28,252 bases of DNA from a virus. How positions within the stretch are numbered: the stretch's first letter is position 1; each line of letters opens with the position of its first letter. The stretch spans positions 1-28,252 of IMG/VR virus record IMGVR_UViG_3300043772_001328; one strand, 5' to 3'. Under the pieces are notes generated by a model. It saw only the letters and a list, made by a program, of their open reading frames with translations, searched no databases and was not told the origin of the DNA. The position numbers and the translations under genes were made by a program. Shown one piece after another: positions 1 to 28,252 of this stretch.

Positions 1-3000
1 CCTGCATCTTGACCGTCAAATACTGCCGCTACGCGATCCTGAATCTCTGCATCTGTCATCCATTCTGGGGCTTGAATAGTTACCTTGGCACCTTTGCCGT
101 CATCATGCGGCCTGAAAACAGCCATGGCTTGTTGCTTGTAGTGCCGCCCTAGGGCTGCCGCTGCTGCAAGCGCAGCTTTTTCGTCTGCCTTTCCAAGGTA
201 AGTGACAAAGCTTGGTTCTGGCTCACTGCCCCAAAGCCCCTGCTGCTGAACAATCTGATGGCGTTTGATGCCAAATGCTTGCGCTGCCTCTTGGCTGCGC
301 CGCGCATAGTCTCGCATGTCCCGGTTGAATGCCCATGGAGCCTTTTCAGCGCCCTTACGAGTCTTGAAAGGAGAGCCGCCAAACTCAACGCCAGTCCTTT
401 TCGGGTAGTCCTTGCGGCCCGAGTCGGGGTCTAGCGCAACCCACTCGTCACCTTGCTGCTCGATCCTGTAACGGTTGTTGTATACGTAGGTCCCGGCTTC
501 AATCTTTTCCCTGACTTGATTGGTTTCCTGTCGCTGCAGGTGCTCAGTTGCCAGTTGGTCAGCATCGCGCTTACGCACGGTCTTGCCAAGCTCGGTTCCA
601 TCAGGGGCAAACGCAACCCACATGACCTTGCCGTTCTTCTGCTTGCGCTGTGAGATGCGGTAGCCCTTGTCTTCGTAGGTGTTGCCCGCACCCTTGCGCT
701 TGCGCTTGAGCTTGCCCTTGACTACCGGCGGTTCGCCAATGGTCTCAAGGCGGTCATCGATTTCTGCAACCTTGGCCGTAACTTCAGCGTCGAAGATTTC
801 TTCTTCCCGCAACATCGACAGCTCGGCTTCGGCTGCTTGCATTTCCTCGTCAAGCTTGGTCATCCTGCGTTTTTCAGCAGCAGTGACTCCGGCCTTCTTG
901 CGCAGTTTGTCTTGCTCGTTAGCAAGCGTGGCAATCTTGGCAGCAAGTTTTTCTGCCTTGCCTTGCATACGTTGAAGCGTTGCTCGATCTGTCCCCTGTT
1001 TTCCTCTGGCTCGGGCAATAGTCCTTTGCGCCATGCTTTTGACATCGGCAATCAGCTGCTCGGTGCGCCTAAGCTGGCCCTTTTCTTTCGGGTTTGAATA
1101 AGGCACATTGATCTCATTGCCTTCTTCATCGCGCAGCTTGGGCCTGTCGCCGGGTTTTAGTTGTTGCTCGGCAGTAACAAGTAGTTCAGTAACAGCTGGG
1201 TCGGTGAACTTGCCTGCAGCCGGGTCTGGAGTTCGGTAGCCCTCTGAATCAAGCTCCTTGGCCTTGATGTCCATGGCAAGGAACTCAACTCGCAGTTCCT
1301 TGAACGCCTGTCCTTCGGGCTTAGAATCGTCCAGCAGCTCTGGCAGCTGTTTCAAAATGTCCATCTCAAGCAGCTCTGGAGCAGATGCTTCAAAAGAGGC
1401 TATCCGGTTGTCAATAAACTTGATCAGTTCAGCTTGGGTTGCTCTTAGCGGCAGACCCATTGACTGAGCACTAAGAGCAAGGTCAGCAACGGTTACCCCG
1501 ATGTAGCCCTCTTCTGCGCTTCTCATGCGTTCTTCGTCTGAGGACATCATGGTTTCGTGCAGCTCATGGCGAGCCGTTTTGAAACCCTTTTCAACTCCAA
1601 CTTGACCGAGGGCCTCAGCGTTTCGCTTATTGATCTGGTCGAGCCGTTCGATCACAGGTGACTTGGTGCCAGTGAGCTTGTTGTTGAATCTCTTGTTGAA
1701 ATCCATATATCTGGCATGGAAACCTTCAGTGAGCACTTGCAACGCCCTCTCAGACATGGTGTCCATGCGTGCCCTGAATGTGGTGATTTTGGCTCGGCTG
1801 AGCATGTCAGCTTTCCATCTATCGTAAGCTTGGGTCAAGGTAGCGCCACCAAAATCAGCAAGCTTGTTTTGCGGTTTGATTTTGTCGCCTACGGCTCGTG
1901 TTGGCACCGACACAAGCCCCCTAGTGGCGGGCCTGAGCATCCAATAGGCACCAAGCGCCGGGAGTAGGCCAAAGTCTTCTTGCGTGGCTTTGGCGATCTT
2001 GTTTACGTCCTTAGACAGGTAGACATCGCCCATTAGCAGCAGCTCGTCGGCAAACTCTTTAGCCATGGCTTGCACGGGTGCTGTGATGTAATCAATGTCA
2101 CTGCGTTCACCCGTAGCACCAATGCCAGTTATGGCTCGGTTCATAGACACGCCAAGGTTGGCAAGGATTGCGATTGGCGACGTAACCATGCTGATCAAAC
2201 CACGAGTTGTGGTTCCAAGGGTTGTTTGCGGGTCTTCGACAAAGCCCTTGACGGTTCCTCCTACTGCCGGGAAGGTATAGGGTGCGCCACCGACTGCTGC
2301 AGATAGGACTCCGGCTCGATAGACCTTTCGGGTCTTCTTGAACCATGGCTTGGCTGTGGTCTCTTGAATCTTCTTGAGGGTCTTGCCCGCGCCCTGTGCT
2401 GTGCGGCTTGTCTGGGCCGATGCCCTGACGGCTTCTTTGAGCACAGCTTCCTTAGTGATTTTGGGAGCAACGCTCAGCGCGTTGCCGACTTCATCACCAG
2501 TTTCTTTGGCTACCTTTGCGGCAATCTCGTCAGCCTGTGCAGCTGACAAACGTGTCTTGGCTGCACGCAGACCGGCAACACCACGAATGGTGCCACGGGC
2601 AAGACCGTAGACACCACCAGCTGTTAGTAGGGCGGCAAGGTAATCGCCGGGCGATGCTTCGTAGTCTTCTCCACCTAGATTGGCCGATAGCCCGGCACCA
2701 AAGGAAAAGCTGTTGAAGCCTTCGGGGGAAGAAAACCGTTTGGTTTGATCCGAAACTATCCGCTTGAATGAGTCAAGACTGATAGCAGCAGCACCAAACT
2801 CTTCGGCAAGGCCCGGTGCTTCACGAACATCCTTGTAAGCCTGTCTCTCACTGGGCAGTCGCAGCCTTCTGCCCTTTTCTTGGTTACTGGCTATCTGGGC
2901 AACTACCTTTTGACGACGCGCTTGAGCAGCGTCAAGGTTGTCGATGACATCTTCCTTACGGTTTTGAAGCTTGGTAAGCCGAGCCACCATTTTGCGGGCA

Positions 3001-3854
3001 TTGCCAATGTTGCCGTTCTTCTCAGCTTGGTTGATCTTCTTTAGCAGCGCCTGCTGCTTTTGATCGATTTTCTGTGCCCGGTTCTGGAGTTGGTTCGGAC
3101 GTGACAGGGCCTTGAGGTATTTGACGTTTGTTACATCGCCGCCCGCCTTCTTGACTGCTGCAGCATCTTGTGCGTAGATTTCAGCGAGCAGGGCATTGCG
3201 ACCCTGTTGAGTCTTGAGCTGGCCCTTGACTGACTTTCGGCTCTTCTTCCATGACTTCGGGTTTTGCTCTTTCCAGTCCTTGACGTATTGCCTGACGGCG
3301 TTGTTGGTCCTTTGTCTAGCAAGAGCTTTTTTGCGCTCACCCTGCAGCCCACGGATTTCTTTCTTGAGCCGGTTTTCTTGTGACTGGCTTATGCCGGTTT
3401 GCCACCGCTGCTGCTTGCCAACAAGGTTGGTGTTGTCGGACAGGAGGGTATCGCCGCCTGCTTGCCTGACGTTGAGGCCCGCAATCTTGGTTCGCTTACG
3501 CCCTATCTTGCGATTGAGGACAGATACGCGATCTTGTGGTGCTTTTTTGGGTTCAGGCTTGGGTGCAGTCTTTTTGGGTGTTGGGGGCTTCTTAGGCTTC
3601 GAAGATGCTTTAGCAATCTCTTCTACTGTCGAGATGAACTTTGCATTGCTTCGAGGTTTGGGAAGCTTAGGACGAGACTTTTTGCGACCACGCTTTTTGC
3701 GACGGCTGCTACCAGAGCTAGTTGTTCCTGCCGCAAATGTGGGGCTTGCCTGTTCAGCTGGAGTAAGGCGCGACCAACCCTTACCGCTTTCCCACTTGCG
3801 CGGTGGGGTCTTTTTGATTGATCCGTCAGGGTTGTATCGAACTGGCCCGGGCAT
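1..3854 (-). CDS. Very large virion protein, probable DNA-ejection (internal virion) protein, partial
   Basis: I read this frame as open from an ATG at 3854 to the left edge, about 1,284 codons with no stop; a TGA lies directly before the ATG, so the start is fixed. The N-terminus (residues 1-110) is rich in Lys, Arg and Pro. Long charged, helix-prone stretches follow, then four hydrophobic or glycine-rich segments near residues 404-427, 511-537, 550-580 and 628-650. Another charged coiled-coil-like part lies near 1,000-1,060. Two similar small modules follow, with a Tyr-Arg-Ile core and a Trp-Val-Ala strand. As the last gene after two smaller Gln/Ala/Arg-rich proteins, it fits the large ejectosome protein of a short-tailed phage. 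No lysozyme or peptidase motif was recognised in the visible part. The role is inferred from size, composition and position. Confidence 0.75.
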   Translation of the reverse strand, partial: MPGPVRYNPDGSIKKTPPRKWESGKGWSRLTPAEQASPTFAAGTTSSGSSRRKKRGRKKSRPKLPKPRSNAKFISTVEEIAKASSKPKKPPTPKKTAPKPEPKKAPQDRVSVLNRKIGRKRTKIAGLNVRQAGGDTLLSDNTNLVGKQQRWQTGISQSQENRLKKEIRGLQGERKKALARQRTNNAVRQYVKDWKEQNPKSWKKSRKSVKGQLKTQQGRNALLAEIYAQDAAAVKKAGGDVTNVKYLKALSRPNQLQNRAQKIDQKQQALLKKINQAEKNGNIGNARKMVARLTKLQNRKEDVIDNLDAAQARRQKVVAQIASNQEKGRRLRLPSERQAYKDVREAPGLAEEFGAAAISLDSFKRIVSDQTKRFSSPEGFNSFSFGAGLSANLGGEDYEASPGDYLAALLTAGGVYGLARGTIRGVAGLRAAKTRLSAAQADEIAAKVAKETGDEVGNALSVAPKITKEAVLKEAVRASAQTSRTAQGAGKTLKKIQETTAKPWFKKTRKVYRAGVLSAAVGGAPYTFPAVGGTVKGFVEDPQTTLGTTTRGLISMVTSPIAILANLGVSMNRAITGIGATGERSDIDYITAPVQAMAKEFADELLLMGDVYLSKDVNKIAKATQEDFGLLPALGAYWMLRPATRGLVSVPTRAVGDKIKPQNKLADFGGATLTQAYDRWKADMLSRAKITTFRARMDTMSERALQVLTEGFHARYMDFNKRFNNKLTGTKSPVIERLDQINKRNAEALGQVGVEKGFKTARHELHETMMSSDEERMRSAEEGYIGVTVADLALSAQSMGLPLRATQAELIKFIDNRIASFEASAPELLEMDILKQLPELLDDSKPEGQAFKELRVEFLAMDIKAKELDSEGYRTPDPAAGKFTDPAVTELLVTAEQQLKPGDRPKLRDEEGNEINVPYSNPKEKGQLRRTEQLIADVKSMAQRTIARARGKQGTDRATLQRMQGKAEKLAAKIATLANEQDKLRKKAGVTAAEKRRMTKLDEEMQAAEAELSMLREEEIFDAEVTAKVAEIDDRLETIGEPPVVKGKLKRKRKGAGNTYEDKGYRISQRKQKNGKVMWVAFAPDGTELGKTVRKRDADQLATEHLQRQETNQVREKIEAGTYVYNNRYRIEQQGDEWVALDPDSGRKDYPKRTGVEFGGSPFKTRKGAEKAPWAFNRDMRDYARRSQEAAQAFGIKRHQIVQQQGLWGSEPEPSFVTYLGKADEKAALAAAAALGRHYKQQAMAVFRPHDDGKGAKVTIQAPEWMTDAEIQDRVAAVFDGQDA

Positions 3855-3872
3855 TCAGGCACAGTTTATCGA

Positions 3873-4982
3873 CTAACCCTGCTTAGCAAGCCACTTACGG
3901 TAACGCTTGAGGAACTTTTTACGTTCAACCGCGTTGAAAGACACGCCGGGCTGTGATTCTACCTTGTCCATAAAGCCTTGCCAGTCAGTGATTTTGTCGC
4001 CTTGGCGGTATTGCTCTGCTGCAGTTTTGGCAATGCGCCACTCCTGCTTGTCAAGCTTGAGTTTGTCATTATCACTGCTGCCGCCACTGCTGCCGCCGTC
4101 GCGAGCGTCGGCCTGCTGATCAAGTCTGCCAGTTTGTGCCTCATACCAGTCGATGGCATTTTGGGCCTTGTTCTGCTGCAGCGCGGCCAAGGTTTGAGCA
4201 CGTTCGCTACCAAACTGTTGCTGCTCACGTCTAGCAGCCATAAGGTTCTTGAGGAAGGTCGCACCCTTGGTGGCCCGGATTGTGCCTAGCTCTCTACGCA
4301 GCCCCCGGCGCTCTTCTGCACCTGCGGCCCTAGTGTCGGCCATACGGCTTGCAATGTTGCGAGCCATTGCCAGCTGCTGGTTTTGAGCTTCGTTCTGCTG
4401 CGCAGATGCCATGTTGATCGATTGACGTTCAGCGTTAGCACCTGCGGCTCCACTCATTCCTTGCCACGACTGAGCTGCATCCTCGTTACTAGCTTGCTGT
4501 TGGCTTGCAAGCCGCGCCATCGCTTGATCGCCTGCAGAACCACCCGGGGTAATCTTTTGCGCTGCCAACGCACTCATTTGTTCCCCAAGCACACTGCTCT
4601 GCAGTTGGTTGAGCCTGTCTGTCGAAGCTTGCGCGTTAGCCGAAAGCCGGGCTTGAGCCTGCGACGTAACCCCCTGCTGCAGCGCAAGATTTTGTGCCCC
4701 GTAGCCTTCGAGCTTTTGAGCCACACCCATAGACTCGCCACGAAGACGTTCGCCCATTTTGGAAAGGGCTTGAACGTCGCGAGCTTGAGCTTTACGGCTA
4801 TCAGCAAGCTGGCCCTGTCTTTCGCGGATGCCGGGAAGCAGCTCGATGCGAGTAGTGGCACGAGCAAAGTTTGCCAACGGCTTGCCAGAAAGCATTTTGT
4901 TCGGGTTATACAGCGCCCCCGAAAACTTTCTGCCGCCCTTTTTGCGGCCCTTGCCTAGCTTGTTTCCTTTAGGAGTTGCCAC
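3873..4982 (-). CDS. Gln/Ala-rich helical protein, probable internal virion (ejection) protein
   Basis: This 369-aa protein starts at GTG 4982, overlapping the end of the gene before it by 14 bases, and an AAGG lies about nine bases upstream. The first 20 residues are a basic Lys/Gly/Arg cluster. Residues about 50-290 are very rich in Ala, Gln, Arg and Ser with few aromatics, as expected of long helices or coiled coil. The last 60 residues are charged and include several Trp and Tyr. It lies between two other proteins of similar style at the end of the virion operon, where short-tailed phages place internal or ejection proteins. No family was recognised, so the role is inference. Confidence 0.75.
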   Translation of the reverse strand: MATPKGNKLGKGRKKGGRKFSGALYNPNKMLSGKPLANFARATTRIELLPGIRERQGQLADSRKAQARDVQALSKMGERLRGESMGVAQKLEGYGAQNLALQQGVTSQAQARLSANAQASTDRLNQLQSSVLGEQMSALAAQKITPGGSAGDQAMARLASQQQASNEDAAQSWQGMSGAAGANAERQSINMASAQQNEAQNQQLAMARNIASRMADTRAAGAEERRGLRRELGTIRATKGATFLKNLMAARREQQQFGSERAQTLAALQQNKAQNAIDWYEAQTGRLDQQADARDGGSSGGSSDNDKLKLDKQEWRIAKTAAEQYRQGDKITDWQGFMDKVESQPGVSFNAVERKKFLKRYRKWLAKQG

Positions 4983-5886
4983 TAATCTTGCCTTGTAGTT
5001 TTGAGCGCCGTTTCCTCAAACGGTCAAGCCTTTTCTCAATCCGTGCCCGCTGCTTATCGGACGTTGTGTCTTCAAGTTTTGCACGAAGGCCCTTGATTCG
5101 CTTAGTGGTTCCCTTGACCTGTCGCCTAAAGGAAGCGTTTGGATCGTCCGGTGTAAAGGTTCTGTCCCCGCCTGATTCATTGGCCTGTTCCATCATGTTG
5201 TCGTAGACCCGCGAGGTCCCGGCAGCTTCCTCTTGTCGCAAGGCGGAAAGATACCTGTTTTCGACATCTTGTCGCCTGATGTTGCGGTTGTAGTTTGCAT
5301 CGCTAAACGCGGATTGCCTGTTTCCGATGTCAGCCATAAAGTCTTGTGCGTTTTCACGTTGTGCTCTACGAGCCATGCCGCTGTAAGCAGAGCCAGTGCC
5401 AAGGCGGGCTTCGGCAAGATCACGCGCACGCCTGCGGTTGTATTCCACCTGTCGATCAATGTCTGTATCGAAAGCTCGTTTGGCTTGCTGTTGTTCAGCC
5501 AACAGGGAAATCATCTCTGTGCCGCCCGGCCCAAGGGTTGCCTCTATGGCTTGTGCGTTCTGCCAGTAGACCGAATCCCGAGGGTCTGGTGTTTCTTGGA
5601 AGTTTGCATTAGGCCCGGAAACCGGGATCATCTTCTTGACGGGTTTTGCTGGCGCTTTGGTGGATGGCTTGACCGTAGGCTTGGTCATTGAACCCGTGCC
5701 TACTTGACCTCCAAGGCCGTTTGCCTGTGGCTGCTTGGGCGCACCAATCTGCTGAGACGGTATGGCAATGTTCGGCTGATTGGAAAACGCCGCGCTGATG
5801 TTTGAGTTTTGCTGGCCTACGCCGGTAATGCTTTTCACCCCGGGAGCAGGCGGGGCGGCAGGCGTGCCGTTATTCAAAAGAGCCAT
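4969..5886 (-). CDS. Structural protein with Pro-rich N-terminus and Arg-rich helical C-terminus, probable ejection protein
   Basis: This 305-aa protein starts at ATG 5886, 15 bases after the glycosyltransferase stop, with no clear ribosome binding site. The first 95 residues are low complexity, rich in Pro, Gln, Asn and Gly. From about residue 105 it becomes helical and charged, with an Arg-rich stretch near 145-190. A strongly basic Lys/Arg coiled-coil-like tail covers about 255-300. It forms a block with the two following genes and overlaps the next by 14 bases. A small internal virion or ejection protein is the best guess from position and composition; no conserved domain was identified. 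Confidence 0.7.
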   Translation of the reverse strand: MALLNNGTPAAPPAPGVKSITGVGQQNSNISAAFSNQPNIAIPSQQIGAPKQPQANGLGGQVGTGSMTKPTVKPSTKAPAKPVKKMIPVSGPNANFQETPDPRDSVYWQNAQAIEATLGPGGTEMISLLAEQQQAKRAFDTDIDRQVEYNRRRARDLAEARLGTGSAYSGMARRAQRENAQDFMADIGNRQSAFSDANYNRNIRRQDVENRYLSALRQEEAAGTSRVYDNMMEQANESGGDRTFTPDDPNASFRRQVKGTTKRIKGLRAKLEDTTSDKQRARIEKRLDRLRKRRSKLQGKISGNS

Positions 5887-5901
5887 AGCACAGATTCTAA
5901 C

Positions 5902-6744
5902 CTAGTGTGCGGGCAATCGGTTGAAAAGGACATCTGTGTTGCGGCTGTTTTCGGCAATGTGCATCCACTTGGATTTCCACGGCTCAAAGGTCATCTCAGC
6001 CATGAGGCGAAGAGCTTCAGTAAAGTCGGGGTTCGTTCCTATGGCCCGGAGGCAGGCTTCTCGGGCCTCTACTCCTTGGTGTAGATACCACTCTGCTTTT
6101 GCGATAGTCAGCCATGCTTCGGCTTCTTCGGCAGGGAAAGCGGGACGCTCCAGATACCGCTTCATCCATTGGATGGTTTGCGGGTAATCCCCAAGGTCAA
6201 AGTATTCCCGGCCCAAGTAAAACCGGGTTCGCGGAGTGTCGGGTGACTTTTGAAGGATGCGAAGGTTGCGTTTGGTGTTTGGCTCTGCCCGGGGTCTCGT
6301 TTGCTGGTGGATGTCAGTTTCGATGGTTGCGATACGACTCAATACCTCGTGGACCCGGCCTACCCAGTAGTTGTCGGGCGCGTTCTGGAATAGCCACGCT
6401 GCCTTGTGGTGGTTGTTGATTGTGACGGAAGCAACGGAGTGTTCTGGGCTAACGCGGTCAATCTCAGCTTTGATGTCATCAATCGGTGTAAGGTTGATGT
6501 GATCAGCATCGATGCTGTAAATCCAGTCGCCCGTGCAGTTGGCCCGGGCCACATTCCGGGCATCAGAAAAGTCATCTCGCCATTGGTCAAGAACGATTTT
6601 GTCCGTGTATTCGCTGGCGATTGAGACGGTAGCGTCGGTAGACCCTGTATCTACAACGACAATCTCATCAGCATCCTTGACTGACTCAAGGCAGGCACCA
6701 AGGAACTCTTCTTCATCCTTGGCTATCAGGGCAACGGAGAGCAA
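5902..6744 (-). CDS. Family 2-type glycosyltransferase with C-terminal helical (TPR-like) repeats
   Basis: A 280-aa protein predicted to transfer a sugar from a nucleotide-sugar donor. The N-terminus has the GT2 pattern: an opening beta strand followed by Lys-Asp-Glu-Glu, the signature VVVDTGSTD at about 29-37, the FSDARN motif at 59-64, and a metal-binding DAD at 79-81. Residues from about 170 onward form helical pairs of TPR type (FYLGREYFDLGDYPQTI). The start is TTG 6744, directly after an in-frame TAG that ends the preceding gene, and no Shine-Dalgarno is visible. It lies between fibre-related and ejection-type genes, so the acceptor may be a virion protein such as the Thr-rich collagen-like fibres, or a host surface glycan. 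The family assignment is strong; the acceptor is unknown. Confidence 0.88.
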   Translation of the reverse strand: MLSVALIAKDEEEFLGACLESVKDADEIVVVDTGSTDATVSIASEYTDKIVLDQWRDDFSDARNVARANCTGDWIYSIDADHINLTPIDDIKAEIDRVSPEHSVASVTINNHHKAAWLFQNAPDNYWVGRVHEVLSRIATIETDIHQQTRPRAEPNTKRNLRILQKSPDTPRTRFYLGREYFDLGDYPQTIQWMKRYLERPAFPAEEAEAWLTIAKAEWYLHQGVEAREACLRAIGTNPDFTEALRLMAEMTFEPWKSKWMHIAENSRNTDVLFNRLPAH

Positions 6745-6948
6745 CTAGGAAAGCTCAGCGAGTGCTTCGATTGCAGCCGAAAGGTCAGCTATAGCTTTTT
6801 CCGAAGCAGCGATCTGATTGGCCCAATCGTCTGTGGCAGCAGTCCATTTTGCAATGTTGATCTGATGCTCAAAGATTTGAACCTTCAGAGATTCGATTTC
6901 TGCATTCAGGATTTGTTGCTTTTGCTCAAGGGTTAGCTCTATCGTCAT
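6745..6948 (-). CDS. Small coiled-coil protein
   Basis: A 67-aa protein, ATG at 6948, with a good GGAG seven bases upstream. Nearly the whole protein is heptad-like with Glu, Gln, Ile, Leu and Ala, broken near the middle by KWTAATDDWAN. It resembles the small coiled-coil proteins often found beside phage fibre genes, which may be chaperones, trimerisation factors or fibre parts. Its TAG stop is immediately followed, in the same frame, by the TTG start of the glycosyltransferase. Suppression of this stop would fuse the two proteins. Confidence 0.75.
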   Translation of the reverse strand: MTIELTLEQKQQILNAEIESLKVQIFEHQINIAKWTAATDDWANQIAASEKAIADLSAAIEALAELS

Positions 6949-6957
6949 TTGATGCTC

Positions 6958-8097
6958 CTATCGTAAAGCGAGTCCACTGGTTGTCAATGCGCCAGCAGCT
7001 GATTCGCTAGATGTTGTTGTCCATGTCGTTGCTGATCCTATCTTGGTTGGAGAGGTAGTGTTACCGCTCGTCGTGCCCTGCCCCGTCCTGCCATTGGTGT
7101 TCAGGCCCCAAGAATATAGCTCGCCATTTTGTATTGCGTAACCTGCCTGCTGCTGAACTATGGACCTTCCGGACCAAGTGGTTGCGCTTCCGATTTGGGT
7201 CTCTGTTGTAGTAGAACCGGTGTTGGTTCCCTGCCCTGTCCTGTATGACTGATTGGTCCCCCAGCTAAACAGCTTGCCAGCGTTGATCCCACTGCCGTTG
7301 TAAACGCAACAGCATACATCAGTCCAAGTTGTGTCGGCGTTGAACTCCGTTGGAGAGTTGGTGGTTCCCGAGTTTGTCCCTTGCGCGGTTCCGTAATAAG
7401 TATTTGCTCCCCATGAATAGGCTTTACCGTCTGACCCTATGGCGGCAACGGCTCCTCCGTTTGCGTCTCTTTCGCCAGTGTGAACCATCGACCAAGTAGA
7501 TGATCCAATCTTAGTCAAACTTGATGTTTCACCAGTGTTGGTTCCTTGGGCCGTAACATACGCAAGATTGGCTCCGCACGAATACATGTCACCGTTGGTC
7601 TTTATGGCAAACAGATTTGTTGAACCCATCAACACATATTTCCAGTCGCTGTCAGAATCAACCTGAGTCATCCCTATGGTAGAACCGGTGTTAGTTCCTT
7701 GCGCCGTTCGATAGTTGACATTGTTGCCGCATGTCCATAGAGTCCCATCTCTTTTGATTGCACCCATTGCTCCTCCGCCCCCTGACACGATGCTCCAATC
7801 GTTGCCGGTTCCAACGCGAGTCAACGATGTCAGCTGAGTAGTATTGGGCTGTCCAAGCTGATACACATTGTTGGCTCCGCAGCTCCACAACGATCCGTCC
7901 CATTTTACTGCTGCAAGAAAGTTGTTGCCTTGAGCCACGCATTTCCATTCTGAGGAATAGATGGAGGTCGGGCTAGTGACATCAGGGGTTGTTGTCCCAT
8001 TACCAAGCCTGCCATTAGCTGCAGCGCCCCATGTATACATGCCAAGTAGCGTTCCATCATTTACTGCTCCCGCAAGTGTGCCAACGGTTTGCGGCAT
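6958..8097 (-). CDS. RCC1-type seven-bladed beta-propeller protein, probable fibre tip or adhesin
   Basis: A 379-aa protein. Seven repeats of about 47 residues carry the RCC1 signature: aromatic-Ser/Thr-Trp/Cys-Gly-x-Asn followed by a Gly-Gln-Gly-type turn, for example LWSCGANN, AYSWGANTYY and LYSWGLNTNG. Seven copies match a complete RCC1-like propeller. Linkers are rich in Thr, Ser, Asn and Gly. The frame extends upstream to 8148, but I chose ATG 8097 because it overlaps the stop of the collagen-like gene as TAATG, the same junction used elsewhere in this operon. No catalytic motif is visible. Its place directly after the fibre genes suggests a surface-binding domain; this is inference, since RCC1 folds serve many binding roles. 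Confidence 0.82.
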   Translation of the reverse strand: MPQTVGTLAGAVNDGTLLGMYTWGAAANGRLGNGTTTPDVTSPTSIYSSEWKCVAQGNNFLAAVKWDGSLWSCGANNVYQLGQPNTTQLTSLTRVGTGNDWSIVSGGGGAMGAIKRDGTLWTCGNNVNYRTAQGTNTGSTIGMTQVDSDSDWKYVLMGSTNLFAIKTNGDMYSCGANLAYVTAQGTNTGETSSLTKIGSSTWSMVHTGERDANGGAVAAIGSDGKAYSWGANTYYGTAQGTNSGTTNSPTEFNADTTWTDVCCCVYNGSGINAGKLFSWGTNQSYRTGQGTNTGSTTTETQIGSATTWSGRSIVQQQAGYAIQNGELYSWGLNTNGRTGQGTTSGNTTSPTKIGSATTWTTTSSESAAGALTTSGLALR

Positions 8098-9647
8098 TAG
8101 GCAGAGGCGAGGTCGCCTACCAATAGGTAGGTATCGGTAGCAGTGCAAATCAAAGTGGCTGCGCTGTATCTTGCCCGGAGTTTGAGTGATGGCGTTCCAT
8201 TGACAGTAGCCCCGGATGCCACAACCGTTACCTGCCCGGTTCCAAGTTGCGCCAAGTCAATCCGCTGGCCTGCGGATAGGTCAAGCGAGCCGTTTACCGT
8301 GATATCCACGCCGGAGGAAGCATCCACCGTGACGAGCTTTCCCGCGTCTGCGGTCAGGAGCGTGTAGGCGGCGGTCTTGGCGCTAATCGTCTGGGCGGTA
8401 GACCAATCACCGGCTGCGCCCGTGGCTCCGGTCGCGCCCGTCGCACCTGTGGCACCCGTCGCACCCGTGGCTCCATTTGTTCCATTGGTGCCAGTAGCGC
8501 CCGTAGGCCCGGTCGGACCCGTTGCGCCGGTAGCGCCGTTCGTGCCTGCGGCACCGGTCGGGCCTGCCGGACCAGTGGGGCCGGTGTCGCCGGTAGCCCC
8601 GGTTACTCCAAAAAGGCTCAATCCCGTATCTACCCAACCCGGAACCCCGCTGTCGTAGGCCCAAATACCACCATCGTCATAATCGATGTAGAGGTCGCCA
8701 TTGTTAGCGGGGGAAACCGTGGGGGTTCCGTTTTCGCCATAAAGACGCTGCGGCCCGGTCGGTCCCGTAGGCCCGGTGGGTCCAGTCGCCCCGGTTGTGC
8801 CAGCACCTGTCGGCCCGGTTGGGCCTGTGGCACCAGTAGAACCGGTAGGACCCGGGACTGTGGAGTCAGCACCTGTAACACCTGTTGGCCCAGTTGATCC
8901 AGTCGCCCCAGCAGGGCCGGTGGCCCCGGCTGCGCCCGTTGCTCCGGCAGGTCCGGTAGGACCGGGGACTGTGGACGCGGCACCGGTTGGCCCCGTAGCA
9001 CCAGTTGGCCCTGTCCCTCCGGTTGAGCCGGTCGGTCCAAAGTCGCCTTTCGGGATAAAGACCGCCGAAATAATGCTGCCCGACGAAGGGATGGTTCCCG
9101 ATACATAGGTCACATCTATTTTGTAGTAGGTGCCAGAGGTTACGCCGGTTACATTGAAGATGATCGACGGGTTACTGGCCGTCGCAAAGATAAGGGTGCC
9201 TTCCGGGGTGCCGGTGCTGTCGTCCCAAGTGTCATACCAGCCAGTTTGCGTGTTGCTGCCTTGGTCTGTGTTGCTGATAAATAGTTTTGTGATGCTTCCA
9301 GCAGTGCTGTTGTTGAACTTGACAGCCCCAGAGGACGGGAGCGAATCGGCTGTGTTGTTGCTGAATGTGTATGGAATCCCGCCCATTGCGCCCGTTGCCC
9401 CCGCTGTGCCCGTAGGCCCTGCTGCCCCAGTTGAACCGGTTGGGCCGGTAGGGCCGGTGCTACCAGTAGCGCCCGTGGCACCTGTCGCGCCCACAGAACC
9501 GGTGGGACCGGTAGGCCCGGTAGCCCCGGTAGCGCCCGTGGAACCAGTGGGGCCGGTAGGACCCGTAGGCCCGGTGCCACCTGTTGCTCCGGTTGGGCCA
9601 ACGGCATTTATCTCTGCGCCTTCTTGGGTGTAAAACTTCCAGCCCAT
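8097..9647 (-). CDS. Collagen-like tail fibre protein
   Basis: A 516-aa protein with three Gly-X-Thr/Pro collagen-like tracts at about residues 17-90, 202-299 and 348-412. They are separated by two globular inserts, about 91-201 (Ser/Thr-rich, beta-like) and 300-347 (a [18 protein letters not shown] module). The C-terminal domain, about 413-516, is beta-rich and is a probable trimerisation or tip domain. Almost every repeat has Thr at the third position, unlike hydroxyproline-based animal collagen, so Thr could serve as a glycosylation site. The start overlaps the stop of the small upstream protein as TAATG. A trimeric tail fibre is the natural role; the receptor is unknown. Confidence 0.88.
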
Positions 9648-9964
9648 TACGAGATTTCCAATCCGTAAACGGTTACCGTGATCTTGCTTGCTATTGAAGC
9701 TTGCCCGGAGAGCGTATCGCTTGCTTCCATAGAGATTGCTCCGTCAAACTCAGCCCAGCTGCCAGCTTTGATAGTGGTAGCCGGGAGCACAACATTTGCA
9801 TCGGCAGTGCCGTCATGCCACAGTTTGATCGTCCTGTCGCTAGTGTCGTTATTTACAACGCGAATGTGACGCACGACTGTTTGCGTAGCTGCAGGCACCG
9901 TGTAAAGCGTTGAAGCACTTGTGCCCGGTTGCCCTTGGTAGACCTTTTTGAAGTTTTCAGCCAT
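9647..9964 (-). CDS. Small beta-rich fibre- or baseplate-associated protein
   Basis: A 105-aa protein linked on both sides by TAATG overlaps. The sequence is almost entirely beta-prone: a Thr-Val-Pro strand, an [18 protein letters not shown] segment, and a C-terminal [12 protein letters not shown] strand. Small proteins of this layout are common between phage fibre genes and are usually left as hypothetical. A virion location is inferred from the operon. No enzyme motif is present. Confidence 0.75.
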
Positions 9965-10206
9965 TATCCGATGAAGTAGGCGTATGCCTTGGTCGAGCTA
10001 CCCGCTGCGCCTGTTGCGCCTGTCGCGCCCGTGGGGCCAGTTGGACCGCCGCTAGGGCCAGTTGGTCCAGTAGGTCCAGTAGAGCCAGTAGCACCCGTTG
10101 GCCCGGGGATGTCTGCTTCGATTTCATCGATTATCTCTACTAGCGATTCAAAGTTGCGAGTAGCGCCTAGATCATCGACTGTGCGATGTGGTGGACTCCA
10201 AGGCAT
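9964..10206 (-). CDS. Short collagen-like protein
   Basis: An 80-aa protein with a helical N-terminus (about 1-33, ending in EIIDEIEADIPG), a Gly-Pro-Thr/Gly-Ala-Thr collagen-like tract at about 34-70, and a short STKAYAYFIG tail. TAATG overlaps join it to both neighbours. Its repeat units match those of the large collagen-like fibre downstream. It may be a small fibre segment, or a remnant of a recombination event between fibre genes. Confidence 0.78.
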   Translation of the reverse strand: MPWSPPHRTVDDLGATRNFESLVEIIDEIEADIPGPTGATGSTGPTGPTGPSGGPTGPTGATGATGAAGSSTKAYAYFIG

Positions 10207-10982
10207 TAGCCAAGTCGCACAGCAGTAATCGTCGGTGCCGGGTCGCCAGTGGCGCTGATGTCGGCGCTGCCGATCCTTACCCCGATGGTCTTGCTGGAAG
10301 TATTCGTGATGTGCCCTACCAAGGTTACGGTTCGAAAAGCATCGCCGGACATGAACACAGCCTTTTCGCCCATGACCGAAGAATCAGAGACATTGTAAAG
10401 TTGTGCGGTTGCCATTCCACTGGCCGATAGCGAACGGCTTATGCTGATCTGGGCAAGCAGAAGCCAAGTGCCCGGGACCAAGATGGCTGCGAGGTTGCTA
10501 ATCAGCGTCTGGCCGCTGCCCGTGTTAGTCGTGCTAATGCCTGTGCTGGTGTTGATAGACAGGCTCAGTTTTTCTGCCGTGACCTGTGCCGCGCCTATCT
10601 TGGCAGTAGTGACAGCCCCGGTGCCTAGCTTGGCCGCTGTGACTGCTGAGTCAGCAACCTTCGCTGTGGTGACCGCAGCGTCACGAATGTGGTCTGTGGT
10701 AACCGCCCTGTCAGCGTCAGTAGCAACGCTGTCCTTGAGTTTGGCAGCGGTGACAGCATCATCTGCAATCTTTGCCGTTTCTACTGAGTTGGATGCCAGC
10801 TTTTCGGCAGCAATCGACGTGTCGGCAAGCTTGGAACCAACAATCCCTGCGGTGGCTGAGATGTTGGCGTTATCCAACGAGTTGATCGTGCTGACAAGCT
10901 GCTCAAGAGCTGTCTTGACTTTTGGCTCTTCCGTCGATACGGAAGCTCCAATAACGGGAAGGGATGGGTTGATCTGGGCCAT
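10206..10982 (-). CDS. Repetitive tail fibre protein
   Basis: A 258-aa protein starting at ATG 10982, eight bases after an AGGA site. Residues about 35-135 contain many near-repeats of the form AVT(T/A)AK(L/V/I) spaced 7-20 residues apart. Such repeats often form trimeric beta- or mixed-fold shafts in phage fibres. The C-terminal half is beta-rich, with a TWLLLAQISISRS strand and a final TITAVRLG, and probably forms a head domain. It is the first of four fibre-type genes after the nozzle-like protein, so attachment near the tail is plausible. Confidence 0.8.
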   Translation of the reverse strand: MAQINPSLPVIGASVSTEEPKVKTALEQLVSTINSLDNANISATAGIVGSKLADTSIAAEKLASNSVETAKIADDAVTAAKLKDSVATDADRAVTTDHIRDAAVTTAKVADSAVTAAKLGTGAVTTAKIGAAQVTAEKLSLSINTSTGISTTNTGSGQTLISNLAAILVPGTWLLLAQISISRSLSASGMATAQLYNVSDSSVMGEKAVFMSGDAFRTVTLVGHITNTSSKTIGVRIGSADISATGDPAPTITAVRLG

Positions 10983-10991
10983 AGTCCTATT

Positions 10992-12620
10992 CTAATCAGT
11001 TCTTGCTCGTGAAAACGCAGCGATTGAGTAGATCGTCAAATCTTCGTTGCTGGTGCCGCCATCTGAGATTTCCAACGACCACGCCCTACCCCAGCCTTCT
11101 ACGGGTGTGTAGTAGCGCACTTGCTTGATGCCCGGCTGTGGCGCAAACGCTCGTCCGGTGATTGGGGTGCCACCTTCTGTGTTTACGTCGCCAAACTTGT
11201 CAGAACCAATCCCCCACTTAGTTGTGCTTACTTGTGCCTCTTCCCAGTTTTCTCCGTCTGCTTCTTGGTATGTATCACCAAACGTCTCTGCCAATGACAG
11301 CGACCAGTTTCCCTTGCCATCAACCCGCATTTGGTTGATTCGTTTGTTTAGGTGTGGTTGGCCCCACGCCCAGTAAGGACCCTGCCAATAAGAAAGGTAA
11401 GGATTGCTGGTATCTCCGTCGTAATAGACGTTTGGCACAAATAGCCTATTCACTTCACGGTTTGCCGCATTGGCTGAATAAAGCTTTGGAAGGTTTTGTG
11501 GATCAAGCAACGCATATTGGTTGCTGGCAAGACTATGAATCCACCACGAACCCGAAGCAAGGTCATATTCAAGGGTGATCGAGTTTTTGGAATCTTCGTA
11601 AGGAATCGACAGGTAGTAGGAGTCTTCGAAGTAGCAAGCAGCTGCATTCTTGATTTCCAACGGCCTGCTTTCGGCTACTTCTCTAAGCAGCGGTTCAATC
11701 TTGTCTGAAACCGTGCGTATGCTGCTTCCGTCAGTCAGACAAACGCCCAAATCTTCTGAAAGAAAAAACGTGCCTTGGATGGTTTCAACTATTGAACGGT
11801 TTGCTACGCATCCAACGCCTGTAGAGATGGGCCGGTAGGCGGCTGTGTTTGGGTCAGTAAGCACATAGGTTTTGCGGTTTTTGAAAACCAGCAGGTATGG
11901 CCCAACTTTTCCAAGCCCCGTTATAGCTTCACCGTCGTATGGCTCTACGTCATCAATGAAGTCTGTATCCCAGTTGCAAGGGTCGGGTAGTTTGGTGGTG
12001 GCGTTTGTCCCAGTGCTCCAAATGCGGCCCGGGTTGTCAGGATCACCTGATGCCCATACCTTGTCAAGGTGGTAAAGGAGAATGGTGCATTTTTTAGCAG
12101 GATGTGGCGTAACGGCTGAAGCTCCAGAATAAGCTGTCCACGTTGCAACGCTGTTACTGGTGCCATCCCAATAGATCGGGTCATCGATACCATTTGTTCC
12201 GTAAATCGGCCCTTCGTCTGTAACACCGTGGTTACCTTCTGGGCCTTGAACAAACTCCCACCTTGTGTTGCGTTCGGCATTGTCCTTGAGGACAGTGATT
12301 GCACCGTTCCCAGCCACTTTCATTATCGCGTCTTTTGCTGTGTTTACTGCATAGGGTCCAGCAGCAACCAACACAGGAGAGCCGGTATTAGCGGCAAACA
12401 GGCTGTGCGCCGAAGCGGTAATGATGTGAGAGTGCGGAGGGCTTGTTTCTTTGAACTGCGAAAGGATCGTGCTTCCTTTGCGCTTTTCAATCGATCCTTG
12501 AGGTGAAGACGTTACGTTCCGGGCATCTTGGCATTCATTCTCAGAAACCAGATATGGGCCAGCTTCAAGATTGATTCCCCCTGAAAAATCTGAATACAGG
12601 ACAGGTGAACCGATAGCCAT
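10992..12620 (-). CDS. Probable tail nozzle / tail-hub structural protein
   Basis: A 542-aa protein. The N-terminus reads SDFSGGINLEAGPY followed by a CQDARNV segment and a SIEKRKGS strand. This resembles the opening of nozzle or tail-hub proteins of short-tailed phages, which recruit the genome exit channel after the adaptor. The body is beta-rich with many Trp and Tyr, and a TFFLSEDLGVCLTDGSSIRTVSD segment fits a propeller-like repeat. It directly follows the adaptor gene through a TAATG overlap, matching the portal-adaptor-nozzle order. The assignment rests on position and overall pattern. Confidence 0.68.
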   Translation of the reverse strand: MAIGSPVLYSDFSGGINLEAGPYLVSENECQDARNVTSSPQGSIEKRKGSTILSQFKETSPPHSHIITASAHSLFAANTGSPVLVAAGPYAVNTAKDAIMKVAGNGAITVLKDNAERNTRWEFVQGPEGNHGVTDEGPIYGTNGIDDPIYWDGTSNSVATWTAYSGASAVTPHPAKKCTILLYHLDKVWASGDPDNPGRIWSTGTNATTKLPDPCNWDTDFIDDVEPYDGEAITGLGKVGPYLLVFKNRKTYVLTDPNTAAYRPISTGVGCVANRSIVETIQGTFFLSEDLGVCLTDGSSIRTVSDKIEPLLREVAESRPLEIKNAAACYFEDSYYLSIPYEDSKNSITLEYDLASGSWWIHSLASNQYALLDPQNLPKLYSANAANREVNRLFVPNVYYDGDTSNPYLSYWQGPYWAWGQPHLNKRINQMRVDGKGNWSLSLAETFGDTYQEADGENWEEAQVSTTKWGIGSDKFGDVNTEGGTPITGRAFAPQPGIKQVRYYTPVEGWGRAWSLEISDGGTSNEDLTIYSIAAFSRARTD

Positions 12621-13276
12621 TAGACGATCCAGATATTAGGTGCAAGAGGGTCCGTGCGAAAGTCGCCAATACGCTTTTCTTGTGTGTAGTCATCTGTGTC
12701 GTATTGCGCTTCGCCCCGAGCCTTCATAAGGTCTTCGTCAAAACGGGCCTTGTGGTATTGAGCCGCGTTGAAATCGTTCTCCCGTTCAAAGCAATGCCAA
12801 AGGCAGTAAGAGACAATCAACCGGTGATACCGGGCTGGGACTTCCGGCACGGCTACCATGTTTTCTTCGCTGACTTCCTGTGCTGAGCGGTAGTAGCGCA
12901 AGCTGATGCTTTGGGCAACGTCTGGTGTCGGCCACAGTTTGAGCGTGTTGCCCTTGATCGTGTAGTGAGTTGGATCACCAAATGCCGGAGGTCGTGTTTC
13001 CAGCTCGACCAGAGGTTCTTGATAAAGCTTGCGAAGCTGCTCGTCGGTGCTAACCGTGATGATGTCGTAGAGGCGCTGGAAATCACTGGGAAGGGTGTAT
13101 TCAGAGGTGCCCGGAGTCAGCGAAATAGGCTCGCTCTCAAAGAACTCGCGAAAATCCGTCTGAAGCGTGATGTAGTCCTGCGCATCGTTGATTCGTCCCA
13201 CAATGTAGGACTGATATTGAGCACGCGAGAACTGATGGCTCACGACTTCGGTAACGATGTCATTTACCGCTGCCAT
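12620..13276 (-). CDS. Head-tail adaptor protein (SU10 adaptor-like)
   Basis: A 218-aa protein. It combines an N-terminal helix, a central LTPGTSEYTLPSDFQRLYD segment, a KGNTLKLWPTPD strand pair and a C-terminal helix with YHRLIVSYCLWHCFERE. That layout is characteristic of adaptor proteins that dock under the portal (the SU10 adaptor family). The start is ATG 13276, nine bases after the glycosyltransferase stop. A TAATG overlap with the next gene couples it to the nozzle-like protein. The match is by recognition of the sequence pattern, not by a search. Confidence 0.75.
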   Translation of the reverse strand: MAAVNDIVTEVVSHQFSRAQYQSYIVGRINDAQDYITLQTDFREFFESEPISLTPGTSEYTLPSDFQRLYDIITVSTDEQLRKLYQEPLVELETRPPAFGDPTHYTIKGNTLKLWPTPDVAQSISLRYYRSAQEVSEENMVAVPEVPARYHRLIVSYCLWHCFERENDFNAAQYHKARFDEDLMKARGEAQYDTDDYTQEKRIGDFRTDPLAPNIWIV

Positions 13277-13285
13277 GAGATTATT

Positions 13286-14017
13286 CTACTCGTCAGGGTT
13301 AGAGATTACTGAGGTGATTGCTTTTTCCGGCACAGATGCCGCCAGAGGGTCATCCAAAAACTCTTTGCGAGCGTTCTTGTAGGGCTTGCAGTCTTTCCAG
13401 AGCGAATACACCTTGTCGGTGTCTCTGTCCATGTGGCCACAGATGATTGCCCCATCGCACATCGTGGTGCCCCCTTGCTCTGCCAGCCTGCGGAAGAAAA
13501 ACAGGTCCTCGCCTTCAGAGGACAGGCTTATCCCGTCAGACTGCTCAGAGAAAGCAAACCATGGTTCTTCCATCTTTTTCAGGGCATCTACCCTGATAAT
13601 GCAGCACCCCAACCCGGCTCCCCATACGGGGAAAATCTCTCCCATCTTCCAATCCCAAAAGGTGCCAGTGCTGCCCGGGTCTCCGCCAAACAAAAGCGGC
13701 TCTGGCGGTGCGGTCTTGGTCGCATACACACCGGTAAGCGCGTCCCAGTCATCGTTTTGCTCCATTAGGTAAATCATCCTGCGCGGGGCAAAGTTAGGAA
13801 TCAGCACATCGTCGTCAATAAAAAACAGATACTTGCAGCCCCTGTCAATGGCTGTTTTGGCCATATTGTTCCGAGCCGTAGCAATCGGCACCTTGACCAA
13901 ACACAGCGTGTGTCGCTCAGCCGATACTGGCCACTGCAGCGACCCGTAGGAATGCGCCCAGAGGATGTGGACCTTGCCGCCCGAAGGCAGCCCTACGGCA
14001 ATGCGAAGCTCACTCAC
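13286..14017 (-). CDS. GT-A fold glycosyltransferase
   Basis: A 243-aa protein with hallmarks of a metal-dependent GT-A transferase: an IATARNNMA helix at about 45-53, the FIDDDV motif at 66-71 (DxD-type metal and nucleotide-sugar site), a Gly-rich VWGAGLGCCIIR strand, an SEGEDLFFFRRL acid motif near 167-178 that could supply the catalytic base, and a CGHMD segment that may bind metal. It starts at GTG 14017, overlapping the stop of the previous gene. The window has a second, unrelated-looking GT2 enzyme at 5902-6744. Sitting between capsid and adaptor genes, it probably acts on a virion protein or a host surface molecule; the acceptor is unknown. Confidence 0.85.
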   Translation of the reverse strand: MSELRIAVGLPSGGKVHILWAHSYGSLQWPVSAERHTLCLVKVPIATARNNMAKTAIDRGCKYLFFIDDDVLIPNFAPRRMIYLMEQNDDWDALTGVYATKTAPPEPLLFGGDPGSTGTFWDWKMGEIFPVWGAGLGCCIIRVDALKKMEEPWFAFSEQSDGISLSSEGEDLFFFRRLAEQGGTTMCDGAIICGHMDRDTDKVYSLWKDCKPYKNARKEFLDDPLAASVPEKAITSVISNPDE

Positions 14018-14471
14018 TTTTGCTGTCCTTGATAAAGGCAGTGTGGTCAGTCAGGCCCAAGTCTTTGCGAAGCGCCCATGCAAGCTTTTCTGCGTTTTCA
14101 CCAATCTTTTGGGAGAACGCATAGTCACGAGCTGCTTCTGCTTCAGCATTCTTTTTCTCCAGCTCGTCAGCGTAGGAGTAATCGGGCTGTTCGTTCAACC
14201 ATCTCACGCGCTCGATGTCTTTGATGATCCGGGCATCTAGCTCTTGATAGGTAGCAACCATGTAGCCGGTGCCCGGAAGGTCGTCTTCTTCGCGTGCGTA
14301 AACGACGTAGTATTCACCACGTTCGCTGTAGCGAAGATGCAACCGAGAATCGATCTCCTTGAGGCGCTTGGCAATGCCCCCAGCATCCTCTGTGATCAGG
14401 TGCAGTTTCCCGTTGCGACCACGTTTTACCTGCTCAAGGCTCGCCGGTTCGATTTCTCCAGTCCAAGACAT
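14010..14471 (-). CDS. Conserved-looking phage protein of unknown function
   Basis: A 153-aa protein starting at ATG 14471. The first half contains beta-type strands (GKLHLI, YYVVYARE, TGYMVATYQELD) and the second half a long charged helix (ADELEKKNAEAEAARDYAFS). It lies between the 50-aa basic protein and a glycosyltransferase, overlapping the latter by eight bases. Position suggests a head or head-completion role, but no domain was recognised. The Shine-Dalgarno is weak (TAGG). Confidence 0.75.
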   Translation of the reverse strand: MSWTGEIEPASLEQVKRGRNGKLHLITEDAGGIAKRLKEIDSRLHLRYSERGEYYVVYAREEDDLPGTGYMVATYQELDARIIKDIERVRWLNEQPDYSYADELEKKNAEAEAARDYAFSQKIGENAEKLAWALRKDLGLTDHTAFIKDSKSE

Positions 14472-14500
14472 GGCCTAGAGTTTACGAAACGATGCTGATG

Positions 14501-14653
14501 CTACATGTTGCGCAGCTTGCGCAGCGCCGTAATCTTGTTTTTGGCTTTTTGTGCTGACAGACCCTTGCCCGCCGAAAGACTTTCCTTCGCTTGGTTGTAG
14601 CTAGCCATGCCCGCCTTGGTGTAGGGAAACTTTATTCGATTTAGATTTGGCAT
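14501..14653 (-). CDS. Small basic protein (50 aa)
   Basis: ATG 14653 has a strong AAGGAG eight bases upstream, one of the best ribosome binding sites in the left arm. The product is MPNLNRIKFPYTKAG at the start and KITALRKLRNM at the end, with 11 Lys or Arg and few acids. The spacing to both neighbours (30 and 66 bases) and the good start signal support a real gene. It follows the major capsid gene and a hairpin, so it may be a minor head protein. No family was recognised. Confidence 0.75.
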   Translation of the reverse strand: MPNLNRIKFPYTKAGMASYNQAKESLSAGKGLSAQKAKNKITALRKLRNM

Positions 14654-14679
14654 TTTGTGTCTCCTTGAAGGAAAGACGC

Positions 14680-14705
14680 GGGGCCGGGCCTAGTTGCCCG
14701 ACCCC
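14680..14705 (-). terminator. Hairpin after the major capsid gene, possible attenuating terminator
   Basis: On the minus strand GGGGTCGGGC, a six-base loop AACTAG, then GCCCGGCCCC form a ten-base stem with one G-U pair. It begins 14 bases after the capsid stop. Only a weak U-rich tract (GTCTTTCC) follows, so it may reduce rather than stop transcription, or protect the 3' end of the capsid message. Confidence 0.55.
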
Positions 14706-14718
14706 ACATCTAGCCGTC

Positions 14719-15990
14719 TTAGGCGGTTACGCCTGCGTCGTCGTCCGTGCAGTAACGGAGCCTGCCCAGACGGTTCGGCGCGACACATGCGAGGGTTGCA
14801 TACCAACCCATCCATGCCTGCCACGTCGCTTCCTTCTGGCCAGTGCCGTCGTCCTTGAGGTGGAACACGGTGCTGTCCTGCGGGGACTCAAGGAACCCGG
14901 GACCCCACTGTTGGAACCACCTGAGAGCCGACTTGTCAATGGCGAAGACGGTGCCCTTTGGAGCATCGTCATCGATGACAACCGGGACCTCACCCGCGCC
15001 GGACGCAACCATGATGGCTGAGTATCCGCCGTGGATTTGGACTGCCTCACGGTTGGTGAACCGCTTGGTGGACTGGAAGGTGTCAGCGAGCCTGCGGCGG
15101 ATGCCACGGGTCGTAATGAACACCTCAGTGTCACCTTGTCCGGTCTGACCAACATCATCCGAAATGAGTTCGAACGAGGTCTCACCGGCAGTGGCCGATG
15201 TGCCAGATGTTCCGACATCACGAACCTGCGCGTTCCAGAACTCGTTACCTGCGGTAGCCGAGTTGATGGAGTGCAGGGTCCTGCTGGTCGAGACGATGGA
15301 CTGAAGGCCCTCCATCTCAAGCCCACGGGAACCCGCGAGGTAAACGCCATACTGGCTGGCGGTAATGCTGCCAGTCGTGATGGTCGTGTTCAGGGTGACC
15401 GTCTTAGTGGACCCGGCGAGCGCCGTGACCTCAAGCCCGGTTCCGCCGGTAACAGCAGTTCCATCGGTCTTCCTGCGGATGTCCACCGGATCACCGACAT
15501 GCAGATACTGAATCGAATCCACAGTGAGGGTGTTGGTAGCGGTCGTGATGGCGGTTCCAAAGGTAGCGAGGAGGCCGTCTCCGGTGCCAAACACCTGCCG
15601 GTTTACGTCCTTCTTCATGTCCTTTGTCGCGCCCTTGACCTCTGCGTCCAGCAGTTCCACGAATGCGCCCGAGTTGGACTGCGTGGCCTTGATGGCTGCG
15701 TCGGTCAGTTCGATCCCCTGATAGTGCCGGGTGATCGGGATGATCGCGTCGTCCCACGACTGTCTACCAGCCGAGGGGAGAACGCCGCCGTCGCCACGCG
15801 AACCACGGCCCCTGTTTCGGGACTTGTGGACCGGCACGATGGCCTTGCGTCCGTAGTGATCAACAGTGAACTCGGACTGACGCTCGATCTGGTCGATCAT
15901 GTAGGACTTGTAGTTGAGCTGTTCGACAACCGGCCCGACATACAAATCCTTCAGGATTGCGTCGGCGGTTGTCAGATTCTGGGTAGCCAA
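14719..15990 (-). CDS. Major capsid protein (HK97-like fold expected)
   Basis: A 423-aa protein. The N-terminus (TTADAILKDLYVGPVVEQLN) and the pattern of strands and loops are typical of HK97-type capsid subunits. It contains a long helix-like AFVELLDAEVKGATKDMKKD region, an ITTRGIRRRLADTFQ segment and a C-terminal WQAWMGWYATLACVAPN. It directly follows the scaffold gene, as expected. The start is TTG 15990 with AGGAG seven bases upstream. That site overlaps the scaffold stop, which couples the two. Codons end in C or G far more often than in neighbouring genes, consistent with very high expression. Confidence 0.9.
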   Translation of the reverse strand: MATQNLTTADAILKDLYVGPVVEQLNYKSYMIDQIERQSEFTVDHYGRKAIVPVHKSRNRGRGSRGDGGVLPSAGRQSWDDAIIPITRHYQGIELTDAAIKATQSNSGAFVELLDAEVKGATKDMKKDVNRQVFGTGDGLLATFGTAITTATNTLTVDSIQYLHVGDPVDIRRKTDGTAVTGGTGLEVTALAGSTKTVTLNTTITTGSITASQYGVYLAGSRGLEMEGLQSIVSTSRTLHSINSATAGNEFWNAQVRDVGTSGTSATAGETSFELISDDVGQTGQGDTEVFITTRGIRRRLADTFQSTKRFTNREAVQIHGGYSAIMVASGAGEVPVVIDDDAPKGTVFAIDKSALRWFQQWGPGFLESPQDSTVFHLKDDGTGQKEATWQAWMGWYATLACVAPNRLGRLRYCTDDDAGVTA

Positions 15991-15999
15991 GGGTTTCTC

Positions 16000-16839
16000 C
16001 TAGCCTGTTAGTGATTTTTGCTGGTTTAGGCGTTCCAGAACCTTGTCCTTGACGTTGGCAGACGTGATTGCTTCCGGTGTGGTCGCGGCGGGGCCGCTTC
16101 CCTCCGGTGTGTTCGGCTGCTGAACCTTGTCACTGAAGAGGTTTGCTTCACCCTTCCCAACAAGCGACTGATACTTCTCAAAGCCCGCCTGAATGGGATT
16201 GTCGGAATCTACAAACATCTCAGCGAGTTCAAGGACTTCGCCAAGCACATCATCACTCAAGTCGTGCTGACCACGCAACTCTTCAATCTGAGACTCTACC
16301 TCTGCTTCCGCAGCGGCAAGGGCCTGTTGCTCTTGTTGCGTCATCTGCTGTTGCTGAATGAACTCAGCAATGGGTCCGACTTGTTCTGCGACTTGATCAG
16401 CCAGCAGCTTGGACAGTTGGTTTCTGTCGTAAGGGTCAAAGTCTTCATCGACAAACGATTCCGACTCGTCACCAGAGTCACCATTTTCGCTGGCTTCATA
16501 AAAGCCCATGGTGTCTCCAACAGAATCCCACCATTCATACACTGCTGCCTGTGCCTGCTCGTCACCGCTTTGGGCGGCTTCAAGAGCCTGCGCAAGCTGC
16601 ATGTAGCTTGCCACGTCTTCCGCTTGGCGATCAAAGATGCCAGCTTCCTCAAACGGCTTCGTCTTCTCAGAGAGAGATTGAAAACGCTTGGTGAACTCAG
16701 CATCCTGCGCCTTGAGGGCAGGGATTACCTGATCGTGGATTTCGGTAGGAACGCCATCAAGAAACGATGTGTAAAGATCGTTTCCTTCGGGTGCTTCAGC
16801 GCCTTGGCCCTCTACGGGCTGTGCGGCTTCTTCACTCAC
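16000..16839 (-). CDS. Scaffolding protein
   Basis: A 279-aa, strongly acidic and helical protein. It has Gln/Glu-rich coiled-coil stretches (FIQQQQMTQQEQQALAAAEA near 180), an acidic linker (SGDESESFVDEDFDPYD) and a basic C-terminal helix (VKDKVLERLNQQKSL) of the kind that binds the capsid subunit. The position directly before the capsid gene is the usual one. It starts at GTG 16839 with an AAAGG six bases upstream. Assignment rests on composition and gene order. Confidence 0.82.
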   Translation of the reverse strand: MSEEAAQPVEGQGAEAPEGNDLYTSFLDGVPTEIHDQVIPALKAQDAEFTKRFQSLSEKTKPFEEAGIFDRQAEDVASYMQLAQALEAAQSGDEQAQAAVYEWWDSVGDTMGFYEASENGDSGDESESFVDEDFDPYDRNQLSKLLADQVAEQVGPIAEFIQQQQMTQQEQQALAAAEAEVESQIEELRGQHDLSDDVLGEVLELAEMFVDSDNPIQAGFEKYQSLVGKGEANLFSDKVQQPNTPEGSGPAATTPEAITSANVKDKVLERLNQQKSLTG

Positions 16840-16927
16840 TTGTTGCCTTTCGACTGTGGCTCACGCATACGCGGCTGTAGAGACCGCCGTCACCCTTGGC
16901 CGCAAATATGGGCTTGCCCTTGGTCAT
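16832..16927 (-). CDS. Possible small protein (31 aa)
   Basis: ATG 16927 to TGA 16832 encodes MTKGKPIFAAKGDGG followed by LYSRVCVSHSRKATSE, ending eight bases inside the scaffold gene. It fills a 127-base gap in an otherwise compact operon. The overlap with the next start resembles other junctions here. No Shine-Dalgarno is visible, so it could be translated by coupling or not at all. No function can be assigned. Confidence 0.42.
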   Translation of the reverse strand: MTKGKPIFAAKGDGGLYSRVCVSHSRKATSE

Positions 16928-16965
16928 TACAAGACACAAGGTTACAGAAAAAGGTCGTTAGTTAC

Positions 16966-17127
16966 CTAATCTTCTGGTTTGGGGTCCGGCGTATGTTTTG
17001 CCAGCTCCCAGTCGCCCGGAGAGGCTAGTTCCATTTCAAGCTTTTCAAGGGTCTCTACTAACTCTTGGTTAGCAGGCCCGGAGGCAAGGTATTCCCTCAG
17101 AGACTTCTTGAAATCTTGCTCACTCAA
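16966..17127 (-). CDS. Small acidic helical protein (53 aa)
   Basis: The frame is open far upstream, but the region above 17127 is coded by the overlapping 113-aa gene. I chose TTG 17127, which overlaps that gene's stop by eight bases. The product begins MSEQDFKKSLREYLA and is mostly helical, ending KHTPDPKPED. The Shine-Dalgarno is poor, so translation is probably coupled. Between portal and scaffold, a minor head protein is possible, but nothing specific is recognisable. Confidence 0.5.
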   Translation of the reverse strand: MSEQDFKKSLREYLASGPANQELVETLEKLEMELASPGDWELAKHTPDPKPED

Positions 17128-17461
17128 CGTTGCCGTTGTTTTGAGCTGCTTGTGCAGCCATGGCCTGCGCGGCCTGTTGGGCTTCCTTGATTGCCCGTTC
17201 AAACTCACGCTGACCCGGAGACGGAACGTCTTCGTGCTTGGCGGCGTGGCTATACGGAGCACCAGTTCCGTCTGTGAACTTCTGCGCCTCACGTTCGCCC
17301 GGAGACTGCTGGCCAGAATCACCGTAACCGCGTAGAGATTGACCGGCCTCCTTCAGCATGTCTGCTGCGCCTTCTGGCAAGTTTCGGGGCGGGTTTTGCA
17401 TGAACGCATCAAGCGCATCAAGAAACTTAGCCGTGTGTGGATCAGGCGGCGGAACTGTCAT
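17120..17461 (-). CDS. Small protein of unknown function after the portal
   Basis: A 113-aa protein with ATG 17461 and a strong GGAGG five bases before the start. It overlaps the portal gene by 20 bases. It is Pro-rich at the N-terminus (VPPPDPHT), then charged, and ends in an Ala/Gln-rich helix (AQQAAQAMAAQAAQ). Composition resembles scaffold or portal-associated proteins. No domain is recognised. Confidence 0.72.
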   Translation of the reverse strand: MTVPPPDPHTAKFLDALDAFMQNPPRNLPEGAADMLKEAGQSLRGYGDSGQQSPGEREAQKFTDGTGAPYSHAAKHEDVPSPGQREFERAIKEAQQAAQAMAAQAAQNNGNVE

Positions 17462-19466
17462 TTTTGCCTCCGTTGTTGTTGAGTTCTGCTTCGACGGCCA
17501 TTTGTTCTTCGTTTAGCGCCACTTCACGATCTTGCGTAGCCATTTGCTCTTGCGCTGCAGTTTGCACTTGCCGCTCGATAATGCCCATCATGTAGCGCCT
17601 ATGTTCTGCGACGTGAAGGTCAAACATTGCCTTCGTGTTTTCTGGCAAGTAATGATACCTGTGCGTTTTTTGGAACTCCGTGTGTTCGGCAATGTGGAAC
17701 TCATGGTTATCGAATGAGTTGATTGGCACCACGTTGCCTTCAATGAGTTGCCGGTTTTCACGATTGACCTGTTTGGCATCTTCGGAGAACCCTTCGAATA
17801 GCCGGTCAAGCCCGCCAACCTCATAGTCCTTGAGGAACTTGCGCAGGTTGCGCTCGTCAATCGGAACGCCGTATTGAAGCATCAGAGCCAGCACTTCGGT
17901 CATTGCTGCCTGTTTAGCTGCCTTGGAGCGCGGCATTGCCGAACCCGCCTGCACATCAACTCTTGGGTTAGGCCCAAGCATTTCTCCCCTAAAAGCAAAA
18001 ATGTCCCAGTTGCCATCTTCGCCAGCGATGCGCATAATCCTTTGATCAGTGTTGTATTTGGCCCGAAGCACAAGGATTTTTGTGCCAAGATCACCAAGCG
18101 CCTGCTCCATCTGCTGGATTTCCGGGCCAAGTCGTGTTTCGTCGGCCTCTTGAAGCAGGTTGATAGCAGAAGCGGCAGTAACACCCGGAGGCACAGTTGC
18201 GCGTGATACTTCATGGATGCCCGCAATCTCCTCAATCGACTTTTCAATCCTGACAACCTCGTTTTCCACGTAAGGCGGAATCGAGGGCGGCTCAAGGTAT
18301 TGCGGGGCCGGGTCTTGCACGGTTGAGTCATATTCAATGACCTCGCCCGGGGTTCCCTCGTAACGCACGTTGGCCTGACGGCTTTTCATAATCGCCGGGT
18401 TGCCAAGCCTACGAGCGTTTTCCTTGATCTGAGTGCGGATGATGTTCAGGTCTTGCTGGGGGCCGCGAAGATCGGTAGTTACTGCATGGCTCCAAAACTT
18501 GCCCGGGACTCTGACGGAATCAAACTTGACGTAAGGCATGGGGTCAAACGGAACCTCTGAACGCAGCAGCGTGTCGTTAGCCCAAACTGCCCACCATCCT
18601 TTGGGATACTTGGACGAGGGCTTGCACCAGTATTCCTTGACCTTGACACCCCTGTAGTTGGCGGTGCCGTCTCCAAAAACCTGTCCACCTGCCGTCCATC
18701 CCTCAGACAAACCAGACGGAATGTCAGAGTCCGGCGTAGGTTCAAACGGCTCGCCAGCAGCATTTGTCGGGTAGCGGCGCTTGACGTATTCGACCGACCG
18801 AACCTTTTCTTCAACCATCCACTCGATGTCATCCATGGAGGTGGCCAACGGGTCGGGGAACATTTCAAAGACACTCATTACCTCTACGGCAATGTCGCCT
18901 TGAGCTACCTCTTCGGTCCTAACTTGCGACATAAACTCCTGATCAGCAAGCATTTCTGGCGGCAATAGCTCAATCTCGTCAGGTTTGAGGGGCGTGTCGT
19001 CTTCCGGGTTCATCAGAGGACCATCAGGCCCGGCCAGATACTGAGTCTTCTCGCCAAGGGTCTTATCCCAGAAAATCTTGAGGAACCCATTGGCACAAAT
19101 GTCTGCCCAAAGCAATGCAGCAAACAGTTTGCTTTGCAAGCGAAGCTCTACCCAGTCGTTTTCAAGCACGCGCTCTGCAACCCGGGCAGCATCAATAGCC
19201 GAATCGTCGGCTCCCTGTGGGGTTGCCGCAAACATGGGACGGTTCTTGGTCTTCCGCGACACCCGGCTTGTCACAACAGCTGTGATGCGGTTATCGGTGA
19301 CTAGCTGCCGTCGAGGATCAATCTTGGGCCGGGCAACTCGTCCTCCTGCATACATGACCCACTGAAGGCCCGAATAGAACGCACGATTGAGCATCCAATC
19401 CGGCTCATGCACAATGCGAGCCGATTTGGCTTGGTCATACTTGCGATTCAGGTCTCCAATGTCCAT
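17442..19466 (-). CDS. Portal protein
   Basis: A 674-aa protein. The length, the N-terminal EPDWMLNRAFYSGLQWVMY segment, the conserved DNRITAVVTSRVSRKTKNRP region, the acidic middle and the C-terminal Gln/Glu-rich helix are typical of large portal proteins of short-tailed phages. It forms the dodecameric DNA channel at one capsid vertex. Terminase lies upstream and scaffold/capsid downstream, the standard packaging order. The start is ATG 19466, overlapping the previous stop as TAATG. Confidence 0.88.
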   Translation of the reverse strand: MDIGDLNRKYDQAKSARIVHEPDWMLNRAFYSGLQWVMYAGGRVARPKIDPRRQLVTDNRITAVVTSRVSRKTKNRPMFAATPQGADDSAIDAARVAERVLENDWVELRLQSKLFAALLWADICANGFLKIFWDKTLGEKTQYLAGPDGPLMNPEDDTPLKPDEIELLPPEMLADQEFMSQVRTEEVAQGDIAVEVMSVFEMFPDPLATSMDDIEWMVEEKVRSVEYVKRRYPTNAAGEPFEPTPDSDIPSGLSEGWTAGGQVFGDGTANYRGVKVKEYWCKPSSKYPKGWWAVWANDTLLRSEVPFDPMPYVKFDSVRVPGKFWSHAVTTDLRGPQQDLNIIRTQIKENARRLGNPAIMKSRQANVRYEGTPGEVIEYDSTVQDPAPQYLEPPSIPPYVENEVVRIEKSIEEIAGIHEVSRATVPPGVTAASAINLLQEADETRLGPEIQQMEQALGDLGTKILVLRAKYNTDQRIMRIAGEDGNWDIFAFRGEMLGPNPRVDVQAGSAMPRSKAAKQAAMTEVLALMLQYGVPIDERNLRKFLKDYEVGGLDRLFEGFSEDAKQVNRENRQLIEGNVVPINSFDNHEFHIAEHTEFQKTHRYHYLPENTKAMFDLHVAEHRRYMMGIIERQVQTAAQEQMATQDREVALNEEQMAVEAELNNNGGKNDSSAA

Positions 19467-19804
19467 TAGGCAGCTTCGTCAGGGGGAGGGGGGCTATCAG
19501 TATCCTTGATTGTGCCCACAAGGTGGAGATCATCTTGGATTTCGTCACTGACAATAGCTGGTCCTGCAAAAGGAGTGGGCGGTGTGAACTCTGGCCTTTG
19601 AATGCGCTCAAGCAGGCTGTTGCGTTCCTGAATGTAGGCTTCGCGCTCTTGCTGCATTTGCATTTCTGCGGTGATAAGCAGCTCGGTAAAATACGCCGAC
19701 ACTGCATCACGTTCCGAGTGGCTTTCAGCGATAACAGCTGCCAGCACGTAAAGAAATGCGGCAATGATGATTACTGCGGCTACAGCAAAAACGATGGCGG
19801 TCAT
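19466..19804 (-). CDS. Single-pass membrane protein with cytoplasmic or periplasmic helix
   Basis: A 112-aa protein. Residues about 3-26 form a strong hydrophobic helix (IVFAVAAVIIIAAFLYVLAA). A charged coiled-coil-like part (MQQEREAYIQERNSLLERI) and a Pro/Asp-rich tail (SPPPPDEAA) follow. I chose ATG 19804, which overlaps the previous stop as TAATG, over a start at 19861 inside that gene. One TM plus an extended tail could suit a spanin-like or holin-like protein, but no lipobox or endolysin neighbour is visible, so function is open. Confidence 0.75.
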   Translation of the reverse strand: MTAIVFAVAAVIIIAAFLYVLAAVIAESHSERDAVSAYFTELLITAEMQMQQEREAYIQERNSLLERIQRPEFTPPTPFAGPAIVSDEIQDDLHLVGTIKDTDSPPPPDEAA

Positions 19805-20175
19805 TAGGCTCCCACTACTGCTAGTTCTTGGTTGGCGTTGCGCAGAAAGCCCGTAATCCATTCAGGGGAATCTGCTGTGTCCACACAAAGATACCCTTCA
19901 AGGTTGGTGGCAAAGCCGGGGACGATCCCATAGCTTGGGGAAGTTTCAACAGTTACGGCAAGATAGCCAGCTGCTGTGCGCAAAAACCCCCCATCCCACT
20001 CAGCTTCAGCAGGATCAACTTCAATGATCAACCGACCGTCCGGGTCTGTTACAAAACCCGGGACAACTCCGTAAGTTGCGCCAGTGGTGGTTGTAGTGAC
20101 AGCAAGGTTGCCGTCGAGGTCAGTTACAAAGCCCGGGACTATCGTTCCAAATGTTTCACTGGCCGTTAGAGCCAT
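19804..20175 (-). CDS. Five-repeat protein, probable virion component
   Basis: A 123-aa protein built almost entirely from five repeats at about residues 15, 40, 63, 87 and 109, spaced 22-25 residues apart. Each has the pattern Gly-Phe-(Val/Leu/Ala)-x-(Asp/Asn)-x-(Asp/Glu)-Gly-x-Leu-x-Val, for example GFVTDLDGNLAV and GFATNLEGYLCV. Such short beta repeats fit a small solenoid or propeller fragment. It lies upstream of the portal and overlaps the CxxC protein by 20 bases. No known family was recognised. Confidence 0.75.
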   Translation of the reverse strand: MALTASETFGTIVPGFVTDLDGNLAVTTTTTGATYGVVPGFVTDPDGRLIIEVDPAEAEWDGGFLRTAAGYLAVTVETSPSYGIVPGFATNLEGYLCVDTADSPEWITGFLRNANQELAVVGA

Positions 20176-20647
20176 TCGAAGCCTTCTTCTTGGCCTTGCT
20201 CACTTTGTTTGCACGGGCACGCGAGGAGCGCAGGTCCTTGATTTCTTCTTCGTGGGTTTCTGGTCCTCTGAGTTGCGGCCTTCCAGCTGGTCGCTTGACA
20301 GGGTGATCCAAGAGAGTGCCAACGGTGTGGGTCAGGTCAGCAATCGCCTTATCTTTCTTGACGATTTCTTGGTCAAGCTGAGTGATCTCCTCTGCAAGGG
20401 TTTCGTTCTCGGCCATGTGCTTTGACACATCATCGAGATTCAGGAGCCGCGCTGCCTGCTTGACGCAATGCTCACAGACAACAATCTTGTCTATATAGAC
20501 TTGATTGCCTTCTGCATTCGGGTCATCGATCACAGGGCCATCAAATGCCGATCCAAAATCGACAAACTCCGGGCGCGGGTTGAACGCCATCGGGGGCTGC
20601 AGGCACACTGCGCAAACTATGGGTAGATCATTTCCACAAAGTTTCAT
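20156..20647 (-). CDS. Probable zinc-binding coiled-coil protein
   Basis: A 163-aa protein with two CxxC pairs: Cys12/Cys15 (CAVC) and Cys58/Cys61 (CEHC), spaced as in a zinc ribbon. A coiled-coil region follows at about 78-115 (AENETLAEEITQLDQEIVKK). The C-terminal 50 residues are basic (RSSRARANKVSKAKKKAS) and could bind nucleic acid. ATG 20647 is preceded by AGGATGTAGGT; the AGGAT forms one arm of a small inverted repeat. A packaging or regulatory role is possible. Function is not known. Confidence 0.72.
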   Translation of the reverse strand: MKLCGNDLPIVCAVCLQPPMAFNPRPEFVDFGSAFDGPVIDDPNAEGNQVYIDKIVVCEHCVKQAARLLNLDDVSKHMAENETLAEEITQLDQEIVKKDKAIADLTHTVGTLLDHPVKRPAGRPQLRGPETHEEEIKDLRSSRARANKVSKAKKKASNGSNGQ

Positions 20648-20653
20648 ACCTAC

Positions 20654-20667
20654 ATCCTATACAGGAT
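20654..20667 (-). promoter_or_regulatory. Inverted repeat at the ribosome binding site of the CxxC gene
   Basis: ATCCT, four bases, then AGGAT form a perfect five-base inverted repeat just before the start at 20647. The AGGAT arm is the likely ribosome binding site, so a hairpin here could hide it. It could also be a protein-binding site. The stem is short, so the evidence is modest. Confidence 0.35.
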
Positions 20668-20679
20668 AGGCGGATATGG

Positions 20680-20853
20680 CTAGGTCAGCCTTATTGGCTT
20701 GGGCAAAGGGGTTGGTTTGGGGAACGATGGGGCCTTGCCTTTGCGACGGCAGGAACCATCCTCAAAGCAAACCCATTGACCGCCGCGCTTCTTGGCAAGG
20801 CTATCAGCCTTGGCCTTCCACTTTTTGTTCCCGTAAGGACCGGGGCCAGCCAT
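20680..20853 (-). CDS. Small basic protein (57 aa) with two cysteines
   Basis: ATG 20853 overlaps the preceding stop as TAATG. The product is MAGPGPYGNKKWKAKADSL at the start, a WVCFEDGSCRRKG segment in the middle, then a Pro/Lys-rich tail (FPKPTPLPKPIRLT). It is strongly basic. The two Cys are eight residues apart, too few alone for a zinc ribbon unless it dimerises. It could be a small head or nucleic-acid-binding protein. No family was recognised. Confidence 0.7.
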   Translation of the reverse strand: MAGPGPYGNKKWKAKADSLAKKRGGQWVCFEDGSCRRKGKAPSFPKPTPLPKPIRLT

Positions 20854-21083
20854 TAGGAAATGATGAAGTTGTAGTTTCCGCCGTAGGGAACCTTGTCGGT
20901 CTGGGCGGTTCCAAGCGTCTTGATCGCATCGAAGATCGCAGCCGGGTTGATGGCAACGCCATCGAACACGAGCGTGATGTTCACCTCGCCCCGCTTCTCC
21001 GTCCGTGACGGGTTCAGGGTCGTGTCATCCATCATCGCTTCTGTCTGCGCTTCGGTGTAAACGACTTCGTTAGTTGCAGCCAT
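20853..21083 (-). CDS. Small protein (76 aa) with capsid-like codon use, possible abundant virion protein
   Basis: ATG 21083 has GGAG eight bases upstream. The product is acidic to neutral and contains a beta-type segment (GEVNITLVFDGVAINPAAIFDAIKTL) and a C-terminal YGGNYNFIIS. Its codons favour C and G at the third position much as the major capsid gene does and unlike most neighbours, which suggests high expression. A decoration or other abundant virion protein is possible. This is inference from codon use and position only. Confidence 0.72.
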   Translation of the reverse strand: MAATNEVVYTEAQTEAMMDDTTLNPSRTEKRGEVNITLVFDGVAINPAAIFDAIKTLGTAQTDKVPYGGNYNFIIS

Positions 21084-21124
21084 GGATTCTCCAAGTAGGG
21101 AACTGGTCAGAAAAAGGTTACCAG

Positions 21125-22645
21125 TTATGCGATTGGCTCGGGTGGTTTTGCAATCGCTTCATGGTGCTGCCGGGCAAGACGTTCAGTAAACGGCTCGTAG
21201 GTGTTCTGGAACTCTTCGGGGAGGTAGGGCCGGGACATAACTGCAAGGCGCGTGGCATCCATAAGGTGGTCGTGTGCCTTGACCGGCACCGGCTTGCCTT
21301 CATCTTCGCCGTGACGGGGCGGTTTCCTCCATCGGTAGGTCCGAATCTCTTTGAGAAAGTTGGTGCACTCTTCAGTGACGTAAAACCTGTCGTTCTGGAA
21401 ACGTTCTTTGACGCGGTTGATTCCTGCGGTCACAGAGTTCTGGCCCGGGATCGTGACAATGCCATGGTCGGCAAACTCCGATTGATCAGAGCGACCCGTT
21501 TGAGAGTTACGGTTACGCGCTGCCGGATCGATCACGTAATAGATAGGCTCGCAGTTGTAATGAGCGTTAGTGCGGTGAATCTCCTCACAGACTTGTTGAA
21601 TCGTCATGTCCTTGAAATAGCCCTCTTGGAACATGACCATTTTGTCGTCTGGAGTCAGGTAATACCAGCCGACTGCGCAAGCGTGCCGGATGCCCGGGTC
21701 GATAGAGACAATCACATTGACGTTCTCTGGCAGCTCATGCAACGCTGGAATGACGTGTCGTTCGCGGTCGAAATCTGGATAGATCAAGCCGGAGAGGGCG
21801 ACGAACTTACCTTGTTCGCGGGCCAGTCGCTCCTCCTTGGTGAGACCCCTGAGAGCTTCCTTTTTAGCCTCTTCGGAGAGCCACGGGTTGTCGTCCATGT
21901 GGACGATGCAAAGGCCCAGCCCGTCGTCTTCGATAACTCCTCCCTCTTTTTCAGCCAACTCCATTGCCGCTTCGAACTCGTCAAACATGTGGGTGAGTCC
22001 TTCGACGGGAGTCATGGTGAATAGCAAATCTCCTTCGCGGCGCATAACGCGCAGCCGGGCTTCCTGCAGGTGGATGCGGCCCGGTTCCTCGTCCATGTGC
22101 ACGCGGTCTAGGGTCGATCCTCCCCACTGCTGAGCTTCCTGCTGGTAGGTCTTGAACTGGTAATACGTGCCGTTCTTGAGGTGCAAGATGTGGTGCTGCT
22201 TGTCGTAGGCGCTTTTCCAGTTATCGCCAATGAGCTGATTTGGAGGTATCCACTCCTGCAGTTTTTCGAAAACGAAATCCTCGATTTCTTCGCGGCCCTG
22301 TGCCGCTATGCGGCAGCGAAACGGCGGGCGAAAACGCTTGAACTGCTTGAGGTGTTCGGGCACCATGTCAGCGTCGATGCCTTGAACAATGTCGTCAATG
22401 ATGCCGGAGGTTGTTTTGCCCGACTGGTTGCCACCGATAAAAGCTTTGCGCCGAGTCGTAAAACCATGAAACGCCATTTGCTTCAGGTGGATAGGCCCGA
22501 ACGCTGGATTGTTGTAACGCAGTAGCGGATTTGCTTTGAGGGAATCTTCTAGGTCTTTGATCGCCTTGATAGCCCTGTCCCGCTTGTGCGCAGGAAGCAG
22601 GTCAATCTTGTCTTTTGCAACTTTGACCGGTGAAGACACTCTCAC
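21125..22645 (-). CDS. Terminase large subunit
   Basis: A 506-aa DNA-packaging motor. The ATPase domain has Walker A GGNQSGKTT at about 71-79 and Walker B VHMDEEP at about 182-188, with the catalytic Glu after the Asp. The C-terminal nuclease domain has the RNase H-like acids: VSIDPG (Asp316), YVIDPAA (Asp373) and HDHLMDATR (Asp463). The length is normal for the family. The start is GTG 22645, four bases before the stop of the winged-helix gene; an in-frame GTG two codons later is also possible. It is the first clearly virion-related gene of the operon. Confidence 0.95.
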   Translation of the reverse strand: MRVSSPVKVAKDKIDLLPAHKRDRAIKAIKDLEDSLKANPLLRYNNPAFGPIHLKQMAFHGFTTRRKAFIGGNQSGKTTSGIIDDIVQGIDADMVPEHLKQFKRFRPPFRCRIAAQGREEIEDFVFEKLQEWIPPNQLIGDNWKSAYDKQHHILHLKNGTYYQFKTYQQEAQQWGGSTLDRVHMDEEPGRIHLQEARLRVMRREGDLLFTMTPVEGLTHMFDEFEAAMELAEKEGGVIEDDGLGLCIVHMDDNPWLSEEAKKEALRGLTKEERLAREQGKFVALSGLIYPDFDRERHVIPALHELPENVNVIVSIDPGIRHACAVGWYYLTPDDKMVMFQEGYFKDMTIQQVCEEIHRTNAHYNCEPIYYVIDPAARNRNSQTGRSDQSEFADHGIVTIPGQNSVTAGINRVKERFQNDRFYVTEECTNFLKEIRTYRWRKPPRHGEDEGKPVPVKAHDHLMDATRLAVMSRPYLPEEFQNTYEPFTERLARQHHEAIAKPPEPIA

Positions 22646-22648
22646 AAG

Positions 22649-22885
22649 CTACAAGATTTCCATGAGCGTAAGCTGTCTTTCGGTGATCAGCTTGTAGCGA
22701 GCATACCTACGACCGTCTGAACGAGTGAACCGCTCAGTTTCAATGTCGTAGCCCATGTCCTTGATTTCACGGATGCGTTGGGAAGGGTTGCCAGAGAATC
22801 CATTGATCCGCAGGGAGTAGGTATCTACTTCCCCTTGGTTCAGCAGCAGCTCCAGAATCCGATCCTTGTCTGATTGTCCTTTCAT
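22649..22885 (-). CDS. Small winged-helix DNA-binding protein
   Basis: A 78-aa protein starting at ATG 22885, overlapping the previous stop as ATGA. It has the winged-helix pattern: DRILELLLNQGEVDTYSL (helices 1-2), SQRIREIKDMGYDIE (recognition helix), then a wing (GRRYARYKL). Such proteins next to terminase may serve as small terminase or as regulators. Position directly before the large terminase makes a packaging role worth considering. It is a confident fold guess but an uncertain role. Confidence 0.75.
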   Translation of the reverse strand: MKGQSDKDRILELLLNQGEVDTYSLRINGFSGNPSQRIREIKDMGYDIETERFTRSDGRRYARYKLITERQLTLMEIL

Positions 22886-23310
22886 GCAGCAATCGTATCT
22901 GCCATGTCAAGGGCATCTTCTTTACGCATCTTTCTGCGCCAGTTTCTGACCGTAGTCGGGGAAACGTCAAGTTGTTCGGCAATCCTGTCTACGTGAAGGC
23001 CAGCACGCAGCAGCAAGCGGCCTTCTTCTCGCCGGGCCTTCTGTTCCTTGGGCGGAAGATGCTTTTGACCTTCATTGCGCGAGAGCTGGTTTTCTGACCA
23101 GCAGTCATCAGGTATGAGCCTGATGGCTATGTAGTGATCGGTCAAGATTCGATCTACGGCAGACGAGTAAAGATCAGCTCTTTGGCCCAATGTCCAGTCT
23201 CGCCATCTGCGCTTTTGAGATTCAGTCAGATGCAAGACGTTTACTTGCTCGACCTCAGTCAGCCATTTAGTGAACTTCGGACCATCAAGAAATCGTGGTT
23301 CTTTCCCCAT
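22882..23310 (-). CDS. Helix-turn-helix DNA-binding protein, candidate small terminase or late regulator
   Basis: A 142-aa protein. The HTH lies near the C-terminus at about 103-130 (GLHVDRIAEQLDVSPTTVRNWRRKM), followed by a short acidic tail. The first 70 residues are helical with several Trp. The frame extends upstream to 23466, but a TTGACA promoter lies inside that extension, so I chose ATG 23310, preceded by AAAGGGG. As first gene of the terminase operon, it may recognise the packaging site or regulate the operon. The HTH at the C-terminus is unusual for small terminases, so a transcription regulator is equally possible. Confidence 0.78.
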   Translation of the reverse strand: MGKEPRFLDGPKFTKWLTEVEQVNVLHLTESQKRRWRDWTLGQRADLYSSAVDRILTDHYIAIRLIPDDCWSENQLSRNEGQKHLPPKEQKARREEGRLLLRAGLHVDRIAEQLDVSPTTVRNWRRKMRKEDALDMADTIAA

Positions 23311-23335
23311 GTTTCCCCTTTGTGTTGGTGTATTG

Positions 23336-23364
23336 GGATAAACGAATCCTATAACAGGTGTCAA
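23336..23364 (-). promoter_or_regulatory. Promoter of the virion operon
   Basis: On the minus strand a perfect TTGACA (23364-23359) is followed after 16 to 18 bases by T-rich -10 candidates (TTTATC or TATCCC). The start of the first gene is 26 or more bases downstream, which leaves room for a short leader with an AAAGGGG site. The -35 box is exact; the -10 box is weak, so a phage activator may be needed. No other good promoter is visible for the minus-strand operon. Confidence 0.55.
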
Positions 23365-23699
23365 GTCTGATGCCGGGAGATGCGGGACACGCTTGAACTG
23401 GTTGGAGGCACACTGCCCCCTGTTGGGGGGACAGTTATGCGGTCCACGATGAAAGGCCATCGGCACTCGCTACCGGGGGTCAAGCGTGGCTAGGCCCAGC
23501 GTTATCACTCCCCCCGGCCTGCCTTGCTTGTGAGGGCAACTGGGGCGGGTCGGTATCTAGCGAATAGGAGGACTGGTCCCTCTAACGGACGACTACTGGT
23601 TGCTTTACGCCCCTATATACGTTAGGCTTCAACCATGATCGGGTTACTCCCAAACCCATCGTAGCACCCGCGTCAAGGGCAACAGGGCGCGGTCGTTGC
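23365..23699. other. Non-coding region between the virion operon and the tRNA unit
   Basis: No convincing gene is seen on either strand. It holds several inverted repeats: CCCCC-TGTT-GGGGG near 23416-23430, GGAC-TG-GTCC near 23570-23579, and CCGCG...CGCGG near 23668-23692. A plus-strand TTGCTT (23600-23605), 17 bases, then TAGGCT (23623-23628) could be a promoter aimed at the terminator at 23703-23745. A 37-codon plus-strand frame from 23380 has no support. Confidence 0.5.
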
Positions 23700-23745
23700 T
23701 CACAGAGGCTCTGGCGGAACCCCTCCCGCCGGGGCCTCTGTTTTT
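23635..23745 (+). ncRNA. Possible small non-coding RNA
   Basis: Between a TTGCTT/TAGGCT promoter candidate (23600-23628) and a strong rightward terminator (23703-23745) lies about 110 bases without a usable ORF; the only ATG gives nine codons. A rightward terminator makes sense only if something is transcribed rightward here. The RNA start is assumed seven bases after the -10 box. The evidence is circumstantial: promoter strength is moderate and no known RNA family is recognised. Confidence 0.35.
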
Positions 23746-23882
23746 AGTTTGACGACTTTAGCGCCGGGCCTAGCCACCTCCAGCAGGGCCTGAGCCTCAG
23801 TAAGGCTGACCCATTTGATCTTCAGTCGAGAATCTTCCAGCACTCCCCAGCAATGCTTATAGCGGTAGCTACTCCCGGTCAA
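23700..23882 (-). CDS. Doubtful small ORF (60 codons) after the tRNA
   Basis: The frame runs from TTG 23882, which overlaps the 3' end of the tRNA, to TGA at 23700; GTG 23846 is an alternative start giving 48 aa. The middle (KIKWVSLTEAQALLEVARPGAKVVKL) looks protein-like. However, the last 15 codons are encoded by the terminator hairpin, and no good ribosome binding site is seen. It may be a real small gene or chance. Function is unknown. Confidence 0.35.
   Translation of the reverse strand: MTGSSYRYKHCWGVLEDSRLKIKWVSLTEAQALLEVARPGAKVVKLKTEAPAGGVPPEPL
23703..23745 (+). terminator. Strong rho-independent terminator, rightward
   Basis: CAGAGGCTCTGGCGG pairs fully with CCGCCGGGGCCTCTG (15 base pairs, two G-U), with an eight-base loop, followed by TTTTT. 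The U tract is on the plus strand only, so it stops rightward transcription. It protects the minus-strand tRNA unit from antisense reading, or ends a small RNA. It overlaps the end of the doubtful minus-strand ORF at 23700-23882. Confidence 0.85.
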
Positions 23883-23942
23883 GGATTCGAACCTCGATAT
23901 CTGGGACCAAAACCCAGCGTCTTGCCGTTAGACGAACCGGGA
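23872..23942 (-). tRNA. tRNA-Gln (anticodon UUG)
   Basis: A complete 71-base cloverleaf on the minus strand: acceptor arms TCCCGGT and ACCGGGA (seven pairs), D arm GTCT/AGAC, anticodon stem CTGGG/CCCAG with loop TTTTGGT (anticodon TTG, reading CAA), four-base variable loop, T arm CGAGG/CCTTG with TTCGAAT loop, and discriminator G. CCA is not encoded. It begins directly after the stop codon of the 32-aa gene, so it is probably cut from the same transcript. It may help decode CAA, which is frequent in the Gln-rich virion genes. Confidence 0.93.
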
Positions 23943-24041
23943 TCAACGGTATGGAGGTTTACCGATCATCGCGGATAACAGCATGGTCATAAAGAAGGCC
24001 ACGAGCAACCCCGCATACAGAACGTCTAAGTCGGAAATCAT
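23943..24041 (-). CDS. Tiny membrane protein (32 aa)
   Basis: ATG 24041 overlaps the preceding stop as ATGA, a typical coupled start. The product is MISDLDVLYAGLLVAFFMT followed by MLLSAMIGKPPYR: an acidic N-end, one hydrophobic helix at about 8-27 and a basic C-end, so the C-terminus probably stays inside the cell. It could be a holin-like or membrane-modulating peptide. The tRNA starts on the next base after its stop. Confidence 0.62.
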   Translation of the reverse strand: MISDLDVLYAGLLVAFFMTMLLSAMIGKPPYR

Positions 24042-24262
24042 TTTGCGATTGCCGAAAGAATGACTGGCTCAGTAATGCCTGACTGCCGGGCGGCTACAAC
24101 GGCCCGGTGGAGCCTCTGTGCGGTCTTCTGAGAGCCGTTTTTGTCTTTTCGGTAGTCGGCTGCCGCTGCGGCTACTTCGGCCAGCAGGGGGGCTTGGTGG
24201 TCTTCCACGATTTTTTGGGCGGGGGTCATCGGAGTCCCGTCAGGTGTCTTGATGTTTTCCAT
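24038..24262 (-). CDS. Small helical protein (74 aa)
   Basis: ATG 24262 has an AGGA about ten bases upstream. I chose it over upstream in-frame starts because MENIKTPDGTPMTPAQ is a natural beginning. The rest is helical and Ala-rich (LLAEVAAAAADYRKD, LHRAVVAARQSG), ending ILSAIAK. It is the first gene of the short minus-strand unit that includes the membrane peptide and tRNA. No family is recognised. Confidence 0.68.
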   Translation of the reverse strand: MENIKTPDGTPMTPAQKIVEDHQAPLLAEVAAAAADYRKDKNGSQKTAQRLHRAVVAARQSGITEPVILSAIAK

Positions 24263-24277
24263 AGGGGGAATCCTACT

Positions 24278-24325
24278 GAGACAACTAGACATCGTATTCA
24301 CAGCTCGTCTGCCGGAGACAACTAG
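24278..24325. repeat. Pair of GAGACAACTAG direct repeats
   Basis: The 11-base word GAGACAACTAG occurs at 24278-24288 and 24315-24325, 37 bases apart, directly upstream of the minus-strand gene at 24262. The distance is about three and a half helical turns. It may be a binding site for a regulator of the short minus-strand unit. A related GTCTGCCGG word also occurs twice nearby, at about 24307 and 24382. Confidence 0.5.
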
Positions 24326-24708
24326 GCGACTTCGCTGTTCATAGAGGGTCGCCTGTAGGGGCTGGGTTATCTGGCCGTCTGCCGGGACTCCGGTTCGCGT
24401 GGGGGGTGTTTGGTGCGCTGGTGGAGCCTACATATAAACATCCATACACACATCACATGATCGCGCCCCCCTCCCCCCCTGCGCGTGCCTGCCTGACGGG
24501 GGGTCGGCCTGACCACCTCCCGGGGGGCCTGCCTGACCCGTCGGGATCGACCGCCTGACCAACCTGATCAGCCACCTGTCCCGAGGGCTGCTAACGCCCT
24601 ACCTGAGCACGTGGGAGAGGCCCGGATTCACGATTTTTTCAGGCCCTCTCAATCCCTGCTGTCATGCCGAAAACCCGAGGTCAAACCGAGAAACTTTGGC
24701 GGCACCAC
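24326..24708. other. Intergenic control region between the two arms
   Basis: No gene is seen on either strand; the reading frames present are short and lack start signals. An A+T-rich island (about 24429-24462) sits inside very G+C-rich DNA. Runs of C and G occur near 24465-24530. CCTGAC repeats occupy 24491-24568. An AGGCGAC...GTCGCCT inverted repeat lies near 24323-24353, and GAGAGG...CCTCTC arms flank a T6 run near 24613-24650. The arms diverge here, so promoters, operators and possibly the replication origin are expected. Confidence 0.6.
24491..24568. repeat. Cluster of GCCTGAC direct repeats
   Basis: GCCTGAC occurs at 24491-24497, 24507-24513, 24531-24537 and 24553-24559, and a variant ACCTGAT at 24562-24568. 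Spacing is 9-24 bases. The core CCTGAC word also appears in the first rightward promoter at 24722-24727. Such clusters may be iterons or regulator sites. Confidence 0.5.
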
Positions 24709-24737
24709 TTGACAGGGCTGACCTGACCTGTCATGTT
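24709..24737 (+). promoter_or_regulatory. First rightward promoter
   Basis: A perfect TTGACA (24709-24714), 17-base spacer and CATGTT (24732-24737) precede the first right-arm gene, leaving a leader of about 47 bases. It differs from the six downstream promoters, which have TAAAAT or TACAAT boxes. The inverted repeat in its spacer suggests repression. Confidence 0.72.
24710..24733. promoter_or_regulatory. Inverted repeat in the first rightward promoter, probable operator
   Basis: TGACAGG and CCTGTCA are perfect seven-base inverted arms separated by ten bases. They span from the -35 box to the start of the -10 box, so a bound dimer would block RNA polymerase. The candidate binder could be the HTH protein at 22882-23310 or an unseen repressor. 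Confidence 0.6.
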
Positions 24738-24758
24738 CCCCTGCAGACGAGGGCCGAA

Positions 24759-24771
24759 GAGGTCGGACCTC
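24759..24771. promoter_or_regulatory. Short palindrome in the first leader
   Basis: GAGGTC, one base, GACCTC is a perfect six-base inverted repeat in the leader, 20 bases before the start of the first gene. It could be a second operator or a small RNA hairpin near the ribosome binding site. Confidence 0.45.
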
Positions 24772-24790
24772 ACCACCGAAGGGACACCAC

Positions 24791-25027
24791 ATGAGCGACA
24801 TCACCACCGACATCGACACTACGTGTCACTGCATCGAGGTCTGGGCTGACCAGATCGACGCAGGGGATACCCTGATCTCCCCTCTGGATGGGGAGCGTTA
24901 CATCATCGAGGACGTTCACGTCCTGCAGGATCGCCACAGCGTCCTGCTCTGGGTCGCCTTCTCCGAAGGCCCGTGGGTGCTGGAGCTGTCGGCCGACCAT
25001 CCGGTCGAGGTCTACCGCGACTGCTGA
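24791..25027 (+). CDS. Small protein (78 aa), first gene of the right arm
   Basis: ATG 24791 has an AAGG site nine to ten bases upstream. The acidic product begins MSDITTDIDTTCHCIEVW and has the look of a small beta-barrel: DQIDAGDTLISPLDGERYIIEDV, then HSVLLWVAF and a final HPVEVYRDC. This pattern of strand, turn and strand resembles small OB- or SH3-like proteins, but no family can be named. It has its own promoter and is followed by a terminator, so it is a single-gene unit. Confidence 0.78.
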   Translation: MSDITTDIDTTCHCIEVWADQIDAGDTLISPLDGERYIIEDVHVLQDRHSVLLWVAFSEGPWVLELSADHPVEVYRDC

Positions 25028-25038
25028 CCGGAGGTCAG
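25024..25038 (+). promoter_or_regulatory. Inverted repeat over the stop codon of the first right-arm gene
   Basis: CTGACC, three bases GGA, GGTCAG is a perfect six-base inverted repeat that includes the TGA stop. It lies just before the terminator hairpin and might stabilise the 3' end of the message. Confidence 0.4.
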
Positions 25039-25051
25039 ATGGCAGGGCCTA

Positions 25052-25080
25052 GCGGGTCGGGTGTATGCCCGGCCCGCTTT
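25052..25080 (+). terminator. Terminator after the first right-arm gene
   Basis: GCGGGTCGGG, loop TGTATG, CCCGGCCCGC gives a ten-base stem with one G-U pair, followed by TTT. An outer CAGGG/CCCTG pair can extend it. It ends the first single-gene unit. The U tract is short, so some readthrough is likely. Confidence 0.7.
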
Positions 25081-25236
25081 GCGCTGCCCTGATGCTGCCG
25101 ATCGATTTGTCCATTCTCTGCCTCTGGCAGGAAGGAAGGGGCAGGGAGGAGGGGAAGCTGCTACAGCCCGGAAACAGGCCGGAGCGTGCAGCTGAGGCCC
25201 GTTTGCAGGCCCGTGGGAGGATCGGACGGTGCCAGT

Positions 25237-25302
25237 TTGACAGGGCCGAGATCGACCAGCTAAAATGTGGGTATATGCACACACACGAGAGAGGAGCCAC
25301 CG
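25237..25302 (+). promoter_or_regulatory. Expression cassette 1: promoter, palindrome and ribosome binding leader
   Basis: TTGACA (25237-25242), 18 bases, TAAAAT (25261-25266). A near-palindrome GTGGGTATATGCACAC (25267-25282) is centred 8.5 bases after the -10 box, close to the expected RNA start. The leader then reads ACACGAGAGAGGAG before the start at 25303. It is the first of six copies and the best-matching promoter. The 155 bases before it hold no gene. Confidence 0.82.
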
Positions 25303-25407
25303 ATGAATCACGGCGACTGGTATGACCATGGCCACGAGGGCGGGGACCCGGATGACTGGGATAGCCTGCTCATTGACGACGACGAAGAGGAGCGACCACA
25401 GGGATGA
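25303..25407 (+). CDS. Tiny very acidic protein (34 aa)
   Basis: ATG 25303 follows the GAGAGGAG leader of cassette 1. The product has an N-terminal MNHGDWYDHGHEGG, then PDDWDSLLIDDDEEE and RPQG; 14 of 34 residues are Asp or Glu. The stop overlaps the next start as ATGA. Acidic mini-proteins in phages may mimic DNA or bind a host enzyme, but nothing specific is visible here. Confidence 0.72.
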   Translation: MNHGDWYDHGHEGGDPDDWDSLLIDDDEEERPQG

Positions 25408-25721
25408 CCGACACCACTGACTACGGATGCCACTGCATCACCATCGACCAGCTGCACACGATTGCAGTCAGCTACCCATCACCTGCACAGGCTGAGCACG
25501 TGCACGTAGTATCCCACCGGAGACGGCCTCCGATCAATGTTCGCACCCTATTGGGTGGCATTGAAGAGGTGGCATGGATTCACGAGGAGCTGGAGGCATG
25601 GTGGTCTCGTGAGTTCAGCGACAACGAGATTGCCCGGGGCGTGCCTGACATAGAGGCAGCGTATGCATCTAGCCTGTATGACCGCCTGCATGAGATCAGG
25701 TGCGACCAGCCCGAGATTTGA
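25404..25721 (+). CDS. Small protein of unknown function (105 aa)
   Basis: ATG 25404 overlaps the stop of the acidic protein. The N-terminus carries a CHC pair (DTTDYGCHCITIDQL) that resembles the start of the first right-arm protein (DIDTTCHCIEVWADQI), so the two may be distantly related at this end. The rest is mixed, with a Trp-rich helix (VAWIHEELEAWWSREF). Its TGA stop lies inside the -35 box of the next promoter. Confidence 0.75.
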   Translation: MTDTTDYGCHCITIDQLHTIAVSYPSPAQAEHVHVVSHRRRPPINVRTLLGGIEEVAWIHEELEAWWSREFSDNEIARGVPDIEAAYASSLYDRLHEIRCDQPEI

Positions 25722-25781
25722 CATCGACCGAGACCAGCCGATAAAATGGGTGTATATGCACACCCGTGAGAGAGGAGCACC
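25718..25781 (+). promoter_or_regulatory. Expression cassette 2
   Basis: TTGACA (25718-25723), 18 bases, TAAAAT (25742-25747). The palindrome GGGTGT-ATATGC-ACACCC (25748-25765) is centred 9.5 bases after the -10 box. The leader CGTGAGAGAGGAG precedes the start at 25782. The TGA stop of the upstream gene is part of the -35 box. Confidence 0.82.
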
Positions 25782-26084
25782 ATGCTGACCATTCACCAAG
25801 TCCAAACCGTTGCCTACCTGACCGATGGCGGGATCATCTGCCCGTCATGTGCCAGTGCCACTGACAACGGGCTGTCCAAGGAGCTTGCCAACAATGGCAG
25901 GTTCAACAATGCAGGGCTGCAAGCCCTGTCCCGCTACTCGCTGGACGAGCACAAGTATGCCGGTGCATACGAGTATGCCCATCAGGAGTGTGAGCACGAG
26001 GAGGGCAGCCCGGAGTTTGACGAGTTTGTGGAAGGCCACGCATTGGTCTGCTGCGACGGCTGCGGTCACGAGATCGACAGCTGA
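25782..26084 (+). CDS. Small probable zinc-binding protein (100 aa)
   Basis: ATG 25782 follows cassette 2. It has CPSC at residues 20-23 and CCDGC at 90-94, giving a CxxC...CxxC pair set of zinc-ribbon type separated by an acidic, His-rich middle (DEHKYAGAYEYAHQECEHEEG). A zinc site could be formed by the two ends. Proteins like this are often phage anti-host or DNA-associated factors, but no family was recognised. A hairpin follows its stop. Confidence 0.78.
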   Translation: MLTIHQVQTVAYLTDGGIICPSCASATDNGLSKELANNGRFNNAGLQALSRYSLDEHKYAGAYEYAHQECEHEEGSPEFDEFVEGHALVCCDGCGHEIDS

Positions 26085-26093
26085 AGACACCTG

Positions 26094-26118
26094 TGCCCGG
26101 GGCATAAGGCCCCGGGCA
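26094..26118 (+). terminator. Strong hairpin between two co-directional genes
   Basis: TGCCCGGGGC, loop ATAAG, GCCCCGGGCA is a perfect ten-base stem without a U tract. It lies between the stop of the zinc-ribbon-like gene and the next start at 26140, where no promoter is visible. It may be a partial terminator, an RNA processing site or a stabilising element that sets the ratio of the two products. Confidence 0.6.
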
Positions 26119-26139
26119 TCCGACCGAGAGGACACCACC

Positions 26140-26346
26140 ATGAGGCAGCTAAACAAGGCCCGTGTGATCATTTCTGCAGACGACTACCGACATGCAGTGC
26201 ATGTCCGAAACGCACTGGAAGAGGCAGGCGTGATCACACATGGGATCGCACTGGCTACGACCAGCTGCACACACGAGAAGCTGCAGCAGTTTCGACCGGA
26301 CATCCACATCAAAGTGAGGGATCGCTCCGAGTTTCTGGACCGGTAA
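26140..26346 (+). CDS. Small basic protein of unknown function (68 aa)
   Basis: The frame is open upstream to 25825, but that part overlaps the previous gene in another frame. I chose ATG 26140, which has GAGAGGA ten bases upstream. The product begins MRQLNKARVIISADDYRHA and alternates strand and helix (VRNALEEAGVITHGIAL, then DIHIKVRD), suggesting a small alpha/beta fold. Its TAA stop forms the first three bases of the next -10 box. Confidence 0.73.
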   Translation: MRQLNKARVIISADDYRHAVHVRNALEEAGVITHGIALATTSCTHEKLQQFRPDIHIKVRDRSEFLDR

Positions 26347-26386
26347 AATGGGTGTGAACGCACCCACACACGAGAGGAGCAACACC
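26344..26386 (+). promoter_or_regulatory. Expression cassette 3
   Basis: TAAAAT (26344-26349) with no good -35 box (GATCGC at the expected place). The palindrome GGGTGTG-AA-CGCACCC (26350-26365) is centred 8.5 bases after the -10 box; it is the most symmetric copy when one G-U-type mismatch is allowed. The leader CACACGAGAGGAGCAACACC leads to the start at 26387. The TAA stop of the upstream gene is part of the -10 box. The weak -35 suggests an activator or partial dependence on readthrough. Confidence 0.7.
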
Positions 26387-26713
26387 ATGTATCAGATCGA
26401 CGCTGAAAGCATCGTGACCGCCAGTGAAACTGGCAAGAGGTGGCTCGTGCAGATCGTGACCAACCACGAGCACTACACGTCCGAGCCAGTCGTAGAGTTC
26501 TACGACTTCGATCAGGACCATGCAAAGTTCGGCCCTTGTGGCCAGTTCGTGAGCAGCTACTACCTGAGCACGCTGCTTGAGCGTGACAGGTCTGGGGGTC
26601 TGGACCTAGCCGGAGACGTGAGGGGCTGGCAGCTGGATGCCCCCACCTGCACCCGAGTGACCAACTGGGTCGAGGACTGGGCCAAGTGGAACTACGTGCC
26701 GACCAGCCGGTAA
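26387..26713 (+). CDS. Small protein of unknown function (108 aa)
   Basis: ATG 26387 follows cassette 3; an in-frame start at 26348 would lie inside the cassette and is rejected. The product is alpha/beta-like: MYQIDAESIVTASETGKRW, then LVQIVTNHEH and VVEFYDFDQD strands, a YYLSTLLERD helix and a Trp-rich C-terminal helix (VTNWVEDWAKWNY). No catalytic motif is visible. Its TAA stop is again part of the next -10 box. Confidence 0.77.
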   Translation: MYQIDAESIVTASETGKRWLVQIVTNHEHYTSEPVVEFYDFDQDHAKFGPCGQFVSSYYLSTLLERDRSGGLDLAGDVRGWQLDAPTCTRVTNWVEDWAKWNYVPTSR

Positions 26714-26746
26714 AATGGGTGTGAACGCACACACGAGAGGAGCAGC
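26711..26746 (+). promoter_or_regulatory. Expression cassette 4
   Basis: TAAAAT (26711-26716) with a partial -35 (TGGAAC at 26687-26692, 18-base spacer). The palindrome GTGTG-AACG-CACAC (26719-26732) is centred 9.5 bases after the -10 box. The leader CACACGAGAGGAGCAGC ends at the start at 26747. The spacing to the start is the shortest of the six copies. Confidence 0.7.
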
Positions 26747-27040
26747 ATGACCACCACTACCGATGACGTTCGCATACAGCTGTCCGGCATCGTGGGTTTC
26801 AACCCACGGTTCACCATCACTCGCATCAACCCGGGTGGTGCCAGTGGCACCATGGGTGAGGACATGACTGTCACGTCCGTGGCTTACCAGCTCCGCGACT
26901 ATGCGGAGAATGGACAAATCACGGAGGCAGCCCGGGACCGAGCCATCTATGCACTGACGTTCACGGACATCTACTGGATCGTGCTGGAGATGGCAGACGG
27001 GTCTAAGCGTCAGATCGCACGGACGAGGAGCAACGCATGA
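26747..27040 (+). CDS. Small protein of unknown function (97 aa)
   Basis: ATG 26747 follows cassette 4. A beta-type N-terminal half (VRIQLSGIVGFNPRFTITRI) leads into a helix (VAYQLRDYAENGQITEAARD) and a final strand pair (IYWIVLEMADGSKRQIA). Its stop overlaps the next start as ATGA, so the two are co-translated. No family was recognised. Confidence 0.76.
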   Translation: MTTTTDDVRIQLSGIVGFNPRFTITRINPGGASGTMGEDMTVTSVAYQLRDYAENGQITEAARDRAIYALTFTDIYWIVLEMADGSKRQIARTRSNA

Positions 27041-27231
27041 GCGAGGAGATTCTCAACTACACGCTGACCATCAACGTCCCGATTCGCACGTTCACCTACA
27101 CGGGTCTGAACATGGACGAGGTTGTAGAGATTGCCAACGAGTTTGGCATCTATGTCCCCTACGACATGCTGCCCACTGAACCGGGCACGAGCGTGGGAGA
27201 CATCGACTGGCAGGTTGAAGTCCCGGCCTGA
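27037..27231 (+). CDS. Small protein (64 aa), possible paralogue of the gene at 27695
   Basis: ATG 27037 overlaps the previous stop as ATGA. The product starts with strands (LNYTLTINV, FTYTGLNMDE), then a helix with VVEIANEFGIYVPYD, and ends TEPGTSVGDIDWQVEVPA. The arrangement Glu-Ile...Phe-Gly...Leu-Pro...Glu-Pro-Gly...Trp matches the 76-aa gene at 27695-27925 in order and spacing. Function is unknown. Confidence 0.74.
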   Translation: MSEEILNYTLTINVPIRTFTYTGLNMDEVVEIANEFGIYVPYDMLPTEPGTSVGDIDWQVEVPA

Positions 27232-27282
27232 CCGCTGATAAAATGTGGGTGTAGTGCCCACACACACGAGAGGAGCAACACC
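27215..27282 (+). promoter_or_regulatory. Expression cassette 5
   Basis: TTGAAG (27215-27220), 18 bases, TAAAAT (27239-27244). The palindrome TGTGGG-TGTAGTG-CCCACA (27244-27262) is centred nine bases after the -10 box. The leader CACACGAGAGGAGCAACACC leads to the start at 27283. The -35 box lies inside the end of the upstream gene. Confidence 0.78.
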
Positions 27283-27636
27283 ATGAGCGACACCACCATC
27301 AACACTGACGAGATCAAGGCACTCGTCACCACCGCACTGACAACCGCACTGGCACCCGTGGTCGAGACGATCACGACAGCCGTGGTCGAGCAGGTCAAGG
27401 ACCTCACCCGTCCCGAGCTGCCCGAGGGCGTTGAGTCCCTGCTGGGGCAGGCACTGGAAAGTGTGTCTGCAGCCGAGGACGAGATCGGAACCCTGAAGTC
27501 CGTCATCGAGGACTGGGAGTATAAGGCCAGCCAGCTGGAGAGTGACATCGACAGCTACACTGCCAGCGATGCCGAGGGTTCCATCGAGGAGGCCCGGGCC
27601 AAGGTGGCTGAGGTGGCCGAGCAGTTCGGCCTCTAG
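27283..27636 (+). CDS. Acidic helical protein (117 aa)
   Basis: ATG 27283 follows cassette 5. The product is acidic and nearly all helix: ALVTTALTTALAPVVETI, VVEQVKDLTRPELPEG, then a coiled-coil-like AAEDEIGTLKSVIEDWEYKA and ARAKVAEVAEQFGL. Such a composition suits a coiled-coil oligomer or a scaffold-like accessory protein. No family was recognised. Confidence 0.77.
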   Translation: MSDTTINTDEIKALVTTALTTALAPVVETITTAVVEQVKDLTRPELPEGVESLLGQALESVSAAEDEIGTLKSVIEDWEYKASQLESDIDSYTASDAEGSIEEARAKVAEVAEQFGL

Positions 27637-27643
27637 GTGTCAG

Positions 27644-27669
27644 GCCCCGGGGCGATCAGGCCCCGGGGC
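27644..27669 (+). terminator. Perfect GC hairpin between two co-directional genes
   Basis: GCCCCGGGGC, loop GATCAG, GCCCCGGGGC makes a perfect ten-base stem; each arm is also a palindrome, so it can fold or pair in two ways. No U tract follows. It separates the acidic helical gene from the gene at 27695, which has no visible promoter of its own, just as the hairpin at 26094 does. Confidence 0.6.
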
Positions 27670-27694
27670 ATCACCATCACACGAAAGGCAACAC

Positions 27695-27925
27695 ATGAGC
27701 GGTTACACACTGATCGTAGACACACAGGGAGCACAGGCCATCGGCGGTCACGTCTGGTGGCATGACCTGCACGAGCTAGAGGTCATCGAGATCATGGCAT
27801 CGTTCGGAGTTGGGCTGCTGCCCACGGACCTGCCTGAACCCGGGGAGGTCTGGGCCGGAGGACCGCCCGGTTTGTGGTGGGAGATTCACGGCCCGAAAAT
27901 CGACGCTGATACAATAGGTGTGTAA
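27695..27925 (+). CDS. Small protein (76 aa), possible paralogue of the gene at 27037
   Basis: ATG 27695 has AAAGG eight bases upstream; the open frame further up runs through the previous gene and the hairpin and is rejected. The product has MSGYTLIVDTQGAQAIGG, then HELEVIEIMASFGVGLLP, DLPEPGEVW and LWWEIHGPKI. The central helix and the Leu-Pro...Glu-Pro-Gly...Trp pattern match the gene at 27037. Its end overlaps cassette 6, and its TAA stop lies in the centre of that palindrome. Confidence 0.74.
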   Translation: MSGYTLIVDTQGAQAIGGHVWWHDLHELEVIEIMASFGVGLLPTDLPEPGEVWAGGPPGLWWEIHGPKIDADTIGV

Positions 27926-27952
27926 CGCACCACACACGAGAGGAGATTCACC
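27910..27952 (+). promoter_or_regulatory. Expression cassette 6
   Basis: TACAAT (27910-27915) with a partial -35 (TTCACG at 27885-27890, 19-base spacer). The palindrome GGTGTG-TAA-CGCACC (27917-27931) is centred nine bases after the -10 box. The leader CACACGAGAGGAGATTCACC leads to the start at 27953. The promoter lies within the coding region of the previous gene. Confidence 0.7.
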
Positions 27953-28252
27953 ATGCTGACCTACCACGAAGCAACCGATCTCATGGAGACGGCCCGCGAT
28001 GCAGACAAGGGTAAGCCCCTTGCAAACAACACCCGTCTCTATTTCAGGGACGGCGACTACAGTTCCCCTGCCTTCGACGTGGTGTTGCACGAGACGGCCA
28101 TCGTGACCATCGACATGGAGCACGGCCCCGCTGCCTACACGATCAGGACCGGGGGCTGGAACACGGTCACCACACGTGAACGGCTCAACCGCTACGCACC
28201 GGGCCATTTCTTCACCAAGGAGGGCGTGCTTTACGTCCGGGCATTTGTCCAT
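27953..28252 (+). CDS. Small protein of unknown function, partial (100 codons to the right edge)
   Basis: ATG 27953 follows cassette 6 and the frame is open to the end of the window. The product starts MLTYHEATDLMETARDADKG, then KPLANNTRLYFRDGDY, a VVLHETAIVTIDMEHG strand pair, YTIRTGGWNTVTTRERLNRY, and FFTKEGVLYVRAFVH. The Lys-Pro-Leu-x-Asn-Asn-Thr-Arg-Leu and Gly-Gly-Trp-x-Thr-Val-Thr-Thr motifs resemble, from memory, a family of unknown function in phages of actinobacteria. That recollection supports the host guess but should be checked. The C-terminus is missing. Confidence 0.8.
   Translation, partial: MLTYHEATDLMETARDADKGKPLANNTRLYFRDGDYSSPAFDVVLHETAIVTIDMEHGPAAYTIRTGGWNTVTTRERLNRYAPGHFFTKEGVLYVRAFVH

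Follow-up and report, generated by a model that had tools for sequence, protein, structure and literature searches.

Six cassettes, each lying ahead of one of six unrelated small genes, were identified in the early arm of a fragment of 28,252 nt (the window, IMG/VR record IMGVR_UViG_3300043772_001328), the source of which is an actinobacterial podovirus. Every cassette consists, in this order, of a TAAAAT/TACAAT box, an imperfect dyad GKGKGT-N4/5-GCMCMC, a CACACGAGAGGAG-like leader and, 4–7 nt further, an ATG codon. The reading that we prefer, tentatively and at slightly less than even confidence, is that the array corresponds to early promoters with a putative start-site operator, each equipped with its own ribosome-binding leader. 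It draws on the repetition of the box, the dyad and the leader, the fixed place of the dyad, the presence in two copies of TTGACA-18-TAAAAT, and a T(-1)/R(+1) step in 6/6 copies; on the other side, the arms lack clear covariation, copies 1 and 4 have poor dyads, and three copies lack a -35 element.

Organization of the cassettes

The features of the array are listed in Table 1. All six of the box/palindrome/leader units claimed in an earlier note were found, and the occurrence of such units in several copies ahead of different small genes was confirmed. The coordinates given there for the leaders denote the -35 hexamers in three cases (TTGACA at 25237 and 25718, TTGAAG at 27215) and the -10 boxes in the three others (26344, 26711, and 27910).

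Table 1. Cassettes, open reading frames and hairpins of the array (positions in the window)
Feature	Position	Strand	Promoter boxes	Dyad	Leader	ATG	Remarks
Cassette 1	25237..25305	+	-35 TTGACA 25237-25242; -10 TAAAAT 25261-25266	GTGGGTATATGCACACAC 25267-25284, weak	CACACGAGAGAGGAG 25282-25296	25303
Cassette 2	25718..25784	+	-35 TTGACA 25718-25723; -10 TAAAAT 25742-25747	GGGTGTATATGCACACCC 25748-25765, 6-bp arms	GTGAGAGAGGAG 25766-25777	25782
Cassette 3	26344..26389	+	-10 TAAAAT 26344-26349; no -35 match	GGGTGTGAACGCACCC 26350-26365	CACACACGAGAGGAG 26365-26379	26387
Cassette 4	26711..26749	+	-10 TAAAAT 26711-26716; no -35 match	GGGTGTGAACGCACAC 26717-26732, imperfect	26728-26742	26747
Cassette 5	27215..27285	+	TTGAAG 27215-27220; -10 TAAAAT 27239-27244	GTGGGTGTAGTGCCCAC 27245-27261	27261-27275	27283	TGA before box (extended -10)
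Cassette 6	27910..27955	+	-10 TACAAT 27910-27915	GGTGTGTAACGCACC 27917-27931	27931-27945	27953	TGA before box
ORF	25303-25407	+				25303	34 aa, cassette 1
ORF	25404-25721	+					105 aa, cassette 1
ORF	25782-26084	+
ORF	26140-26346	+
ORF	26387-26713	+
ORF	26747-27040	+
ORF	27037-27231	+
ORF	27283-27636	+
ORF	27695-27925	+
ORF	27953-28252	+					cut by contig end
GC-rich hairpin	26096..26116	+					CCCGGGGC..GCCCCGGG, downstream of ORF 25782-26084, no T-run
GC-rich hairpin, second copy	27647..27667	+					downstream of ORF 27283-27636

A complete sigma-70-type promoter, TTGACA-18-TAAAAT, is present in copies 1 and 2; only 0.14% of the window positions have a 6/6 match to the -35 hexamer at an allowed spacing. 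The promoter of copy 5 is partial, with TTGAAG at an 18-bp spacing, and copies 3, 4, and 6 carry no convincing -35 element (2/6, 3/6, and 4/6 matches, respectively) and are therefore expected to be weaker. In cassettes 3 and 4, the upstream ORF ends with the TAA of the -10 box, and in cassette 6 the stop TAA of the upstream ORF sits within the dyad loop. Several promoters thus lie on or beside the stop codons of the preceding genes, which leaves almost no room between the units.

The leader CACACACGAGAGGAG, with up to three mismatches, has seven matches in the window versus 0.9 expected, a number reached in 0/100 shuffles; copy 1 accounts for two overlapping matches, and the one at 26268 lies inside an ORF and not in a cassette. 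All seven are on the plus strand, between 25280 and 27945, and four are exact.

Position and symmetry of the dyad

The centre of the dyad lies 8.5–9.5 nt past the end of the -10 box in all six copies, exactly as the earlier note had it. The sixth base past the box is a T and the seventh a purine in every copy, which places the predicted RNA start inside the dyad, the centre of which would be at about +3; the claim that the palindrome is centred near the RNA start is thus supported for the predicted start. Host RNA polymerase would begin at this purine, and the dyad (about -6 to +10) would straddle the start. With less certainty, the dyad may be a shared candidate operator for one dimeric DNA-binding protein of phage or host origin, which, once bound, might block open-complex formation and so shut off all six units together. 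The CA-rich 5' leader would remain unstructured and load ribosomes, and several small accessory (probably host-takeover) genes could be expressed independently of their position in an operon.

At centres 8–10, the dyad scores of copies 1 to 6 are 3.5, 6, 5, 5, 5, and 4.5, values that are reached at 9.2, 0.6, 2.2, 2.2, 2.2, and 2.7% of the window positions, respectively; the product of these six percentages (1.5e-10) overstates the significance because the copies are homologous. Copies 2, 3, and 5 have perfect arms of 5–6 bp. The symmetry is poor in copies 1 and 4: the former is weak, with 3-bp arms plus a mismatch, and the latter reaches 5-bp arms only by including the CACAC of the leader. In a survey of 147 sigma-70-like promoters from terminase relatives and other fetched loci, dyads were not generally enriched at the position that they occupy in the cassettes.

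Two statements on the arms were not supported. One is that the position of the dyad is conserved more tightly than its sequence, which is equally conserved: G3, G5, T6, and the G, C, and C of the right arm are invariant across the copies. Nor was it borne out that the arms vary while their pairing is kept, since the arm-swap test was negative or marginal: with a free centre, the symmetry was about as good in 232/720 swaps of the right arms between copies, and there is therefore no clear covariation of the arms, and with a fixed stem the figure was 36/720, which is borderline.

These results bear on a serious rival, in our opinion less likely, according to which the cassette is a promoter with an unstructured leader and no operator. 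The left arm would be a G/T-only discriminator ending with T(-1) and the right arm the C/A-rich beginning of the leader, and G/T facing A/C would yield a merely apparent palindrome. The near interchangeability of the right arms is consistent with this explanation, and so is the fact that copies 1 and 4 and a similar cassette on another phage contig (locus L013, see below) retain the sequence with little symmetry; CA-rich leaders free of any dyad occur at three other loci (L011, L012, and L015), and the leaders of phage Adephagia are CA-rich as well. The perfect arms of copies 2, 3, and 5 argue against it, as do the borderline fixed-stem result and the comparison of copy 5 with copy 3, in which two pairs are altered on both sides.

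RNA folding

RNA starting at +1 is only slightly structured (0 to -4.2 kcal/mol), and RNA including the left arm folds at -3.4 to -10.8 kcal/mol. A hairpin comparable to the dyad would thus be present only in read-through RNA and not in RNA begun inside the dyad. The earlier note had considered an RNA hairpin less fitting, and our data agree, since the RNA made by these promoters would not contain it. A read-through hairpin just ahead of the ribosome-binding site, tuning translation or serving as an RNA-processing site, seems improbable; the box would then be an AU-rich linker that also supplies the stop codon in copies 3 and 4. It would account for the folding of the RNA that contains the left arm, for the invariant loop-closing T6-G pair (U-G being acceptable in RNA), and for the fact that every unit is co-directional and three copies have no -35 element; it is at odds with the absence of the left arm from the transcripts of the cassettes' own promoters, with the exact 18-bp spacing of TTGACA in two of the copies, and with the lack of convincing covariation. 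That the minus-strand dyad, followed by ATTTTA, acts as a terminator of leftward (antisense) transcription is very improbable. A scan listed 2/6 copies as minus-strand terminator-like (25765-25748 and 27937-27918), but 4/6 were not listed, no more than four T are consecutive, and the element lies exactly between the -10 box and the ribosome-binding site.

Search for relatives of the cassette

Searches of IMG/VR and of phage, plasmid and genome collections revealed no second array; conservation of the array in relatives was looked for and not found, and close relatives lack it. A BLAST search with one cassette against phages and plasmids gave nothing convincing, and viral contigs contained neither a match to TAAAATNNGTGTNNNNGCACNNACAC nor the leader plus dyad pattern. 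In the relatives L021, L005, and L007, ACACGAGAGGAG was absent from the records at up to one mismatch, and no PWM match above 14 was present in these or in L006, the six cassettes scoring 24.3–31.5. Three sets of matches were rejected: 33 viral-contig loci with TAAAAT + GGTGTG..CGCAC, all on lower-GC (0.34–0.43) contigs with no leader, and 24 with TAAAAT + TATATGCACAC, mostly on AT-rich contigs with no leader, were judged to be due to chance, and the single match among genome contigs lies within a coding sequence.

Scanning viral contigs for the leader plus TANAAT gave nine loci, of which L011, L012, L015, and L013 are relevant, the others having different spacers. The first three carry the same box and leader with no left arm (TACAAT-GAGC-CACACACACGAGAGGAG), and the left arm is therefore an extra that is unnecessary for a promoter plus leader. 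L013, on the IMG/VR phage contig IMGVR_UViG_3300032322_000399, is a single cassette (TAGAAT-AGGGGT-ACGA-GCACACGAGAGGAG-CCACCG-ATG) that shares with the array the kind of box, the discriminator consensus, and the leader. It differs in its single copy and in having no start-site dyad; a CTAA..TTAG dyad, read by eye, lies immediately upstream of the -10 box. Its version of the element, TAGAATAGGGGTACGAGCACACGAGAGGAG, has a PWM score of 23.8 and is not palindromic. As it fits the consensus all the same, something other than symmetry may explain why the sequence is retained; it is as if the type and place of the operator changed and the leader stayed.

Comparison with other phage systems

The analogy with the start-associated sequences (SAS/ESAS) of cluster K mycobacteriophages (Adephagia, Anaya, TM4, and Pixie; PMC3203893, PMC11373665, PMC12699233), already drawn in the earlier note, is apt. 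The promoters of Adephagia are built from the same modules, overlaid by a longer dyad for which repressor binding has been suggested (PMC11373665). In both cases an actinobacterial phage carries a multi-copy intergenic element that joins a promoter and an inverted repeat to a constant leader and stands immediately before the start codons of unrelated non-structural genes, a CA-rich leader (AACAACGCACACGGGATAGGAG in Adephagia) being followed by an SD sequence. The dispersed copies of the array stand ahead of six non-paralogous small ORFs. The promoter of the cluster K element is SigA-like; that of the array, judged by consensus, is so in copies 1 and 2, partially so in copy 5, and not so in copies 3, 4, and 6. 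The ESAS arms, however, measure up to 17 bp and cover the -35 and -10 boxes, whereas those of the array measure 3–6 bp and lie over the start, and the 15–17 bp imperfect inverted repeats over both boxes that define ESAS are absent from the array. In 6/7 Adephagia elements measured, the centre of the ESAS dyad precedes the -10 end by 8.5–9 bp; in the array it follows that end by 8.5–9.5 bp. The 13-mer GGGATAGGAGCCC of cluster K SAS, located there 3–9 bp before start codons, has no match in the window on either strand with up to two mismatches, and the best match to the dyad in the right half of Adephagia carries four mismatches. The best reading is that the array works like the cluster K system and yet is not a member of it.

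Cluster A stoperators are 13-bp asymmetric repressor sites that are not tied to start codons. Those of mycobacteriophage L5 (mentioned in PMC3203893) resemble the array in that a short DNA site of the phage, involved in transcription, recurs in many dispersed copies, and differ in their asymmetry and in their independence of start codons, the sites of the array preceding ATGs.

If the start-site operator is confirmed, a design of the cluster K type, with another dyad placement, would have arisen in an unrelated actinobacterial podovirus, providing a compact and testable set of promoters for studying how phages time small takeover genes and how new genes come under existing control.

Regulator candidates and small genes

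No single regulator of the six units was identified. Two HTH proteins are encoded beside the terminase (22649-22885 and 22882-23466); no other regulator candidates were found in the window, and both have counterparts beside the terminase in cassette-free relatives. That the array is a previously undescribed regulon, in which a portable operator/promoter/leader cassette was copied before successive unrelated genes and one regulator switches them all, is possible but somewhat doubtful. For the movement of cassettes together with new genes the support is only indirect: the genes are not paralogues.

No confident family was found for the ORFs of the array, nine of which were compared with PHROGs and seven with Pfam, paralogy among them was not supported, and ORF 25782-26084 had no relatives in IMG/VR or phages. 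Their GC content by codon position is typical of genes. The GC-rich hairpin at 26096..26116 is a possible terminator within the array.

Genome organization and affiliation

The window is a linear virus record of the IMG/VR type measuring 28,252 bp. The portal and the terminase show a distant relationship (24–30% identity) to the corresponding proteins of Arthrobacter phage Jasmine, Microbacterium phage Shocker, and others, so that the phage is most likely, on sequence similarity, a podovirus with an actinobacterial host. The terminases of related virus fragments are closer (84–86% identity in L005, L006, and L007, and 76% in L021). Right of the divergent region, small genes form a plus-strand arm, which is interrupted by the contig end at 28252. 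A match to the structured RNA EGFOA (Rfam RF02955; gathering score 37.7) was found in L007:1438-1528 (+) at 41.4 bits, and matches of 35.0–35.7 bits in the window at 23472-23566 (-), L005:3442-3536 (+), and L006:772-866 (+), in each case at a matching position upstream of the late operon.

Coordinates of the promoter boxes and annotated genes in the window
Feature	Position	Strand
-10-like box TAAAAT, copy 1	25261	+
-10-like box TAAAAT, copy 2	25742	+
-10-like box TAAAAT, copy 3	26344	+
-10-like box TAAAAT, copy 4	26711	+
-10-like box TAAAAT, copy 5	27239	+
-10-like box TACAAT, copy 6	27910	+
Terminase	21125-22645	-
Portal	17442-19466	-
Major head protein	14719-15990	-
Tail fibre and further virion genes		-
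tRNA-Gln	23872-23942	

The start cassettes

The six near-copies of box, palindrome, and leader described in the earlier note are present, each ending in ATG, and form a real, compact group of start cassettes in which a region of 40–70 bp is repeated. The box is followed by six bases (GKGKGT in copies 1–5, AGGTGT in copy 6), a loop of 4–5 bases, a right arm (GCMCMC in copies 1–5, GCACCA in copy 6), and a CACACGAGAGGAG-like leader, with the ATG 4–7 nt past GGAG. Seven leader matches with three mismatches or fewer were obtained where 0.9 was expected, all seven in the small-gene arm. The dyad centres lie 8.5–9.5 nt past the box in all six copies, exactly as had been proposed. The dyad score at this position is equalled or exceeded by 0.6–9% of window positions, depending on the copy, and these fractions cannot validly be multiplied into one probability because the copies are homologous; the dyads of copies 1 and 4 are weak.

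In copies 1 and 2, TTGACA precedes the box at a distance of exactly 18 bp (a complete -35 match at an allowed spacing is found at 0.14% of window positions), and TTGAAG does so at 18 bp in copy 5, while copies 3, 4, and 6 match at 2/6, 3/6, and 4/6 positions, respectively, the last at 19 bp. TGA precedes the box in copies 5 and 6 (extended -10). T followed by a purine is the usual -1/+1 pattern; the fact that position 6 past the box is T and position 7 a purine in every copy places the predicted RNA start within the dyad loop, the dyad centre being at about +2.5 to +3.5, which agrees with the proposal that the palindrome is centred near the RNA start.

Operator or RNA element

An operator at the dyad is the most attractive reading, and we tentatively regard the cassettes as early promoters with a putative start-site operator. 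The earlier preference for a DNA operator over an RNA hairpin stands in part. A serious alternative, of fairly low probability, is that of promoters without an operator, in which a G/T discriminator is followed by an unstructured C/A leader. The suggestion that pairing is kept while the arms vary was not clearly borne out: when right halves were exchanged among the six copies (720 arrangements) and total symmetry was compared, 232 arrangements with a free centre and 36 with a fixed stem were equal or better, so that the symmetry comes mainly from the shared consensus, and compensatory change is slight at most (copy 5 versus copy 3). A hairpin acting in read-through RNA is improbable. Predicted folding gives 0 to -4.2 kcal/mol from the predicted +1 versus -3.4 to -10.8 kcal/mol with the left arm included, and a dyad hairpin is therefore expected solely in read-through RNA.

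The array relative to other phages

Phage contigs L011, L012, and L015 carry TACAAT-GAGC-CACACACACGAGAGGAG with the left arm absent, and L013 (IMGVR_UViG_3300032322_000399) carries a single TAGAAT-AGGGGT-ACGA-GCACACGAGAGGAG-CCACCG-ATG, which is near consensus (PWM score 23.8 versus 24.3–31.5 for the window copies), yet unpalindromic. Since these contigs carry such versions, box and leader are a module of wider phage distribution, and it is the start-site dyad that distinguishes the window array. By eye, a CTAA..TTAG dyad precedes the -10 of the L013 cassette, and another of similar type (CTAACC..GGTTAG) lies inside a nearby TTGACA promoter. In L013:7300-7760 (minus strand), a CTAA..TTAG-type dyad lies at or beside the -10 of each of two promoters, one of which shares the leader of the window array.

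IMG/VR, phages, plasmids, and genome contigs were scanned, and none yielded a second array. The leader is absent from the close relatives, although only a small part of the corresponding arm is covered by L006 and L007. A TTGACAGGGCTG promoter start and a GGTCGGACC element are common to the first early gene of L007 (1-600, minus strand) and that of the window (24706-24793); in this L007 region, GTGCACATGCAC adjoins the -10 region and a GGTCCG..CGGACC hairpin lies in the leader, a different dyad arrangement. In the right arm of L021 (locus 1-2400, locus minus strand), ATGGACA occurs 10 times on one early-arm strand versus 0.28 expected, always preceded by AGA or AGG and apparently in differing reading frames; none occurs on the same strand in the rest of the locus.

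In cluster K mycobacteriophages, SAS (GGGATAGGAGCCC) and ESAS, the latter consisting of inverted repeats and a SigA-like promoter, precede scattered non-structural genes (PMC3203893, PMC11373665, PMC12699233). The likeness noted earlier holds for the overall design, the words being different. Of the seven Adephagia elements measured, six have their dyad centre 8.5–9 bp before the -10 end, and their arms therefore span the -35 and -10 (the script missed the element's own promoter in the seventh, gene 92), whereas in the window array the centre lies 8.5–9.5 bp downstream. Because of this placement and the absence of the SAS 13-mer from the window, the array is not a member of the ESAS/SAS family.

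Small genes and candidate regulators

No mutual relatedness was detectable among the array ORFs, and a PHROGs scan of nine of the ten yielded no confident match. For the tenth (27953-28252), the sole Pfam match was sub-threshold; its product shows 42–45% identity over about 55 aa with early genes of Caulobacter phages (CcrSwift, CcrRogue, and others), which in several records are placed within terminal repeats, where these are annotated. In copies 3 and 4 the box overlaps the stop codon with which the preceding ORF ends; in copy 6 this codon lies in the dyad loop. No regulator for the array is apparent; the two HTH proteins adjoining the terminase (22649-22885 and 22882-23466) are candidates, but by eye the same region is also present in cassette-free relatives. 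A GC-rich hairpin with no T-run is duplicated after two small genes (26096-26116 and 27647-27667).
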